From Catenulispora sp. EB89 (GTDB lineage Bacteria > Actinomycetota > Actinomycetes > Streptomycetales > Catenulisporaceae), in assembly GCF_041261445.1 (NCBI RefSeq), contig NZ_JBGCCU010000009.1, positions 124,001-188,000 of the forward strand: a stretch of 64,000 bases of DNA, written 5' to 3'. Below the pieces are notes generated by a model. The model saw nothing but the letters and a program-made list of their open reading frames with translations. It did no database searches and was not told the origin of the DNA. Both the position numbers and the translations under genes were made by a program. Below, in pieces: positions 1 to 64,000 of this stretch (positions are counted from its first letter, which is position 1; the number at the start of each line of letters is the position of its first letter).

Positions 1-339
1 GCCTTTCGGGACTGGGGGCGCGCGTGGCGATGGAGCACAGTCTCGAGGCCTCGCAACGGTATCATTCGCACTGTTCCATATGAGAAGTTGATGAGACAAA
101 TCGATCGGATGCGATCTGGGTCACATCGACTGTCGCCGGGCCGGGATCAAGGGGCTGCCACCGAGCCGTGACCCGGCGCTGCGCGAGCGTCCCGTTGCAG
201 CTGAACAGATCCATCTGCAACCCGGGAGTTCCCCATATTCGGGCCCGGCGTGGCCTCCCGAATCCCGGCTATAAACCAGGTGAGACTGAATCAGGGTTCT
301 TGGTAACTTGAACGGTTCACTCGGGGGAGGGGGAAGCGC
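1..339. other. upstream region without a recognisable gene
   Basis: No convincing coding region was found here. A TATAAA hexamer at 270-275 could be a -10 element for the LuxR-type gene that begins at 340, but no clear -35 was seen. Two small overlapping inverted repeats lie just before the ribosome binding site: GTTC/GAAC arms at 296-313 and GAAC-g-GTTC at 310-318. They could form an operator. A purine-rich Shine-Dalgarno stretch (GGGGGAGGGGGAAG) ends a few bases before the GTG start. Confidence 0.35.
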
Positions 340-2748
340 GTGGGAACGGAGTCTGCGGGCGTGCGACTGGTGGAGCGGGAGCCCGAACTGGCCGAGTTGG
401 TCCGGTACGCGGCCCAGGCCGCCGGTCCCGCCGGACGCCTGGTCCTGCTGTCCGGCGAGGCCGGAGTCGGCAAGTCGGCGCTGGTGGAGGCGGCACGCCG
501 ACAGCTCACGACGGTGCGCTGGTCGTGGAGCGCCTGTGACGGACTGTTCATCCCGCGGCCGCTGGGACCGCTGTTCGACGTGGCCGGGCAGCTCGGCGGC
601 GAGCTGGGGGAGCGCTGCGAGGCCGGCGCCGACCGCGAGGAGCTGTTCCGGGCGCTGCTGAACGAGCTCGGGTCGGCCGCCGTGCCGGACGTCGTCGTGG
701 TCGAGGACCTGCACTGGGCCGACGAGGCGACGTTGGACCTGCTGCGCTTCCTGAGCCGCCGGCTTCGCGACGCGCCGGTGACCGTGATCGTCACCTACCG
801 CGACGACGAGACCGGCGGCGACGCCCTCCGCGTGGCGCTCGGCGACCTGGTCGCGCAGCCGTCGACCCGACGCATCCGCCTGGAACCCCTGTCGGAGCAA
901 GCGGTTCGAGTCCTCGCCGAAGGAAGCGGCTTCGCTCCCGACGACGTGTTCCGCCTGACCGCCGGCAACCCCTTCTACGTCACGGAGCTCCTCCAGGCCG
1001 AGACGCACGGAGTCCCTGCGTCAGCGCGAGACGTCGTCCTTGCACGCACCGCACGCCTGACCGCCGGAGCCCGCGCGGTCCTGGAAGTCGCCGCGCTCAT
1101 CGGCACCAAGGTCGAGCTGCCGCTGGTGGCGGCCCTCAGCGACGCCTCAGGACTCGACGACCTCCTGGCCTCAGGCCTCCTGGTCGCGGACGGGATCTGG
1201 CTGCGCTTCCGCCACGAGATCGCGCGCCTCGCGATCGCCGAGGCCGTCCCCGCGCATCGACGTCTCCTGATACACAGGCGCGTCTTGGACGCGCTCCACA
1301 CCCAACACTGCGACGACGAAGCCCGGCTCGCCTACCACGCCGAGGCGGCAGGCGACGCGAACGCCGTGCTGCGCTACGCCCCGGCCGCGGCACGTCGCGC
1401 CGGCCGCCTCGGCGCACACCACGAAGCCGCCGCGCAGTTCGACAGGGCACTGAGGTTCGCCGACCACGCCGGCCCGGCCGCGCGCGCACGGCTGTACGAG
1501 GAGCACGCCGACGAGCTGATCCTGCTCGACCGCCTGACCGAAGCCGAGCACGCCGGGAAGCGTGCGCTGTCCCTGCGGCGCGAGATCGGCGACCGGCTGG
1601 GGGAGGGGGCGGACCTGGCCCGGCTGTCGCGGATCGCGTGGAGCCTGTGCCGCGGCCAGGACGCCGTCACCGGCGCCTACGCGGCGCTGGCCGTTCTGGA
1701 ACCGCTCGGTCCCACCGTCGAGCTCGCCGGCGCCTGCGCGACCCTGGCCCATCAGCGCCTGCTCTACGCCGACTACGACACCGCGATCGCCCTGGCCCAC
1801 CGCGCCCGGCAGCTGGCCGAACAGTTCGGCGCCGACGACGTCCTCAGCGGCGCGCTGAACACCGAGGGCGCCGCGGCCGCCGGACTGGGGCAGGAGTGGA
1901 CCGGCCTGATGCACCAGGCCCTGAAGACCGCCCTGGTCGGCCGGCACCAGGACCAGGCCGCGCGCGCCTACGCGAACCTGGTCGGCATCAGCGAGGGCCG
2001 GCTCCGCTTCGCCGACGCCGAGCGCTACCTGCTGGAGGGCCTGGCGTACTGCGAGGAACACGACGCCACCGCCTACTCCAGCTTCCTGCGCGGCGAGCAG
2101 GCGCACGTCTTCGAGCGCACCGGCCGCTGGGACGAGGCCGTCGCCGTGGCCGACCGGGTGCTCAGCGAGGTCGGGCCGTCGCCGGTGAACCGCCAGTGCG
2201 CGCTGGTCAGGATCGGCCTGATCCGGGCCCGCCGCGGCGAACCAGGCTTCTGGCCGGGCCTGGACGAGGCCGCCGCGACCGCCTACGAGCAGGGCGAACC
2301 GCCGTACCAGGTGGCGGCCCGCCTGGCCCGCACCGAGGCGTACTGGCTCGCCGGCGAGACCGCCCAGGCGCGCCGCGAAGCGGAGTCGGCCGTCGTGCCC
2401 GGCGAAGCCTGCACCTCCGCCGAACGCGGCGCGGTCGCGGTCTGGCTGCGCCGCACCGACTCACGCCAGCCGCTCCGCGGCGAGATCGCCGAGCCGTACC
2501 GCCAGACCCTCGCCGGCGACGCGGCCGCCGCGGCAGCCCTGTGGACCGACCTGGGCTGCCCCTACGAGGCAGGCCTGGCACTGCTCGACTCGGGCCAGGA
2601 GGCGCACTCGCAACAGGCGTACCGCATCTTCACCGACCTCGGCGCCACCGCCGCGGCCCAGGTGGCGCGCCGCGCCCTGCGCAGCCTCGGCGCCCGCTCC
2701 ATCCCCACCGGCCCCCGCGCCGCCACCAGGCCCACCCCCTGGGGCTGA
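340..2748 (+). CDS. LuxR-family ATPase (AAA/TPR) regulator, reading frame broken before the HTH domain
   Basis: This is a large signal-transduction ATPase of the MalT/LAL type, 802 residues as read. A P-loop (GEAGVGKS, about residues 39-46) and a Walker B segment (VVVVEDLHWADEA, about 125) define an N-terminal AAA domain, followed by a long alanine-rich helical region of TPR type. Family members end with a LuxR-type helix-turn-helix. Here the frame stops at 2746-2748 just before that domain, which continues in the neighbouring frame to 2948. Inserting one base in the C5 run at 2735-2739 would give one 869-residue protein of normal architecture. The GTG start follows a strong purine-rich ribosome binding site. 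The defect could be a sequencing or assembly error, a true loss-of-function mutation, or recoding. A response regulator gene follows in the same direction. Confidence 0.85.
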   Translation: MGTESAGVRLVEREPELAELVRYAAQAAGPAGRLVLLSGEAGVGKSALVEAARRQLTTVRWSWSACDGLFIPRPLGPLFDVAGQLGGELGERCEAGADREELFRALLNELGSAAVPDVVVVEDLHWADEATLDLLRFLSRRLRDAPVTVIVTYRDDETGGDALRVALGDLVAQPSTRRIRLEPLSEQAVRVLAEGSGFAPDDVFRLTAGNPFYVTELLQAETHGVPASARDVVLARTARLTAGARAVLEVAALIGTKVELPLVAALSDASGLDDLLASGLLVADGIWLRFRHEIARLAIAEAVPAHRRLLIHRRVLDALHTQHCDDEARLAYHAEAAGDANAVLRYAPAAARRAGRLGAHHEAAAQFDRALRFADHAGPAARARLYEEHADELILLDRLTEAEHAGKRALSLRREIGDRLGEGADLARLSRIAWSLCRGQDAVTGAYAALAVLEPLGPTVELAGACATLAHQRLLYADYDTAIALAHRARQLAEQFGADDVLSGALNTEGAAAAGLGQEWTGLMHQALKTALVGRHQDQAARAYANLVGISEGRLRFADAERYLLEGLAYCEEHDATAYSSFLRGEQAHVFERTGRWDEAVAVADRVLSEVGPSPVNRQCALVRIGLIRARRGEPGFWPGLDEAAATAYEQGEPPYQVAARLARTEAYWLAGETAQARREAESAVVPGEACTSAERGAVAVWLRRTDSRQPLRGEIAEPYRQTLAGDAAAAAALWTDLGCPYEAGLALLDSGQEAHSQQAYRIFTDLGATAAAQVARRALRSLGARSIPTGPRAATRPTPWG

Positions 2749-2948
2749 CGCGCCGGCAGCACGACGTCCTGGGCCTGATCGCCGACGGCCACACCAACGC
2801 CCAGATCGCCGAACGGCTCTTCATCTCCGCCAAGACCGTCGACCACCACGTCTCGGCGATCCTCGCCAAGTTGCAGGCGCCGGACCGCGCCACCGCCGGC
2901 CGGATCGCGCGCTCGGGGCTGATGAGCTGGGCTGCGGGGCCGCTGTGA
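2735..2948 (+). pseudogene. out-of-frame LuxR-type HTH domain belonging to the preceding gene
   Basis: After the stop of the ATPase gene, the next frame encodes LTRRQHDVLGLIADGHTNAQ followed by IAERLFISAKTVDHHVSAI, a complete GerE/LuxR helix-turn-helix, and stops at 2946-2948. It has no ribosome binding site or start codon of its own. The sequence joins the upstream frame exactly if one C is added to the run at 2735-2739, giving R-P-T-P-L-G-L-T-R-R across the join. It is therefore the DNA-binding end of the preceding regulator and not a separate gene. Confidence 0.85.
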
Positions 2949-3076
2949 GGCACCCCCTCCGACCGGCTGGACAGGACACGCCGACCGGCTGCTGATCGCC
3001 ACGGCGCCGCCGCGCCGCCCGCCCGGGGCCGTAGCCTCGGGGGCGGAAGCTCTTGGCTTGGCAGAAGGGAACAGCG

Positions 3077-3742
3077 GTGATCCGCGTCGTGGTGGTGGAT
3101 GACGAGGCGCTCGTGCGGTCCGGGTTCGAGATGATCCTCAACGCCGCCGAGGACATCGAGGTCGTCGGGACCGCGGTCGGCGGCGAGGCGCTGGCCACCG
3201 TGCGCGAGGCGCGGCCCGACGTGGTGCTGCTGGACATCCGCATGCCGGACGTCGACGGGCTGACCGTCCTGCGCGGGCTGCAGGCCTTCCCCGACCCGCC
3301 GGTGGTGGCCATGCTCACGACGTTCGACACCGACGAGTACGTGGTGACGGCGCTGCGCTCCGGTGCGGCCGGCTTCCTGCTGAAGGACACCGACCCCGCG
3401 CAGCTGGCGCAGCTCGTGCGCACGCTCGCGGCCGGCGGCATCGTCATGTCGCCCAGGGCCTCCTACGCCATGCTCCGGACCGTCCCGGCCGCGGACCCCG
3501 CCGAGGACGAGGCGTCGGCGCGGATCGGCCTGCTCACCGACCGCGAGCGCGACGTCCTGGTGCTGGTCGCCGAGGGGCTGTCGAACGCGGAGATCGGCGC
3601 GCGCGTGCACCTGAGCGTGGGCACGGTCAAGGACCACGTCAGCGCTATCCTCGGCAAGCTGCGCGTGACCAGCCGGGTCCAGGCCGCGCTGCTCGCCCAG
3701 CGCGCGGGGATGCTGACGGACGCCGACGGCGACCGCCGGTGA
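3077..3742 (+). CDS. NarL/FixJ-type response regulator
   Basis: This encodes a two-component response regulator of 221 residues. The receiver domain has the acidic pair (VVVDDE), the phospho-acceptor Asp in VVLLDIRMPD, a Thr in LTTFD and the conserved Lys in FLLKD. A C-terminal LuxR-type HTH (LTDRERDVLVLVAEGLSNAE) follows. GTG at 3077 is preferred over the upstream TTG because GAAGGGA sits 6-12 bases upstream and the receiver begins right after it (VIRVVVVDDE). The kinase gene starts 13 bp after the stop, so the two form one transcription unit. Target genes are unknown; the co-directional oxidative operon at 5.1 kb is a candidate. Confidence 0.93.
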   Translation: MIRVVVVDDEALVRSGFEMILNAAEDIEVVGTAVGGEALATVREARPDVVLLDIRMPDVDGLTVLRGLQAFPDPPVVAMLTTFDTDEYVVTALRSGAAGFLLKDTDPAQLAQLVRTLAAGGIVMSPRASYAMLRTVPAADPAEDEASARIGLLTDRERDVLVLVAEGLSNAEIGARVHLSVGTVKDHVSAILGKLRVTSRVQAALLAQRAGMLTDADGDRR

Positions 3743-3755
3743 GGCGGACCGCACC

Positions 3756-5009
3756 GTGACCGGCCCCGCGACGACCGGCCCCACGTCGGGCAACGCGACG
3801 ACCAACGCGACGACCAACGCGACGACCAACGCGACGACCAACGCGACGACCAACGCGACGATGGGCTCTGCGACGCCCATCCCCACAACCGCGACCCCCC
3901 AACCCTGGTGGACCCGCATCCCGCCGGCAGTCGTGGACGCCCTGATCATCCTCGTCGCCGCCTTCGACGCGGCGGCCAACCTCTGGGGCGAGGGCGCCTC
4001 CCCGCTCATCTACTCCCTCGCGATCCTGTCCTGCGCCGGCCTGGTGCTCCGCCGCCGCTTCCCCCTGGTCGCGCTGCTCCTCACCCTCCCGGCCAGCTAC
4101 ACCCTCGACGTCCTCTTCGCTCCGTTCGCCGCCCTGTTCACCCTCGCCGAGCAGTCCCGCAACCGCCGCCTGTTGTTCTGGTCCGCCCTGGTGTCGGCGG
4201 TGGCGGCGGCGATCCCCTCGCCGATCAAGGCGAACTCCACGGACTCCCCGCGCGTCTGGACCGTCGTCTACTTCGTCTACGCGCTCGCCTCCGTAGCCGC
4301 CCCCGTCCTGCTCGGCCAGCTCGTCCAGACCCGCCGCGACCTGCGCCGCCGGCTGGCCGAGATCGAGCAGGCCCGCGAACACGAACAGCTCCTGCACGCG
4401 CAGGCCGTCGTCGCCCGCGAACGCGCGCAGCTCGCCCGCGAGATGCACGACGTCGTCTCCCACCAGGTCAGCCTGATCGCGGTCCAGGCCGGCGCACTCC
4501 AGGTCGCCGCCCAGGACCCGGCCGGCCGCGAGGGCGCGCAGACCATCCGCTCCCTGGCGGTGAAGACCCTCGACGAACTCCGCCACATGGTCACCCTGCT
4601 CCGCGCCTCCGGCGGCCGCGCCACCGAGCTCACGCCGCAGCCGACCCTGGCCGACCTGGAACGCCTCGTGGCCTCCAGCGGGATCGAGGCCGAGCTGACC
4701 GGCGACCTCCCGGCCCGCGTCGGCACCCCCGCGCAGCGCACGGTCTACCGCACCGTCCAGGAAGCCCTGACCAACGTCCGCAAACACGCCCCTGGGGCCC
4801 GCGCAACCGTGCGCCTGTGGCACGACGCGGGCGCCTACGGCGTGACCATCACCAACACCCCCGCGACCCGCCCCTCGCTCGCGCTGCCCGGATCCCAGCA
4901 GGGCCTGATCGGGCTCAGGGAACGTGCCGAACTGCTGGACGGAACCCTGCAAGCCGGGCCCACGGCCGGCGGCGGGTACGAAGTGAAGCTGAGCGTCCCC
5001 AGCTTCTGA
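3756..5009 (+). CDS. NarL-type sensor histidine kinase with N-terminal Asn-Ala-Thr-Thr repeats
   Basis: This 417-residue membrane sensor kinase is the likely partner of the regulator 13 bp upstream. About five hydrophobic segments (roughly residues 50-200) precede a HisKA_3 dimerisation domain with phospho-acceptor His in LAREMHDVVSHQ. An HATPase domain follows (VQEALTNVRKHA as N-box, GLIGLRERAELL near the end). Short extracytoplasmic loops suggest intramembrane sensing, as in LiaS/DesK-like kinases. The N-terminus is odd: after GTG at 3756 it carries five exact 12-bp repeats coding for NATT, and a sixth copy that ends in ATG. That ATG at 3861 is an alternative start that would remove the repeats. 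Which start is used cannot be decided from sequence. Confidence 0.9.
   Translation: MTGPATTGPTSGNATTNATTNATTNATTNATTNATMGSATPIPTTATPQPWWTRIPPAVVDALIILVAAFDAAANLWGEGASPLIYSLAILSCAGLVLRRRFPLVALLLTLPASYTLDVLFAPFAALFTLAEQSRNRRLLFWSALVSAVAAAIPSPIKANSTDSPRVWTVVYFVYALASVAAPVLLGQLVQTRRDLRRRLAEIEQAREHEQLLHAQAVVARERAQLAREMHDVVSHQVSLIAVQAGALQVAAQDPAGREGAQTIRSLAVKTLDELRHMVTLLRASGGRATELTPQPTLADLERLVASSGIEAELTGDLPARVGTPAQRTVYRTVQEALTNVRKHAPGARATVRLWHDAGAYGVTITNTPATRPSLALPGSQQGLIGLRERAELLDGTLQAGPTAGGGYEVKLSVPSF
3792..3863 (+). repeat. 12-bp in-frame tandem repeat (NATT)n
   Basis: The unit AACGCGACGACC occurs five times exactly (3792-3851). A sixth copy, AACGCGACGATG at 3852-3863, supplies an in-frame ATG. 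The length is a multiple of three, so copy-number changes would keep the kinase frame. Confidence 0.95.
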
Positions 5010-5043
5010 GGCCGCCGCTGCGTGACGAGGCTGCGACAGTTCT

Positions 5044-5061
5044 GAAAATGCTCTGATTTTC
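5044..5061. promoter_or_regulatory. inverted repeat GAAAAT-N6-ATTTTC upstream of the oxidative operon
   Basis: An AT-rich inverted repeat with perfect 6-bp arms and a 6-bp spacer stands out from its GC-rich surroundings, 67 bp before the first gene of the four-gene operon. It is a plausible operator or promoter element; no binding protein can be named. Confidence 0.35.
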
Positions 5062-5127
5062 CCCCGGCATGCTCCCGACCGTACGGGGGCGCAACCGAGC
5101 CACACGGAGCATCCGGAGGACAGCAGC

Positions 5128-6720
5128 GTGACCGAGACGACCATGGTCGACGGCGACGTGTACGACCACCTCGTGATCGGAGCCGGCCCGGCCGGGCTCC
5201 AGCTCGCCAGGCACCTGCACGAGGCGGGCAGCCGCTACACCGTACTGGAGGCCGGCAAGGAGCCCGGCACGTTCTTCGCGACGTTCCCGCGGCACCGGAC
5301 CCTGATCTCCATCAACAAGCCGCACACCGGGACCGACGATCCCGAGCTCAACCTCCGGATGGACTGGAACTCGATCCTCTCCGACGACCCGAAGCTGCTG
5401 TTCACCCGCTACACCGAGCGCTACTTCCCGCCGGCGGACGAGCTGCGCCGCTACCTCGCCGACTTCGCCGCCGCCTCCGACCTGAGCGTCCACTACAGCA
5501 GCCGGGTCGTGCGGATCGGGCGGCCCGAGCCGACCGGCCCCTTCGTCGTCACCACGCAGGACGGCACTGTCAGCAAGGCGGCGGTCGTCGTCGTGGCGAC
5601 CGGCGTCTCAAAGCCCTACATCCCGCCGATCAACGGCATCGAGTACGCCGAGCAGTACGTGACGATGCCGACCGACCCGGCCGACTTCACCGACCAGCGC
5701 GTGCTGATCCTCGGCAAGGGCAACTCGGCGTTCGAGACCGCGGACAACCTGATCGAGAAGGCCGCGGTGATCCACGTCGCGGGCCCGGACGGGGTGCGGC
5801 TGGCCTGGAGGACGCACTACGTCGGCCACCTGCGCGCGGTGAACAACAACTTCCTCGACACCTACCAGCTCAAGTCGCAGAACGCGATCCTGGACGGCAC
5901 CGTGCTCGACATCGCGCCGCAGCCCGAAGGCGGGTTCCTGGTGCGGTTCTCCTTCGTCCGGGCCGACGAGGTCGTCAAGGAGCTGTACTACGACCGGATC
6001 CTGTGCTGCACCGGCTTCCGCCTGGACACCGAGCCGTTCGCGCCCGAGTGCCGGCCCGCACTGGCCGTCAAGGACCGCTTCGCCGATCTGACCTCGGCCT
6101 TCGAGTCGGTCAACGTGCCGGGCCTGTACTTCGCCGGAACCCTGATGCAGCAACGCGATTTCAAGAAGGCGACGACCGGCTTCATCCACGGCTTCCGGTA
6201 CACCGTCAGAGCCCTGAGCCACATCCTGGAAGAGCGCGGGCGCGGCGTGGCCTGGCCGCGCCGGGCGGTGGCCGCGACGCCGGAGGCGCTGGCCGAGGCG
6301 ACGATCGAGCGCGTCAACCGGAGTTCGGCGCTGTGGCAGCAGTTCGGGGTGATGGCCGACGTCATCCTCCTGCCGGCCGTCGGCAGCGACGAGGCGCAGT
6401 ACGTCGAAGAGGTGCCGGTGGCGTACGCGCTGGACGGCGGTCTGGCCGATCCGGACGCGGTGTTCGTCGCCGTGACCCTGGAGTACGGACCCGACCACGA
6501 CAAGGTGGACCGTTTCGACATCACGGTCCGGCGCACGGCCCAGGACGACCCCGAGACCGCGCACGACGCGGCGTATCTGCACCCTGTCATCCGCGTCTAT
6601 CGCGACCGCAAGGTCCTCGACGAGCACCATCTCGCGGAGAATCTGGAGAACCACTGGGACGGCGAGGCCTCGCACCGTGCCCCGCTCGTGGCCTTCTTCG
6701 AGAAGGTGGCGACTCTGTGA
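5128..6720 (+). CDS. FAD-dependent NAD(P)-binding oxidoreductase (FOXRED2-like monooxygenase fold)
   Basis: This is a 530-residue flavoprotein. The N-terminal FAD Rossmann motif is VIGAGPAGLQLA (about residues 15-26). A second dinucleotide site, VLILGKGNSAFETADNL (about 192-208), fits NAD(P)H binding, so it belongs with the class B monooxygenase/FOXRED2-like group. The last 130 residues form an extra domain I do not recognise. The GTG start has GGAGGA upstream. Its stop overlaps the next start by four bases (GTGA), as do all three junctions in this operon, implying coordinated translation with the FMN oxidase, P450 and antiporter. The substrate is unknown; hydroxylation or oxidation of a small molecule is the likely role. 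Confidence 0.82.
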   Translation: MTETTMVDGDVYDHLVIGAGPAGLQLARHLHEAGSRYTVLEAGKEPGTFFATFPRHRTLISINKPHTGTDDPELNLRMDWNSILSDDPKLLFTRYTERYFPPADELRRYLADFAAASDLSVHYSSRVVRIGRPEPTGPFVVTTQDGTVSKAAVVVVATGVSKPYIPPINGIEYAEQYVTMPTDPADFTDQRVLILGKGNSAFETADNLIEKAAVIHVAGPDGVRLAWRTHYVGHLRAVNNNFLDTYQLKSQNAILDGTVLDIAPQPEGGFLVRFSFVRADEVVKELYYDRILCCTGFRLDTEPFAPECRPALAVKDRFADLTSAFESVNVPGLYFAGTLMQQRDFKKATTGFIHGFRYTVRALSHILEERGRGVAWPRRAVAATPEALAEATIERVNRSSALWQQFGVMADVILLPAVGSDEAQYVEEVPVAYALDGGLADPDAVFVAVTLEYGPDHDKVDRFDITVRRTAQDDPETAHDAAYLHPVIRVYRDRKVLDEHHLAENLENHWDGEASHRAPLVAFFEKVATL

Positions 6721-7892
6721 GCGTCACCGCGACCGAATCCAACGGCGTTGTGCGTAGCGAGAACCCGGCTCCGGCTCCGACCCCCGATCCCGCGATCGAC
6801 ATCGACTCCCTGCTCACGGTCCGCGAGTTCGAAGCCGTGGCCCAGCAGCTGCTCGACCCGGTCTACTACGACTACGTGGCCGGCGGTTCGCGGGACGAGG
6901 TCACCGTGCGCGCCAACGAGGAAGGCTTCGCGCGACTCAGCCTTCTGCCACGCGTCCTGCGCGGCAGCGCCGCCCGCGACCTGTCCGTCACCTTGTTCGG
7001 GGCGAAGTCCTCGATGCCGGTGCTGATCGCGCCGACCGCGTTCCACCGCCTGGTCTGCGCCGAGGGCGAGATCGCCACGGCCCGCGCCGCCGCCCGCGCC
7101 GACACCGTCATGATCGCCAGCATGGCGAGCACCGTCGCGGTCGGGGAGGTGGCCGCCGCCGCGCGGGCCGCCGCCCCCGACGGCGATCCCACGCTCTGGT
7201 TCCAGCTGTATCTGCAGCCTGATCTGGACGACACCACCGCGCTGATCGCCCGCGCGACCGCCGCCGGCTGCCGGGCGCTGGTGGTGACGGTCGACTCGCC
7301 GGTGCTCGGCGCCAACGAGCGCAACCGGCGCAACCACTTCCACGACCTGCCGCCCGGGATGGCCTGCGAGAACCTGCGCAACCTGCGCGGCGACGAGCCG
7401 GGGAACGTGCGGCAGATCGCCATGTCCCCGGAGCTGTCCTGGGACCACATCGGCTGGCTGCGGGAGCACACGAAGCTGCCGGTCCTGCTCAAGGGCGTCC
7501 TGCATCCCGAGGACGCGCGGATCGCGGTCGGCCACGGCGTCGACGGCCTGCTGCTGTCCAACCACGGCGGCCGGCAGCTCGACACCGTGCCGGCGACGAT
7601 CGATCTGCTCCCGGAGTTCGTCGCGGCTGTCGACGGCAGCATCCCGGTGCTGCTGGACGGCGGCGTCCGGCGCGGCACCGACGTCGTCAAGGCGCTGGCG
7701 CTCGGGGCTGCGGCGGTCGGCGTCGGGCGGCCGATCGTGTGGGGACTGGCGACTGCGGGCGAGGACGGCGCCACGCGGGTGCTGGAGCTGTTGCGCGAGG
7801 AGCTGGACCACACCGTCGCGCTGTGCGGGGCCCGCGGCCTGGCCGATCTCACCCCCGACCTGGTCCGGCCAGCCGCCGGGAGCCGCTGGTGA
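6717..7892 (+). CDS. FMN-dependent alpha-hydroxy-acid oxidase/dehydrogenase
   Basis: This 391-residue TIM-barrel flavoenzyme belongs to the glycolate oxidase/lactate oxidase/mandelate dehydrogenase family. Visible hallmarks are YYDYVAGGSRDEVT near the N-terminus, WFQLYLQ, LVVTVDSPVLGANERNRRN, the FMN Lys in VLLKGVL, the catalytic His/Arg motif LSNHGGRQLD and the phosphate-binding GGVRRGTDVVKALALGA. It oxidises a 2-hydroxy acid to a 2-keto acid; the substrate cannot be read from sequence. The GTG start overlaps the preceding stop (GTGA), and its own stop overlaps the P450 start the same way. A proline-rich leader of about 25 residues precedes the catalytic domain. Membership in this operon points to biosynthetic tailoring more than to lactate catabolism. 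Confidence 0.88.
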   Translation: MSVTATESNGVVRSENPAPAPTPDPAIDIDSLLTVREFEAVAQQLLDPVYYDYVAGGSRDEVTVRANEEGFARLSLLPRVLRGSAARDLSVTLFGAKSSMPVLIAPTAFHRLVCAEGEIATARAAARADTVMIASMASTVAVGEVAAAARAAAPDGDPTLWFQLYLQPDLDDTTALIARATAAGCRALVVTVDSPVLGANERNRRNHFHDLPPGMACENLRNLRGDEPGNVRQIAMSPELSWDHIGWLREHTKLPVLLKGVLHPEDARIAVGHGVDGLLLSNHGGRQLDTVPATIDLLPEFVAAVDGSIPVLLDGGVRRGTDVVKALALGAAAVGVGRPIVWGLATAGEDGATRVLELLREELDHTVALCGARGLADLTPDLVRPAAGSRW

Positions 7893-9337
7893 GCGCCACG
7901 GCCTGGAGCTGGACCGCGATCGCGGTGCTGGCCGTGGCGGTGCTGGCGAGCCTGCCGTACTGGCTGCCGGGCATCGTCGTGGCTCTTCGAGTTCGTATAT
8001 TCGCCCTCATCAATGGGGCCGAGGGGATTCCGGTACCCGGGAACCTGGTCGGCATCGACGATTTCAAGCGCGTCTACGCCGATCCGGCCGCCAACGGCCG
8101 CAGTCGGGGAGCGGCGCTGTCGGACCTGTTCTGGTACTGGCTCGCGCCGGGCCCGCAGGTCCACCAGGAGCATCTGGAGCCCGGGCCCCGGTACGACGAC
8201 GTCGCTCGGACCACGCGTCGTACGATCGCGCGGCTGCGCAAGGACGACTGGGAAGAACTCGTCGCACGCTGTGCGGTCCGTGAGTTCGATCGTGTCGACA
8301 GTCCGGCGCGGCCCGGCCGGGGGCGGGGCTCGCGGGCCCGGGTCGTCCGGCTGCGCGACGCGATGATGCCGTTGTGGGCCGCGGTCTACTACGAGGTCGT
8401 GTTCGGCGAGCCCTGCCCGCCGGACGCCCGCGACCTGATCGTCGCCAACGCGAACGATGTCGTCAGTGCCCTGAAATGCACGCGGCTGCGGCACATGGGC
8501 CGCCGCGACCGGCTCACCCGCTACCTCCAGGCCAGGATCGCCGCCGGCGCCGTGCCCCACGGCCTGCCCGCCGCGCTCACCGAACAGGAGCAGGCGTTCT
8601 ACCTTCAGGGCACCTACTTCAACACCGCCGTGGTGCAGATGTCCGAGGGCATGGCGCATCTGCTGCTGGCGATCGCCGCGCGCCCGGAGTTGCAGCAGCG
8701 GCTGCGGAAGGAGGCGGCGGCCGCAGATCCTCAGAACTCTGCGTTGCTCGACCGGGTGATCGACGAGACCCTGCGCGTCTACCCGCTGTTCGGCGTCGCG
8801 CACCGGATCACCTCGGCGCAGATCGCGCTCGGCGAGACGGTGATTCCGGCCGGTTCGGTGCTGCTGTTCAACTATCCGGAGTACCACCACGCCGGTGCAC
8901 CCGACGCGGCCGAGTTCGAGCCGGACCGCTGGCTGCGCGACCATCTGGAGCAGGTGAACAACATCCCGTTCGGGATCAGCGCCAACCGGCCTTGTCCGGC
9001 GCGCGGTATCGCGCCGCTGACCATGCGCGTCGCGGCGGCCGAGGTGCTGCGGCGTTACGCGCTGTCCACGTCCGTCGGGCACACGCGCTCGCTGCCGAAC
9101 CGTGGGCCCTGCCTGATGACGCCGCTGGATCCGCCGGGTTCGCCGGAAGCGCTGGATCCGGAGCGGCGGGAGCCGCGCCGGCCGGCCGCGCGGCTGGCGT
9201 TGCTGCGGGTGCGGGACCGCTGGGAGGACGTCTGGCGCAGCCTCGTCCAGCTGGTGCTCGGCACGTACATGGTCTGGGACGCGCGCCGCCTTCGCTTGTG
9301 CCGTAACTACTTCGCCGCCCAGGAGGCCGAGCGATGA
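7889..9337 (+). CDS. atypical cytochrome P450 with N-terminal membrane anchor
   Basis: This is a 482-residue heme-thiolate protein. The ExxR motif (ETLR, residues 293-296) and heme ligand Cys369 in FGISANRPCPA identify the fold. Three points are unusual. A hydrophobic N-terminal helix (about residues 6-33) suggests a membrane anchor, which is uncommon in bacterial P450s. The I-helix segment (NTAVVQMSEGMAH) lacks the usual A/G-G-x-D/E-T oxygen-activation motif. The Cys loop is one residue longer than FxxGxxxC and reads CPA where CxG is usual. There is also a C-terminal extension of about 80 residues after the last core motif. These features suggest chemistry other than ordinary monooxygenation (peroxygenase, isomerase or dehydratase type), but that is inference. 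It is translationally coupled to both neighbours. Confidence 0.85.
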   Translation: MSATAWSWTAIAVLAVAVLASLPYWLPGIVVALRVRIFALINGAEGIPVPGNLVGIDDFKRVYADPAANGRSRGAALSDLFWYWLAPGPQVHQEHLEPGPRYDDVARTTRRTIARLRKDDWEELVARCAVREFDRVDSPARPGRGRGSRARVVRLRDAMMPLWAAVYYEVVFGEPCPPDARDLIVANANDVVSALKCTRLRHMGRRDRLTRYLQARIAAGAVPHGLPAALTEQEQAFYLQGTYFNTAVVQMSEGMAHLLLAIAARPELQQRLRKEAAAADPQNSALLDRVIDETLRVYPLFGVAHRITSAQIALGETVIPAGSVLLFNYPEYHHAGAPDAAEFEPDRWLRDHLEQVNNIPFGISANRPCPARGIAPLTMRVAAAEVLRRYALSTSVGHTRSLPNRGPCLMTPLDPPGSPEALDPERREPRRPAARLALLRVRDRWEDVWRSLVQLVLGTYMVWDARRLRLCRNYFAAQEAER

Positions 9338-10611
9338 GTGCCACTGCCCTGGCTCCCCGCTTCTTCATCGCCGTCGTCGTGATTCTGTTGTTCTGCCGCC
9401 TGGTGGCCTGGGGCATCGGCCGGGTCGGGCAGCCGCCGGTGGTCGGCGAGATGGTCGCCGGCGTACTGCTCGGGCCGTCGCTGCTCGGGGCGATCGCGCC
9501 GCGTGTGGAGAGCGAGCTGTTCCCGTCCGCGCTGAAACCGGTCCTCTATATCGCCGGCCAGATCGGCCTGGTCGCGTTCATGTTCCAGGCCGGGCACGAG
9601 TTCCGGTCGCATCTGGACCGGACCATCGCGCGGGCGGCGGCCGTGGTCTCCGGCGCCGGGATCCTGGCGCCGCTGGCGCTCGGTGCGCTGCTGACGGTCG
9701 GGGCGCACGGCCGCGTCGGCATCTTCGTGCACGGCGTCTCGCCGGTGGTGACAGAGTCCTTCGTCGGCGTCGCGCTGGCGATCACCGCGTTCCCGATGCT
9801 CGCGCGCATCATCACCGAACGCGGCCTGACCGGGACGCGGTATGGATCGCTGGCGCTGGCCAGCGGTGCGATCGACGACGTGGTCGCGTGGTGTCTGCTG
9901 GCGGGCGTGCTCGCCGTGGCTTCCGGCAGGCCGAAGCCGATCGTCGTCGCCGTCGGCGGAATCGTGCTCTTCGCTCTCTTCGTGCTCTACGCGGCCCGGC
10001 CGTTGCTGGCCCGGACCCTGCGGCAGGGCGCGTCGGCGACCGAGAGCCAGGTGCTGATCGTGGTCGCGGTGCTGTTCGCGGCGGCGTGGTTCACCGACGA
10101 GATCGGGCTGTACTCGGTCTTCGGCGCGTTCTGCGTGGGCATGGCGATGCCGCGCGGGGCGGCCTCGGAGCGTGCGGTCACGACCATCGGCACCAGCAAC
10201 CGGATCATCTTCCTGCCGATGTTCTTCGTCTACTCCGGCCTCAACACCCGCTTCGGGCTGCTGGGAAACCGGCCGCTGCTGCTGTTCTCGCTGTTCGCGG
10301 TCATCGTGGCCGTGGTCGGCAAGTACGGCGCGTGCTGGATCGCCGCCCGGGCCAGCGGGCAGGACCAGGCCACGGCGCTGCGGCTGGGCGCGTTGATGAA
10401 CGCCAGGGGCCTGATGCAGCTGATCGCGCTGAACGTCGGCCTGCAGGCCGGGATCATCAACAGCGAGCTGTTCACGGCGCTGGTGCTGGTGGCGCTCGTC
10501 ACGACGCTGATGGCCTCGCCCGCGCTCACGCTGCTGGACCGCGTGCTGCCGATGCCGGTGCGGCCCGGGGCGTCGGAGCCGGAGGCGGAACTGGCCGTCG
10601 CGTCCGGGTGA
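9334..10611 (+). CDS. CPA2-family cation/proton antiporter
   Basis: This 425-residue, very hydrophobic protein has about 12 membrane segments of the Kef/GerN type. Family signs include GQPPVVGEMVAGVLLGPSLLG near the N-terminus and the acidic pair in GAIDDVVAW at the transport centre. No cytoplasmic TrkA-N domain is present, as in shorter GerN-like members. The ATG start overlaps the P450 stop (ATGA) and closes the four-gene operon. Antiporters of this group occur in some natural-product clusters as self-resistance or ion-balance functions; that role here is inference. The stop is followed by an 11-bp direct-repeat site of the next regulator. Confidence 0.9.
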   Translation: MSATALAPRFFIAVVVILLFCRLVAWGIGRVGQPPVVGEMVAGVLLGPSLLGAIAPRVESELFPSALKPVLYIAGQIGLVAFMFQAGHEFRSHLDRTIARAAAVVSGAGILAPLALGALLTVGAHGRVGIFVHGVSPVVTESFVGVALAITAFPMLARIITERGLTGTRYGSLALASGAIDDVVAWCLLAGVLAVASGRPKPIVVAVGGIVLFALFVLYAARPLLARTLRQGASATESQVLIVVAVLFAAAWFTDEIGLYSVFGAFCVGMAMPRGAASERAVTTIGTSNRIIFLPMFFVYSGLNTRFGLLGNRPLLLFSLFAVIVAVVGKYGACWIAARASGQDQATALRLGALMNARGLMQLIALNVGLQAGIINSELFTALVLVALVTTLMASPALTLLDRVLPMPVRPGASEPEAELAVASG

Positions 10612-10621
10612 CGCTGCTGGA

Positions 10622-10654
10622 GAAGCCAGGCTGAAGCCAGGCCGAAGCCGGGTC
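10622..10654 (+). promoter_or_regulatory. three 11-bp direct repeats, probable OmpR-type binding site
   Basis: GAAGCCAGGCT, GAAGCCAGGCC and GAAGCCGGGTC follow each other exactly, i.e. heptamers GAAGCCA/GAAGCCG separated by four bases. Direct heptamers at 11-bp spacing are the classic site for OmpR-family winged-helix regulators. They end 36 bp before the start of such a regulator, so autoregulation is likely. Confidence 0.65.
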
Positions 10655-10690
10655 GGCGCCGAGGTGAAGACAGGGGGCTGAGATCAATGT

Positions 10691-11386
10691 GTGACACAAT
10701 CCGGTGTCATGGCAGCGGAGAAGCCGCAGAAGCCCAGACTGCTGATCGTCGAGGACGACACCGAGCTCGCCGCGCTGCTCGGCACCCTCATCGAGGGCGA
10801 GGGCTACCAGGTGGACACCGCGCACGACGCGCAGCGCGGTCTGCATCTCGGGCTGGCGCACGAGTACCGGGTCATGGTGATCGACCGGCGGCTGCCCGGG
10901 ATGGACGGGCTGGAGCTGCTGGCCGGGCTGCGGCGGCGCGCGGTGACGTCCCGGGTGCTGATCCTCACGGCGCTCGGGGCGCACGCCGAGCGGGTCCGCG
11001 GCCTCGACGGCGGCGCCGACGACTACCTGACCAAGCCGTTCGACATCGACGAGCTGCTGGCCCGGATCCGCGCGCTGGACCGCCGGTTCGCCGACTCCTC
11101 GGACCTGCTCCGCCTCGGCGCCGGCTACCTGGACCGGCAGGCGCGCGACGTCGCCCTTCCGGACGGCACCCGGATCCCGCTCTCGCCGCGCGAGTTCGAC
11201 CTGCTGCACACCCTGGCCGCGCGGCCGCGCGCGATCCACTCGCGCTCGCAGCTGCGGGCCGAGGTGTTCCCGGACACGGCGGCCGAGTCGGTCGTCGACA
11301 CGTACGTGTACTACCTGCGCCGTAAGCTCGGCCGGCAGATCGTCCGGACGGCCTACGGCCTCGGCTACCGGATAGGCATGCTGTGA
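10691..11386 (+). CDS. OmpR-type response regulator
   Basis: The product is a 231-residue response regulator. The receiver shows LLIVEDD, phospho-acceptor Asp in VMVIDRRLPGMDG, Thr in LILTALG and Lys in YLTKPFD. The C-terminal winged helix has LSPREFDLLHTLAARPRA and a late YVYYLRRKLG recognition-helix region. The GTG at 10691 follows AGGGGG by 13 bases; an in-frame ATG at 10709 is an alternative. The kinase start overlaps its stop by one base. Three 11-bp direct repeats upstream suggest it regulates itself. Confidence 0.93.
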   Translation: MTQSGVMAAEKPQKPRLLIVEDDTELAALLGTLIEGEGYQVDTAHDAQRGLHLGLAHEYRVMVIDRRLPGMDGLELLAGLRRRAVTSRVLILTALGAHAERVRGLDGGADDYLTKPFDIDELLARIRALDRRFADSSDLLRLGAGYLDRQARDVALPDGTRIPLSPREFDLLHTLAARPRAIHSRSQLRAEVFPDTAAESVVDTYVYYLRRKLGRQIVRTAYGLGYRIGML

Positions 11387-12609
11387 TGTTCCGACGGTCC
11401 GCACCGCCAGCCCCCGAGCGGCGCATGCTTTCGCGCGCTGCTCGGGGGCTGGCGTGCCGGATCGCCGTCGGGTTCCTGCTCGCGTTGGCGCTGCTCGGAT
11501 TCTGCGCGTACCGCGTGGTGCTGGACGAGCAGCGTACGCAGGCGCGGCACATGATGAGCACGGCGCTGGAGGCCGGGAGCCCGGACGCGGTGACGCCGTG
11601 TCTGTGGCTGTTCGAGATCGACGGCGCGACCGTGCGCCATCCGGCGCAGATCCCGGCCGGGTTCCCGCTGCGCTCCGCACTCGCGGCGGCGCGACCCGGC
11701 GCGCCCCCGACACAGACGCAGGTCACGGTCGGCCCGACGGTCTACGACGTCCTGACGGTGCGGCAGGGCGGCGTGACCCGGCAGGCCGTGCTCGACACCT
11801 GGTACCAGCAGGCCGACCTGGACCACCTGGTACGCGCGCTGCTGCTGGTCGGCCTGCTCGGCGTGGTGCTGGCCACGGTGGTCGGAGTGGTTCTGGGCCG
11901 GCGCTCGATCGCCCCGCTCGGCGACGCCCTGGACCGGCAGCGCCGCTTCGTCGCCGACGCCAGCCACGAACTCCGCACCCCGCTGACCCGCCTGCACACC
12001 CGCGCACAGATGCTGCTGCGCTCACAACACGGCGAGCCTTCCGCCCACGCCGAGCAGCTGACCGCGGAACTGACGGCGATCGTCCAGTCGGCCGGCGAAC
12101 TGAACGACGTGGTCGAAGACCTCCTGATGTCAGCCGGCCTGCGCACCGACCCGAACCGCTGCGAGGAGTTCGACCTGGCGACCCTGGCCGCCGAGGTGAT
12201 CGAGGCCGAGCGCCTGCGTCTGGGCTCGCGCGAGATGGTGCTGAACACGGTCGGCGAACAGCTGACGATCAAAGGCGCCCGCTCCCCGATCCGCCGCATG
12301 ATCTCGACCCTGATCGACAACGCCATCAGCCACACCGAGCCGCACGGCCGCATCGAGATCGCGCTGCGCCAGGCGGGCCGAGGCATCATCGAACTCGAAG
12401 TCACCGACGACGGCACCGGCTTCGACCCGGCGGACCGGGAACGCATCTTCGAGCGCTTCGCCCAGAGCGGCAGCCCGGGACCGCACCACTTCGGCCTCGG
12501 TCTGGCGCTGGCGCGCGAGATCGCCACGGATCACGGCGGGACGATCCGCGCCGTGGGGCGGCTGGGGGCGGGGGCGACTTTCACGGTGCGGCTGCCGGGG
12601 ACGGTATGA
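11386..12609 (+). CDS. sensor histidine kinase (HisKA/HATPase), partner of the OmpR-type regulator
   Basis: This 407-residue kinase has two membrane helices (about residues 25-45 and 147-170) around an extracytoplasmic sensor domain of roughly 100 residues. HisKA follows with DASHELRTPLTRLH, and the ATPase domain has N-box LIDNAISHTE, DDGTGFD and FGLGLALARE. A HAMP segment is at most vestigial. The ATG overlaps the regulator's stop (TGATG); a GTG three bases earlier is possible. A strong RNA hairpin lies within the first 23 codons (11406-11453) and includes an internal ATG in its loop, so translation may depend on ribosomes arriving from the upstream gene. Confidence 0.92.
   Translation: MFRRSAPPAPERRMLSRAARGLACRIAVGFLLALALLGFCAYRVVLDEQRTQARHMMSTALEAGSPDAVTPCLWLFEIDGATVRHPAQIPAGFPLRSALAAARPGAPPTQTQVTVGPTVYDVLTVRQGGVTRQAVLDTWYQQADLDHLVRALLLVGLLGVVLATVVGVVLGRRSIAPLGDALDRQRRFVADASHELRTPLTRLHTRAQMLLRSQHGEPSAHAEQLTAELTAIVQSAGELNDVVEDLLMSAGLRTDPNRCEEFDLATLAAEVIEAERLRLGSREMVLNTVGEQLTIKGARSPIRRMISTLIDNAISHTEPHGRIEIALRQAGRGIIELEVTDDGTGFDPADRERIFERFAQSGSPGPHHFGLGLALAREIATDHGGTIRAVGRLGAGATFTVRLPGTV
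11406..11453 (+). promoter_or_regulatory. 14-bp perfect inverted repeat inside the 5' end of the kinase gene
   Basis: Arms GCCAGCCCCCGAGC (11406-11419) and GCTCGGGGGCTGGC (11440-11453) are exact reverse complements around a 20-base loop. The hairpin begins 20 bases after the kinase start. Twelve of the 14 pairs are G-C. It could attenuate or couple translation; it could also be a by-product of GC-rich codon choice, but 14 perfect pairs are unlikely by chance. Confidence 0.6.
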
Positions 12610-12685
12610 AGGGTGGCGGTGGGACGGGCGACAGCCGAGTGCTGATCACGTATCCGCGGCGCCCGTCCTGCGCATCAGCCCGCTG

Positions 12686-13597
12686 CTATGGCTCGATCAC
12701 GTCGAAGCCGTTGCCGTGTTGGTAAACGACTGAGATCTTCAGCCCGGTGCAAAAGTTGATCAGGTCCTGGCGCGGCCGGGTGGGGACCAACACGGCAAGG
12801 TCCGGCTCCCGCTCCAGGTGCCTCCGGTAGTCAAGCAATTGACCGATAGCCATTCGGATCGCCTCACGGGTGACGCTGCCCTTGGCTTCGACCAAGGTAT
12901 TCGTGGTGAGGTCATGGATGTCTGTGAACAACGGCCTGGCCTCGTCGGGCGGGTAGATCCGCTTACGTTTCACAGTGTGACCGGCGCGCTCGAGGTGGCC
13001 CTTGTAAGCCTGGACGAGTGCAGCCTCGCGTCGTTCGGATTCATAAGGCTCGCGGGACGGGTCCACCGAAGTGTGTTCAGTATTGTGCTGCTCGACGTCA
13101 ACGTCTTCCACGTTCAACATCGAGGTCGGCGTGTGCGAGACAACGGCACCGGACGGCGGAAGTGCGTCCTTCGTCCGCACCAGCCGAAACATGATCACTT
13201 TACGGTCTGGTCCGCCGTTAGTCTCTGGCGCGTCCTTTTCGTAGGTCGGGTCTTCAGGAGCCAGGACGAACTCGCCGCAGTAGAACGCCTGCCCGACCGA
13301 CACGATCCGGAACAACCGAAGCGCTCGGCCTTCGGCGACGTGGTTGTAGATCGACAGGTTGCCCTGGACCATCCTCTGGTCGCCGGTCTGCCCCTCCCCG
13401 GCGTAGTGGAAGTAGCCGTCCTCGCCCCAGCCGTCGAAGTAGCCGTGCTTGTGGTTCTTCGTGGGGTCGGTGAACAGCATCACGTTCGGACTGACACGGG
13501 AGGGTGAGATGCCACCCTGGCGGCGACCACCGTAGGTCTCGTGGATCTTGATGCGGCGATAGGTCTTACCAAGCTCTAGTTCCCAAGGAACGCTCAT
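12686..13597 (-). CDS. type IV restriction nuclease: ScoMcrA-like SRA domain plus PD-(D/E)XK nuclease
   Basis: This is a 303-residue modification-dependent nuclease. The N-terminal half matches the SRA domain of ScoMcrA-type enzymes (GGRRQGGISPS, then YFDGWGEDGYFHYAGEGQ and MVQGNLSIYNH), which reads modified DNA. The C-terminal half is a PD-(D/E)XK nuclease core: TDIHD (Asp226/Asp229), VEAKG (Glu237-x-Lys239) and a downstream Gln in IGQLLDYRRH. The ATG at 13597 is chosen because the conserved domain starts right there (SVPWELELGKTYRR); upstream in-frame starts lack homology-like sequence. No methyltransferase is adjacent, as expected for type IV systems. The gene is visibly richer in A+T than its neighbours and stands alone, suggesting recent transfer. 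Confidence 0.85.
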   Translation of the reverse strand: MSVPWELELGKTYRRIKIHETYGGRRQGGISPSRVSPNVMLFTDPTKNHKHGYFDGWGEDGYFHYAGEGQTGDQRMVQGNLSIYNHVAEGRALRLFRIVSVGQAFYCGEFVLAPEDPTYEKDAPETNGGPDRKVIMFRLVRTKDALPPSGAVVSHTPTSMLNVEDVDVEQHNTEHTSVDPSREPYESERREAALVQAYKGHLERAGHTVKRKRIYPPDEARPLFTDIHDLTTNTLVEAKGSVTREAIRMAIGQLLDYRRHLEREPDLAVLVPTRPRQDLINFCTGLKISVVYQHGNGFDVIEP

Positions 13598-13941
13598 GGG
13601 TTCGAACATACATGCCGTCACTCGAATGGCGCAATCGGGTAAGGCCTGTTTAGGATCCGATTGAGACCTAAATGGATTCCAGCGAGGACTCATGTTCTAG
13701 CTTGTTCGAGCCCTGGCATGGCGCCAGCGCTGGCCGAACTGTAAAAACACTGATCACGCCCTGGCTCACTGACTCCATCGGAGCTACGGTGCCAAGTGGC
13801 CGAAGTTGGCCAGACAACTATTTGTTGGCTATACAACTTCGATCCGTTCATCGGCCACGGATGCCCCGTCAACCTGGCGTCCCCATAGTCGTGGGGCAGC
13901 TCCGTGCCCGTGCCACATTCGTCGAACGGAAAGGATCTCGT
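13598..13941. promoter_or_regulatory. divergent intergenic region with paired GTTG-N6-CAAC boxes
   Basis: This 344-bp region separates the nuclease from the phosphoesterase gene and holds no gene. Two 14-bp near-palindromes, GTTGGCCAGACAAC (13805-13818) and GTTGGCTATACAAC (13824-13837), lie 19 bp centre to centre. The pair is enclosed by GAAGTTG/CAACTTC arms (13802-13808 and 13834-13840). This is a strong operator candidate about 105 bp upstream of the phosphoesterase start. The binding protein is unknown. Confidence 0.5.
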
Positions 13942-15810
13942 ATGACTCCTCCGTCCCTGCTCCGCACTGCCAGAGGCGGTCGCACCCTCCTGCTCGCCTC
14001 CACCGCCGCGGTGGCGCTGCTGGTCGGCGCGCTCTCCGTGAGCGCCGCCCGGCCCGCGCATGCCGCCGCCTCGGCTGCCGGGGTCAAGGCCGCCGCCACC
14101 AGCGCCAACCTCCTCGTCGACGCCGGTGCCGAGAGTGCGGCCCAGTGCTCGTCGGACGGTCTCGACGACATGACGATGCCGGGGTGGACCATCGTCTCCG
14201 GCGATCCGAACGCCGTCTGCTACGGCGCCTCCGGCTACCCCGATGCCAGTACGCCCGGGTCGCCGAATCGGGGCAACCAGTTCTTTGCCGGCGGGGGGAC
14301 CGGGAACTCGGATCTGGCGCAGACCGTTGACGTCTCCGCCGCCGCCTCGGCCATCGACGCCGGGGGAGTGCCCTTCGGCCTGTCCGGGTGGCTCGGCGGC
14401 TACGCCGGTCAGAACGACCGCGTCGGCATGACCGCCACCTTCCTCAGCGCCTCCGGCTCCGCGCTCGGCTCCGCCGTCATCGCGCCGGTGACCAACAGCG
14501 ACCGCGGCAACGTCACCGAGTTCCTGCAGCGCAGTGCCAGCGGCACGCTGCCGGCCGGCACCCGCTCCGTCAAGGTGGACCTGGCCTTCACCTGGACCGC
14601 CGGGGACACCACCGACGGCTACGCCGACGACCTGTCCCTCACCGTCGGCGCCGGTGTCCCCGCCCCGGCGCTCACCGCCCCGGCGTCCGCGGTGCCGGGC
14701 TACGACCACGTCTTCGTGGTCTACATGGAGAACGAGGACTACTCCGGCATCGTCGGCAACACCTCGCAGGCCCCGTACATCAACAGCCTGCTGTCCAAGG
14801 GCACCTCGCTGAGCCAGGCCTACGCCACCACGCACCCCTCGGATCCGAACTACGTCGCCCTCGCCGGCGGCGGCCTCTACGGCCTGCACGACAACAGCAT
14901 CGCCACCACCACGATCAACGCCCCGCACGTCGGCAACAGCGTCGAGGCCGCCGGCAAGACGTGGAAGACCTACGTCGAGAACGAGAACGGCAACTGCGAC
15001 TACACCTCGCACGGCTACTACGCCCCCGACGACGTGCCGTTCACCTTCTTCCAGAACTTCAAGTCCGACGAGTCCTCCACCGGCTACTGCGCCCAGCACG
15101 ACCAGCCGCTCACCCAGATGACCGCCGACCTGAAGTCGGCCGCGACCACCCCGAACTTCGTCTGGTTCGAGCCGGACGACTGCGACGACATGGAGTCCTG
15201 CGGCGTCACCGCCGGCGACAACTGGCTCAAGGCCACCCTGCCGACCATCTTCAACTCCCCGGCCTGGACCCAGCAGAAGTCCCTGCTGATCCTCACCTGG
15301 GACGAGGGCGCCACCAAGGCCTACGGCCCGAGCTACCCCAACCGCGTCCCGACCCTCCTGCTCGGATCGCAGAACACGGTCAAGGCCGGCTACACCAGCG
15401 CCCAGCGCACCGACCAGTACGGCCTGCTGCGCACCGTCGACAAGGCCCTCGGCCTGGCCCCGCTGACCAACAACGACGCCTACGCGGCCACCGTCAACGA
15501 CGCCTGGAGCGGGACCGCCAGCACCGGCCCGACGCTGACGACCACGACGCCGAGCGTGGCGAACGGCTCGTCGGTGACGTTCTCCTACTCCACGCCGCCG
15601 GCCACGAACAGCACCAAGAACTGGGTCGGGATCTACAAGCCCGGCGACACGCCCGGCTCGCAGTCCTCGACCGCCTGGCAGTACACCCCCGGCACCAGCG
15701 GTAGCGTCACGTTCACCGCGAACTACGGCCCGGGCACGTACAACGTCTACTACTTCAACAACGACGGGTACTCGATCCTGGCAGGCCCGGTGACGCTGAC
15801 CCTGAGTTAG
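13942..15810 (+). CDS. secreted phosphoesterase (phospholipase C/acid phosphatase family)
   Basis: The product is an exported protein of 622 residues. A Sec-type signal peptide (charged start, LLLASTAAVALLVGALS, then AHAA at about 42-45) is followed by a carbohydrate-binding-like beta domain (about 55-240). The phosphoesterase domain begins YDHVFVVYMENEDYSGI (about 254). It carries THPSDPNYVALAGG, WFEPDDCDDMESCG and LLILTWDEG, which match the metal- and phosphate-binding motifs of the PF04185 family. A C-terminal Ig-like domain of about 90 residues (KNWVGIYKPG) ends the protein. It probably releases phosphate from lipids or other phosphoesters outside the cell. The ATG follows GGAAAGGA. A strong terminator hairpin lies 12 bp after the stop. 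Confidence 0.87.
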   Translation: MTPPSLLRTARGGRTLLLASTAAVALLVGALSVSAARPAHAAASAAGVKAAATSANLLVDAGAESAAQCSSDGLDDMTMPGWTIVSGDPNAVCYGASGYPDASTPGSPNRGNQFFAGGGTGNSDLAQTVDVSAAASAIDAGGVPFGLSGWLGGYAGQNDRVGMTATFLSASGSALGSAVIAPVTNSDRGNVTEFLQRSASGTLPAGTRSVKVDLAFTWTAGDTTDGYADDLSLTVGAGVPAPALTAPASAVPGYDHVFVVYMENEDYSGIVGNTSQAPYINSLLSKGTSLSQAYATTHPSDPNYVALAGGGLYGLHDNSIATTTINAPHVGNSVEAAGKTWKTYVENENGNCDYTSHGYYAPDDVPFTFFQNFKSDESSTGYCAQHDQPLTQMTADLKSAATTPNFVWFEPDDCDDMESCGVTAGDNWLKATLPTIFNSPAWTQQKSLLILTWDEGATKAYGPSYPNRVPTLLLGSQNTVKAGYTSAQRTDQYGLLRTVDKALGLAPLTNNDAYAATVNDAWSGTASTGPTLTTTTPSVANGSSVTFSYSTPPATNSTKNWVGIYKPGDTPGSQSSTAWQYTPGTSGSVTFTANYGPGTYNVYYFNNDGYSILAGPVTLTLS

Positions 15811-15821
15811 CGCCACGCCGC

Positions 15822-15861
15822 CACGTCGGTCCGGGCTCGTTGTCGAGCTCGGACCGACGTG
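15822..15861 (+). terminator. strong hairpin terminator after the phosphoesterase gene
   Basis: Perfect 12-bp arms CACGTCGGTCCG (15822-15833) and CGGACCGACGTG (15850-15861) continue inward to a second GCTCG/CGAGC stem with a TTGT tetraloop. No long T-tract follows, as is usual in actinomycetes. It ends 20 bp before the TetR gene, so it may also serve as that gene's operator. Confidence 0.75.
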
Positions 15862-15880
15862 CATCGGGGAAGCTTGGGGC

Positions 15881-16564
15881 GTGAACGACGACTCCGACCA
15901 CGCCGACCACGCCAACAACGCCGGCAGCGGTGCCGCGACCAGCGCCGACAGCGCCGCCCCCGCCGGCTACCGCCGCTCCGCCGGCACCCCCCGAGCCCAG
16001 GCCCGCCGCGCCGAACTGCTCGCCCTCGTCACCGACGACCTCGCCGAGCACGGCCTCGTCGACTTCTCGCTGCGCCGCGCGGCCAAGGCGGCAGGCACCA
16101 CCCACAAGGTGCTGCTCTACCACTTCGCCGGCGCCGAAGACCTGCTCCGCGAGTCCGTCGAGCTGCTGCGGGAGCGCCGCCTGGCCTCGTCCCTGGCCGC
16201 CGCGTCCGCGCCGGGTAGCGACCAATCCCTGGCCGGCCGGGTCCGCGCGGTCTGGCCGGTGCTGACTGGCACCGGAGAGGGACAGCGTGCGCTGGACCAG
16301 GCGCTCGGCCTGGCGATGTACGACCCCGAACGCCACGGCGCGATCGCCGTGGACGCCGCCGGCCACTTCCTGCCGGCGCTGCGCGACATGTGTCCGCCGC
16401 AGTGGAGCGACCAGCGCAAGGACGAGATCGCCGAGCTGGTCTTCGCCGCGCTTCGAGGCTTCCTGGTCCAGCGGCGCACCGGAGGTACGGACGGCGGCAG
16501 CGGCGGCGAGGCCGGCTTCGAGGCGCTGCTGCGGATGCTGGAGCGCGAGGAGGCCGCCGACTGA
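15881..16564 (+). CDS. TetR-family transcriptional regulator
   Basis: This is a 227-residue TetR-type repressor. A low-complexity N-terminus rich in Ala, Asn and Asp (about 35 residues) precedes the DNA-binding domain, with recognition region FSLRRAAKAAGTTHKVLLYHF. The remainder is an alpha-helical ligand-binding domain, ending in a Gly-rich stretch and an EREEAAD tail. The GTG start has GGGGAAGC and GGGG upstream. The alpha/beta hydrolase gene starts 80 bp downstream in the same direction and may be a target. The ligand is unknown. Confidence 0.88.
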   Translation: MNDDSDHADHANNAGSGAATSADSAAPAGYRRSAGTPRAQARRAELLALVTDDLAEHGLVDFSLRRAAKAAGTTHKVLLYHFAGAEDLLRESVELLRERRLASSLAAASAPGSDQSLAGRVRAVWPVLTGTGEGQRALDQALGLAMYDPERHGAIAVDAAGHFLPALRDMCPPQWSDQRKDEIAELVFAALRGFLVQRRTGGTDGGSGGEAGFEALLRMLEREEAAD

Positions 16565-16644
16565 CGCGCACACGGTGACGCCCGACCTCCTGCCGGTGCA
16601 CAGTTGCGAACCATGTGGTTCACTTTACCCAGGAGGTGTCACCC

Positions 16645-17508
16645 ATGCACGAGATCGAGCTCTCCGCGGGCGTCATCGAGTACGAAGACCGCGGCGGCCC
16701 CGGCGCCCCGGTCGTCTTCCTGCACGGCCTGCTCATGGACGAGACGCTCTGGACCTCCGTCGCCGACGCCCTGGCCCCGGACCACCGCTGCCTCGTCCCC
16801 GTCCTCCCTCTGGGCGCGCATCGCCAAGGCATGCACCAGCAGGCCGACCTGTCGCCCCGGGGCATCGCCGCCCTGGTCGCCGAGTTCCTGGACGCCCTCG
16901 ACCTCCGCGACGTCACCCTCGTCGGCAACGACACCGGCGGCGCGCTGGTCCAGCTGCTGATGGCCGAGGGTCCGCAGGAGCGGATCAGCCGCGTCGTCCT
17001 CGTGTCCTGCGACGCGTTCGACAACTTCCCGCCGGGCCTGACCGGCCGCACGCTCTTCCGCACCGGCAAGCTCCCGCCGACGCTGTTCGGGCTGTTCATG
17101 CAGCAGATGCGGCTCAAGCCGGTGCGCCGGCTCCCGCTGGCGTTCGGCTGGCTGACCAAGCGCGGCGACGCCGTCGTCAAACGCTGGATGCGGCCGATCT
17201 GGCGGCAGCCGGAGATCCGCCGCGACACGGTCCGCGTCCTGCGCGCCGCCGCGAAGGACCCGAACCTGCTCGTCGACGCCGCCGAGAAGCTGGCCCGCTT
17301 CGACCGCCCGACGCTGGTCGTGTGGGCACAAGACGACCGGGTGATGCCTCCGGACCACGGCCGTCGCCTCGTCGAACTCCTTCCCGGCGCCCGCCTGGTC
17401 GAGATCGAGGAGTGCTACACCCTGATCCCCCTCGACCAGCCGGCCCGGCTCACGACGGAGCTCCGACGCTTCCTGGACGCCACCGTGTCCGATACGCGCT
17501 CGGCGTGA
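16645..17508 (+). CDS. alpha/beta hydrolase with Asp nucleophile motif and no catalytic His
   Basis: The protein has 287 residues and an alpha/beta-hydrolase fold: oxyanion-hole region VVFLHGLLMDETLW and nucleophile elbow VGNDTGGALVQL. At the elbow the nucleophile is Asp, as in haloalkane dehalogenases and epoxide hydrolases. The acid-loop segment is LVVWAQDDRVMPP. Where the family has G-H before the final Pro-rich loop, this protein has ECYTLIPLDQP, so the base is not in its usual place. It may use another residue or be a non-classical esterase. The start ATG at 16645 has a perfect AGGAGG at 16631-16636. Its 3' end overlaps the convergent GlxA regulator by 59 bp. Confidence 0.85.
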   Translation: MHEIELSAGVIEYEDRGGPGAPVVFLHGLLMDETLWTSVADALAPDHRCLVPVLPLGAHRQGMHQQADLSPRGIAALVAEFLDALDLRDVTLVGNDTGGALVQLLMAEGPQERISRVVLVSCDAFDNFPPGLTGRTLFRTGKLPPTLFGLFMQQMRLKPVRRLPLAFGWLTKRGDAVVKRWMRPIWRQPEIRRDTVRVLRAAAKDPNLLVDAAEKLARFDRPTLVVWAQDDRVMPPDHGRRLVELLPGARLVEIEECYTLIPLDQPARLTTELRRFLDATVSDTRSA

Positions 17509-18427
17509 CCCCGAGCCGGGTCACGAAGTGGCGCCGCAGCGAGTCCGGGCTCCCCAGCCCGCTGCGGTGAGCGACGCCGTCCATCGTCAGATCCGTGGTC
17601 TCCAGCAGCTGCCGCGCCAGATCAATACGCTGATGCAGCAGCCATTGCAGAGGGCTGAGTCCGGTCTCGGCGTGGAAGCGGCGGGTGAGTGTTCGTTCGC
17701 TGACATTGGCGTGCGCGGCCAGGTCCCCGAGCCCGATCGGCACGTTTAGCCGTGACTGTGCCCACTTCCTCGTATGAGCCAGGGAACGCTCAGCGTTCGA
17801 TGCCGGCTGGGCCATGCTCGGCTGTGGCTGATCGGCAGGCCGCGCCGGGCCGGCCACGGCAAGACTGCCCGCGACCGCAGCGGCCGCCGCGCCGTGGTCG
17901 CTACGGATCAGGTGCAGACACAGCTCGACGACGGCAGCCGCTCCCGCCGAAGTGAGCACCGGCTCGTCGACGACGTACAAGGCGTCGCGCTCGACCGTGA
18001 TCCGTGGGAAGTCCCGCGCGAGCTGGTCGAGCAGATGCCAGTGCGTGGTGGCGCGGCGTCCGTCGAGCAATCCGGCCCGCGCCAGCACGAAGACACCCGT
18101 GCAGGACCCGACGACGCGCCGCCCCGCCGCAGCAGCCTCGCGCAGAACGGTATAGACACGCTCATCGACGTCCGGCCGAGCCGCACCGCCGACGACGAAC
18201 ACGGTGTCCGCGAGCGCCACCTGCTCCAAACCGTCGCGAATCACCAGGTCCGGCCCCATGACCGTGGCGACCAGCCCGGGATCCGGCGTCGTCACCCGCA
18301 GCTCGTACGCGCCGCGCCCCGCCCCGGCCGGTCCGGCCTCGGAGAGCACCGCCTGCGCCATCGACAGATCGTGCGCCATGACCGGTGGCACCGCGACGAA
18401 CACCACCCGATGCAAGGGCTTGGACAT
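17450..18427 (-). CDS. GlxA-type transcriptional regulator (DJ-1/PfpI plus AraC HTH)
   Basis: This 325-residue regulator has an N-terminal class I glutamine-amidotransferase-like domain with the Cys elbow VVGSCTGVFVLA. The C-terminal AraC-type domain carries two HTH motifs (LAAHANVSERTLTRRFHAET and MDGVAHRSGLGSPDSLRRHF). GlxA-like proteins sense small metabolites and usually activate a neighbouring catabolic or redox gene. The divergent epimerase-like gene starts 134 bp away and is the obvious candidate target. GGAGGA precedes the ATG. The last 59 bp overlap the convergent hydrolase gene. Confidence 0.9.
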   Translation of the reverse strand: MSKPLHRVVFVAVPPVMAHDLSMAQAVLSEAGPAGAGRGAYELRVTTPDPGLVATVMGPDLVIRDGLEQVALADTVFVVGGAARPDVDERVYTVLREAAAAGRRVVGSCTGVFVLARAGLLDGRRATTHWHLLDQLARDFPRITVERDALYVVDEPVLTSAGAAAVVELCLHLIRSDHGAAAAAVAGSLAVAGPARPADQPQPSMAQPASNAERSLAHTRKWAQSRLNVPIGLGDLAAHANVSERTLTRRFHAETGLSPLQWLLHQRIDLARQLLETTDLTMDGVAHRSGLGSPDSLRRHFVTRLGVTPSAYRTRWRPGSVGAPS

Positions 18428-18561
18428 GGCCGGATCCTCCGGTTGCTTGGCCGCCGTGGCACTGCTGCGGACCGGGGCCCGGACCGCACAGTGGGAGCAG
18501 CGCCCCGGACACGTTCGCGTGTTCCTGCGGGCGATCCCCCTTTCGAAACCGGAGCACAGCC

Positions 18562-19455
18562 ATGCCTTTCCACGTCGTCATCGGCGCCGGCGCCACCGCG
18601 CTGGCCACCGCCGACCTGCTCGCCGCAGCCGGCGAACCGGTCCGCCTGATCAGCCGCCGCGGCACGTCGGCAGACCACGAACTCGTCGAGCCCGTCGCCC
18701 TGGACGCCACCGACGCCGAGCCGCTGGCCGAGATCTGCCAGGGCGCCGCTACCGTCTTCAACTGCGCCGTGCCGGCCTACAACGACTGGCCGCAGACCGT
18801 CCCGCCGCTGTTCCGGGCGATCCTCGGCGCGGCCGAGCGCGGCGGCGCGCGCTACGTGATGCTCGGCAACCTCTACGCCTACGGACCGGTCACCGGCCCC
18901 GTCACCGAAGACCTGCCGCTGCTCGCCACCGGCCCGAAGGGGCGTGTCAGGGCCCAGATGTGGCAGGAAGCCCTGGCGGCGCACGAGGCCGGCCGCGTGC
19001 GGGCCACCGAGATACGGGCCGGACAGTTCCTCGGCCCGGGCGCCTTCTCTTCCTTCACCTTCACCGTCACGCCGAACGTCCTCGCCGGACAGCTCGTCCT
19101 GACTCCCGCCGCGATCGACACGTCGACCGGCTACACCTCGATCCAGGACGCGGCCCGGGCCCTGGTCACGCTCGCGCGCGAGGACGACGCCTTCGGCCAC
19201 GCCTGGCACGCCCCGGCCACCAACGCGACCGTGCGCGAGGTCGCGACCGTCCTGGCGAAGCAGGCCGGAGCACCCGCGCCGCGCCTGGAGACGCTGACCG
19301 AACGCGACATCGCCCTGCTGTCCCTGACCTCGCCGATCTGGGCCGAGTTCGAGGAGACCTCGCACATGTCGCACCACGACTTCCTCGTCGACTCCAGCCG
19401 GATCCGCGAGCGGTTCGGGCTGACCCCGACCCCGCTGGAGGAGGTGCTGGCCTGA
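18562..19455 (+). CDS. NAD-dependent epimerase/dehydratase-like (extended SDR) protein
   Basis: The 297-residue Rossmann-fold protein opens with VVIGAGATALATADLLAAAG, a variant of the extended-SDR nucleotide motif. The region YVMLGNLYAYGPV is where the family has its Tyr-x3-Lys; here no Lys follows at +4, so classical SDR catalysis is doubtful. Later parts (GYTSIQDAARALVTLA) match the substrate-binding half of epimerase/NmrA-like proteins. The ATG at 18562 follows GGAGCACAGCC. Divergent placement next to the GlxA-type gene suggests regulation by it. A perfect 12-bp-arm terminator begins 6 bp after the stop. Confidence 0.8.
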   Translation: MPFHVVIGAGATALATADLLAAAGEPVRLISRRGTSADHELVEPVALDATDAEPLAEICQGAATVFNCAVPAYNDWPQTVPPLFRAILGAAERGGARYVMLGNLYAYGPVTGPVTEDLPLLATGPKGRVRAQMWQEALAAHEAGRVRATEIRAGQFLGPGAFSSFTFTVTPNVLAGQLVLTPAAIDTSTGYTSIQDAARALVTLAREDDAFGHAWHAPATNATVREVATVLAKQAGAPAPRLETLTERDIALLSLTSPIWAEFEETSHMSHHDFLVDSSRIRERFGLTPTPLEEVLA

Positions 19456-19460
19456 CGGAG

Positions 19461-19492
19461 CGGGGCCCGGCGAACCCCTCCGCCGGGCCCCG
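19461..19492 (+). terminator. hairpin terminator
   Basis: Arms CGGGGCCCGGCG (19461-19472) and CGCCGGGCCCCG (19481-19492) pair perfectly around an 8-base loop, directly after the epimerase-like gene. Confidence 0.8.
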
Positions 19493-19589
19493 CCCGAGTT
19501 CCGTAACCGCGCGCGGCCGCGCGCCGATCTCCGTGCATAAGCCCTGGTGAAAGCCCCATCGACGCTGATTCACGCACTTGAGCCGGGCA

Positions 19590-19656
19590 TTGACAGCCTG
19601 TCGTCACAGGTGTTTCATCCGGGTTACCGCACTGTTTGTTGATGCCGATAACAAAC
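19590..19656 (+). promoter_or_regulatory. candidate promoter and operators of the GH3 gene
   Basis: TTGACA (19590-19595) and TTTCAT (19613-19618) are 17 bp apart and resemble -35/-10 elements. Between them lies the small palindrome CCTGTCGTCACAGG (19597-19610). Just downstream, GTTTGTT (19634-19640) and AACAAAC (19650-19656) form an inverted repeat with a 9-bp spacer, the sort of site used by LacI-type sugar repressors. The GH3 start is 97 bp further on. No regulator gene is adjacent. Confidence 0.45.
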
Positions 19657-19752
19657 GTGCCCACGGCGATCAAGCCGCCGTTCCACGGCAGCGCTCTCCC
19701 TCAGCGCGCCGACTCAGCTCGTCGCACAGCTGTCGCATGCCTGGGAGGCACC

Positions 19753-22700
19753 ATGTCGAGCACTGCAAGACCCCGGCTCCGCCGGGCCCGCGTCACGCTT
19801 TCGCTGGCCGCGCTGGCCGCGTCCGCCATCGCGACCTACTCCGCGGCGCCGGGCGTGCGGGCCGCGCCGGTCGCGGCGGCCGCGTCCACGGCGTGTCCGT
19901 GGGTGGGGTCGAGCGCGCCGATCCCGCAACGCGTGAGCCAACTCCTGGCGCACATGACGCTGGATCAGAAGGTTCAGCTGATGACCGGATCCGGCGGTTC
20001 GAGTTACGTCGGCTTCACGCCGTCGATCGGCGCGCTGTGCATCCCGGCGATGAACCTGGAGGACGGCCCGGCCGGCGTCGCCGACGGCATGAACAACGTC
20101 ACCCAGCTCCCCGCGCCGGTGGACGTCGCAGCCACCTTCGACACCTCCGCCGAGCAGAGTTTCGGACAGACCATCGGCGCCGAGGAGGCGGCCAAGGGCT
20201 CCACGGTGGACCTGGGCCCGACCATCAACATCGTCCGCGATCCGCGCTGGGGCCGGGCCTTCGAGTCCGTCGGCGAGGACCCCTATCTCAATGGCCAGAT
20301 GGGTGCGGCCGACATCCGCGGCGTGCAGTCCACCGGGACGATGGCGCAGGTCAAACACCTGGCCGCGTACAACCAGGAGACCAACCGCAACACCCCGTCG
20401 GACAACGTGATCGCCAGCAACCAGACGTTGCAGGAGATCTACCTTCCGGCGTTCCAGACCTCGGTGCAGCAGGGTGCTGCGTCCTCCGTGATGTGCTCCT
20501 ACAGCACCATCAACGGCACCTACGCGTGTGAGAACCCCGGCATCCTGAACACGGACCTGCGCCAGCAGTTCGGCTTCAGCGGCTTCGTCACCTCCGACTG
20601 GGGCGCGACGCACTCCGGCGCGGCGTCGGTGAACGCGGGCCTGGACCAGGACATGCCCGGCGACAACACGTACTTCGGCAGCTCCCTGATATCCGCGGTC
20701 AACTCCGGCCAGGTCGCGCAGTCCGCGATCGACACGTCGGTCTCCCGCATCCTCACCGAGGAATTCGCCTTCGGACTGTTCGACAGGCCGCCCGGGGGTT
20801 CACCGGCCGCGACCGCGACCAGTTCCGCGAACCAGGCGACCGGGGAGCACCTGGCCGAGCAGGGCACGGTGCTGTTGAAGAACTCTGGCAACGTGCTGCC
20901 GTTCGGCTCCGGGGACAGCTCGATCGCCGTCATCGGCGCCGACGCCTCGACCAGCGTGCAGAGCGCCGGCGGCGGCAGCGCGTCGGTCAACTCCAGTGGC
21001 ACGGTCACTCCGCTTCAGGGGATCACCAGCGCCGCGCCCGCGGGGACGACCGTGAACTACAACGACGGCAGCAACAGCGGTTCGGCCGCTTCGCTGGCCG
21101 CGAGCTCCAGCGTCGCAGTGGTCTTCGTCAGCACCTCCGAGTCCGAGGGCAGCGACCTGTCGGGCATCGACCTGTCGGGTGCGAACAACTCGCTGATCTC
21201 GGCGGTCGCGAACGCGAACCCGAACACGATCGTGGTCCTGAACACCGGCTCGGCGGTCACCATGCCGTGGCTGTCCTCGGTCAAGGGCGTGCTGGAGGCC
21301 TGGTACCCGGGTCAGAGTGACGGCACCGCGATCGCGAACATCCTGTTCGGCGCGACCAACCCCTCCGGCCACCTGCCGGTGACGTTCCCGACCTCGCTGT
21401 CGCAGGTTCCTGCGAACACCAGCGCGCAGTGGCCGGGCGTCAACGGCCAGGTGCAGTACTCCGAGGGCGTCGACGTCGGCTACCGCTGGTACGACAGCAA
21501 GGGCCTGACGCCGTTGTTCCCGTTCGGATACGGCCTGTCGTACACCAGCTTCTCGTTCTCGAACCTGCACATCAGCTCCCTGCCACAGGGTGGCGCGGCG
21601 ACCGTGACGGCGACGGTGACCAACACCGGTTCGCGCGCCGGGGCCGACGTCGCGCAGCTGTACGTGAGCGACCCGGCCGCCTCCGGCCAGCCGCCGCGCC
21701 AGCTGGAGGGTTTCGCGCGGGTGAACCTGCAGCCGGGCCAGAGCCAGACGGTCTCCTTCCCGGTGACCGAGCAGAACCTGCGCTACTGGAACGCGAGCAC
21801 GAACGCCTGGGCCACCAGCACGGGCAACTACGGCATCTCCGTCGGTGACGCCGACTCCGCCAGTGCTCTGACACTGTCCGGCACGCTGTCGGTCGCCGCC
21901 AACCAGCTCGGCCAGCCGGTAAGCGTCACCAGCCCCGGGCCGCAGGAGGGCGAGGCCGGGACGGCCGTGTCGGTGCAGGTCGCCGCGAGCGACTCCACCG
22001 CCGGCCAGACTCCGGCGTTCACCGCGACCGGGCTGCCGGCCGGCGTGTCGATCTCCTCCTCGGGACAGATCACCGGCACGCCGACCACGGCCGGGACGAG
22101 CACGGTCAGCGTCACCGCCACCGACGGCAACGGGGCTCAGGCCACGACGTCGTTCGTGTGGACCGTCACGCCTTCGACGGCCGGTGTCCCGACGACGCCG
22201 CTGGTGGGGTACCAGGGGCTGTGCCTGGACGTGTCCTCGGCGAACAACGCCGACGGCACGGCGGTGCAGGTGTACACCTGCAACGGGACCAACTCGCAGC
22301 AGTGGACCGAGGAGGCCGACGGGACGGTGCACTCGCTCGGCAAGTGCCTGGACGTCGCCGCCGGCGGCACCGCGAACGGCACGGCCGTGGACCTGTACAC
22401 GTGCAACAGCAGCGGTGCCCAGCAGTGGCAGCCGCAGTCCGACGGCACGTTGCGCAACCCGGCGTCCGGGCGTTGCCTGGACGACACCGGGTCCGGGTTG
22501 TCCGGGACGAAGGCCGAGATCTACGACTGCTCCGGCGCGGCGAACCAGGTGTGGAAGTCCCCGGCGGGGTCGTCCACGGGGACCGGGTCCGGGCAGATCA
22601 CCGGGTACCAGGGGCTGTGTGTGGACGTGCGGAGCGCCAGTAACGCCGACGGCACGCCGGTGCAGGTGTACACGTGCAACGGGACCAACGCTCAGCAGTG

Positions 22701-22962
22701 GACCGTGGAGGCCAACGGGACGCTTCAGGCGTTGGGCAAGTGCCTGGACGTGGCCGCCGCCGGTACGGCGAACGGTACGCACGTGCAGCTCTACACCTGC
22801 AACAACACCGTCGCGCAGGTGTGGCAGGCGCAGAGCAACGGCGAGCTGGTGAACCCGCACTCCGGCCGGTGCCTGGACGACACCGGGTCCGGCGGCTCCG
22901 GCACGCAGTTGCAGATCTGGGACTGCGGGGGCGGCGCGAACCAGAAATGGGTACTGCCGTGA
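19753..22962 (+). CDS. secreted GH3 beta-glucosidase-type enzyme with two ricin-type lectin domains
   Basis: The protein is 1069 residues with an N-terminal signal peptide (VTLSLAALAASAIATYSAAP). The GH3 N-domain has the KH motif in QVKHLAAYNQETNR and nucleophile Asp282 in TSDWGATHSG. The GH3 C-domain and a fibronectin-III-like domain follow (DVAQLYVSDPAASGQPPRQL), then an Ig-like domain (about residues 720-805). Two ricin B-type beta-trefoils (CBM13) complete it, each opening with GYQGLC(L/V)DV and rich in QxW repeats. The two lectin domains are close copies at DNA level too, so they arose by duplication. It likely cleaves beta-linked oligosaccharides outside the cell while holding polysaccharide through the lectins. 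ATG at 19753 has GGGAGG five bases upstream. Confidence 0.92.
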   Translation: MSSTARPRLRRARVTLSLAALAASAIATYSAAPGVRAAPVAAAASTACPWVGSSAPIPQRVSQLLAHMTLDQKVQLMTGSGGSSYVGFTPSIGALCIPAMNLEDGPAGVADGMNNVTQLPAPVDVAATFDTSAEQSFGQTIGAEEAAKGSTVDLGPTINIVRDPRWGRAFESVGEDPYLNGQMGAADIRGVQSTGTMAQVKHLAAYNQETNRNTPSDNVIASNQTLQEIYLPAFQTSVQQGAASSVMCSYSTINGTYACENPGILNTDLRQQFGFSGFVTSDWGATHSGAASVNAGLDQDMPGDNTYFGSSLISAVNSGQVAQSAIDTSVSRILTEEFAFGLFDRPPGGSPAATATSSANQATGEHLAEQGTVLLKNSGNVLPFGSGDSSIAVIGADASTSVQSAGGGSASVNSSGTVTPLQGITSAAPAGTTVNYNDGSNSGSAASLAASSSVAVVFVSTSESEGSDLSGIDLSGANNSLISAVANANPNTIVVLNTGSAVTMPWLSSVKGVLEAWYPGQSDGTAIANILFGATNPSGHLPVTFPTSLSQVPANTSAQWPGVNGQVQYSEGVDVGYRWYDSKGLTPLFPFGYGLSYTSFSFSNLHISSLPQGGAATVTATVTNTGSRAGADVAQLYVSDPAASGQPPRQLEGFARVNLQPGQSQTVSFPVTEQNLRYWNASTNAWATSTGNYGISVGDADSASALTLSGTLSVAANQLGQPVSVTSPGPQEGEAGTAVSVQVAASDSTAGQTPAFTATGLPAGVSISSSGQITGTPTTAGTSTVSVTATDGNGAQATTSFVWTVTPSTAGVPTTPLVGYQGLCLDVSSANNADGTAVQVYTCNGTNSQQWTEEADGTVHSLGKCLDVAAGGTANGTAVDLYTCNSSGAQQWQPQSDGTLRNPASGRCLDDTGSGLSGTKAEIYDCSGAANQVWKSPAGSSTGTGSGQITGYQGLCVDVRSASNADGTPVQVYTCNGTNAQQWTVEANGTLQALGKCLDVAAAGTANGTHVQLYTCNNTVAQVWQAQSNGELVNPHSGRCLDDTGSGGSGTQLQIWDCGGGANQKWVLP

Positions 22963-22983
22963 TGTCGTAGGCAGCCGATTCTG

Positions 22984-23021
22984 GCCGGCCCGTGCCTCGC
23001 TGTTCAGGGGCGCGGGCCGGC
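22984..23021 (+). terminator. hairpin terminator of the GH3 gene
   Basis: GCCGGCCCG (22984-22992) pairs with CGGGCCGGC (23013-23021) around a 20-base loop and is followed by TTGTGTGCTTTGT. Confidence 0.65.
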
Positions 23022-23070
23022 TTGTGTGCTTTGTATGAGCGGGCAACAAGCGTCGCTGCCGCTTCCACTC

Positions 23071-23083
23071 CCTCCTAAGGAGG
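23071..23083. promoter_or_regulatory. palindrome CCTCCT-a-AGGAGG upstream of ABC operon
   Basis: Perfect 6-bp arms around one base lie about 100 bp before the ABC operon. A second small inverted repeat (CCACCT/AGGTGG) occurs near 23114-23133. The sequence also resembles a Shine-Dalgarno box, but no start codon follows at a useful distance, so an operator is more likely. Confidence 0.35.
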
Positions 23084-23181
23084 AGGTTTCCGGCCGTCCG
23101 CCGCCGGATTCCACCTTCCGGACGAGGTGGGGCCGGTCGCCGTCTCCCTACCGTCGAGGTCATGAGCTGCAGGAGGGCCTC

Positions 23182-24120
23182 ATGATCGAGGCGACGGCAT
23201 TGACCAAGCGCTACGGCGACAAGACCGCGGTGGACGGCATCGACTTCCAGGTACGGCCCGGGCTGGTGACCGGATTCCTCGGCCCGAACGGGGCCGGCAA
23301 GTCGACCACCATGCGGATGATCCTCGGGCTGGACCTGCCCACGGCCGGGAGCGTCACCATCGACGGCCGCGACTACCGGGGCAAGGTGTGGCCGCTGCAC
23401 GACGTCGGGGCGCTGCTGGACGCGCGTGCGGTGCACCCGGGGCGCTCGGCGTACAACCACCTGCACAGCCTGGCCGCCGCCAACGGCATCAGCCGCGGGC
23501 GCGTGGACGAGGTGCTGGAGGAGGTCGGGCTGACGTCGGTGGCGCGCAAGCGGGTCGGCGGCTTCTCCCTCGGCATGGCACAACGGCTGGGCATCGCCGC
23601 CGCGCTGCTCGGCGACCCGGGCACGCTGCTGTTCGACGAGCCGGTCAACGGCCTGGACCCGGACGGCATCCTGTGGATCCGGACCCTGATGCGCTCGCTG
23701 GCCGCCGAGGGCCGCACCGTGCTGGTGTCCAGCCACCTGATGAGCGAGATGGCGCTGACCGCCGACCACCTGCTGGTGATCGGCCGCGGCCGGCTGCTGG
23801 CGGACACACCGCTGTCGGAACTGATCGCCCGCCACTCCGCCGAACGCGTCGAGGTCCGCGCCGCCGACCCCCGCCGCCTGACCGCGGACCTGCGCGCGGT
23901 CGGCGCGAAGGTCACGATCGAGCCCGACGGCACGCTCGCGGTCTCCGGCCTCGGCTCGGTCGGCATCGGGGAACTGGCCGCGGCGCGTGGGCACGTGCTG
24001 CATCAGCTGCATGATGTGACGGCTTCGCTGGAGGAGGCTTACTTCCGGCTCACCGGCGAGAGTGTCGAGTATCGGGTGCCGGGGCCGGCGACGGCGATGG
24101 CGGAAGCGGTGTCGGCATGA
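23182..24120 (+). CDS. ABC-2 transporter ATP-binding protein
   Basis: This is a 312-residue ATPase subunit: Walker A GPNGAGKST, signature region FSLGMAQRLGIAAALLGDP, Walker B LLFDEPVNGLDP and H-loop LVSSHL. The C-terminal 80 residues form an extra domain typical of antibiotic or bacitracin exporters of the BcrA/DrrA type. ATG at 23182 is preceded by AGGAGG (23171-23176). The first permease start overlaps its stop (ATGA), so ATPase, two permeases, kinase and response regulator form one operon to 27778. Export of a membrane-active compound or envelope-stress relief is the likely role. Confidence 0.92.
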   Translation: MIEATALTKRYGDKTAVDGIDFQVRPGLVTGFLGPNGAGKSTTMRMILGLDLPTAGSVTIDGRDYRGKVWPLHDVGALLDARAVHPGRSAYNHLHSLAAANGISRGRVDEVLEEVGLTSVARKRVGGFSLGMAQRLGIAAALLGDPGTLLFDEPVNGLDPDGILWIRTLMRSLAAEGRTVLVSSHLMSEMALTADHLLVIGRGRLLADTPLSELIARHSAERVEVRAADPRRLTADLRAVGAKVTIEPDGTLAVSGLGSVGIGELAAARGHVLHQLHDVTASLEEAYFRLTGESVEYRVPGPATAMAEAVSA

Positions 24121-25019
24121 ATGCGCGCATCAGCACAGCCGCACTGGGTCGCAACTCCGGTCGCAACTCCGGTCGCAACTCCGGTCGCAACTCTGGTAGG
24201 TCCGGCGGGCCGGCGCCAGATGCCATCTCCACCACCGTTGCGACCCCCGCCGCCACCAGACTCCGCGCCACCGCCGACAGCGAGTGGATCAAGTTCCGCT
24301 CCGTCCGCTCCGGCCCCGCCGTCCTGATCGCGACCCTCCTCGCCATGCTCCTCGGCGCCTGGCTGGTCGGCATCGGCTACCGCAGCGGCTACACCGCCGC
24401 CGACCGCGCGTCCTTCGACCCCGGCGACGTCACCCTGCGCGGCATCGTCGTCGCGCAGCTCTTGGTCGGCGCGCTCGGCGTCATCACCGTGACCGGGGAG
24501 TACACCAGCGGCCTGATCCGCGGCACGTTCATCGCCACCCCGCAGCGGCGGCAGGTGCTGGCGATGAAGGCGCTGATCTTCGGCGGCGTCGTCTGGGTCT
24601 GGTGCACCGTGTTGTCCTTCGGCGCGTTCCTCGTCGGCCGGGCGTTCCTCACCGCGCCGGTGCCGCGCGTCGGGCTCGGCGATCCCGGTGTGCTCACGGC
24701 CGTTTTCGGCGGCGGCCTCTATCTCACCGGCATCGGCCTGTTCGGCCTGTTCCTCGGCGTGCTGCTGCGCCGCACCGCCGCCTCGCTCGCCGCGCTGGTC
24801 GGCGTCATGATGGTGCTGCCGGTGATCCTGGCCCTGCTTCCGGGCAAGACCGGCGAGCTCATCAGCGAGTTCTCGCCGGCCGGGGCCGGCTTCCAGATCT
24901 GGCACCTCGACCACGGCGGCCACAACCTCGGCGCCTGGCCGGGCTTCGCCCTCTTCGCCGCCTACGTCGCGGCCACCGCCACGGCGGCGTTCGTCACGAT
25001 CCGAAGGAGGGACGTCTGA
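24117..25019 (+). CDS. ABC-2 permease with N-terminal Arg-Asn-Ser-Gly repeats
   Basis: The 300-residue membrane subunit has about six hydrophobic helices and the family opening S-EWIKFRSVRSGP. It shares with the next gene the ADRASFDPGDV and EYTSGLIRGTFIATPQRRQVL segments, so the two permeases are paralogues. It starts inside the ATPase stop (ATGA). The first 30 residues are unusual: four 12-bp tandem repeats encode RNSG before the conserved region, an in-frame low-complexity extension that ordinary members lack. The next permease overlaps its stop by one base. Confidence 0.88.
   Translation: MNARISTAALGRNSGRNSGRNSGRNSGRSGGPAPDAISTTVATPAATRLRATADSEWIKFRSVRSGPAVLIATLLAMLLGAWLVGIGYRSGYTAADRASFDPGDVTLRGIVVAQLLVGALGVITVTGEYTSGLIRGTFIATPQRRQVLAMKALIFGGVVWVWCTVLSFGAFLVGRAFLTAPVPRVGLGDPGVLTAVFGGGLYLTGIGLFGLFLGVLLRRTAASLAALVGVMMVLPVILALLPGKTGELISEFSPAGAGFQIWHLDHGGHNLGAWPGFALFAAYVAATATAAFVTIRRRDV
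24147..24194 (+). repeat. 12-bp in-frame tandem repeat (GRNS)n
   Basis: The unit GGTCGCAACTCC occurs four times in a row, the last copy ending in T. The 12-bp period and N-terminal location mirror the (NATT)n repeat in the kinase at 3.8 kb. Confidence 0.95.
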
Positions 25020-25804
25020 TGAGCCCCGCCCGCCGAGCCCAGGCCGTGCTCGCCAGCGAGTGGATCAAGCTCCGCTCGCTCCGGTCGCTGCCGGTCACGC
25101 TGCTGGTCGCAGCCGTGTTCTGCATCACCCTGGCCGCCCTGGTCTGCTCCAACTACGCCACGCACTGGAACGACGTCAGCGCCTCCGACCGAGCCACCTT
25201 CGACCCGCTCACCGTCAACTTCGGCTTCCTGCGGATCGGCGTGCTCTTCTTCGGCGTCCTCGGCGCCCTGGTCGTCACCAGCGAGTACGGCAACGGCCTG
25301 ATCCGCACCACCTTCGCCGCCACCCCGCAACGCGTCCTCGTCCTCGCCGCCAAGGCCGTGCTGCTAGGAGCGCTCGCGCTGGCCGCGTCGGCAGTGGTCT
25401 GCCTCGCCGCGTTCTTCGTCGGACAAGGCCTGCTCAGCGGGCACGTGCCGACGGTGCACATCGGCGACCCCGGCGTGCTCGGGCACGTCCTGGGCGCGGT
25501 GGCGTACCTGACCGGCACCGGCCTGTGCGGCGTCTTCCTCGGCGCCCTGGCCCGAAGCACCGCCGTGGCGATGACCAGCGTCTTCGCCCTCTTCCTGATG
25601 CTGCCGGTGATGGTCGACCAGCTGCCGCACACCGGGCTGTGGCGGCACACCGTGCCCTACCTGCCGTCCAACGTCGGCGAGTCCATGTGGCACGCGCACA
25701 CCGCCGACCTGGTCACCGCGGGCCCGGCCTGGGCCCTGCTCGCCGTCTGGGTCGTCGGCCTCGGGACGCTCGCGGCGCTGGTGCTGCGGCGCCGCGACGC
25801 CTGA
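25019..25804 (+). CDS. ABC-2 permease, second subunit
   Basis: This 261-residue integral membrane protein has about six helices, begins with ASEWIKLRSLRSLPVT and shares SDRATFDPLTV and EYGNGLIRTTFAATPQRVLVL with the previous permease. Two similar but distinct permeases suggest a heterodimeric channel with the ATPase at 23182. TGATG overlap with the preceding gene indicates coupling. The sensor kinase starts 25 bp after the stop. Confidence 0.9.
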   Translation: MSPARRAQAVLASEWIKLRSLRSLPVTLLVAAVFCITLAALVCSNYATHWNDVSASDRATFDPLTVNFGFLRIGVLFFGVLGALVVTSEYGNGLIRTTFAATPQRVLVLAAKAVLLGALALAASAVVCLAAFFVGQGLLSGHVPTVHIGDPGVLGHVLGAVAYLTGTGLCGVFLGALARSTAVAMTSVFALFLMLPVMVDQLPHTGLWRHTVPYLPSNVGESMWHAHTADLVTAGPAWALLAVWVVGLGTLAALVLRRRDA

Positions 25805-25829
25805 CGGGCCGGCCGGGACCGACGCGGGC

Positions 25830-27113
25830 ATGATGGACCTCGTGAGCACGGGCAGACGACGCCAGGCCGGCCTGGACTGGCTCGTCTGCGCCCTCGCCGC
25901 CGCGGCCACCGGCCTGGGCGCCACCGACACGCTGGCCTCCTGGCTGCCGCGCGCGGCGATCCCGGCGCTGGCCGTCGTGCAGGGCCTGCTCCTGCTGGCC
26001 CGGCGGCGCGCGCCGGTCGCGGCGCTGGCCGCGACCACGGCCGTGGCCTTCCTCCTGACGGTCGGCGGCTACCCGGCCGGCGGCGCGGGGGTGGGCACGT
26101 TCTTCGCCGCCTACGCGGTAGCGGTGTACTGGGACAGCGGCGCGGCTCCCACCGAGGACGCCGAGGACGCCGAAGGCGCCGAGCGCACCGGCCGTGCCCG
26201 CTTCCCGGTCGCCGGCGCGGCCATCACGGCAGCCTCCGCCCTCGCGCTCTCCGCCGCGAACCTCGCCCCCGACGCGCGAGGCAACGGCCTCAACAGCGTC
26301 GGCCTGGCCGTGGTGTCGGCGTGGATCCTCGGCTACGCGCTGCGCACCCGGCGCGCCTACATCGCCGAGCTGGTCGAGCGCGCGGCCCGGCTGGAGGCCG
26401 AGGAAGGCGAGCGCGCGGCGCGCGCCGTGGCCGAGGAGCGGCTGCGGATCGCGCGCGAGCTGCACGACGTCGTCGGCCACTCGATCAGCCTGATCACCGT
26501 GCAGGCCGAGGCGGCCACGCGCTCGGCGCGGACGAACCCGGACGCGGTGACGCCGTTCCTGGCGACGATCTCGGCGACCGGCCGGGAGGCGCTGGCGGAG
26601 ATGCGGCGCGTGTTGGCCGTCCTGCGTCCGGACGCCGAGCCCGAGATGAGCCCGCAGCCGGGGTTGGACGACCTGGCGGAGCTGGTCGCACGCTTCGAGT
26701 CCGGCGGGCTGCCGGTCCGCCTGGACGCGCCGCCGGCCGAGCTGCCGCCGGGCGTCGGGCTGGCGGTGTACCGGATCGTGCAGGAGTCGCTGACCAACGT
26801 GCTCAAGCACGCCGGCCCTGGCGCGACGGCCGCCGTCACCGTCGAGCCGGGGCGAGGGTCGGTGCGGGTGTCAGTGCTCGATGACGGTCGCGGCCCGAAC
26901 GGCGCGACCGGCTTGACTGGTTCGACCGGCTCGACTGGCCCGACCGGCTCGGCTGGCCCGACCCGCCCGGCGTCCGGCGCCGCGCACGGCATCGTCGGGA
27001 TGCGCGAGCGGGTGGCGATCTACAGCGGTACTTTGCGCGCCGGCCCCGGCATCAACGGCGGCGGATTCGAAGTGGAGGCGGTCATCCCGCTCCCCGAGGA
27101 GGACTCCCGATGA
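25830..27113 (+). CDS. NarL-type sensor histidine kinase with a collagen-like insert
   Basis: This 427-residue kinase has hydrophobic segments over about residues 15-175. HisKA_3 follows with His in IARELHDVVGHSIS, then an HATPase domain (VQESLTNVLKHAG, DDGRGPNG, GIVGMRERVAIY). Seven Gly-X-Thr-like triplets (about residues 358-378) are inserted in the ATP-lid region between DDGRG and the G-box, an odd place for low-complexity sequence. A second acidic run (TEDAEDAEGAE) lies between membrane helices. Tandem ATGs at 25830 and 25833 and a GTG at 25842 are alternative starts. The response regulator overlaps its stop (ATGA). It probably senses substrate or membrane stress for the ABC exporter upstream. 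Confidence 0.9.
   Translation: MMDLVSTGRRRQAGLDWLVCALAAAATGLGATDTLASWLPRAAIPALAVVQGLLLLARRRAPVAALAATTAVAFLLTVGGYPAGGAGVGTFFAAYAVAVYWDSGAAPTEDAEDAEGAERTGRARFPVAGAAITAASALALSAANLAPDARGNGLNSVGLAVVSAWILGYALRTRRAYIAELVERAARLEAEEGERAARAVAEERLRIARELHDVVGHSISLITVQAEAATRSARTNPDAVTPFLATISATGREALAEMRRVLAVLRPDAEPEMSPQPGLDDLAELVARFESGGLPVRLDAPPAELPPGVGLAVYRIVQESLTNVLKHAGPGATAAVTVEPGRGSVRVSVLDDGRGPNGATGLTGSTGSTGPTGSAGPTRPASGAAHGIVGMRERVAIYSGTLRAGPGINGGGFEVEAVIPLPEEDSR
26901..26963 (+). repeat. 9-bp degenerate repeat encoding Gly-X-Thr triplets
   Basis: Seven 9-bp units encode GAT, GLT, GST, GST, GPT, GSA and GPT in the ATP-lid region of the kinase. The period keeps the frame, so length can vary without breaking the protein. 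Confidence 0.9.
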
Positions 27114-27778
27114 CCATCAGCGTCCTGATCGCCGACGACCAGCACCTGGTCCGCTCCGGCCTGCGTGCGATCATCGAGTCCGAACCGGGCATGGAGGTCG
27201 TGGGGGAGGCCGCCGACGGCGCCGAGGCGGTCGAGGCCGTCCGCCGCCTGCGCCCGGACGTCGCGCTGATGGACATCCGCATGCCGCGCCTGGACGGCGT
27301 CGCCGCGACGCGGTCACTGTGCTCCGGCCCCGGTCCGCACGCCACCAGGATCCTGATGCTCACCACGTTCCACCTCGACGACTACGTCGCCGACGCCCTG
27401 CGTGCCGGTGCATCAGGCTTCTTACTCAAGGACGCCACCGCCGACCAACTCGTGGAGGCGGTCCGCGTCATCGCGGCGGGCGACGCGATCCTCGCACCCC
27501 CGGTCACCCGCCGAATGCTGGAGCGCATGGCCGCCGATCAACCCGACCCCTCCGGCGGCGCCGAACTGCGCGCGCTGCTGTCCGCGCGCGAGGTGGACGT
27601 GCTGCTGTTGGTCGCGCGCGGACTGTCGAACGTTGAGATCGGCTCCGCGCTGCACCTGGCCGAGTCCACGGTGAAGTCCCACGTGCAGAACATCCTGGCC
27701 AAGCTGGGTGTCCGCGACCGGTTGCAGGCCGCGGTGGCCGCGTACGAGTCGGGGTTGGTCCAGCCGCGCGGACGGTAG
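27110..27778 (+). CDS. NarL/FixJ-type response regulator of the ABC operon
   Basis: This 222-residue regulator has receiver motifs LIADDQ, Asp in VALMDIRMPRLDG, LTTFH and FLLKD, then the LuxR-type HTH (LSAREVDVLLLVARGLSNVE). It is translationally coupled to the kinase (ATGA). It most likely controls the ABC operon in which it lies. Confidence 0.94.
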   Translation: MTISVLIADDQHLVRSGLRAIIESEPGMEVVGEAADGAEAVEAVRRLRPDVALMDIRMPRLDGVAATRSLCSGPGPHATRILMLTTFHLDDYVADALRAGASGFLLKDATADQLVEAVRVIAAGDAILAPPVTRRMLERMAADQPDPSGGAELRALLSAREVDVLLLVARGLSNVEIGSALHLAESTVKSHVQNILAKLGVRDRLQAAVAAYESGLVQPRGR

Positions 27779-27938
27779 GGCCAGGCCCGCGGCGGCCACC
27801 TCTCAACCGGTGTATAACCCCAGGTCACGCCGCGATTAGGGTGAATCCCCGCATCCGCCGACACCGGCCGGAACTCCTGCTACCTTGACTGCCGATCGGA
27901 CTCCGCCGGAGCGTCTCGTCGCGAGAGTGGGCACGTCA

Positions 27939-28967
27939 ATGCGCTTCAATGTCCCGCCCGGCTGGCCGACTCCTCCGGAGGGCTGGGTCCCCGATCCGGG
28001 CTGGCAGCCGGACCGCAGCTGGCCGCCGGCTCCTCCCGGGTGGCAGTTCTGGGTGGACGTCCCTGCCCCGGCATTTGCCCCGGGCCCGGCCCCGGCCCCG
28101 GGGCCGCCGGCGCCACCGCCCTCGGCCACCGGCTCGAAGCTGGACGAGCAGTTGCTGAAGGTCGCCCAGTGGGCCCGCCAGCGGACCGGCAAGCACGACG
28201 AACAACTCCCGGCCGTGACGTTCTCCGGCCCCGATCCGGCGGCGAAGTGGTTCGGCCTGGCGGCCAGCGTCGCGAAGTTCGGACCGGTCCACTCGGCCCT
28301 GAGCGACGCCCTCACCTCCGCCGTCCCCGGCGGCGACCAGGTCCTGGAGCTGGTCAAGTCGCTCTACGCCATCGAGGACGAGCAGTCGCGGGTCCTGCAC
28401 AGCATCGACACGAACGTCAAACTCCTGAAAGAGGGCCCCTACCGAGCCGGCCGCCTACTGCTGAGCGAAGCACACCGGCTCGCCGCCCACGCCGAGGAGA
28501 GCCACCGCCTCCTGGAAACCGCCAAGGACCGCTTCTACGACGCCCAGCCACTGGCCTCCTCGGTCCAGGAACGCACCATGGTCGAGCTGCACCTGGCGCT
28601 CGTCTGGCTCGCCCTCGGCCGCCCCGACGACGCCCGCTACTGGCTGGAGCAGGCCTACCAGTCGGCGCGCATCGTGATCGACTCCCTGACCCAGCAGGCC
28701 GGCGACGTCAAGGTCCTGAGATCCAAGTGGGCGACGACCGCCCTGAGCATCTACTACCCGGCCGGCCTGTTCGTGGTCCCGCTCAAGCTCAAACGCCTGA
28801 TGAACGCCGACCGAGCCAACGCGGCCATGACCGCCTTCCTACCGGTGGCGAACTCCATCGCGGCCTGCCTGAACAGCCTGAACCTGCGCCCGGTCGTCCC
28901 CGGCCTCCAGCTCACGACCAACTACGACGGCAGCCGCCTGCTCCAGGAGGTCGGCCTGGCGGGCTAG
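27939..28967 (+). CDS. proline/tryptophan-rich N-terminus hypothetical protein
   Basis: A 342-residue protein of unknown function. The first 30 residues (NVPPGWPTPPEGWVPDPGWQ and on) repeat the Pro-Pro-Gly-Trp pattern of DUF2510-like membrane-associated actinobacterial proteins. A Pro/Ala linker follows, and then a soluble, mostly helical domain of about 260 residues (KSLYAIEDEQSRVLHSIDTN, LALVWLALGRPDDARYWLEQAY) with TPR-like character. No catalytic motif was seen. ATG at 27939 is chosen because the conserved Pro/Trp motif starts there; GTG at 27927 and a TTG at 27885 are possible. It stands alone between a response regulator and a secreted hydrolase. Confidence 0.75.
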   Translation: MRFNVPPGWPTPPEGWVPDPGWQPDRSWPPAPPGWQFWVDVPAPAFAPGPAPAPGPPAPPPSATGSKLDEQLLKVAQWARQRTGKHDEQLPAVTFSGPDPAAKWFGLAASVAKFGPVHSALSDALTSAVPGGDQVLELVKSLYAIEDEQSRVLHSIDTNVKLLKEGPYRAGRLLLSEAHRLAAHAEESHRLLETAKDRFYDAQPLASSVQERTMVELHLALVWLALGRPDDARYWLEQAYQSARIVIDSLTQQAGDVKVLRSKWATTALSIYYPAGLFVVPLKLKRLMNADRANAAMTAFLPVANSIAACLNSLNLRPVVPGLQLTTNYDGSRLLQEVGLAG

Positions 28968-29095
28968 AAAACAGGCCCTGGTAAAGACCCGTATCGGCTC
29001 GATAATATGTGCGACAGGGTCCTGAGGCAGAGGCGCGGCCGCCGGCCGATCGTTCGGGCCTGCCGGGCGTGAGATCCGAATCATGGGGGCTTTGA

Positions 29096-30550
29096 ATGGC
29101 CATTTCTCGACGACGCGTGCTGGTCGGCACGGCGGCGGCCGCCGCTGGAGCCGTCGTGGCGCCGAATCTCCTGGCCGGTTCGGTGCAGGCCGCCGCGGTG
29201 CCGATGGCGGTTTCGTTCGGCAAGGTGGACATCACCCCCACCGCCGATCTGGCCATGGCGGGGTACGGTGTCGACTCGCCCCGGCTGGCGCAGGGGAGCA
29301 ACGCGCCGCTGTTCGCGCGCTGCACGATCTTCTGGGACAACGGCTTCCCCAATGTGATCGTCACTGCCGACGTGCTGGCCTTTCCCCGCTCGATGCACCA
29401 GGCCATCCGCTCTCGGGTCGTCCCGCTCGGTATCGCCAACTCCGACTTCATCCTGACCGCCACCCACACCCACAACGGGCCGGTGCTGATCGACGAGCTG
29501 AACCCGTATATCAGCTACAACATCCAGCCCGGCTCCGACGTGATGAACGCGGTCGAGTCCTACAGCGCGGAGCTGGAGGACACCATCGTGAGCCTGGTGA
29601 GCAACACGCTGGGCGCGGTGCAGGTCCCGTGCACGCTGGACTACCAGGTCGCCAACGAGAACTTCGCCTACAACCGGGAAGGCCTGCCGTACGTCGAGGT
29701 CGACGTCCCGGTGCTGGTCGCGCGCAGTACCGGCGGCAGCCCGCTGGCGGTGCTGTTCGGCTACGGGTGCCATCCGGTGTCGGCGGGAGGGCAGACGCTG
29801 TTCGATCCGGACTATCCGGGGGTGGCCTGCTCCCTGCTGGAGAACGCGACCGGGGCCTTCGCGCAGTTCCTCACCGGCCCGGCGGGGGACCAGGATCCGC
29901 CGGTGAACGGCCGCGACTGGCCGTTGTCCCAGAGCCTCGGCAGCGACCTGGGCCAGACGGTGATCAACGCGATCGCCACCCCCGGACGCTCGGTGAGCGG
30001 TCCGATCAGCACCGCCTACCAGGAAGTCAGCCTGCCGCTGGACATCACGGACACGCCGGCCAACCTCGCCGCGGTCCGGGCCGACTACGTCGTCCGCCAG
30101 ACCAGCACAACGGCCGGCTACACGGGCTACTACCAGCGGCACGCCGAGGTGATGATCGGCCAGATCGACGCCCACTCGTTCCAGACCGCCATCCCGCTCC
30201 CGCTCCAGACCTGGAACCTCCCCGGCGCCGCCGGCCCCCTCGACATCGCCCTGACCGGCGGCGAACTCGTGTCCGGCTACGGCGTCTACTTCCGCAACCG
30301 GCACGGCGGCTCCAACGGCATCTGGGTCGCCGGCTACGCCAACGAGATCCCGACCTACATCCCCTCCGACGAACTACTGGCCTCCGGCGGCGCCCTGCAC
30401 TACGCCTGCGGCTGGGACGTCGACTTCCCCGGCATCGCCGGCGGCGCCATGTCGATCTACGGCTGGCTCGGCCACTTCTACCGGCCGCCGAGCACGGCCA
30501 GTACGAGCCCGGAGCAGATCATCATCGATGCGCTGACGACGATGCTGTGA
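29096..30550 (+). CDS. secreted neutral/alkaline ceramidase-family hydrolase (Tat signal)
   Basis: This 484-residue exported enzyme starts with a twin-arginine signal (SRRRVLVGTAAAAAGAVVAP). The body matches the N-terminal domain of neutral ceramidases, with the zinc-ligand-like motifs TATHTHNGP and FGYGCHPVS. GDQDPPVNG lies where ceramidases have GDVSPN; the nucleophilic Ser of true ceramidases is not evident there. The C-terminal Ig-like ceramidase domain is also missing. It may hydrolyse another amide or ester outside the cell. The Tat signal fits a protein that folds, perhaps with metal, before export. It is followed by the 94-bp repeat array. Confidence 0.8.
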   Translation: MAISRRRVLVGTAAAAAGAVVAPNLLAGSVQAAAVPMAVSFGKVDITPTADLAMAGYGVDSPRLAQGSNAPLFARCTIFWDNGFPNVIVTADVLAFPRSMHQAIRSRVVPLGIANSDFILTATHTHNGPVLIDELNPYISYNIQPGSDVMNAVESYSAELEDTIVSLVSNTLGAVQVPCTLDYQVANENFAYNREGLPYVEVDVPVLVARSTGGSPLAVLFGYGCHPVSAGGQTLFDPDYPGVACSLLENATGAFAQFLTGPAGDQDPPVNGRDWPLSQSLGSDLGQTVINAIATPGRSVSGPISTAYQEVSLPLDITDTPANLAAVRADYVVRQTSTTAGYTGYYQRHAEVMIGQIDAHSFQTAIPLPLQTWNLPGAAGPLDIALTGGELVSGYGVYFRNRHGGSNGIWVAGYANEIPTYIPSDELLASGGALHYACGWDVDFPGIAGGAMSIYGWLGHFYRPPSTASTSPEQIIIDALTTML

Positions 30551-30556
30551 GTCGGG

Positions 30557-31300
30557 GCGGCGGCCAGCTTGCCAGCTCGCAGGGCTGGTGCAGTGCGGGC
30601 CGGAAGCTGGTGGCGCTGGTGGCGAGCAGCCGACCCAGCGCAATGCCCATGATCCGGGGTTGGCCCTGCACGGGGCGGGGCGAGTCGGAAGCCGATAGCG
30701 CCGGCGGCGGGTAGTCGGCCAGCGCGGCGCGTGCGTACTATCCGGAGTTGGCCGTGCGTGGTCCGGGCGAGGCTGCGCGGGCCGGAAGCTGGTGACGCCA
30801 GTGGCGCTTAGCTGGCCAAGTGGGACGTGCACGACCTGGGTTGGCCGTGTTCGTTCCGGGCGGGGCCTGCGTGGGCCGTAGGCTGGTGACGCCGGCGGCG
30901 CCCGGCCGGCCAAGTGCGACGTGCACGATCCGGGTTGGCCGTGCGCGGTCCGGGCGGGGGCTGCGCGGATCGGAAGCTGGTGACGCCGGCGGCGCTCAGC
31001 CGGTCAAGTGCGACGTGCACGATCCGGGTTGGCCGTGTTCGGTCTGGGCGGGGGCTGCGCGGGCCGGAAGCTGGTGGCGCCAGCGGCGCCCAGCCAGCCC
31101 AGCGCGTCGCGCACGACTCGGGTTGGCTGTGCGCGGTCCGGGCGAGGCTGCGCGGGCCGGAAGCCAGTGGCGCTGGCGGCGCGCGGCTGGCCTGGCGCGA
31201 GGCGCGCGATCCGGGGTCGGCGCGTTCACGAGTATGCGCCGGATACCGCGGGGGCGGCGGCCGGCTCCTCTGTCGTCGCGAGAGGCCTTGCGCTGGCGGC
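30557..31300. repeat. noncoding tandem array of about 94-bp units
   Basis: This gene-free stretch is a degenerate tandem array. The landmark GGTTGGC (or close variants) recurs at 30658, 30746, 30839, 30933, 31027, 31121 and 31215, i.e. at 88, 93, then 94 bp four times. Each good unit also contains CGGAAGCTGGTGACGCC, GCCGGCGGCGC-like blocks and GTGCGACGTGCAC, which has GTGC/GCAC arms. The units at 30839-31120 are most alike; outer units decay. Because 94 is not a multiple of three, successive copies fall in different frames, and the short reading frames here differ from copy to copy. A structural, binding-site or RNA role is more likely than coding. Confidence 0.85.
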
Positions 31301-31303
31301 GTG

Positions 31304-31714
31304 TCAGCCGACCCGACTCGCCCGCCCGTCGTAGTCCTCGCGTGCGGCCAGCACCTCCGTCGTGTGCTCCAGCGACCACTCCGTGAGCGCCTTCACCGGT
31401 CCGCGCAGGGTCACGCCCAGGGGCGTCAGCTCGTACTCGACCCGCACCGGTACCTCCGGGTACACCGTGCGCAGGACCAGGCCGTCGCGTTCCAGTGCGC
31501 GGAGGGTCTGCGTCAGCATCTTCTCGCTGACGCCTGCCAGGCGCTTGCGCAGGTCGGTGAAGCGGGAGCGACCGTTCTGTCCGAGTGCGCCGAGGACGAG
31601 GATCGACCACTTGTCGCCGATCCGGTCGAGCAGGTCCCGCGACGGGCAGCCCTGCGCGAACGGGTCGTATGCGGGTGCCTCGGTCACGGTCGCGACAGAC
31701 TCCACAGCCCTCAC
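31304..31714 (-). CDS. HxlR-family transcriptional regulator
   Basis: This 136-residue winged-helix regulator has the family's N-terminal Cys motif GCPSRDLLDRIGDKWSILVL, DNA-binding helices FTDLRKRLAGVSEKMLTQTL and a wing VEYELTPLG. The single Cys can sense electrophiles or oxidants in some relatives. It lies downstream of an ABC transporter pair on the same strand, 85 bp after the permease stop, and may have its own promoter. A small TGAGC/GCTCA inverted repeat at 31770-31783 is a possible operator. Confidence 0.9.
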   Translation of the reverse strand: MRAVESVATVTEAPAYDPFAQGCPSRDLLDRIGDKWSILVLGALGQNGRSRFTDLRKRLAGVSEKMLTQTLRALERDGLVLRTVYPEVPVRVEYELTPLGVTLRGPVKALTEWSLEHTTEVLAAREDYDGRASRVG

Positions 31715-31799
31715 CTCACTTCTTTCCGCTGGGCGGCTACTTTACCGAGGAGCTGCTGCTTCCCGACAGTGAGCTACCGCTCAGCGGAACCATGCGCCG

Positions 31800-32843
31800 C
31801 TACGAAAGCCGCACCCTCCGTATCCACACCACCCCGCCGGCGGCCACCGCGAGTGCTGCACCCAACAGCATCGCCGTCTCGATCCCCTGGAACTCCCAGA
31901 ACCGGTCCGCCGGCTGATACGTCACCACCTGCCGCAGCCCCAGCGTCCCCAGGCAGTCGTCGGTCTGCGCGATTCCCAGATTCGTGCACTGCGACGTCTG
32001 CAGCAGGCTGAACCCACGCCCGTCCGGCGTGACGGTCCGGTCCGTGACGATCCACGCCCCGCGGATGTCGACCGGCACCGTCACCTGCCCCTCGTTCCCG
32101 AACTGCGCCGAGCGCAGATCCGAGGCCGTCAGCGCCGGGCCGGTGATCGTGGTCGGCGCGACCAGATGCGGCCGCACCCACGTCGGCACGACGAACTGCA
32201 CCGCCGCCACGACCACCAGCGTCGCCGCCATCGCCGGCACGGTTCGCCGCACCAGCACCCCGAGCACGACTCCCACCACGAACCCGAGCGCCGCGTACCC
32301 CAGCGGCACGACACCCCGCGCGTCGAACACGATCTTCTGGAATCGGCTGATCTGTGTTCCGACGCCCTGTGACCCGCCCCCGACCGGAAAACCGCCCGCC
32401 GCATCAATCGGCCCGGCCCACCAACTCAGCGCGAGGCTGGCCAGTCCGGCGAACGCCATACTCGCCAGCCCCAGCACCGCGATCTTCATCACGGCCCAGC
32501 GCGTCGGCGTGACGCTCTGATGCCACACGAACCGCAGCGTCCGTCCCTCCACCTCACGCGTGATCATCGGCGTGCCCCAGAACGCACCGATCAGCGCCGG
32601 CGCGAGCAGCAGCAGCCCGAGGCCGATGAAATACAGCGCCGGATATACCGCGTCCGCCTTCATCGCCGCGAGAAAGTGGGTCGTCGCCGCCGTGCACGAC
32701 GCGCCACACGACGTCAGGCCGCTGGCATCGTAGAGCCCTGACAGTCCCGACGCGGTCGCCACAAGCGCGACACCGAACGCGAGGACAACAGCAGCGGCAA
32801 CGACGGCCGAAACACGGAACTGCCGATAGACAAGCCACATCAT
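31800..32843 (-). CDS. ABC transporter permease
   Basis: This 347-residue membrane protein has about six hydrophobic helices (for example VSAVVAAAVVLAFGVALVAT at the start and TAMLLGAALAVAAGGVVWI at the end). A large extracytoplasmic loop carries paired cysteines (SCGASC and later CTNLG, DDCLG). The segment REVEGRTLRFVWHQSVTPTRW resembles ABC-2 type permeases. The ATG overlaps the ATPase stop (ATGA). It differs from the permeases at 24-26 kb and has a longer external loop, so its substrate may differ. Confidence 0.87.
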   Translation of the reverse strand: MMWLVYRQFRVSAVVAAAVVLAFGVALVATASGLSGLYDASGLTSCGASCTAATTHFLAAMKADAVYPALYFIGLGLLLLAPALIGAFWGTPMITREVEGRTLRFVWHQSVTPTRWAVMKIAVLGLASMAFAGLASLALSWWAGPIDAAGGFPVGGGSQGVGTQISRFQKIVFDARGVVPLGYAALGFVVGVVLGVLVRRTVPAMAATLVVVAAVQFVVPTWVRPHLVAPTTITGPALTASDLRSAQFGNEGQVTVPVDIRGAWIVTDRTVTPDGRGFSLLQTSQCTNLGIAQTDDCLGTLGLRQVVTYQPADRFWEFQGIETAMLLGAALAVAAGGVVWIRRVRLS

Positions 32844-33583
32844 CGCTGAGTCTCCACTTCCGAACGCGAGGCGCGGCTCATATGTGCCAGCACCAGGTCT
32901 TCCAAGTCGCCAGGTGCGCCCTGCGCAGCCAACAAGTCAGCAACCAACCCCGCCGCCTGAATACGCGACGCGGCGATCACCACCAAGTAGTCGCAGAACC
33001 CTTCGAGATCCGAGACCAGGTGCGAGGAGAGCATGACCGTCGTCGCACGCTCCACAACCGCCTCGCGCAGCTCGTCCAGGAACTCGCGCCGGGCCAGCGG
33101 ATCCAGCGAAGCGACCGGCTCGTCCAGAATCAGCAGCTCGGGACGCTTGGCAATGGCCATCGTCAGCGCCAGCTGCGCACGCTGCCCTCCCGAGAGCCGC
33201 CCCGCCTTCCGCCGCGGATCCAGCGCCAGCCGTTTGATCCGCTCCTCGGCATAAGCCCTGTCCCAGCGCGGATTCAGGCGCGCGCCGAGCCGCAGGTGGT
33301 CGGCCACGGACAGCCCGAGGTACGTCGGCGTGTCCTGCGCCACGAAGCCGACCTTCGCCAGGTGCCCCGGGCCGCTCCCGGGCCTCCCGCCGAGGACCTG
33401 GATCGTCCCGGCGTCCGGGGCCAGGTGGCCGGTGACCAGGTTCAGCAGCGTGGTCTTGCCGGCGCCGTTCGGGCCGACGAGGCCGACGACGCGGCCGGCC
33501 GGGATGCTCAGCGTGCAGTCGGTCAGGGCCCAGCGGCTGCGGTAGCGCTTGCCCAGCTGGCGGGTTTCGATGGCGGTGGTCAT
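32840..33583 (-). CDS. ABC transporter ATP-binding protein
   Basis: The 247-residue ATPase has Walker A GPNGAGKTT, signature LSGGQRAQLALTMAIAKRP, Walker B LLILDEPVASLDP and H-loop SSHLV. ATG at 33583 opens the conserved domain (AIETRQLGKRYRSRWAL); a TTG nine bases upstream is an alternative. It forms an operon with the permease that follows, divergent from the kinase/regulator pair beginning at 33727, which likely controls it. Confidence 0.92.
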   Translation of the reverse strand: MTTAIETRQLGKRYRSRWALTDCTLSIPAGRVVGLVGPNGAGKTTLLNLVTGHLAPDAGTIQVLGGRPGSGPGHLAKVGFVAQDTPTYLGLSVADHLRLGARLNPRWDRAYAEERIKRLALDPRRKAGRLSGGQRAQLALTMAIAKRPELLILDEPVASLDPLARREFLDELREAVVERATTVMLSSHLVSDLEGFCDYLVVIAASRIQAAGLVADLLAAQGAPGDLEDLVLAHMSRASRSEVETQR

Positions 33584-33726
33584 GGAATCCAAGGTGCCGT
33601 GGGCGACGCCGTGAGTCGTCGGACCCTGGCATCGACCTCGGGGCTGACATCTGGCCTGAAGTACGACGGGAGATATCGTCTCTGAGGCCGACGCGCTCGT
33701 GAGTGCTGCGCCGGTACCGTCATGGC

Positions 33727-34950
33727 ATGGACGCTTACAGCCCGCCGCTGGTCACCCGCCTGGCGCGACTGCGCCTGCGGCCGTGGCAGTGGGCCACCGT
33801 CGACGGCGCGGTCGCGGTTCTGACGGCGGTCGGCGGCAAGGTGCCGTATCTGCGTTACCCGGGATGGCTCGCCGTCGTCATCCTGCTCCTGGCGTCCCTT
33901 CCCGTCGCCGTGCGCCGGCTCTGGCCGCGTACCGCCCTCGCGGTCGTCGTGGTCGGCTCGACACTGGCCATCGCCGGCACCGCGAAGAACGCTCCGGTCT
34001 ACATCCCGCTCGCGGCCTGCTACGCCGCGTCTCTGATCCCGCTGCGGTTCCCGAGGCGAGAGGCGCTGCGGCTGCTCCTGGCGACCGTGCTCGCCGTCGG
34101 AGCCGGGTTCGCGGCCTACGCCGCAGGCCCCGGCAACGCCAGCGGCGGCGACATCGGCCGCTTGGCGACGGAGAGCGGCGTCTACGTCGTCGCCGCCTGG
34201 CTGGCCGGCTACGCGTTCCAGCAGCAACGTGCTTATACCGCCAAGGCACAGGAACAAGCCGCGCAGGAAGTGCGCGAACAACTCGCCGAGGCCCGCCGCA
34301 TCGGCAGCGAAGAGCGGCTGCAGATCGCCCGCGAGCTGCACGACGTCGTCGCGCACACCGTCAGCCTGATAGCCGTGCAGGCCGGCGTCGCCAACTACGT
34401 CGTGAAGTCGAACCCCGACGAGGCGGCGCGCGCCCTGGCCTCGATCGAGACGACCAGCCGTGGTGCGCTGCGCGAGATGCGAGCGTTGCTGGCGATGCTG
34501 CGGGCTGACGAGAGCGGGGACGGTATCGTGCGGTCCGAACCCGGGTTGGTTCCCGTCCCGGGGCTCGCTGACCTGGGTGAACTCGTGGCGCGGGCGGCGG
34601 AGGCGGGACTGCGGGTCGAGCTGGAGCTCCGCGGTGAGCAGGCCGAGGTCTCCGGAGGGATCGACCTGGCCGCGTACCGGGTGATCCAGGAGGCGATCAC
34701 CAACGTGGTCAAGCACGCCGCGACGGACGCCTGCCGGGTGACCGTCGGCTACGAGGAGGAGGCGTTGACCGTGGAGGTGACGGACGACGGCCAGGCCGGA
34801 GCTGGCGGCCGGATCTCGGGCCTGGGCCACGGCATCGTCGGCATGCGCGAGCGGATCACCATGTACGGCGGCGACTTCCACGCCGGACCGCTGCCCGGCC
34901 GGGGGTTCCGGGTGTCGGCCCGGCTCCCGCTGACGGAGGCCGGATCATGA
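33727..34950 (+). CDS. NarL-type sensor histidine kinase
   Basis: This 407-residue kinase has several N-terminal membrane helices (about residues 25-165), a coiled region (AQEVREQLAEARRIGSEERL), HisKA_3 with His in IARELHDVVAHTVS and an HATPase domain (IQEAITNVVKHAA, DDGQAGAG, GIVGMRERITMY). ATG at 33727 is preferred over a GTG 24 bases upstream. It is divergent from the ABC genes across 143 bp and coupled to its response regulator by ATGA, so it is the probable sensor for that transporter. Confidence 0.91.
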   Translation: MDAYSPPLVTRLARLRLRPWQWATVDGAVAVLTAVGGKVPYLRYPGWLAVVILLLASLPVAVRRLWPRTALAVVVVGSTLAIAGTAKNAPVYIPLAACYAASLIPLRFPRREALRLLLATVLAVGAGFAAYAAGPGNASGGDIGRLATESGVYVVAAWLAGYAFQQQRAYTAKAQEQAAQEVREQLAEARRIGSEERLQIARELHDVVAHTVSLIAVQAGVANYVVKSNPDEAARALASIETTSRGALREMRALLAMLRADESGDGIVRSEPGLVPVPGLADLGELVARAAEAGLRVELELRGEQAEVSGGIDLAAYRVIQEAITNVVKHAATDACRVTVGYEEEALTVEVTDDGQAGAGGRISGLGHGIVGMRERITMYGGDFHAGPLPGRGFRVSARLPLTEAGS

Positions 34951-35609
34951 CCGTCCGGGTCCTGGTGGCCGACGACCAGGCGCTGGTGCGTGGCAGCTTC
35001 AGCCTGCTCGTGGACTCCGCGCCGGACCTGTCGTCGGTCGGTCAGGCGGCGACCGGGGCCGAGGCGGTCGAGCTCGCCGAGCGCGAACACCCGGACGTCG
35101 TCCTGATGGACATCCGGATGCCCGGCATGGACGGCATCGAGGCGACGCGCCGGATCACCGCCGCGGCGCCGAATCCGCCTATCCGGGTCCTGATCCTGAC
35201 CACCTTCAACATCGACGAGTACGTCTTCACCGCTCTGCGGGCCGGCGCCAGCGGCTTCCTGCTCAAGGACACGCCGCCGGCCGACCTGCTGGCCGCGATC
35301 CGCGTCGTCGCGGCCGGTGAGGCACTGCTGTCGCCGAGCGTCACCCGGCGCCTCATCGAGGAGTTCACGCGGCGACCGGAGCCGGCGCGGCGCCCGCTCG
35401 GCGTCCTGGAGGACACCACCGACCGCGAACGCGAAGTGCTGACGCTTGTCGGCCTCGGCATGTCGAACGACGAGATCGCGGCGCATCTGCACGTCAGCCT
35501 GTCCACAGCCAAAACCCACATCGGCCGGCTGCTGATGAAGCTGGACGCGCGCGACCGGGCGCAGCTGGTGATCGCCGCCTACGACGCCGGCCTGGTCAAG
35601 CCTGCTTGA
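34947..35609 (+). CDS. NarL/FixJ-type response regulator
   Basis: This 220-residue regulator has receiver motifs VADDQ, Asp in VVLMDIRMPGMDG, LTTFN and FLLKD, and a LuxR-type HTH (TDREREVLTLVGLGMSNDEI). It is paired with the upstream kinase. The divergent ABC ATPase/permease operon is the likely target. Confidence 0.94.
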   Translation: MTVRVLVADDQALVRGSFSLLVDSAPDLSSVGQAATGAEAVELAEREHPDVVLMDIRMPGMDGIEATRRITAAAPNPPIRVLILTTFNIDEYVFTALRAGASGFLLKDTPPADLLAAIRVVAAGEALLSPSVTRRLIEEFTRRPEPARRPLGVLEDTTDREREVLTLVGLGMSNDEIAAHLHVSLSTAKTHIGRLLMKLDARDRAQLVIAAYDAGLVKPA

Positions 35610-35640
35610 GCTGACTAGGCCGACGACGTCGTGACGGTCC

Positions 35641-35702
35641 CTGCGGCGGTAACCGCAGCTAAGGCATAGGCATAGGCATCGGCGTCGGCGTCGGCGTCGG
35701 TT
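35641..35702. repeat. hairpin followed by 6-bp tandem repeats between convergent genes
   Basis: CTGCGG-cggtaa-CCGCAG (35641-35658) can form a short hairpin. It is followed by GGCATA repeats and then GGCGTC repeats up to the stop of the convergent glycosidase gene. The region probably serves as a weak bidirectional terminator; the hexamer repeats look like slippage products. Confidence 0.55.
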
Positions 35703-37341
35703 ACGGCAGCACCTGGACCGTGTCCCCGACCGGCCGCTCACCGGTGGCGTCCGACGGGTTGTTGACCAGCTGCCCGTCAACGGCCATCGCCGTGGAGCCG
35801 CCGCCGTCGAGGTTCAGCGCCTGCACCGCGCCGAGCGAGCGCATGAACTCGGCCTCCTCGTACAGCGTGAAGCCCTCGCTGCCGGCCGTCTGGCGGCCGT
35901 CGACCGTGACCAGGAGCAGGTCGCCCTTGGCGTCGGTGCCGGCCATGGTGCGCGGCTGGCGCGCGTTGGCCCACTGGAAGTTGTAGGACAGGTCCTGCGG
36001 CTTGACGACGCCCTCGGCCGCCGCGTCGATGGCGATCCGGCCGTCGTGGATCAGGACCGGGGCGGCGCTGACGATGCTGTCGTTCGCGCACAGGCGCAGG
36101 TGGTGGCCGTTCGCGGCGTCGGTCACCGACTCGTCGACCGACAGGCGGTGCCCGACCACCGCGTGCGCGGTCAGCCAGGTGCCGGCGGTGCCGATGCCCT
36201 GGAGCACGGTGCCGCCGGCCGGGACCGAGCCGCCGCGCACGCCGACCGAGACGACCGTGCCGGCCCCGTCGAGCACGACCTGGGCCCCGGCGCCGGTCGG
36301 CAGCGCGGTCGCGAACTCCGGCGTGAACAGCACCAGGTCGTCGGCCTCGGTGCAGGTGATGTCCTGAACGGGGTGCGTGGTGGGCACCGCGTTGGGGCGG
36401 CCGCAGTCGCGCAGGAGGCCGGGCACCCGGTTGATGCCCTGGATCTGCGAGACCGCCGAGCCGGCGCGGACCGAGGCGGTGCTGCTCAGGTTGGCGACCT
36501 CGAAGTGCTTGCCGCCGTCCTTGATCACCAGGGCGCCGCGGGATCCGGAGGACAGGGACTCGAGCTCGCCGTCGTAGACGCCGAGCCCGGACTGCGTGCC
36601 CTGCACGCCGTCGCTGTTGGAGGTGATGAAGAACCCGCCGTTGACGCCGACCAGCGAGCCCAGCTGCGCGGCGACGGAGGAGGTGGTCAGGCGCTGCGCG
36701 ACGTTGCCGTCGTGGGTGGCCTCGACCTTGCCGGCGAAGGCGCGCGGGTTGATCACCGCGACGTGGATGTTCTCCACGTCCGCCGGGGTCTGGACGTCGT
36801 AGCCGGTCCACTCGGTGAGGGCGGTGAACCCGGCGGCCTTGACCGCGGTCAGCTCGGTGCCGGCGGCAGCCTGCGTCGGGAACTGGCCGACCCGGACCCG
36901 GTAGCCCATCAGGCCGTGCGGGGTGTCCGCGTAGTGCGGCCACTGGACGGCCTCGACGCGGGCCTGGAAGCCGTGGGCCTGGAGCTGCGCGGCGGTGGTC
37001 TGGGCCCAGGACTGCGCGGCGACCTCGGCGTTGGCGGGGCTGCCGGTGACGGTGCTGGTGACCGGCTGTTCGAGGGTGACGGTCCAGAACGGGGCCACGC
37101 CGGGGTTCTTGATGGTCACGGTGCTGACCTGGACGCCGGGCGCGACGGTCTTCGTCGTCCACTGCTCGTGGCCGAGGCTGGTGGCGGATCCCGGGCTGAA
37201 GGCGGTGACGGCCTGCGCCTGCGCCGTGGTCGCGCTGTACGCCGCGAGCGGCACGGACAGCGCGAGCACGGCTGCCGCCGTGAGTGCGCCCCGGCGGCGC
37301 GCGCCGACCGGCGTGGACGGACGGTGGTGCTGCTTCGACAT
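35701..37341 (-). CDS. secreted phosphodiester glycosidase (NAGPA-domain) protein
   Basis: This 546-residue exported protein has a signal peptide (GALTAAAVLALSVPLAAYSA, cleavage near AQAQA) and a SPOR-like segment (GYRVRVGQFPTQAAAGTELT). The phosphodiester glycosidase domain includes GVNGGFFI and the near-terminal signature LNLDGGGSTAM. The human relative removes GlcNAc from phosphodiester-linked mannose; bacterial members act on cell-surface or exopolysaccharide sugars. The SPOR-like part suggests binding to cell-wall glycan. ATG at 37341 is chosen because the signal peptide starts there; AGGGGA lies upstream. It is divergent from the BTAD regulator (188 bp apart). Confidence 0.88.
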   Translation of the reverse strand: MSKQHHRPSTPVGARRRGALTAAAVLALSVPLAAYSATTAQAQAVTAFSPGSATSLGHEQWTTKTVAPGVQVSTVTIKNPGVAPFWTVTLEQPVTSTVTGSPANAEVAAQSWAQTTAAQLQAHGFQARVEAVQWPHYADTPHGLMGYRVRVGQFPTQAAAGTELTAVKAAGFTALTEWTGYDVQTPADVENIHVAVINPRAFAGKVEATHDGNVAQRLTTSSVAAQLGSLVGVNGGFFITSNSDGVQGTQSGLGVYDGELESLSSGSRGALVIKDGGKHFEVANLSSTASVRAGSAVSQIQGINRVPGLLRDCGRPNAVPTTHPVQDITCTEADDLVLFTPEFATALPTGAGAQVVLDGAGTVVSVGVRGGSVPAGGTVLQGIGTAGTWLTAHAVVGHRLSVDESVTDAANGHHLRLCANDSIVSAAPVLIHDGRIAIDAAAEGVVKPQDLSYNFQWANARQPRTMAGTDAKGDLLLVTVDGRQTAGSEGFTLYEEAEFMRSLGAVQALNLDGGGSTAMAVDGQLVNNPSDATGERPVGDTVQVLP

Positions 37342-37529
37342 GTGATCCCCTGACTCGGTGAGCTCAACATCTGAATCGGGCCGGCTGAACGGCTGGTGGA
37401 AGCCGTGCGACGAACGAGGTAATAACAGGCCCAAAAATTCCGAACGAATTGTGGAAGAGCGAGGCGTAGCCTGGGTCTGGCCGCCTAGGCTGTAAGGACA
37501 TTGCTAGACGCACAACGGGAGGCTCGGCC

Positions 37530-40472
37530 GTGCGTTTCGCCATATTGGGACCCACGACGGTGGACCACGGGGCCGGGCCGGAGGAGCTGCCGCCGGGCAT
37601 CCCCGAGGCCGTGCTGGTCGTGCTGCTGCTGAGCAGTCCGCGGGCGGTTCAGCTCGACGTGCTGATCGACGCGGTGTGGCCGGAACGGCCGCCGATGGCC
37701 GCCGTGGACTCGTTGCGCAACCATCTCAGCCGACTGCGACGGTTCCTGGGGCCGGTGCTGGCCGAGCGGTTGACCACGCGGCCCTCGGGCTACCTGATCG
37801 ATCTGGACGGGGTCGGTTTCGACGTCGCAGAGTTCTTGGAACTGTCGAGGCAGGGCCGGCGGCTGGCTTCCGGCGGCGTGTGGACCGAGTCGGCGGCGTT
37901 GTTGACCGCCGCGCAGGAGCTGTGGCGCGGCGAGCCGCTGGCCGGGCGGATCGTCGGGCTGGACCTGGCCAGCCGGTTGCGGGCGCTGCGGGAGGAGCGG
38001 CTGCTGGTGCAGACCGTCCGCATCGACGCGGACCTGCATCTGGGGCGGCACCGGGAGGTGGTCGGGGAGCTGCTGGACCTGACGGCGACGCAGCCCTTGC
38101 ACGAGCCGGCGTGGCGGCAGCTGAGCCTGGCGCTGTATCGGGCGGGGCGGCAGGCCGACGCGTTGGAGGCGTTCCGGCGGTTGCGGGTTCTGCTGGACGA
38201 GCAGTTGGGGGTCGAGCCTTCGGTCGAGCTGCGGGAGCTGTATCAGCGGATGCTGAATCAGGATCCTGCGCTGAATGTCGATGCTGCGGAGGGCTCTGGC
38301 TTTGGCCTGGGTGCTCTGGATCCGACGGCCGACCCGGCGCCGAGTCCATCTCCGTCTGCCTCGACATCTGCCTCGACATCTGCCTCGGTATCGGCATCTA
38401 TATCGCCGGCTGCCGAAGCGATCGGCGTCGCGCAGCTGCCGTCTCTCATCGGCGACTTCACCGGCCGCGACGAGCAGATCCTTTTCCTGCACGACGCGAT
38501 CACCGTCCGGTCGGGTCGGGCCGGTCAGGTGCCGGTTGCGGTGATCACCGGCGGCGGCGGGCTCGGCAAGACGTCGCTGGCCGTCGCCACGGCGCATCAG
38601 GTGGCGGATCAGTTCCCTGACGGGAATCTCTTCGTGGACCTGCACGGCATGGACGCCGCGACGCGGGACCCCGCGGAGGTGCTGCGGCAGTGGCTGGTGG
38701 ATCTCGGGACTCCGGCGGAGGCGGTGCCGGTGGACGCCGAGGCGCGGCAGGCGCGGTTCCGGAGTTTGACGCACGGCAAGCAGCTGCTGGTCGTGGTCGA
38801 CAACGCGCGGAACGCCGCGCAGGTGCTGCCTTTGCTGCCGGCGTCGCCGGGCTGCGCTGTTCTCGTCACGAGCCGATCGCGGCTGACCGACCTGCCGGCC
38901 ACCGCGCGCCTTGACCTGGAGCCGATGTCGGCGGCTGAAGCGCTGAGCATGCTGGCGGAGCTGGTCGGGGCCGAGCGGCTGCGTGCCGAGCCTGAGGCCA
39001 CTGATGACGTCCTGCGGGTGTGCGCGGGCTTGCCGCTCGCGCTGCGGATCGTCGGGGCGCGGCTTCAGGCTCGGCGTTCGTGGCCGGTGCAGGCTTTGGC
39101 GACGCGTCTGGACGACGAGCACCGGCGGCTGGACGAGCTGCGGATCGGGGATTTGGCGGCGCGGGCCAGTTTCGAGGTCAGCTTTCGGGGGCTGCCCGCG
39201 GGGGTGCGTCCCAAGTCGTCGCCGGCTCTGGTGTTCACGCTGCTGGGGTTGGCGGGTGGTCCGGATATTTCGGTGGCGGCGGTCGCGGCTTTGGCGGGGG
39301 TTCCGGTCGAGGATGCCGAGGACGCCCTTGATGTGCTGCTGGACGCACACCTTGTCGACAGCGTGGTCCCCGGCCGCTACTTCCTGCACGACCTGCTGCG
39401 GGACTTCGCTCGCGAACTAGCCGCCGCCGCGCCTGCTCCGGACCGGTCGTCGGCGGTCGGGCGACTCGTCCACTGGTACAGCCACGCCTCTTCCGCCGCC
39501 GCCGACCAGCTGGCGCCACGGACGAACACCTGGGATCTGTTGTCCCGGATCTCGGCGCCCGGGGCGGTTCCGAGCTTCGCCGACCGTGACGCGGCCTGGC
39601 AGTGGTTCCTGGTCGAGAACGCCAACGTCCGGGCCGCGGTGGTCTCCGCCGAGTCCGACCTGCCGGGGCCGGAGGCTTGGGTACTCGCCTCGCAGCTGGT
39701 CCTGTTCTTCACGCAGGGCAGCCGCTGGGCCGAGGCGGCGGAGACGTTCACCGTCGCGCTGCGATCCGCGCAGCGTGACGGCGACCCGCTGGCGCGGGCC
39801 CGGATCCTGAGCGTGCAGGCGTACGCGTTCGGCCACCTGGAGCGGCACGCCGAGGCGCTGGACGCGGCGGGCCTCGGCGTCGAGGCCGCCGAGGAGGTCG
39901 GCGACCTGCGGCTGCTGGTGATCGCGTACAACGCCTACGGCTGGGTCCTGCTGAAGGCGGGGCACCACCGCGAGGCGGTGGCCAACCAGCAGAAGATGGT
40001 CAAGGTCCTGCGGATCATCGACATGCCCGAACGCACGGCGGCGGGCCTCGCCGACCTCGCCGAAGCCCTGACCGCCTGCGGCGACCACACCGCAGCCGCC
40101 GAAGCGCTGGAGGAGGCACTGCCCCTGGCGCGCAAGGCGGAGCGGCCCTACATCGAGGCCTACATCCTGAACGCCCTCGGCACAGCCCACACCTCCAACA
40201 ACAGCGCCGAGGAGGCGATCGCCCTCCTGACCGACGCCGCCAACCTCCGCGCCACCATCGAAGACCGAGCCGGCCACGCCGAAAGCCTCCTCCGCCTCAG
40301 CCAGGCCCAAGCCACCCTCGGCCACACCCCCGAAGCCGCCACCACCTGGCGCCGCGCCTCAGCGATGGTCGACGAGATCGGCAGCTCGCGCTTGATCGAG
40401 CTGCGGGCGGAGCTTGTGGAGCCGGTGGTGGGGGCGGCGGGAGCGGTGGGGGATGGGGATGGGGATGGCTGA
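37530..40472 (+). CDS. BTAD/SARP-family regulator with NB-ARC and TPR domains (AfsR-like)
   Basis: This 980-residue multidomain regulator opens with an OmpR-like winged helix (residues 1-90). The bacterial transcriptional activation domain follows (about 95-240, ending LLDEQLGVEPSVELRELYQR). A Ser/Ala linker of low complexity (about 268-292) leads to an NB-ARC ATPase domain with P-loop GGGGLGKTS (about 341-349) and Walker B-like LLVVVDNAR, and then C-terminal TPRs (about 700-960). AfsR-type proteins integrate signals and activate secondary metabolism. GTG at 37530 has GGGAGG eight bases upstream. Possible targets are itself, the divergent glycosidase and distant loci; no SARP heptamer repeats were spotted just upstream. 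Confidence 0.92.
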   Translation: MRFAILGPTTVDHGAGPEELPPGIPEAVLVVLLLSSPRAVQLDVLIDAVWPERPPMAAVDSLRNHLSRLRRFLGPVLAERLTTRPSGYLIDLDGVGFDVAEFLELSRQGRRLASGGVWTESAALLTAAQELWRGEPLAGRIVGLDLASRLRALREERLLVQTVRIDADLHLGRHREVVGELLDLTATQPLHEPAWRQLSLALYRAGRQADALEAFRRLRVLLDEQLGVEPSVELRELYQRMLNQDPALNVDAAEGSGFGLGALDPTADPAPSPSPSASTSASTSASVSASISPAAEAIGVAQLPSLIGDFTGRDEQILFLHDAITVRSGRAGQVPVAVITGGGGLGKTSLAVATAHQVADQFPDGNLFVDLHGMDAATRDPAEVLRQWLVDLGTPAEAVPVDAEARQARFRSLTHGKQLLVVVDNARNAAQVLPLLPASPGCAVLVTSRSRLTDLPATARLDLEPMSAAEALSMLAELVGAERLRAEPEATDDVLRVCAGLPLALRIVGARLQARRSWPVQALATRLDDEHRRLDELRIGDLAARASFEVSFRGLPAGVRPKSSPALVFTLLGLAGGPDISVAAVAALAGVPVEDAEDALDVLLDAHLVDSVVPGRYFLHDLLRDFARELAAAAPAPDRSSAVGRLVHWYSHASSAAADQLAPRTNTWDLLSRISAPGAVPSFADRDAAWQWFLVENANVRAAVVSAESDLPGPEAWVLASQLVLFFTQGSRWAEAAETFTVALRSAQRDGDPLARARILSVQAYAFGHLERHAEALDAAGLGVEAAEEVGDLRLLVIAYNAYGWVLLKAGHHREAVANQQKMVKVLRIIDMPERTAAGLADLAEALTACGDHTAAAEALEEALPLARKAERPYIEAYILNALGTAHTSNNSAEEAIALLTDAANLRATIEDRAGHAESLLRLSQAQATLGHTPEAATTWRRASAMVDEIGSSRLIELRAELVEPVVGAAGAVGDGDGDG

Positions 40473-40923
40473 GGGCGCTGCGATCGGGGATCCCGGCTGT
40501 GCGATCGCTGCGGACGCCGGTGGTGCATCGCGGATACCGGCGGTGCACCGTGGACGCCGGTGGTGCACCGCAGATACCGGCGGTGCACCGCAGACACGCG
40601 ACTGGCCGCTGCGCTGATGAGCCTGCTCTGCGCCGCCGAGGCGCGCACCGCCTGGCGATGGCCGAGGCCAGCGCGATTCCCGGGCACTGACCAGCCCGGC
40701 TCGGCAGCATCACGCCTGCGCCGCGCGCGCTGCCTTCCCGCTAGGAGCGTGGGTCAGTTACACCAACCTGCTGTCGGCGTGTTGGGAAAAGTGCTCAGCG
40801 TACAGATGAATGTGCTCAGTCGTGGGGCCTTGGGGACGGCCCTGCCGACTGTGGCGGTGTCCGCTGGTGTTCATGACTCGCTGGCGGTCTGGACCTGGAG
40901 CGTGCGGGCGTAGGCTCTCAGGA
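40473..40923. other. 451-bp gap holding a palindromic repeat array
   Basis: No gene is supported here. The notable content is the 20-bp array at 40517-40596, listed separately. Further on, two GTGCTCAG direct repeats (about 40792 and 40813) lie near the MerR gene's upstream region. The remainder shows nothing recognisable. Confidence 0.5.
40517..40596. repeat. four 20-bp tandem repeats with palindromic GGTGCACC core
   Basis: Four consecutive 20-bp units start with CCGG at 40517, 40537, 40557 and 40577. The consensus is CCGGYGGTGCACCGCRGAYA. The core of unit 4 (GCGGTGCACCGC) is a perfect 12-bp palindrome, unit 2 has a 10-bp one and unit 3 an 8-bp one; unit 1 carries one substitution. A 20-bp period is about two helical turns, so bound dimers would lie on nearly the same DNA face. 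The array sits 45 bp after the BTAD gene and 328 bp before the MerR gene. Confidence 0.9.
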
Positions 40924-41319
40924 ATGCGGATCGGCGAGCTGTCAAAGCGCACGGGCGTGAGTCCGCGCTCACTGCGGTACTACGAAGAGCAAGGCTTGCT
41001 GGCCAGCTCACGCTCCGATGCGGGGCAGCGTCACTATTCCGATGCCGAGGTCCAGCGCGTGTGGCTCATCCGACGGCTGTTCGACGCGGGTATGTCCAGC
41101 CGGGTGATCGCGTCTGTGCTGCCGTGTGTGGACGTCCCCGGTGACCTGGGTATCGCCGAGGAGACGTTCACGGCGATGATGCGCGAGCGCGAGCGGATCG
41201 ACGCCGATATCGCGCACCTGGTCGAGACCCGGGATGCGCTCGACGTGCTGATCAAGGTCAATAGTCGACACCGGGCGGAGCTGTCCATGACGCCGGAACC
41301 GGCGCACGGTCGCCCCTGA
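40924..41319 (+). CDS. MerR-family transcriptional regulator
   Basis: This 131-residue regulator has the N-terminal MerR HTH (MRIGELSKRTGVSPRSLRYY) and the following helix (YSDAEVQRVWLIRRLFDAGM), then a coiled-coil dimer helix. The only Cys is in LPCVDVP, so it is not an obvious metal sensor. The oxidoreductase gene 106 bp downstream in the same direction is the probable target; the gap contains the palindrome ACATCGATGT at 41353-41362. Confidence 0.92.
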   Translation: MRIGELSKRTGVSPRSLRYYEEQGLLASSRSDAGQRHYSDAEVQRVWLIRRLFDAGMSSRVIASVLPCVDVPGDLGIAEETFTAMMRERERIDADIAHLVETRDALDVLIKVNSRHRAELSMTPEPAHGRP

Positions 41320-41425
41320 TGCTGTGACCTGTATCTCAGTGGCTTGCCTTTTACATCGATGTCAGGGGTGAGGATGTCGACAGCGCCCGGAACAACCGGG
41401 TCGGTCATCCGGAAGGCGGCACGGT

Positions 41426-42349
41426 ATGGGACAGGCGTGGGGTTTCGGAAAGTATGGCGGGCCCGAGGTGCAGGAGTTCTTCGACCGTCCCGATCCCGTC
41501 CCCGGTCGTGGCGAGGTGTTGATCCGGGTTGACGTCGCCGGCGTGAACCCCCTGGACCACCTGCTGCGCTCGGGTCTGGTCCCCGGACTCGACGGCGGGC
41601 GTCCGTTTCCCCGCGTGCTGGGCATGGAGGCAGCGGGAACCGTTCTCGCCCGGGGCGAGGACGTCGACGGGCTCGAGGTGGGTGACGCGGTCTTCGGCTT
41701 CGCGCTTAGCGGTGGCGGCACCTATGCCGAGACGACGGTGCTGTCCGCGCCCAACACCGCGCGCATTCCGGCGGGCCTGTCCGCGACCGTGGCGGCAACG
41801 CTGCCGGTAGCCGGGACGACCGCGGTGGACGCGCTCGACCAGCTCGGCCTGCCCGCTGGTGCCACGGTCCTGGTCAACGGGGTCGGGGGTGGGGTCGGCC
41901 TGGCCGTCGCCCGGCTGGCCATCGGGCGCGAGCTGCGTGTGATCGGCACCGGGAGTACCGCCAAGCGCGAGCACGCCGAGGCCATCGGGGTGCGGTTCAT
42001 CGACTACACCGCCGAGGACGTCGTCGCCGCGGCACGCGAGCTGGTTCCGGACGGCTTCGACGGGATCGTCGACCTGGCCGGAGGCACCTCGCTGCGGACG
42101 GTCGCCCCGCTGGCTCGGGAGCCCCGCAACGTCATCGCAGTGGGTGATATGTCCGTACCCGATCTCGGTGGGCGTTTCGTCGAGCGTCGCCTCGACCGCG
42201 AGAACCTGGAACGGTCCGCCCAGCTGACCCTCGACGGAGTCCTCGCACCCGTGATCACCGCGGTCCATCCACTCTCCGACGCCCCAGCCGCCCTCGCCAC
42301 CGTCGAGAACGGTCACAGTGCGGGCAAGGTTGTCATCAAGGTGGCATGA
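41426..42349 (+). CDS. NADP-dependent medium-chain oxidoreductase (quinone oxidoreductase type)
   Basis: This 307-residue MDR-superfamily enzyme without zinc-ligand cysteines has GRGEVLIRVDVAGVNPLDHL near the N-terminus, GMEAAGTVLARGEDV, and the nucleotide site VLVNGVGGGVGLAVARLA. Such enzymes reduce quinones or enones with NADPH. ATG at 41426 has GGAAGG about ten bases upstream. Regulation by the adjacent MerR-type protein is likely, giving a small electrophile-response pair. Confidence 0.9.
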   Translation: MGQAWGFGKYGGPEVQEFFDRPDPVPGRGEVLIRVDVAGVNPLDHLLRSGLVPGLDGGRPFPRVLGMEAAGTVLARGEDVDGLEVGDAVFGFALSGGGTYAETTVLSAPNTARIPAGLSATVAATLPVAGTTAVDALDQLGLPAGATVLVNGVGGGVGLAVARLAIGRELRVIGTGSTAKREHAEAIGVRFIDYTAEDVVAAARELVPDGFDGIVDLAGGTSLRTVAPLAREPRNVIAVGDMSVPDLGGRFVERRLDRENLERSAQLTLDGVLAPVITAVHPLSDAPAALATVENGHSAGKVVIKVA

Positions 42350-42447
42350 GAAGTTCCCGGCCCAGGCGTACGCCGACACCCACCAGCTATTCGTGATCTT
42401 TCATATGGGGAGATCTCGGTATGCCTGGTGGGGATGGCTTGTTCTAG

Positions 42448-42963
42448 ATAGGTCCGGCGGTGGTGGCGGGGCCGAAGGCCGCGCCGGCGGCGCTGGTGAA
42501 GAAGACGTTCTGGGCCTTCGCCCAGGATCAGATGCTGTTGCTGCCGTCGCTGGATGAGTAGCTGCCGGAGGGACATCTGGCGGGGTTCGTTGCCGAGTTG
42601 GTCGACGGGGTGTTGGACCTGGCCCCGATCCTGGCCTCCTACACCGAGAGCCGCGGGTTCCCGCCGTATGACCCGCGGCTGATGATGCGGCTGCTGATCT
42701 ACGGCTACACCACCGGGGTGCGCTCCTCGCGGGCGATCGAGCGCAGGTGCGTGGACGATGTGGCGTTCCGCTTCCTGGCGGCGGGGGCAGGCCCTGACTA
42801 CCGGTCGATATCCCGGTTCCGGGCGCGGCACCTGGACGCCTTGGCCGACATTTTCACTCAGTCCCTGCACCTGGCGCACAAGCTGCGGATGGTGAGGATG
42901 GGTCGCGTCGCGCTGGACGGCACCAAGTCGGAGGCGAACGCCTCCAAGCACAAGGCGATGAGC
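42448..42963 (+). pseudogene. IS1182-like transposase remnant
   Basis: The frame encodes the N-terminal third of a DUF772/IS1182-type transposase: LVKKTFWAFAQDQMLLLPSL, then LAPILASYTESRGFPPYDPR, ERRCVDDVAFRFLAAG and finally GTKSEANASKHKAMS. A TAG at 42559-42561 replaces the Trp codon expected in the DE-W-LPEGHLA motif, and another TAG closes the frame upstream at 42445-42447. Homology ends at about 42963, just before the stop of the convergent TetR gene, so the catalytic part is gone. No terminal inverted repeats were identified. Confidence 0.88.
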
Positions 42964-42984
42964 TCGCGGCCCGTGGTGCAACGC

Positions 42985-43749
42985 TCATGCGGAACGCCTC
43001 CGATACGCCCGCTGCCGACACGAAGCCCCGCAGTAGAGCGCGGGACGTCCCGTCGGCGAGGCGTGAAGAGGAGCGCCGCACTCGGCGCACCGGAGACTCG
43101 GAAGGTCCGGCGGACTCGAAACGCTCGGAGTTTCGTAACGCGCATCGGCAGCGAGAGGGCTTTCGTCACACAGCAGCGCCTCGGCGACGAGGTCCACCAG
43201 ACGACCGGACCGCACACCCTCCCGGGCCCGAGACGCCGTAGCCGCGCCGAGTACCAGGGCCCGCACATCCGCCACGTCGAGCTCGGCCCGAATCTGCCCG
43301 GCACGCTGTGCCCTGACCAGCAGTAGACCCAACGCCGCCTCGAAGGCCCGGTTCGCCTCGGGATCCGGAATCAGGCGTTGCTGATCCTCCACATCGACGG
43401 ACTCGCAGACGGCCTTGTTCACGGCGGCTCCGTCCACAAGCTCCCGGAACAGCGTCATGAACGCACGCCCCGGATCCTCGGCGCCCAGCAGCTCAGCGGC
43501 ACGCTCGGTCATCCGCACCAGCCCGCGACTGAACACGGCACGCAGCAGATCCGCTCGAGTCGGGAAGTGCCGATACACCGTCCCGACCCCGACGCCGGCA
43601 CGCTGCGCGATGTCGTCGAAGGACACGGAGATCCCCTGCGCGGACAGCATCTCCCGCGCCGTCTCCAGCAGCAGAGCCCGGTTGCGCATCGCGTCGGCGC
43701 GCCGGGGGAGGGGAAGCGCGGCGCTCTGCGTCTCGCCGGTCGTCGTCAT
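42985..43749 (-). CDS. TetR-family regulator with C-terminal Cys4 motif
   Basis: This 254-residue repressor has an HTH with DDIAQRAGVGVGTVYRHFPT and a helical ligand domain. Its last 35 residues form a putative zinc knuckle (CAECG, then YCGASCRQRAYRRR: C-x2-C ... C-x3-C), which could bind metal or sense oxidation. ATG at 43749 has AAGGAGCG upstream. Two related palindromes with CGGAGAG/CTCTCCG half-sites fill the divergent region before the NTF2-like gene, so it very likely represses itself and the NTF2/tannase operon. Its 3' end abuts the transposase remnant. Confidence 0.9.
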   Translation of the reverse strand: MTTTGETQSAALPLPRRADAMRNRALLLETAREMLSAQGISVSFDDIAQRAGVGVGTVYRHFPTRADLLRAVFSRGLVRMTERAAELLGAEDPGRAFMTLFRELVDGAAVNKAVCESVDVEDQQRLIPDPEANRAFEAALGLLLVRAQRAGQIRAELDVADVRALVLGAATASRAREGVRSGRLVDLVAEALLCDESPLAADARYETPSVSSPPDLPSLRCAECGAPLHASPTGRPALYCGASCRQRAYRRRSA

Positions 43750-43764
43750 CACGCGCTCCTTGAC

Positions 43765-43786
43765 ATACGGAGAGGACTCTCCATAT
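43765..43786. promoter_or_regulatory. TetR operator 1 (imperfect 22-bp palindrome)
   Basis: ATACGGAGAG-ga-CTCTCCATAT has 9 of 10 arm positions complementary. It lies 15 bp from the TetR start and shares half-sites with operator 2. Confidence 0.7.
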
Positions 43787-43794
43787 CGTCCTGT

Positions 43795-43822
43795 CGGTAA
43801 CGGAGAGATCTCTCCGTTACCG
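43795..43822. promoter_or_regulatory. TetR operator 2 (perfect 28-bp palindrome)
   Basis: The half-site CGGTAACGGAGAGA (43795-43808) is followed immediately by its exact reverse complement (43809-43822). The centre is 33 bp from that of operator 1, about three helical turns. It lies 42 bp before the NTF2-like start, in position to block transcription both ways. Confidence 0.8.
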
Positions 43823-43864
43823 GGGAGTGTACCAGCGTTGTCTTCAGTAAGTGGAGGGGCTTTC

Positions 43865-44350
43865 GTGACAGTCACAGGCACAGAGGCAGGCGCGCAGTCG
43901 GCAGCGACGACCGCCGAGGTCATCGAGCGACTGCGAGCGGCGATGGAAAGCGGCCAGAACGAGCAGTTCGTCTCCCAGTTCGCCCCGGACGCGGTCTACG
44001 AAACCCCGTTCGGCCTCGACGGCCCGAAGCGTTGGGAGGGCTTCGAAGCGATCAGCGAGCACCTGCTGGGCGTCGCCGCGAACTCGGCACGCAGCCTCCT
44101 GACGTTCGACAGGGTCACCGTGACCGTCCACCCGGGCGCCGACCCGGAGCAGGCCACGGCCCAGTTCACGATCGAGGGCACGGTCAACGCCACCGGCGAG
44201 CCCTTTGTGCTGCCCTCATCGATCGGCGTCATCCGCGTCCGCGATGGGAAGATCACCGGCTACCAGGACTACACCAACACCCTGCGCGGGGCCCAGATAG
44301 TCGGCGGACTGCAGCAGTTCGCTGCGATGCTGGGGCATGCACAAGGCTGA
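43865..44350 (+). CDS. NTF2/SnoaL-like protein
   Basis: This 161-residue protein has an NTF2-like fold: helix VIERLRAAMESGQNEQFVSQ, then FAPDAVYETPFGL, RWEGFEAISEHL, and beta strands ending VIRVRDGKITGYQDYTN. Members include SnoaL-type cyclases, isomerases and ligand-binding proteins; function here is undefined. GTG at 43865 has GGAGGGG upstream. The tannase-family gene starts inside its last codons (14-bp overlap), so they are co-translated under TetR control. A hydrolase paired with an NTF2-like protein could form an aromatic-ester catabolic unit. Confidence 0.85.
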   Translation: MTVTGTEAGAQSAATTAEVIERLRAAMESGQNEQFVSQFAPDAVYETPFGLDGPKRWEGFEAISEHLLGVAANSARSLLTFDRVTVTVHPGADPEQATAQFTIEGTVNATGEPFVLPSSIGVIRVRDGKITGYQDYTNTLRGAQIVGGLQQFAAMLGHAQG

Positions 44351-46220
44351 ACTCGGCAAGACAGCACTGTCCATCGCATCAGCAGCGCTCATGGCCGCCA
44401 CCGTGGTGTTCGGCATCTCCGGCGCGGCCGCCGAGGCGAAAGTCCCGGCGACCGCGCGGTTCACCCAAGCCGCCGCGAACGCCGCCAAAACCGCCCCCGC
44501 CGCTAACGCCAGCACTACCGCTAACGCCGCTAACGCCAGCACTACCGCCAACGCCAGCAACGGCGCCCGCGCCAGCAACGCTGCCCGCGCCGCAAAGCCC
44601 ACCGCCACCGCCCCCGCCACCACCCCGCTCCTGACCTGCAACCAACTCGCCCACCAAGACTTCGCCACCACCCCCGGCGCCACCACCGAAATCGACTCCG
44701 CCACGCCGCTGGCCGCCACCGACAACCCCCAAGGCCCCTGGGACGCCTGCCAGGTCCAGGGCACCATCGCCCCGCAGATCCAGTTCCAACTCCTGCTCCC
44801 CACCAAGACCTGGCAGGGCGACTACCTCCAGGACGGATGCGGCGGCTACTGCGGCAGCGTCACCATCGCCACCGATGCCGCAGCCGCCTGCGCCCCGCTC
44901 ACCAACGGTGCCTTCGCCGTAGCCGGCGACGACGAGGGCCACGCCGCCGGCTCGGTCCTGTCCGCCGCGTTCGGTGCCGACCCGACGCTCCGCGCCGGCT
45001 TCGGCTACCAGTCAGAGCACGAACTCGCGCTCGCTGCCAAGGCGATCATCGCCCGCTTCTACGGCGCCGCGCCGCACCACTCCTACTTCGACGGCTGCTC
45101 CCAAGGCGGCCACGAAGGCCTCACCGAGGCGCAGCGCTACCCCCGCGACTTCAACGGCGTGATCGCCGGCTCGCCGGCCGGCATCATGACCGAGCTCAAC
45201 GTCTTCTACCAGGCCTGGAACGTGCAGGCGAACACCGCACCGGACGGCTCGCCGATCCTCACCCCCGCCGACCTGGCCCCCCTGCACCAGGCGGTCGTCG
45301 AGGCCTGCGACGCCGCCGACGGCACCCGCGACGGCCTCGTCTCCGACCCGCTCGGCTGCCACTTCGACCCCGCGACTCTGGCGTGCGCTCCCGGCCGCAC
45401 GTCCACCGCCGCCGCCTTCTGCCTCACCCCGGCGCAGATCACGACCGTCCGCAAGCTCTACCAAGGCCCGCGCGACGCCCACGGCACGCTGCTCTACCCC
45501 GGCTGGCAGCTCCCCGGCTCGGAGCTGAACTGGGCCCCCTGGCTGGTCCCCGTCGCGCCCGGCGCCCCGAGCGTCGACCAGACCATCGTCCAGCAGACGC
45601 TGCGCTACATGGTCGAACCCGGCGTCGATCCTACGGCCACGTACCAGGACGTGAAGTTCACCGACGCCGAGTTCACCCGCCTTACCCAGGCCAACGACGG
45701 CATGTACGACGCGACCGACCCCGACCTCAGCGCCTTCCGCGCCGCCGGCGGCAAGCTCCTGCTCTGGGCCGGCTGGGCGGACCCCGAGATCTCCCCGGTC
45801 GGCACCATCGCCTACTACCAGGCGGTCCAGACCGCGATGGGCGGCGAGCACGCCACCGACCAGTTCGCCCGGCTGTTCCTGCTCCCCGGCGTCTCGCACT
45901 GCGGCGGCGGCGACGGCCCGGACCAGTTCGACGCCCTGACCGCGATCACCGACTGGGTCACCGCGGGCAAGGCCCCTGACAGCCTGCTCTCCTCCAGCGT
46001 CGACGCCAACGGCACGACCACCGCCACCCGGCCGGTGTTCCCGTACCCGCGGATCGCCGTCGACACCACCGGCGGCCCGATCGACCAGGCGGCCAGCTAC
46101 ACCGCGCGGCCCGGAACCAGCCTCGGCCCGGTGACCTGGCTCGGCGCCTTCCGCTCCGGCTACGAGACCGTCAGCGGCTGGGTCGATGGACAGTGGGTCA
46201 CCCGCCCCGGCAAGAGCTGA
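44337..46220 (+). CDS. secreted tannase/feruloyl-esterase family protein
   Basis: This 627-residue exported esterase has a signal peptide (ALSIASAALMAATVVFGISG) followed by about 60 residues of Ala/Asn/Thr low complexity with DNA repeats. The tannase domain carries nucleophile Ser255 in DGCSQGGHEG and catalytic His521 in GVSHCGGGDGPD. Cysteines flank both, as in fungal feruloyl esterases where a disulfide holds Ser and His together. It probably cleaves aromatic esters of plant polymers. The start lies within the NTF2-like gene. Confidence 0.9.
   Translation: MHKAELGKTALSIASAALMAATVVFGISGAAAEAKVPATARFTQAAANAAKTAPAANASTTANAANASTTANASNGARASNAARAAKPTATAPATTPLLTCNQLAHQDFATTPGATTEIDSATPLAATDNPQGPWDACQVQGTIAPQIQFQLLLPTKTWQGDYLQDGCGGYCGSVTIATDAAAACAPLTNGAFAVAGDDEGHAAGSVLSAAFGADPTLRAGFGYQSEHELALAAKAIIARFYGAAPHHSYFDGCSQGGHEGLTEAQRYPRDFNGVIAGSPAGIMTELNVFYQAWNVQANTAPDGSPILTPADLAPLHQAVVEACDAADGTRDGLVSDPLGCHFDPATLACAPGRTSTAAAFCLTPAQITTVRKLYQGPRDAHGTLLYPGWQLPGSELNWAPWLVPVAPGAPSVDQTIVQQTLRYMVEPGVDPTATYQDVKFTDAEFTRLTQANDGMYDATDPDLSAFRAAGGKLLLWAGWADPEISPVGTIAYYQAVQTAMGGEHATDQFARLFLLPGVSHCGGGDGPDQFDALTAITDWVTAGKAPDSLLSSSVDANGTTTATRPVFPYPRIAVDTTGGPIDQAASYTARPGTSLGPVTWLGAFRSGYETVSGWVDGQWVTRPGKS
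44503..44549 (+). repeat. 27-bp-period direct repeat in the tannase N-terminal linker
   Basis: GCTAACGCCAGCACTACCGC occurs at 44503-44522 and 44530-44549, within a stretch coding for Ala, Asn, Ser and Thr. Degenerate copies continue for another 50 bp. The period is a multiple of three. Confidence 0.85.
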
Positions 46221-46266
46221 CCTCAGTGCCCGAAGAAGCAGCGAGGTGGCGGTGGACGAAGCCCCG

Positions 46267-46902
46267 CTACCTCAGCTTCTGCAGCGTGACGTCCAGCGCT
46301 TCGAGCACATGCTGACGCGCGGCGGCGGCAGCCGCGTCGGGATCGCGGTTCGTGATCGCCTCAAGGATCTTCGCGTGCCCGGCGACGGCGGTGGCGGCCT
46401 CTTCCCGCGTGTAGAGCCGGGCGATCTCGTGGTTGAAGAAGTGCTGCGAGTTCCGCTCGTTGACCGCCGCCAACCGGGGATTGCCCGAGGCCGCCATGAC
46501 CGCCTCATGGAACGCCTCGTTCAGCGTCACGAGCTCTTCGCGGGGGCGGTCCACGATGGCGGGATCGTCGGCGCCGATCGCCGCGAGCGCCTGCACCGTG
46601 GCGGCGTCGGCCCGTTCGGCGGCCAACCGCGCTGCCATGGCTTCCAGCGCGGCCCGCACCTCGTAGATGTTCTTGATCTCGGCGGCACTGTGTTCGTGCA
46701 CGACGAAACCCCGGCGCGTCGCCACCACCAGGCCTTCGCTGGCCAGCACCTGCAACGCCTCGCGGACCGGGGTGCGCGAGATGTCCAGGCGCTCGGCGAG
46801 CTCACCGGCCACGAGGTGGGTGTTCGGCCGGATGCGGCCCGCGATGATGTCGGAGCGCAGTTGCCGGACGGCTTCTTCGGCGAGGGAGACCGCTGGGGTC
46901 AT
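46267..46902 (-). CDS. GntR-family (FadR/FCD-type) regulator
   Basis: This 211-residue regulator has an N-terminal winged helix (LAERLDISRTPVREALQVLA) and a C-terminal FCD helical domain (EVRAALEAMAARLAAERADA, NEAFHEAVMAASGN). The FCD domain binds organic acids, often with a metal; His in NEAFHEAV, NSQHFFNHEI and AGHAKI are likely ligands. ATG at 46902 has GGAAGGAA upstream and opens the conserved domain; an upstream in-frame start would place the operator inside the gene. A 13-bp-arm palindrome lies 47-78 bp upstream, so it is probably autoregulated. The convergent tannase gene may supply its inducer. Confidence 0.9.
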   Translation of the reverse strand: MTPAVSLAEEAVRQLRSDIIAGRIRPNTHLVAGELAERLDISRTPVREALQVLASEGLVVATRRGFVVHEHSAAEIKNIYEVRAALEAMAARLAAERADAATVQALAAIGADDPAIVDRPREELVTLNEAFHEAVMAASGNPRLAAVNERNSQHFFNHEIARLYTREEAATAVAGHAKILEAITNRDPDAAAAAARQHVLEALDVTLQKLR

Positions 46903-46948
46903 CGGTCCGTGGCTTCCTTCCGGCGCGCTGGGGGGAGCAGCGATCCGA

Positions 46949-46980
46949 GCATAGTGCATGCGGTTGTGCATGCACTATGC
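46949..46980. promoter_or_regulatory. GntR operator (13-bp perfect arms)
   Basis: GCATAGTGCATGC (46949-46961) and GCATGCACTATGC (46968-46980) are exact reverse complements around a 6-bp spacer. The site is placed between the GntR gene and the divergent cutinase-like gene. Confidence 0.75.
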
Positions 46981-47066
46981 CTCCCGGGTGGTGGGTGTGT
47001 CCCTATGGTGGGTCATCACCTACGATGTCTGGAACGCAGCGATGCCCGCGTCTCCAAACAACCCGC

Positions 47067-47086
47067 GCTTCAACGATCGTTGAAGC
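47067..47086. promoter_or_regulatory. 20-bp perfect palindrome upstream of the cutinase-like gene
   Basis: The half-site GCTTCAACGA is followed directly by its reverse complement TCGTTGAAGC, 85 bp before the cutinase-like start. The low GC content and symmetric form suggest a repressor site, possibly of LacI or GntR type; a terminator is less likely because no gene ends nearby. Confidence 0.6.
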
Positions 47087-47170
47087 ATTTGTCCGGCCCG
47101 AACGTCAACTCGATGATTCTCTTGCGCGCACCATGACGCGCCTCACTCGCCGTGTGGCTAAGGGGTACAC

Positions 47171-50100
47171 ATGCGAATCTTGAGAAGGGTGCCGGCGCTC
47201 GTCGCGCTCGTCGGCCTACTTTTGGGAGCGGCGCCGTCGATGGCGCAGGCTGGGCAAAGCCAGCCGACCCGGCCTTCCCACAGCTCTGCCACCGCCAGGC
47301 CCGACACCGCCGCCAAGCCCAACGACATCTTCGTGTGCACGACCTACTGGGTGATCGGCGTGCGCGGCTCGGGCGAGGGCTACGACGGCAACAACCGCAT
47401 GGGTCCGCAGCTGAGCCTCTACGGCGACTACGCCGCCGGCGTCCTGCCGGCCGCCCAGACGACCGTCCAGAGCCTCACCTACGACGCCGTCCCCGTCGGG
47501 CTGGACTACTTCCGCTCCGAGGCCCAGGGCGTCAACAACCTGACCGGCCAGATCCGGAGCATCATCGCCAACTGCCCGGACACCACGATCGGGCTGATGG
47601 GCTACTCCCAGGGCGCCAACGTGGTCCACGACACCGTCAACGGGATCACTTCCAACGAGCGCGCGCACATCGGCGCTCTGGTCATGCTCGCCGATCCGGA
47701 GAGCGTCGGCGGAGCCTCGTACACGATCTCCGTCACCACCGACGGCCAGCCCGGGCACCAGAGCGGCGGCGGCCTGCTGGGCCGTAGCTGGCTGGCGGCG
47801 GACATCTCCAGCCGGTCGACGGAGCTGTGCCTGCAGGGCGACCCGGTCTGTGACTCCCCGGGACTGGACGACCTGTTCGACACCGCGGCGACGCTGGCCT
47901 TCAAGACCTACATCCACACCTACTACGGCCAGTGCTGCGGCTCGGGCTCGGGCTACTACAACTTCCCGCAGCTGATCGGCGAGGGCTTCGGGTACCGGCT
48001 GATGCAGAACACGATCGGCGGCCCGGGCGGCGGCACGGGCCCCGGCCCCGGCGGCGGCGGACCTCCCGGCGGTGGTGGCGGGGGCGGTGGCGGGCCGCAG
48101 CCGGTGACCTCGGTCTACGGGCTCGCCGACGGCACCGTGTTGCAGACCTCTGACACCGGCCGGATCTACAAGATGGTCGGCGGCGCGCCGATCTGGCTGA
48201 CCACCTGTGCCGGCGGTCTGTGCCCGAACCCGCTGCCCACGACCCAGGCCGTGATCAACGCCGGACCGGCCGTCCCGGCCAACGGCGCGACGGCCAGGGA
48301 CGAGGCCGGGAACGTCTTCAAGTTCGCCGGCGGCGCCCCGATCCACTTGGCCAGCTGTGCGGTCGGCTGCGGAGGCATGACCCCGATCTCCGCCGGCAGC
48401 ATCGTCATCAGCGACCACATGCGGCCCGCACCGGCGGACGGGACGACGATCGTCGACGAGCCGGGGGACGTCTTCAAGTTCGTCGGGGGCGCGCCGATCC
48501 ACCTGACCAGCTGCTCAGTGGGCTGCGGTAGTCCGGTGGGGATCAGCGGCGCGTCCATCGCGGGGCTCGATCACATGCGCGGCCAGCCGGCCGACGGCGC
48601 CACGGCCAAGGACGAGGCCGGGAACGTCTTCAAGTTCGCCGGCGGTGCCCCGATCCACCTGGCCAGCTGCGCCGTGGGCTGCGGCAGCCCGGTGCCGATC
48701 ACCGCCGGCAGCATCGTGATCGTCGACCACATGCGGCCCGCGCCCGCCGACGGGACGACGATCGTCGACGAGCCGGGGGATGTCTTCAAGTTCGTCGGGG
48801 GTGCCCCGATCCACCTGGCCAGCTGCGCGGTCGGCTGCGGCAGTCCGGTGGGGATCAGCGGCGCGTCCATCGCAGGGCTCGATCACATGCTGCCGGTGCC
48901 GGCGGACGGAGCGACCGTCATCGACGAGCCGGGGGACGTCTTCCGCTTCGCCGGCGGCGCGCCGATCCACCTGAGCGACTGCGGAATCGGCTGCGGCGCC
49001 CCGGTGTCGATCAGCGGCGCGGCGATCATCAACAACGACCACATGCGTCCGGTCCCCGCCGACAACACGGTGGTCCGGACCGAGAGCGGCCGGCTCTACA
49101 AGTTCGCCGGCGGCGCGCCGTTCTACCTGACCTCCTGCCAGCCCGGCGGCTGCGAGCACTGGGTTCAGGTCAACCAGTGGAGCGTGGACACCCGCGACCA
49201 CATGAACGCGGCCCCGGCCGACGGCACGAACGTGGTCACGGTCGAGGACGGAACGCACTACCAGGCGGCGGCCGGCGAGGTGGACCTGGCTGACCGGTGC
49301 AGTGCCGGCGGCTGCGGCTCGGCGGTCATCGTGAATCAGGGCTCGATCACCCCGTACGCGCAGTCGACGGCGAACCGCGGTCCGGGCTTCGGCGAGCTGG
49401 CCCGGTACTGGAACGGATCCGACCACTTCACCGCGGTCGGCGACGTCCCGGCCGGATACCGGTTCGAGGGACCGCTCGGAATGCTGGAGCGTGCCCAGGT
49501 CCCCGGCACCGTGCCGCTCCAGGCCTGCATGTTCCACGGGACGGACGAGTTCAGCTCGCTCGACCCGACCTGCGAGGGCCAGACGGTGATCGGCACGCTC
49601 GGCTTCATCTACAGCTCGCCGCCGACCGACCAGCCGTCGCTGCCGTTCTACCGGTGCCTGGTCGCCGCGAACGGCGAGCACTTCGACGCCAACGACCCGA
49701 ACTGCGAGGGCCAGACCACCGAACACCTGCTCGGCTACACCATCGCCTACGCCAACTACACCCGCTACAGCAACAGCACCACCCACTGGTCCAGCACTCG
49801 GGGCATCCCCGCGGGCTTCCAGCCGGAGTGGACGTTCGGCATGCTGCCGATGACCCAGCAGCCGGGCACGGTTCCGCTGTTCAGCTGCATGCAGAACGGG
49901 ACGCTGGAGTTCACCTCGACCGACGCCAACTGCGAGGGGCAGGCTACGGTCGCGCGGATCGGCTTCATCTGGACCACACAACCCTCCGGCCTGCCGACCG
50001 TGCCGATCTACCGCTGCCTGCTCACCGCCACCGGGGACCACTTCGACTCGTTCGACTCCGGATGCGAGGGTCAGCACACTGAGTTCCAGCTCGGGTATCT

Positions 50101-50476
50101 GCTGGCCCGGACCCAGCTGTCGCGTACGGTGAGCGACGACGGACACCACCGCTCGACCAACGGCGGCGCGCTGCCGTCCGGGTTCCGACTGGAAGGTGCC
50201 TTCGGCTACCTGTCCTGGACCGACGAGCCGGGTACGCAGCTGCTGTACAGCTGCCAGTACGCCGGCGGCGAGTTCGACTCGCTCGACCCCACGTGCGCCG
50301 GCTACACGGTCAACGGGCCGCTCGGGTACATCTGGCAGCAGCCTCCGGCCTCCGTGTCGAGCGCGGAGATCTTCCGGTGCCTCACGACCACCGGGGACCA
50401 CTTCGACTCGGCCGACCCGAACTGCGAAGGCCAGCACAACGAGGGCCCGTTGGGCTACGTCGAGCAACGAATCTGA
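47171..50476 (+). CDS. large secreted cutinase-like esterase with two kinds of repeat modules
   Basis: This 1101-residue exported protein has a signal peptide (about residues 1-27) and a cutinase domain (about 50-285) with nucleophile Ser146 in LMGYSQGANVV; Asp224 and His249 fit the triad. A Gly/Pro linker follows. Next comes a block of about eight 52-residue repeats with the pattern PADGTTIVDEPGDVFKFVGG and APIHLTSC, nearly identical at DNA level. The C-terminal third holds three modules of about 120 residues built from CEGQ and GDHFDS/GEHFDA motifs. The same module ends the next gene's product. It may bind and hydrolyse polyester or lipid-rich plant or fungal surfaces. ATG at 47171 is the natural signal-peptide start; no strong Shine-Dalgarno was seen. 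Confidence 0.88.
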   Translation: MRILRRVPALVALVGLLLGAAPSMAQAGQSQPTRPSHSSATARPDTAAKPNDIFVCTTYWVIGVRGSGEGYDGNNRMGPQLSLYGDYAAGVLPAAQTTVQSLTYDAVPVGLDYFRSEAQGVNNLTGQIRSIIANCPDTTIGLMGYSQGANVVHDTVNGITSNERAHIGALVMLADPESVGGASYTISVTTDGQPGHQSGGGLLGRSWLAADISSRSTELCLQGDPVCDSPGLDDLFDTAATLAFKTYIHTYYGQCCGSGSGYYNFPQLIGEGFGYRLMQNTIGGPGGGTGPGPGGGGPPGGGGGGGGGPQPVTSVYGLADGTVLQTSDTGRIYKMVGGAPIWLTTCAGGLCPNPLPTTQAVINAGPAVPANGATARDEAGNVFKFAGGAPIHLASCAVGCGGMTPISAGSIVISDHMRPAPADGTTIVDEPGDVFKFVGGAPIHLTSCSVGCGSPVGISGASIAGLDHMRGQPADGATAKDEAGNVFKFAGGAPIHLASCAVGCGSPVPITAGSIVIVDHMRPAPADGTTIVDEPGDVFKFVGGAPIHLASCAVGCGSPVGISGASIAGLDHMLPVPADGATVIDEPGDVFRFAGGAPIHLSDCGIGCGAPVSISGAAIINNDHMRPVPADNTVVRTESGRLYKFAGGAPFYLTSCQPGGCEHWVQVNQWSVDTRDHMNAAPADGTNVVTVEDGTHYQAAAGEVDLADRCSAGGCGSAVIVNQGSITPYAQSTANRGPGFGELARYWNGSDHFTAVGDVPAGYRFEGPLGMLERAQVPGTVPLQACMFHGTDEFSSLDPTCEGQTVIGTLGFIYSSPPTDQPSLPFYRCLVAANGEHFDANDPNCEGQTTEHLLGYTIAYANYTRYSNSTTHWSSTRGIPAGFQPEWTFGMLPMTQQPGTVPLFSCMQNGTLEFTSTDANCEGQATVARIGFIWTTQPSGLPTVPIYRCLLTATGDHFDSFDSGCEGQHTEFQLGYLLARTQLSRTVSDDGHHRSTNGGALPSGFRLEGAFGYLSWTDEPGTQLLYSCQYAGGEFDSLDPTCAGYTVNGPLGYIWQQPPASVSSAEIFRCLTTTGDHFDSADPNCEGQHNEGPLGYVEQRI

Positions 50477-50479
50477 CCG

Positions 50480-50540
50480 CGAAGACATCTAGAGCAATGA
50501 GACATCTACAGCGATGAGACATCCACGACCATGAGACAAG
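50480..50540 (+). repeat. 17-bp repeats creating two tiny ORFs that chain into the next gene
   Basis: Degenerate 17-bp units place ATG AGA CA at 50497, 50514 and 50531. The first ATG opens MRHLQR and stops at 50515-50517, overlapping the second ATG as ATGA. The second opens MRHPRP and stops at 50532-50534, overlapping the third ATG the same way. The third ATG is the start of the glycoside-hydrolase-like gene. Confidence 0.8.
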
Positions 50541-52204
50541 CTCTCACCCGCAAGGTCCGGCTGCTCGTGGCTGCTGCGGCAGCCACGGCGGCCGTCCTCG
50601 TGGCGACCACACCTGCTGCCCAGTCGTCCACCGGACAGAGCGACAACACCGGTAACACCGGCAACACCGGCAATATCGGCTACACCAGCCACGCCGGCCA
50701 CACCTCCGCGACAGCCCTTCCCTACCCGACCCGCTCCGACTACCGCATCAAGGCCATCCAGCCCGACGCCTGGCCGAACATGGACGAGATCGCCGGCAAC
50801 AACACCGGCGGCGTGGCGATGAACCTGGTCTGGGCGAGCTGGGAGAACCAGGTCGTCTCGCCGCCCTGCGCCGCCGGCCAGCAGGAGTACGACAACCACT
50901 GCTTCACCATCCCCGCCGACGTCGACTCGCAGATCAACGCGTGGACCGCGAAGGGGGTCGTCGTCACCGGCGTCGTCTACGGAACTCCGGCGTGGGCGCG
51001 CGCCGGCAAGACGTGCGACACCGCTCCCGGAATGGACGTCTTCTGCACGCCGAACAACGCCGCGGACTACGGCCGCTTCGTCGGCATGCTCGCGCAGCGC
51101 TACGACGGTCAGCACGGCAACGGACGCGTCGCGGACTTCGTCGTCGACAACGAGGTCAACAGCAACTCCTGGTTCGACATCGGCTGCGGCTCCGGCACGC
51201 CGTGCGACGAGACGTCGTGGCTGGACCAGATCGGGGCGAACTACGACGCCGCCTACGACGCGGTGGCGCGGGAACAGCCGACGGCGAAGGTCCTGATTTC
51301 GCTGGACCATTCCTTCGCCGCACCGACCTTCGACCAGCCGGCCTCGGCCAGCCCCACCCTGTCCGGCATGACGGTGCTCCGCGGCCTGGCGGCCAGGGCC
51401 GGGAGTCGGCAGTGGCGCGTGGCGTTCCATCCGTACCCGATCGACTTGCGCAGCAACGCTTTCTCGCCGGACGACTACCCGTACGTCACGTACGGCGACA
51501 TCGGCGTGCTGGCCGGCTGGCTGCGTGCCACGTTCCCGAACACCCCGAGCAGTTGGGACATCGAGCTCACCGAGAGCGGTGTCAACTCGCTGAGTCCGTC
51601 CTCGCCGCAGGCCCAATCCCAGGCGGTCTGCGACTCCTTCCACAACGTGCTCGGCACGCCGGGGATCAGCAACTACGTCTACCACCGGATGCTGGACAAC
51701 CCGACCGAGGTCTCCGCCGGGCTCGGTCTGGGGCTGCACAACGCCGACGGCAGCGCGAAGCCGGCCTGGGCGACGTGGGCCCTGGCCAACCGGAACGACC
51801 TCAACCCGCCGCAGCTTTCCTGTGGCTTCGAGGCGCTGCCGTACACGACGCTGGTCCGCGGCTACGACCCGAGCCGGGGGCACTGGGCCTCGAGTCGGCT
51901 GCTTCCGCCGGGATTCCGGACCGAGGGGTCGTGGCACCTGTACCGAGAGGAGCAGCCTGGAACGTCAATGCTCTACGAATGCAGCGTCGGCGGGGCGGTC
52001 GGGCACAACCTGCTGACGCACGACGCCGGCTGTGAAGGGCTGCAACCGCTCGGACCGGTCGGCTACATCCACACGTCCGCGACGCCGGGCACCATCGCGC
52101 TGTACCGCTGCGTTGTCCCGTCGAACGGCGATCACTTCATCTCGCCGCGGTCCGACTGCGAGGGGCAGCGGACCGAACAACTGCTCGGCTACGCAGGGCC
52201 CTGA
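50531..52204 (+). CDS. secreted glycoside-hydrolase-like protein (DUF5722-like TIM barrel) with shared C-terminal module
   Basis: This 557-residue exported protein has a signal peptide ([20 protein letters not shown]) and a short Asn-Thr-Gly repeat linker. A clan-A-like TIM barrel follows, with probable acid/base Glu208 in [10 protein letters not shown] and nucleophile Glu348 in [16 protein letters not shown] and TPAWARAG also fit. The last 110 residues repeat the module found three times in the preceding protein ([40 protein letters not shown]). The polysaccharide substrate is unknown. It lies 54 bp after the cutinase-like gene, and its start is embedded in a ladder of tiny coupled ORFs. Confidence 0.82.
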
Positions 52205-52241
52205 CAGGGGAGGGTGCCGTGGAGCTTCTGAGGGCGGTCGC

Positions 52242-53225
52242 ATGGCCTTCTCGCGCCTAGACCTCGGGGACATGACGCGCCTTCGGGTGAGCGTCAAACG
52301 CGATCCGGTCCCGATGCTGATCTCCCTGCTGGCCGACATCTACGGCGACCGGCCGCAGGGAGTGCCCGAGCCCTGGCGCCGCCTGGTGCGCGGGGCGATG
52401 TCGACCGACGCCGCGGCGGTGCTGCGGCCGATGTTCGCGCCGGGGACGCCGGTGCTGCCGGACTGCATCAGCCCGCTGATCCGCCCGGACGCCGACCGCC
52501 CGGATCCCGGCGAGCACCTGGAGCGGATCCGCGAGGCCGATCCCCACGTGCTGCTCGCCGAGCTGCACGCGATCTTCGGCGAGGACGTCCCGACGACGTG
52601 GCGGCCGGTCGTGGCCGCGCCGGAGCGCTGGCTGCGCGGCGTCGCCGACGTCATGGCCGACACCTGGGGCGCCTTCACCCCGGTGTGGAACCGCGCGTCG
52701 GAGCTGTTCGACCGCGAGGTCGAGCGCGTCGGCGCGGCCGTGGTGCGCGGCGCGCCGGAGGCGGTGCTGCTCGGCCTCGGCTCCCGCCACCACTACCGGG
52801 ACGGCATCCTGCACATCGAGGACCGCTACCCGGAGGACTTCGCGCTGGCCGAGCGCACGCTCGCCTTCGTGCCGATCATCTCCAGCTCGGCGCCGACGCT
52901 GTGCGAACTCGACCGTCCCGACCTGGTCTGGCTCGGCTACGCCATGCCCGGCCAGGGCCGCCTGCACAGCGCCGCCGCGACCCCGGCCCGCACCGACGCC
53001 CTCGGCGTGGCGATCGGCTCGGCCCGCGCCCTGATCCTCAGGACCCTGACGGCGCCGGCGACGATGTCCGACATCGCCGGCTGGATCGGTGCCACCGCCC
53101 CGGCCGCCACGTACCACTGCCGGCAGTTGGAGGCCGCCGGACTGCTCACCCGACGGCGGCAGGGATCGTGGACGGAGGTGCGGCGGACGGCGCGGGGGGA
53201 GGCGTTGGTGGATCTGTTCTCGTGA
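52242..53225 (+). CDS. ArsR-like winged-helix transcriptional regulator
   Basis: This 327-residue protein has a long N-terminal effector domain of unknown type and a C-terminal winged helix (AGWIGATAPAATYHCRQLEA, then GLLTRRRQGSWTEVRRTARG). This arrangement is common in actinobacterial regulators related to ArsR, in which a large sensing part precedes the HTH. It lies directly upstream of the SDR/decarboxylase/VOC operon, and a TGCAT/ATGCA inverted repeat in the 82-bp gap is a possible operator. ATG at 52242 has GAGGG upstream. Confidence 0.82.
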   Translation: MAFSRLDLGDMTRLRVSVKRDPVPMLISLLADIYGDRPQGVPEPWRRLVRGAMSTDAAAVLRPMFAPGTPVLPDCISPLIRPDADRPDPGEHLERIREADPHVLLAELHAIFGEDVPTTWRPVVAAPERWLRGVADVMADTWGAFTPVWNRASELFDREVERVGAAVVRGAPEAVLLGLGSRHHYRDGILHIEDRYPEDFALAERTLAFVPIISSSAPTLCELDRPDLVWLGYAMPGQGRLHSAAATPARTDALGVAIGSARALILRTLTAPATMSDIAGWIGATAPAATYHCRQLEAAGLLTRRRQGSWTEVRRTARGEALVDLFS

Positions 53226-53247
53226 GGCCGGCCTGGCTCAGCCTTGC

Positions 53248-53267
53248 TGCATCCACAACTGAATGCA
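53248..53267. promoter_or_regulatory. inverted repeat TGCAT-N10-ATGCA
   Basis: The arms are perfect over 5 bp and partly extend outward (TTGC/ACAA region). The site lies 41 bp upstream of the SDR gene and just after the winged-helix regulator, so it is an operator candidate for that regulator. Confidence 0.4.
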
Positions 53268-53307
53268 ACAATGAATTCGATACACGAGGCACGACAAACG
53301 GGGAACC

Positions 53308-54096
53308 ATGAACGATCTGTTCGACCTCACCGGCACCGCCGCCGTCGTCACCGGCTCCAGCCGCGGCATCGGCCTGGCCATCGCCGAAGTACTGCTCGCG
53401 CAGGGCGCGCGGGTCTGCGTCAACGGCCACGACGCCGCCGAGACCACCCTGGCGGGCAAGGAGCTCAGCGAGCAGTACCCGCCGACCGCCGACGGCGTGC
53501 CGCGGGTCGCGCAGCTGGCCGGGGACGTCACCGACGCCTCCGTCGCGCAGGGGCTCGTGGGCACCGCCCTGGAGGCGTTCGGCGCCGTCCACCACGTCGT
53601 CTGCAACGCCGGCATCGACATCATCAAACCGGCCGTCGACTACACCGTCGAGGAGTGGGACCGGATCCTGACCGTCAACCTGCGCGGCGCCTTCCAGCCC
53701 GCGCAGGCCGCCGCGCGGCACTGGATCGAGAACGCCGGCGGCGGATCGATCACCATGACCTCCTCCATCGCCGGCTCGGTGGGCATCCCCACCCTTGCGC
53801 CCTACGCGGCCAGCAAAGGCGGCATCAACCAACTCGTCCGCACGCTCGCCGCCGAATGGGCCCCACACCGCATCCGCGTCAACGCCGTCGCCCCCGGGTA
53901 CGCCGCCACCATCATGGACCGCGTCACAGCCCACGACGACCCGGCGTCCGACCGGCGCATCGCGACCTTCACGCCGCTGGGCCGGCGCGCGACGGTCGCC
54001 GAGATCGCCGCGCCCTACGCCTTCCTCGCCTCCCCGGCCGCGAGCTACGTCACCGGCTCGATCCTGGCCGTCGACGGGGGATACACAGCCATGTGA
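53308..54096 (+). CDS. short-chain dehydrogenase/reductase
   Basis: This is a complete 262-residue classical SDR. The NAD(P) motif is VVTGSSRGIGLAIAEVL, with NAGID, catalytic Ser in TMTSSIAG and the YAASKGG Tyr-x3-Lys motif. The C-terminal GSILAVDGGYTAM is standard. The enzyme interconverts an alcohol and a ketone; the substrate is unknown. The PLP decarboxylase starts in its stop (GTGA), and the VOC protein follows by the same overlap, so the three are one operon. Confidence 0.93.
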   Translation: MNDLFDLTGTAAVVTGSSRGIGLAIAEVLLAQGARVCVNGHDAAETTLAGKELSEQYPPTADGVPRVAQLAGDVTDASVAQGLVGTALEAFGAVHHVVCNAGIDIIKPAVDYTVEEWDRILTVNLRGAFQPAQAAARHWIENAGGGSITMTSSIAGSVGIPTLAPYAASKGGINQLVRTLAAEWAPHRIRVNAVAPGYAATIMDRVTAHDDPASDRRIATFTPLGRRATVAEIAAPYAFLASPAASYVTGSILAVDGGYTAM

Positions 54097-55244
54097 CCCG
54101 CGAAGGGGCGTACTTCCCGGCCGGTGGCCTGGTCTCCTCGGCGCTCGCCGACGCCCTGGCTCAGGTCTACAACCGCTTCACCGCGGTGGCGACGCTGGCG
54201 CCGGCCCTCGTCGCGATGGAGCACGGGGTTTTGCGCTGGCTGGCCAAGGAGTTCGGGCTTCCCGAGGGTGCCAGCGGCCTGATCACCACGGGAGGCTCGC
54301 TCGCGACGCTGACGGCGCTGGTCGCGGCGCGTGACGACCGGCTCGGTGAGAACTTCGCCGGCGGGACGTTGTACGTCACCGAACACACGCACTTCTGCGT
54401 GGCGAAGGCGGCGCGGATCGCTGGGTTTCCGGCCTCTGCGGTGCGGGTCGTGCCGACGCGGCAGCTTCGCATGGATTCGTCGGCGGCGGCTAGCATGATC
54501 CGTGAGGATCGCGCGCGCGGCTTCGAGCCCTTCCTGCTGGTCGGGACGGCGGGCACGACGAGCACCGGCAGCGTGGACCCGCTGGCGGAGCTCGCCGAGA
54601 TCGCGGCGGAGGAGTCGCTGTGGTTCCACGTCGACGGCGCCTACGGCGGCGGCCTGCAACTGACGGACCGGGGACGCAAGCGGCTCGCCGGTATCGAGCG
54701 CGCTGATTCCCTCGTGGTCGATCCGCACAAGAGCCTGTTCTTGCCGTACGGGACCGGGGTCCTGCTGGTGCGGGACACCTCGAAGCTGCTGGCCGCGCAC
54801 GCCGGCGACGGGCACTACCTGCAGGACGTGCACGAGGTCGACGACATGCCCGACTACGGACACCTCGGGCCGGAACTGACGCGGGAGTTCCGCGGCCTGC
54901 GGCTGTGGCTGCCGCTGCACCTGCACGGCGTGGCCGCGTTCCGTGCGGCGCTGGACGAAAAGCTCGACCTGGCAGAGCTCATATATCGTGAGTTGTCTGC
55001 CGATCCGCATTTCGAAGTGCCCTGGGAACCCGACCTTTCGGTGGTGGTGTTCCGGCTGCGTGGCGATGATGAGGATAGCCAGAGGCTGCTTGACCGAGTC
55101 AATGCGACCGAGCGGATATTCTTGTCCAGTACGCGCGTCGAAGGCCGTTTCTTCTTGCGGATGAATCCGACCAGTCATCGCACGCATGTCGATGACGTCC
55201 GCGATGCGTTGGCCATTCTCCGGACCTTTGCGAGAGAGCAGTGA
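54093..55244 (+). CDS. PLP-dependent group II decarboxylase, N-terminally shortened
   Basis: This 383-residue enzyme resembles L-DOPA/tryptophan/tyrosine decarboxylases, which normally have about 470. The catalytic core is intact: PLP-stacking His in VTEHTHFCVAKAAR, Asp in WFHVDGAYGG and Schiff-base Lys213 in VVDPHKSLFLPYGTG. The sequence begins at GAYFPAGGLVSSALADALAQ, the point that relatives reach only after 80-100 residues, so the N-terminal segment that helps form the dimer is absent. The GTG start overlaps the SDR stop by four bases. Either a deletion fused the core to the SDR operon or this is a naturally short form. If active it would make a biogenic amine; activity is uncertain. Confidence 0.82.
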   Translation: MTREGAYFPAGGLVSSALADALAQVYNRFTAVATLAPALVAMEHGVLRWLAKEFGLPEGASGLITTGGSLATLTALVAARDDRLGENFAGGTLYVTEHTHFCVAKAARIAGFPASAVRVVPTRQLRMDSSAAASMIREDRARGFEPFLLVGTAGTTSTGSVDPLAELAEIAAEESLWFHVDGAYGGGLQLTDRGRKRLAGIERADSLVVDPHKSLFLPYGTGVLLVRDTSKLLAAHAGDGHYLQDVHEVDDMPDYGHLGPELTREFRGLRLWLPLHLHGVAAFRAALDEKLDLAELIYRELSADPHFEVPWEPDLSVVVFRLRGDDEDSQRLLDRVNATERIFLSSTRVEGRFFLRMNPTSHRTHVDDVRDALAILRTFAREQ

Positions 55245-55885
55245 CAGACAGGATGCTGACGGGAGTGGTCATCGACGCGCTCGACGTCGCGGCGTTGGAG
55301 CGTTTCTGGACCGAGGCGATGCTCGGGCGCACCGACGGGCTTCGGCTCCGGTTCGTCGCGACCGACCGGCCGAAGTCCGGCAAGAACCGGCTTCACCTTG
55401 ATCTCGCAGGCGGCCCGGACTGGCCGGCCGAGGTCGAGCGGCTTCTGGCGCTCGGTGCCACGCGCGCCGACATCGGGCAGGGCGACGTGCCCTGGGACGT
55501 GTTGGCCGATCCCGAGGGCAACGAGTTCTGTGTCTTGCGTCCCGGGCATCCTGGCGTGCTCGCCGACGCGGGGCTCGTCGCGATCTGCCTGGATATCGCG
55601 GAGGAGGAGCGCGCGGAGCAGTCGGCGTTCTGGATGTCCCGCAGCGGCTGGACGCACATCGAGTCCGGCGTGTGGGGTTTCCGGTTGCGACGTGCGGAGG
55701 ACAGCCCGGTGTCCCTGGTGATGGGCCCGCCGGCGGCGAAGAAGACGGGCCGCAACCGGCTGCGGCTCGACGTTCTCGCCCTGGACTTGGACAGCGGCGA
55801 ACTGGTCGATGAACTGCTTGATGAACTGCTCGATCCCGCCGGGAACGAGTTCCATGCGTGGAGCGACGTTACCGCGCGGGGCTAG
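55241..55885 (+). CDS. VOC (glyoxalase-like) family protein
   Basis: The 214-residue protein contains two glyoxalase-like beta-alpha-beta-beta-beta modules, visible as ADPEGNEFCVLRPGHPG and DPAGNEFHAWSDV near the ends of each half. The glyoxalase/bleomycin-resistance/dioxygenase group has metal-binding and drug-binding members; metal ligands are not clear here. GTG at 55241 overlaps the decarboxylase stop. Its 3' end overlaps the convergent MpaB-type gene by 17 bp. Confidence 0.87.
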   Translation: MTDRMLTGVVIDALDVAALERFWTEAMLGRTDGLRLRFVATDRPKSGKNRLHLDLAGGPDWPAEVERLLALGATRADIGQGDVPWDVLADPEGNEFCVLRPGHPGVLADAGLVAICLDIAEEERAEQSAFWMSRSGWTHIESGVWGFRLRRAEDSPVSLVMGPPAAKKTGRNRLRLDVLALDLDSGELVDELLDELLDPAGNEFHAWSDVTARG

Positions 55886-56732
55886 GTGCGCCGCCGTCCG
55901 GCCCCAGCTGCTCGACCTGGTAGCCGTTCGGGTAGCTCGGCGCCGTGCCGAGCGTGAGGTAGGGCTCCGTACGCGGTGCCTTCCACGCCTCAGCCGTGGC
56001 GCGCAGCCGAATCAGGCTGTTGACGAGCACGCGGACCGGCAGCGCCGGCGTCGGGGCACCGACGGCCACCCGGAGCGACGGCGTCAGCAGCGTGTCGGCG
56101 ACCGGTCCGGCCAGGCTCTTGGCCCGGTCGGGAAGGCGGCCGGCGAACAGCCCGCGCGTGGCGGCCATCAGGGCTTCGGCGGCGGCGGTGGGTCCGAAGT
56201 GCTTGGCCTCGTAGGTGTCGAGCAGTTGCTCGAACCCGGCGTAGTCGGCGGGGATGTCGCTGACGTTCATCAGCGTGCCGAGCCGCCGGTAGAACTCGAC
56301 GGTCGCCGTGCGCTCGTGGCAGCACAGCGGGCGCCAGCCGGTGCGGTCGATCCAGCGCGTCGGTACGACGACGAAGGTGGCCAGCACGTAGCGGTAGTCG
56401 TCGGCGGAAATCTCGAAGCGGTGGTGGATCTGGTTCAGGCGCTTCACGCCGGCGCGGCCGCGCTCGGACTCCAGGCCGTGCGTGATCATCTCGTACATCA
56501 GCAGGCCGGTGTCGTCCGCGCGCTTGCGCGTGCGCTCGGTCATCTCCCCGGTCGAGTAGAGGAGTTCGGCGATGGCCGGGATCCCGAACGTCCGGTAGAA
56601 CGCCAGGTTCAGGCCGAGCATGGTCTCCCAGCCGAACTCGTACTGCGCGACGGTGCGGTAGATCTCCTCGTGGTCCTTGACCGGATCCAGGGTGCGGAGG
56701 TGCTTGAGTCGGGCCCGGTCGCGGTTGCGCAT
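55869..56732 (-). CDS. MpaB/DUF2236-family oxygenase
   Basis: This 287-residue protein belongs to the DUF2236 group, which includes the heme-dependent latex-clearing protein and fungal MpaB. Visible landmarks are QYEFGWETMLGLNLAFYRTF near the N-terminus, the central DYRYVLATFVVVPTRWID and the His-Glu-Arg segment CHERTATVEFYRR. Members cleave C=C bonds or act on lipid-like substrates. The gene is monocistronic with no close partner, and the GH99-like gene's terminator lies upstream of it. Confidence 0.85.
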   Translation of the reverse strand: MRNRDRARLKHLRTLDPVKDHEEIYRTVAQYEFGWETMLGLNLAFYRTFGIPAIAELLYSTGEMTERTRKRADDTGLLMYEMITHGLESERGRAGVKRLNQIHHRFEISADDYRYVLATFVVVPTRWIDRTGWRPLCCHERTATVEFYRRLGTLMNVSDIPADYAGFEQLLDTYEAKHFGPTAAAEALMAATRGLFAGRLPDRAKSLAGPVADTLLTPSLRVAVGAPTPALPVRVLVNSLIRLRATAEAWKAPRTEPYLTLGTAPSYPNGYQVEQLGPDGGAPSPAR

Positions 56733-56820
56733 GGGTTCGGATCCTACCGGCCGGCCGGCCGTGCGCCGGGCGCTGGGCGCTGGGCGATCCGGGCGTGCTC
56801 GGTATCACAGTGGTCTGATT

Positions 56821-56861
56821 CGCGCCCTCGCCGCCCCTGCGAGGGAGGCGGTGAGGGCGCG
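56821..56861 (-). terminator. long hairpin terminator after the GH99-like gene
   Basis: CGCGCCCTC (56821-56829) pairs with GAGGGCGCG (56853-56861), and the stem continues inward as GCCGCC with GGCGGT (one G-T pair), giving about 15 bp around an 11-base loop. It lies 17 bp beyond the stop of the minus-strand gene. Confidence 0.78.
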
Positions 56862-56877
56862 AGTCGTCGGCCGCTGC

Positions 56878-58515
56878 TCAGTGCCCTCCGGTCCCGGTGC
56901 TCCACAGCGTCGCGCCGCTGGAGCTGAAGATGACGGTGTTGCCGTCGTTCTGCACCGTCAGATAGGCGCCGTTGTTGCCGGCCGTGTTGCTGGCCCACAG
57001 CGGGGAGCCGTTGCCGTCGTAGATCACGAAGTTGCCGTCGCCCTGCAGGATCGCCCTCGCGCTGGCCTTGCCGACCGTGTTCGAGGCCCACAGCGCCGTG
57101 CTGCCTTGGTAGAGCACGAGGTTGCCGTCGCCTTGCAGGATCAGGGAGAAGCGGCCGTCGCACGAGAGCGTGGACTGGTTCACCGTGAGCTGCTGGTTGG
57201 CGGTCAGAGTGCCGCAGCCGCCACCGCCCCCGCCGGAGACCTCCGGCGGGGTGGGCCGCGTCGAGGTGAGGGCGAGCTGGCCCTTGAGCATCCTGCCGCC
57301 GTCTCCGGTCAGGCGCAGGTAGTAGTCCGCGCTGCACGCCGTGCCGTCCTCGTCCAGGGAGAGCAGGCCGGAGTTGGTGGGGACGGACGCCTGGGTCGCG
57401 GCGGTGTTGAGGATCTGGTTGCCCTCGCCGTACTCGTCGAACATGGAGATGTAGATGCCCTGCGCGCCGACGCGCACCATGTTGTAGAACTGCGCCCACA
57501 TGAAGTCGCCGTGGGCGCGCTGGCGGGCCGAGAGGTCGCCGGGCAGGACGCAGGGCTGGTAGTCGATGCCGTTGGAGTTGCAGTAGGACTGGTCGCCGAC
57601 GTTGACGTTGGTGTAGAAGTTGTTCGAGTCGTTGGCCGAGCCGATGCGGCCGACCATCCACGGCGAGATCATGTTGAAGGCCGAGTAGACGCTCTGGTAG
57701 CCCGCGCGCGAGTCGTTGACGCCGGTGCGCCAGTAGGTCGGCACGCCGCCCATCACGTAGCAGCCCTGGTCCTTGAACCACTGCACGACCGACAGACAGT
57801 CGGCGGCGGACCAGGGGTGGTTCGCGTCGTTGAAGCCGAAGCCCCAGATGCCGACCACGGGCTTGCCGTTCTGGTGCGCGTAGGCCGAGGACGAGGCGTA
57901 CTGCGACATCACGTTCGTCCAGTCGGCGGGCATCTCGGTCTTCATGTTCGTCCAGCCCGAGGCGTCGTACATGATGTAGAACTTGCGGCCGTACTGCTGC
58001 GCGGCGGTGTTGACCTTGGCGGTGACGGCGTTGCGGGTCGGGCCCTCGCTGCCGTTCGGGTCGAAGCGCTGGAGGGCGGCGGTGTCGCAGCCGTGCTGCT
58101 GCATCAGCGAGAAGTGCGCGTTGACCGTGGACTGGTCGTAGGAGGAGAAGAGGTTCGGCGCGGCGCCGTTGCCGAGATTCGCGTAGCCGGTGCGGTAGCC
58201 GTTGCTGTATATGGACATGTCCGGCCACGCTTTGAGGTTCTGGTTGCTCGGCGTCGGAGCCTGCGACTCGTTCTGGCTCCAGTGCCACCAGGCGTTGATC
58301 GGCGCCCCGTCGCCGATGCAGGCGAACCAGCCCTGGTAGCCGACCGTGATCTTGCCGACCACGTCCCCGGCCGCCGAGGCAGCGGGGCGCGCGGCTCCGG
58401 CGGCGGTTGCGGGGGCGGGTCCGGCGAAGGCCGAGGTCAGCTCGCTGCCGGCGACGGCGGCGAGGGCCGTGCCGGTCAGGGCTGAGGAAAGCAGGGTGCG
58501 TCGGGAGAGCGTCAT
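56878..58515 (-). CDS. secreted GH99/GH71-like glycosidase with bulb-type lectin domain
   Basis: This 545-residue exported enzyme begins with a twin-arginine-like signal (LSRRTLLSSALTGTALAA). The catalytic part (VGYQGWFACIGDG, WWHWSQNES, VGIWGFGFND, FMWAQFYNMVRVGAQGIYIS, FDEYGEGNQI) fits a TIM-barrel glycosidase near families GH99 and GH71; FDEYGEGN likely carries active-site acids. A Gly6 linker leads to a bulb-type lectin of about 110 residues with three mannose motifs (QGDGNLVLYQG, QGDGNFVIYDG, QNDGNTVIFSS). It probably digests a mannan- or xylose-containing polymer. ATG at 58515 opens the signal peptide. A good promoter lies 135 bp upstream. Confidence 0.84.
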   Translation of the reverse strand: MTLSRRTLLSSALTGTALAAVAGSELTSAFAGPAPATAAGAARPAASAAGDVVGKITVGYQGWFACIGDGAPINAWWHWSQNESQAPTPSNQNLKAWPDMSIYSNGYRTGYANLGNGAAPNLFSSYDQSTVNAHFSLMQQHGCDTAALQRFDPNGSEGPTRNAVTAKVNTAAQQYGRKFYIMYDASGWTNMKTEMPADWTNVMSQYASSSAYAHQNGKPVVGIWGFGFNDANHPWSAADCLSVVQWFKDQGCYVMGGVPTYWRTGVNDSRAGYQSVYSAFNMISPWMVGRIGSANDSNNFYTNVNVGDQSYCNSNGIDYQPCVLPGDLSARQRAHGDFMWAQFYNMVRVGAQGIYISMFDEYGEGNQILNTAATQASVPTNSGLLSLDEDGTACSADYYLRLTGDGGRMLKGQLALTSTRPTPPEVSGGGGGGCGTLTANQQLTVNQSTLSCDGRFSLILQGDGNLVLYQGSTALWASNTVGKASARAILQGDGNFVIYDGNGSPLWASNTAGNNGAYLTVQNDGNTVIFSSSGATLWSTGTGGH

Positions 58516-58649
58516 CGACAGCCTCACTCGAATCAGGGGGTTGAGTGGGAGGGGCACGGTCAAAATACCGCTGATTCTGCGGAAGAGAGTCAAGACTTCG
58601 CCAAGAAAAGGGCTGGGAAATCTGATTTCCGAGTGCGGGGAATCGGTCT

Positions 58650-58678
58650 ATTAAGTTCTCGAAGCCGCATGTTGTCAA
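58650..58678 (-). promoter_or_regulatory. candidate promoter of the GH99-like gene
   Basis: On the minus strand TTGACA (58678-58673) and CTTAAT (58655-58650) are separated by exactly 17 bp, in an AT-rich patch unlike its surroundings. This implies a leader of about 130 nucleotides before the start at 58515. Confidence 0.6.
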
Positions 58679-58727
58679 TAAAGACGGTTGACGTGTCCGG
58701 GAAGTGAATTCCGGGTCGGTGCCGGCC

Positions 58728-59552
58728 TCACGCGTCACGGGTCGCGCGCCAGGCGCCGGCGCCCACGAACACGACCAGGTAGAGGCCGAGATCGAACAGC
58801 GAGAAGGCGAGCGAGGGGATGCGCGCGGCGTGCGCCCCGGTCGGCGGGGTGAGCGTGGCGAGCCGGGTGGCGGCGTTGATCGGGGTGAGGTGGTCGAGCA
58901 GGTAGGTGCTGCCCTCGAAGGTGCGCGCCACCGGATAGGTGAGGAAGATCAGCGCGAACATCGCCGACAGCGCCGCGGCGGTGTGGCGCAGCAGCGCGCC
59001 GAGGCCGAACCCGGCCATCGCCACGACGGCCATGTAGAGCCCGGCGCACGCGACGGCGCGCAGCACGTGGGGCTCGGTGAGCGAGATGTTCAGGTGCTGC
59101 CGGCGCAGCACGAGCTGGCCGAGCAGGAACGTGGCGAAGGCGAGCAGCTGCGAGAGGACCAGTGCGAACGCGCCGAGCGTCAGCGCCTTGGCAAGATAGC
59201 CGCGTGACCTGCGCGGCACGGCGGTGAGCGTGGTGCGGATCATGCCGGTGGCGTACTCGTTGGTGACGGCCAGCACCCCGAGGGCACCGAGCGCGAGCTC
59301 ACCGAACTGAAAGCCGCTGAGCGGATCGCCGACTGGATCGAACGCCGCGCGGTCGGCGGCGGACATGGTGGCCCAGTGGCCGGTGACGGAGAGGACGTCC
59401 ATCAGGCCGACGCCGAGGCTCAGCACGACGGCGATCGCGACGGTGATGGTGGTGGAGCGGATGGTGCGGAGTTTGATCCACTCGGCGTGGAGGAGGGCTG
59501 GGAAGGGTGCTCGGGTGGGGGCAGGGGTTGGGGTGGTGGTGAGGCTGGTCAT
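58728..59552 (-). CDS. ABC-2 permease
   Basis: The 274-residue membrane protein has about six helices and the opening HAEWIKLRTIRSTTITVAIA. ADRAAFDPVGDPLSGFQFGE and EYATGMIRTTLTAVPRRSRG match the permeases at 24-26 kb, so the three are paralogues. The ATG has AGGAGA upstream. The ATPase gene lies 193 bp upstream on the same strand, an unusually wide gap for such a pair in which no gene was seen. Confidence 0.9.
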   Translation of the reverse strand: MTSLTTTPTPAPTRAPFPALLHAEWIKLRTIRSTTITVAIAVVLSLGVGLMDVLSVTGHWATMSAADRAAFDPVGDPLSGFQFGELALGALGVLAVTNEYATGMIRTTLTAVPRRSRGYLAKALTLGAFALVLSQLLAFATFLLGQLVLRRQHLNISLTEPHVLRAVACAGLYMAVVAMAGFGLGALLRHTAAALSAMFALIFLTYPVARTFEGSTYLLDHLTPINAATRLATLTPPTGAHAARIPSLAFSLFDLGLYLVVFVGAGAWRATRDA

Positions 59553-59745
59553 CGGCGGTCTCCTGGAAGGTGGCTGGAAGTTGGCGGAAGCGCGAGCGGC
59601 GAACTGAACGGCGGCGCGCGGTAGAACCGCGGTAAAACAGTGAGCCGGCCGGCGTGGGGACGGCGCTGGCGAGTACCGAGCGGCAGGCGGCGCGAACGAA
59701 TGGCGTGCGGTGCTGCGTAATAGCTCCTGCCGTGCCTGCCGCGGC

Positions 59746-60498
59746 CTAAGAAATCGCCCGGTACTCCACCTCCGAGGCGGTCAGCCGCATGTACGCGTCC
59801 TCCAGCGAGGCGCCCGGTCCGGCGTCGGCGAGGAAGCGTGCGGCCTCGGTGTCGGCGAGGAGGCGGCCTCGGCCGATGATGACCAGGTGGTCGGCGGTCA
59901 GGGCCATCTCGCTGATCAGGTGGCTGGAGACCAGTACTGCGCGGCCTTCGGCGGCCAGGGACTTCATCAGGGTGCGGATCCAGCGGATGCCTTCCGGGTC
60001 CAGGCCGTTGACCGGTTCGTCCAGCAGCAGGACCGGGGGGTCGCCGAGGAGTGCGGCGGCGATGCCGAGGCGCTGGCGCATGCCCAGCGAGAACGAGCCG
60101 ACCCGCTTGCCCGCCACGCCCGACAGGCCCGTCAGCTCCAGTACGTGCTCCACGCGGCCGGCGGGCAGGCGGTTGCTCGTCGCCAGCCACGCCAGGTGGT
60201 CGCGGGCTCGGCGGCCGGGGTGGACGGCGCCGGCGTCCAGGAGTGCGCCGACTTCGCGCAGCGGCTGGGGGAGCGTGCGGAAGGGGCGGCCGTGGATCAG
60301 GGCGCGGCCGGCGTGCGGGGTGTCCAGGCCCAGGATCATGCGCAGCGTCGTGGACTTGCCGGCGCCGTTCGGGCCGAGGAAGCCGGTGACCTTGCCCGGC
60401 GCGATCTGGAAGCTGAGGTCGTCGACCGCCGTCTCATGGCCGAATCGCCTGGTCAGGCCCTGGACTTCGATCGGCGGCGGGGAGCTGGGGAGGTTCAT
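59746..60498 (-). CDS. ABC-2 transporter ATP-binding protein
   Basis: This 250-residue ATPase has Walker A GPNGAGKST, signature FSLGMRQRLGIAAALLGDP, Walker B LLLDEPVNGLDP and SSHL. It is a close relative of the ATPase at 23.2 kb but lacks that protein's C-terminal extra domain. ATG at 60498 is chosen because the conserved region begins soon after; a longer in-frame extension is possible. It is divergent from a NarL-type kinase/regulator pair across 122 bp. Confidence 0.91.
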   Translation of the reverse strand: MNLPSSPPPIEVQGLTRRFGHETAVDDLSFQIAPGKVTGFLGPNGAGKSTTLRMILGLDTPHAGRALIHGRPFRTLPQPLREVGALLDAGAVHPGRRARDHLAWLATSNRLPAGRVEHVLELTGLSGVAGKRVGSFSLGMRQRLGIAAALLGDPPVLLLDEPVNGLDPEGIRWIRTLMKSLAAEGRAVLVSSHLISEMALTADHLVIIGRGRLLADTEAARFLADAGPGASLEDAYMRLTASEVEYRAIS

Positions 60499-60620
60499 GG
60501 GCCAACCGTGCCCGGCCGCCGGATCCGGCACATCTACCGGCGGCCGGGTGGCGTCTATGCCCGCGGGCATACGCCGGGAGAACGATGCCGCGCCCGCCGC
60601 GCGTGCCTACGCTGACCGGT

Positions 60621-61832
60621 ATGGATCTTCCCGCGGTCCCGCCGCTGTTGGCGTGGGTGCGTCCCGCGTGGTGGCGGGCTGCGGACGCCGCGGCGGCAGT
60701 GCTCTTCGGCGCGGTGTCCGCCCTGATGCTGGCCAAGCACGCCGACGGCACGCTGCCGATCCTCGGCGCGCTGGTCGGCGCCGTGGCGTTGGCCTGGCCG
60801 ATCGCCGCCCGCTCCCGGCGCCCGGCGACAGCGTTCCTGCTCTCGCTCGTCGCGCTGGGAGCCATCGCCGCCTGGCAGCCGCGCTCGGCCCCGGCCGCGC
60901 TGGTCACGGTCGGCGTCACGCTCTACGCGGTGGCCGCACGCGCCAAGTCTCCCGCCGCGATCGCCGCACTCTGCGCCGGGATCGCCGCCGCCACGGCCAC
61001 AGCACTCCCGGACTTCAAGCACTCCGGCGGCGCGGTCCTGTTCGGCTCGATCTACCTCGTCGTCTGGACGATCGGCTTCGCAACAGCGATGCACCGCCGC
61101 TACACCACCCTCACCCTCCGCACCCGACTCGATCGCCAACGCATGGACATCGCCCGCGAACTCCACGACGTCGTCGCGCACCACATGAGCGTGATCACCG
61201 TCCAAGCCGGATACGGTGGCCTGCTCCTCGACGGCGGCGGCGGTGATGACGACTGCGACGACGACGCCGCCACGCCCGACGTGGCACGCGCCCGCGAAGC
61301 ACTGGCCGTCATCGAAACCACCGGCCGCCAAGCCCTGGAAGAGATGCGCCGCCTGGTCGAAGTACTGCAAGCCGAGCAGGGCGCCCCACCAGAAGCGGGC
61401 CTTGCCCCAGCCCCGGGCCTGGCCGACCTGCCACGCCTGATCGACCACGCCGCGAACGCCGGCGTCCGCGTGACGCTGACGACCAGCGGCCCCGAGCGCG
61501 CCCTCCCACCCGGCGAGGACCTGGCCGCCTACCGCATCGTGCAGGAAGCCCTGACCAACGTGATCAAGCACGCCGGCACCGACGCGGCCACCCTGAACCT
61601 CTCCTTCAGCGACGAACACGTCGAGATCCAAGTGAGTAACGGTCCTGCGAAGCCCAAGCGCGGCGGTCCCCACGACGCGCCGCCGTCCCCAGCCCGCGGC
61701 ACAGCCGGAATGCGCGAGCGCGCGCAGCTCTACGGCGGCGAACTTCACGCCGGTCCCACCACCGGCGGCGGCTACCGTGTCCGGGCACGTCTACCGCTGC
61801 CGTCTCCCACGGAAGCGCCGAAGGCCCCATGA
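60621..61832 (+). CDS. NarL-type sensor histidine kinase
   Basis: This 403-residue kinase has four to five membrane segments (about residues 15-155), HisKA_3 with His in IARELHDVVAHHMS and an HATPase domain (VQEALTNVIKHAG, GTAGMRERAQLY). An acidic Gly/Asp loop (GGGGDDDCDDD) is inserted right after the phospho-acceptor helix and is unusual. ATG at 60621 is preferred over a start 36 bases upstream. It pairs with the next gene by ATGA overlap and probably controls the divergent ABC genes. Confidence 0.91.
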   Translation: MDLPAVPPLLAWVRPAWWRAADAAAAVLFGAVSALMLAKHADGTLPILGALVGAVALAWPIAARSRRPATAFLLSLVALGAIAAWQPRSAPAALVTVGVTLYAVAARAKSPAAIAALCAGIAAATATALPDFKHSGGAVLFGSIYLVVWTIGFATAMHRRYTTLTLRTRLDRQRMDIARELHDVVAHHMSVITVQAGYGGLLLDGGGGDDDCDDDAATPDVARAREALAVIETTGRQALEEMRRLVEVLQAEQGAPPEAGLAPAPGLADLPRLIDHAANAGVRVTLTTSGPERALPPGEDLAAYRIVQEALTNVIKHAGTDAATLNLSFSDEHVEIQVSNGPAKPKRGGPHDAPPSPARGTAGMRERAQLYGGELHAGPTTGGGYRVRARLPLPSPTEAPKAP

Positions 61833-62491
61833 CCCTCCGCGTCCTGGTCGCCGACGACCAACACCTCCTGCGCGCCGGCATCAGCGGAATCCTCCGCGCC
61901 GCCCCGGACATCGAGGTCGTCGGCGAGGCGCGCGACGGCGAGGAGGCCGTCGAGCTCGCGCAGACCCACCACCCCGACGTGACCCTCATGGACATCCGCA
62001 TGCCCGCCGTCGACGGCATCGAGGCCACCCGCCGCATCGTCGCCGCCGCACCCGATGCCAGGGTCCTGATCCTGACCACCTTCGATCTCGACGCCTACGT
62101 CTACGATGCGCTACGCGCCGGCGCCAGCGGCTTCCTCCTCAAGGACACGCCGCCCCGCAAGCTGATCGAAGCCGTCCGCACCGTCGCCGCCGGCGAAACA
62201 CTCCTCGCCCCGGCGATCACCAAGCGCCTCATCGCCCGCTTCACCGCCCACCCCATCACTCCCGCGCCGACCCCGGAAGACCTCAGGGTCCTGACCGACC
62301 GCGAACGCGAAGTCCTCGCGCTCGTCGCCGAAGGCCTGACCAACGACGAGATCGCCCGCCGCCTCTACATCGGCCAGGGCACCGCCAAGACGCACGTCCG
62401 CAACCTGCTCGCGAAGCTGGGCGCGCGCGACCGCGTCCACCTGGTGATCCTTGCCTACCAGACCGGGCTCGTCGAGATCGACAGGCGCTGA
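61829..62491 (+). CDS. NarL/FixJ-type response regulator
   Basis: This 220-residue regulator has VADDQ, Asp in VTLMDIRMPAVDG, LTTFD, FLLKD and LuxR-type HTH LTDREREVLALVAEGLTNDE. It is closely similar to the regulator at 34.9 kb (both share FLLKDTPP and a GxGTAKTHV-like recognition region), pointing to duplication of the exporter-sensor module. It is followed by the long palindrome. Confidence 0.94.
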   Translation: MTLRVLVADDQHLLRAGISGILRAAPDIEVVGEARDGEEAVELAQTHHPDVTLMDIRMPAVDGIEATRRIVAAAPDARVLILTTFDLDAYVYDALRAGASGFLLKDTPPRKLIEAVRTVAAGETLLAPAITKRLIARFTAHPITPAPTPEDLRVLTDREREVLALVAEGLTNDEIARRLYIGQGTAKTHVRNLLAKLGARDRVHLVILAYQTGLVEIDRR

Positions 62492-62562
62492 CCGTTACTC
62501 CGGCGGCGTGACGAACTCGACGTCGTCGGCGCGCGCGAGCAGCAGCGTCGCGTCGAACATAT
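62492..62562 (-). other. possible 3' coding remnant next to the palindrome
   Basis: On the minus strand an open stretch reads APDMFDATLLLARADDVEFV then TPPE and a TAA at 62497-62495, with codon use like a real gene. It has no recognisable homology and is interrupted by the palindromic element, so it may be the tail of a gene cut by that element or chance. Confidence 0.2.
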
Positions 62563-63541
62563 CGGGCGCTGCTGACCTATGTGTGGGTGCTGGTGGCGGC
62601 TGCGATTTGTTTGTGGGTTGATAGTCAAGGGCTTTTTTGACGGCTTCGCAGGGTTTTAAGAAGGATCCGCTGGGTGGCGCAGTTCGGTGGTGTGCCGCTG
62701 GTTGTGCTGGCGGCTGGCGGCCGGTCTGGGCACGACCGCGCGCGGGTCTGCGTCACTGCGCATGCGTCGGGTGGGCGGGTGGCGGCCGCGTGTGGTGGGC
62801 ACCTGAAAGTCAAGAGCAGGCGCCTCCGGCGGGGGCACTCGAGACTCTGAGGGATCCCCAACCCCCCGCGTCGGCGGCGGTTTGTGTGTTGGTCGCCGAG
62901 TCCCGGATCCCTCGTCGCTGTCGTCGCCCGGAGGGAACCAGCCCGGCCTGGCGGGGTAAAGCCGCATCACACGCTGCTGTGGTCGGGCTGCGTTCGGCCG
63001 GACACCGCCAGTCCGGGATGGTTGTGCAAGCACCGCCGACAGCGACGAGGGATCCGGGACAACCCCACCTGTGGGAAGGATTCCCGCGTCTTGGGCACGG
63101 CACGTCACCTCCTGCAGGTGTGCGCGCCCGGGTGGACCGTGTCCACACCACAGGCCGGGGTTGTCCGGGGAACCCGGGACATAGGCGACCACAAGCAGTG
63201 TCCGGCAGCAGACAGCGCGGCCCCCCTCCCCGGAGCGAGTGCCGCTCGCGGCGCAGGCGTCGCCGGAGGCCCTGTCTTTGACCTTCGGGGCCCACCACGC
63301 TCGACGATTGCCGCCTACGCAACGCATGCGCAGTGACTTGGACCCGCGCGCGGTCGTGCACACGAACAACCGCCAGCCGCCAACGCAACCAGCGGGGCAC
63401 CACCGAACTGCGCCACCCAGCGGATCCTTCTTAAAACCCTGCGAAGCCGTAAAAAGCCCTTAAAACCACCAACAAACCGCACCCGTCGCACCCACCACAC
63501 CCCAGCCACCCACACCCACACCCACACATCAAGCAGGGGCG
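62563..63541. repeat. about 1-kb imperfect palindrome (foldback/MITE-like element)
   Basis: This gene-free region is one long inverted repeat. The clearest arms are 62627-62835 and 63255-63461. Within them 62641-62692 and 63398-63449 are exact reverse complements over 52 bp. Nearer the middle, 62900-62923 and 63037-63060 are exact over 24 bp. Intervening parts match less well, and the right half carries roughly 130 extra bases. Homology fades outside 62627/63461 but GT-rich and AC-rich flanks still mirror each other to about 62563 and 63541. Overlapping reading frames on both strands are mutual shadows without start signals. No transposase and no clear target-site duplication was seen. Confidence 0.88.
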
Positions 63542-63604
63542 CCACATATCGTCACCGTCCCGGCGTACCCGCTCCAACCCGCACGCCGAGACGGTGACGC
63601 CCCA

Positions 63605-64000
63605 TCAGCAGGTCGAACTCGACCCCGTACTGCTGACCTTCACCGCGCCGCCGGCCGTCGTCTTACTGTTCGCGACGCAGTACCCGGACACGTTCTGGAA
63701 CCCGAAGTCGTAAGGACTCTTACTCCCGCGCTGCACCGTGAACCCGTTGAACCCCACCGTCCCGGCCGCGTTCGCGATGACCGCCGGGCGGGCGTCGTCC
63801 GCGGCGAGGCGGACGGAGCTGTCGGTGAACTGGATGCCGTCCACGTTGTGCAGGTACCAGCCGTACGCCGGCCGCGTCCCGATGCTGTTCGGGTTGTAGT
63901 CGCCGTTGTCGCTCGGCACGCCGGTGCCGACCGCGCCGCTGCCGCCGGGCAGCGTCAGGTTCACGCCGTCGAACGTGACGCCGGTGATCCGGTGCGCGGC
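63605..64000 (-). CDS. C-terminal part of a GH28-like (polygalacturonase-type) beta-helix enzyme, runs off the window
   Basis: The visible 131 residues are rich in V/I/G/N strands, with HRITGVTFDGVNLTLPGG, WYLHNVDGIQFTDSSVRL, then ARPAVIANAAGTVGFNGFTV and a Cys near the end (SGYCVANSK). The pattern of short turns matches the last coils of right-handed parallel beta-helix enzymes such as GH28 pectinases, whose 'influenced by tissue context' coils read similarly. The catalytic part lies beyond 64000. The stop is TGA at 63607-63605. Confidence 0.7.
   Translation of the reverse strand, partial: AAHRITGVTFDGVNLTLPGGSGAVGTGVPSDNGDYNPNSIGTRPAYGWYLHNVDGIQFTDSSVRLAADDARPAVIANAAGTVGFNGFTVQRGSKSPYDFGFQNVSGYCVANSKTTAGGAVKVSSTGSSSTC

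Follow-up and report, generated by a model that had tools for sequence, protein, structure and literature searches.

A foldback element with ISL3-like ends in Catenulispora carries a covarying module that probably folds as RNA

Introduction

Among the described systems closest to the locus reported here, typical MITEs are shorter than the element that it contains, and some of the large RNAs HEARO, GOLLD and ROOL are linked to mobile DNA. REPINs and REP sequences are a further known group (PMC3116915, PMC8266576). Such repeats tend to be written off as junk or as assembly breakers. We examined one of them, located near the right end of a 64,000-nt stretch of a Catenulispora sp. EB89 contig (the window), where an imperfect palindrome had been predicted from the sequence. 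In the open-access literature we found no description of the element, although this is weak evidence of absence. When copies of the element were compared, a folded core under constraint could be separated from unconstrained arms, one strand was indicated, and the core was traced in two actinobacterial families.

Results

The original prediction described an imperfect palindrome of about 1 kb, and the palindrome is real, since its exact inverted matches exceed those of 15 shuffles. In the window copy, the longest exact match is 53 nt (62640-62692 with 63398-63450), one more than the 52 predicted, and pairs the outer arms, while the second, 24 nt as predicted (62900-62923 with 63037-63060), forms part of a distinct inner hairpin whose centre is near 62980, where the sequence had been said to fold on itself. 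The palindromes are therefore nested. Further exact inverted matches of 19, 16 and 13 nt were detected in 62563-63541, and the longest match in each of the dinucleotide shuffles of this segment (n = 15) was 9-13 nt. The RNA minimum free energy of 62565-63543 was -678, compared with a shuffle mean of -478 (sd 10, n = 12). The element itself is bounded by 62565 and 63543, and is flanked on both sides by ACATATCG. As predicted, it has no coding capacity: for 45 of 46 copies, the window copy included, a GC3-based gene caller placed no coding-like ORF within the element limits, and the one ORF that overlaps element bounds belongs to a partial copy with one end uncertain (L025). The features of the window copy and its neighbours are as follows.

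Stop at 62491, plus strand: left neighbour, a putative response-regulator-like gene (name read from the sequence)
62557..62564, no strand: left target-site duplication ACATATCG, identical to 63544-63551
62565..62587, plus strand: left terminal inverted repeat GGCGCTGCTGACCTATGTGTGGG; 21 matches in the own genome when as many as 3 mismatches are allowed, and none with the pattern reversed
62565..62850 (inner limit approximate), plus strand: left outer arm, pairs with the right arm
62895..63066, minus strand (proposed RNA strand): structured module M1, with covariation; model R1 scores 157.5 bits on minus and 99.1 on plus; helices are the closing stem P1, the small hairpins P3 and Pa, and the long hairpin P2; 5' end near 63066
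63058..63165, no strand: central hairpin M2, whose loop is found in either orientation among copies
63166..63181, no strand: scar of a deleted second module, of which one stem strand remains
63250..63543 (inner limit approximate), minus strand: right outer arm, pairs with the left arm
63521..63543, minus strand: right terminal inverted repeat, GGCGCCCCTGCTTGATGTGTGGG in minus reading, 17/23 identical to the left one
63544..63551, no strand: right target-site duplication ACATATCG, completing a perfect 8-bp duplication
Stop at 63605, minus strand: right neighbour, a large gene (read from the sequence)

Full copies are ordered arm, M1, M2, M1', arm', where M1' is the reverse complement of an M1-like module. 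Two modules are present in 11 of the 12 other full copies, with the left module on the minus strand and the right one on the plus strand, i.e., facing outward, and a single module is found in L016 and in the window copy. Of 13 aligned copies, 11 contain a block of ~230 nt that is missing from the window copy and from L016. Judged by eye, M2 is inverted in four of the 13 (L024, L027, L033 and L034). A diverged relative of the module was also noted inside a larger mosaic repeat (L193 1782-1950), with its stem rewritten and still paired.

The original prediction proposed a search for other copies, and these are numerous. Across the 11.9 Mb and 70 contigs of the own genome, a DNA search gave 160 matches, of which those listed were grouped by hand into ~40 loci. 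Several copies lie at contig ends (e.g., C11:21-532, C18:91-508, C31:1-358 and C55:64-392); assembly may thus have failed at the element, and the copy count may be too low. When 60 genomes, the own genome included, were searched with the best 7 candidates taken per genome, 19 had an element match. All nine same-genus relatives matched, with a weak match in three (E 1.5e-9 to 5.3e-8), as did nine genomes of another family of the same order (E 2.8e-5 to 9.1e-4), and there was no match in four same-family genomes of other genera. Searches for plasmid or phage relatives among distant sequences gave no match. Short versions with both termini also occur, one of 260 bp in the own genome (L179 2359-2618) and one of 281 bp in a relative (G001:C722:29995-30275); neither has room for a full module between the arms.

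Gene context was evaluated for 46 copies from five genomes using the GC3-based gene caller, with the bounds of several partial copies approximate: 22 copies lie between convergent genes, 18 between tandem and 4 between divergent ones, and 2 were undetermined. The window copy is flanked by the 3' ends of a convergent gene pair, whose stops lie 74 and 62 nt away. By eye, the right-hand gene appears to end at the corresponding place in two relatives, and in one of these (G009 C48) modules of the family are directly behind it. The suggestion that the palindrome interrupted a gene was rejected on the basis of this convergent intergenic position and the stops in the two relatives. A consensus scan for promoters of the sigma-70 type found none in or near the window copy.

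To evaluate the module, 80 distinct sequences were collected, two were left out as truncated or mixed, and the remaining 78 were reduced to 54 at 96% identity. In the four-helix structure predicted for these 54 sequences, 98.0% of cells were paired, compared with 89.6% (sd 0.3) in shuffles, 25 of 54 pairs carried double compensatory changes, compared with 13.7 in shuffles, and the covariation score was 0.270, compared with 0.112. In slid controls of the structure, paired cells dropped to 27-45%. The closing stem and the small hairpins exist in several rewritten forms, and the small hairpins and unpaired positions are conserved. Imperfect pairs were then counted as an indicator of strand. On the proposed strand there were 75 G-U and 5 A-C cells (14 vs 4 columns, p 0.031). 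Because the four-helix structure had been predicted on that strand, wobble was recounted on pairs predicted from both strands, which gave 47 G-U and 5 A-C cells (13 vs 4 columns, p 0.049). These p values are modest, and the columns do not represent independent events. From the centre of the element, the favoured strand points outward. Five second-type modules from G004, with one G-T and no A-C on the plus reading, go opposite to this trend.

Model R1 matches each module on both strands, so that distinct modules may number as little as half the R1 counts. With at most 150 candidates scored per genome, R1 gave 100, 135, 107, 19, 32, 19, 2, 22, 66 and 140 matches in genomes G000 (the own genome) to G009, respectively, and three matches in other family members, all in one of four genomes. 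In 394 genomes of the class, searched with the best 7 candidates per genome and stricter filters, R1 matched the own genome and G142 alone; given these settings, absence elsewhere is weakly supported. A comparison with Rfam 15 of the segment 61500-64000 of the window and of four further loci (L232, L266, L268 and L272), at E up to 1, gave no match over the modules tested, and matches elsewhere in those loci fall below gathering. A known Rfam family was rejected as the module's identity on this basis.

A first pattern scan of genome contigs gave no hit, although the own genome and its near relatives were perhaps outside that set. A second scan, of named genomes, returned 12 loci, seven of which are matched by R1 below E 1e-6, in Microbispora, Microtetraspora, Nonomuraea and Planotetraspora. 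R1 scored higher on the predicted strand in all seven (e.g., 69.5 vs 28.5 bits). At L272, the R1 match is at a different place from the pattern hit, and L277 keeps 99 nt of the module with no significant R1 match. The non-actinobacterial pattern loci (L270, L273, L275 and L276; best E 0.12) were taken as chance. In the NCBI taxonomy, Microbispora and Planotetraspora belong to the Streptosporangiaceae; Catenulispora belongs to a different order, the Catenulisporales. Judged by R1 scores and the common order of helices, the modules of Catenulispora and Streptosporangiaceae appear to be homologous.

In the better-preserved relatives, the module is at the start of a repeat of ~480 nt. When 250 Streptosporangiaceae genomes were searched with the best 2 candidates per genome, some match was present in 207, in most cases a short one to the widespread 3' part of the repeat, and at least 440 of the 480 bases were matched in 11 genomes, query genome included. 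Two small ORFs in the 3' part have no Pfam match. In Microbispora, one ~480-nt relative is interrupted by roughly 480 nt of inserted sequence with a 124-aa ORF (L271 1839-2213, minus strand), which has no Pfam match, as if the repeat had acquired a gene.

Of 26 Streptosporangiaceae sequences extracted, 22 were aligned, and four were left out as diverged or truncated. Here, 96.2% of cells in the helices were paired (vs 92.9%), and 13 of 58 pairs were double-changed (vs 5.1). Module energy was -168.7 on the same strand as in the genus set, compared with -132.3 on the other. That strand had 221 G-U and 17 A-C cells (42 vs 13 columns), and the count on pairs shared by both strands was 61 G-U and 16 A-C cells (29 vs 12 columns, p 0.012). 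Prediction and counting of pairs used the same alignments, which favours pairing itself but, in the common-pair count, not one strand.

The outer arms behaved differently from the module. The original prediction saw apparently matching changes in the diverged arms, considered gene conversion between them, and proposed a covariation test across copies. In 13 copies, identity between left and right arms was 0.787 within the same copy, compared with 0.801 between different copies, and 95% of 20,000 permutations of the arms reached the observed value, with one row of the alignment (L034) having a misplaced right end. Arms are thus no more alike within copies than between them, which argues against matching changes as well as same-copy conversion, and both arm-to-arm conversion and arm covariation were rejected. 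Around 62650, both arms carry the same variant in 4 of 13 copies, by eye. Imperfect pairs in the outer arms, which served as an internal control, comprised 220 A-C and 179 G-T cells (79 vs 69 columns, p 0.46), and the arms by themselves gave a lower folding energy on the opposite strand (-51, compared with -30). Selective preservation of pairing, which had been suggested for the palindrome, is borne out by covariation for the inner hairpin but not by the permutation test for the long arms.

These observations bear on the strongest alternative, in which the locus is a foldback element acting at the DNA level, the inner pairing is maintained by quasipalindrome correction (template switching or within-hairpin conversion), and there is no RNA function. 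Such correction would also yield changes on both sides of a stem; rearrangement driven by hairpins is suggested by the inversion of M2 between copies and by the absence of an entire hairpin from the window copy, and in the genus set both strands fold almost equally, with consensus energies of -163.9 and -162.2. Nevertheless, this explanation predicts no strand preference, whereas in both families the imperfect pairs are G-U on one and the same strand. Nor does it account for the conservation of small hairpins and unpaired positions, or for the long outer arms, which in these copies are palindromic too but neither corrected nor biased. We consider it rather unlikely, and favor a module that is selected to fold as a single strand.

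The termini connect this module to a mobile element. Terminal inverted repeats are ~23 bp long, and the two ends of the window copy (GGCGCTGCTGACCTATGTGTGGG and GGCGCCCCTGCTTGATGTGTGGG) are alike at 17 of 23 positions. A degenerate 23-base terminus with one mismatch allowed gave 41 matches in the own genome and 61 across six relatives (10, 23, 20, 4, 4 and 0, respectively), and the reversed control gave 0 in all seven genomes. At the 21 loci with both ends, 8-bp duplications were exact at six (the window copy and five others) and had up to 2 mismatches at 14, the better of two candidate rows being used at five loci, compared with 17 of 640 control pairs, in which left and right flanks were taken from different loci. 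The check for target duplications proposed originally was thus positive, and the duplications at the remaining 7 of 21 loci were poor (3-5 mismatches). Target sites are mostly A/T-rich, e.g., CATTTTGT and ACAAAATG. One sequence found beside elements, CCCTAACAAAATG, is present at 10 places, three of which abut an element, and belongs to another repeat. A second repeat of the own genome (L191-L193, L197-L200) has a TATA-rich core ending CCCTAACAAAATGCC, which foldback elements abut at L194, L195 and L196, and arm-like sequence lies beside the core in at least L193.

A transposase with matching termini had been proposed as a further check. ISL3 transposases were searched in 13 relatives, and the loci returned were scanned for the terminus. 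An intact ISL3 element was found in a same-genus relative (L129 1426-2828), with a transposase of 425 aa (1438-2715; PF01610 at 239 bits, PF13542 and PF14690), ends GGCGCCCCTGACTTATCCGTGGG and GGCGCCTCTGACTCATCCGTGGG, and its own duplication CATTTTTC; an ORF named by eye as an IS110-like transposase (L129 2874-3692, minus strand) adjoins it. The likeness of its ends to those of the window copy is partial, at 17-18 of 23 positions, so that the latter are scarcely nearer to it than to each other (17/23). Transposase remnants in two further relatives (L142 in G009 and L152 in G002) have such a terminus ~75 bp past the last matched codon, and the end in G009 is identical to the left end of the window copy at 21 of 23 positions. 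A candidate partner was seen in relatives, and none was found in the own genome: the 70-contig draft yielded three ISL3 hits, none with the element's terminus, the best of them (L076) has different ends (GGCTCTTCGAAGTT), and a looser end scan of these loci gave noise only. Accordingly, the family may be dormant there, or its partner may be in an assembly gap.

Copies, ends, 8-bp duplications and the similar termini of an ISL3 element found in relatives together bear out the non-autonomous foldback element that was one of the original suggestions, and we regard a transposable foldback element of the ISL3 type as very probable. REPIN-like palindromes mobilised by a REP-associated (RAYT) transposase would also be high in copy number, palindromic, intergenic and genus-wide, but the 8-bp duplications, ISL3-like ends and length of ~1 kb make this origin highly improbable. 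A local inverted duplication without further signal, for which the palindrome alone speaks, is refuted by the ~40 own-genome loci, the matches in 9/9 other genomes of the genus and the target duplications, and the sequence is neither single-copy nor unconserved.

Discussion

We propose that the locus is an ISL3-type mobile element carrying a module selected to fold as a single strand, likely RNA, and assign this explanation as a whole a probability of roughly 0.7. An ISL3-family transposase would recognise the ~23-bp ends and, we infer, move the element in trans, with transposition leaving 8-bp, mostly A/T-rich duplications, often behind genes. The cargo is an inverted dimer of an arm and a ~170-nt module, the latter presumably under selection for its single-strand four-helix fold, with the folding strand pointing outward from the centre. 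The window copy has lost one of its two modules, of which a single stem strand is retained.

Conserved pairing and a wobble bias toward the outward strand suggest that the working form is RNA, and we regard folding of the module as RNA as probable. Whether the module is a new structured-RNA class of Catenulispora and Streptosporangiaceae, amplified as ISL3-type cargo to tens of outward-facing pairs per genome, is in our judgment an even bet. A more tentative idea, which we hold to be on balance doubtful, is that the module serves, at the ends of genes, as a 3'-end or terminator-like element of the transcript, making insertions tolerable. If transcribed, the module would represent a class of RNA absent from Rfam and disseminated by a DNA transposon, and would explain part of the Catenulispora intergenic landscape as well as some contig breaks.

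Comparison with known systems places the element among several of them. Like the large RNAs HEARO, GOLLD and ROOL, as outlined in the account cited (PMC12286853), the module is non-coding and structured, but it is ~170-200 nt long, and the modules tested have no match in Rfam 15. TIMEs, Tn3-derived inverted-repeat miniature elements, are similarly non-autonomous and have inverted repeats; they derive from Tn3 rather than ISL3, and the parts of the source that describe them mention no structured module (PMC4133298). With REPINs and REP sequences, as these are summarised in their sources, the element shares many intergenic palindromic copies per genome without a transposase of its own, but differs in its length of ~1 kb, its inverted ends and its 8-bp duplications (PMC3116915, PMC8266576). 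It most resembles ISL3-family insertion sequences and MITEs, having ends that start with GGCGC as in L129, 8-bp duplications, a matching transposase in relatives, and no genes. The likeness to an ISL3 insertion sequence is seen in the ends only, and a MITE feature that the element misses is a partner with matching ends in its own genome. Compared with a typical MITE, it is longer and more structured, and the majority of its full copies are inverted dimers that contain nested hairpins.
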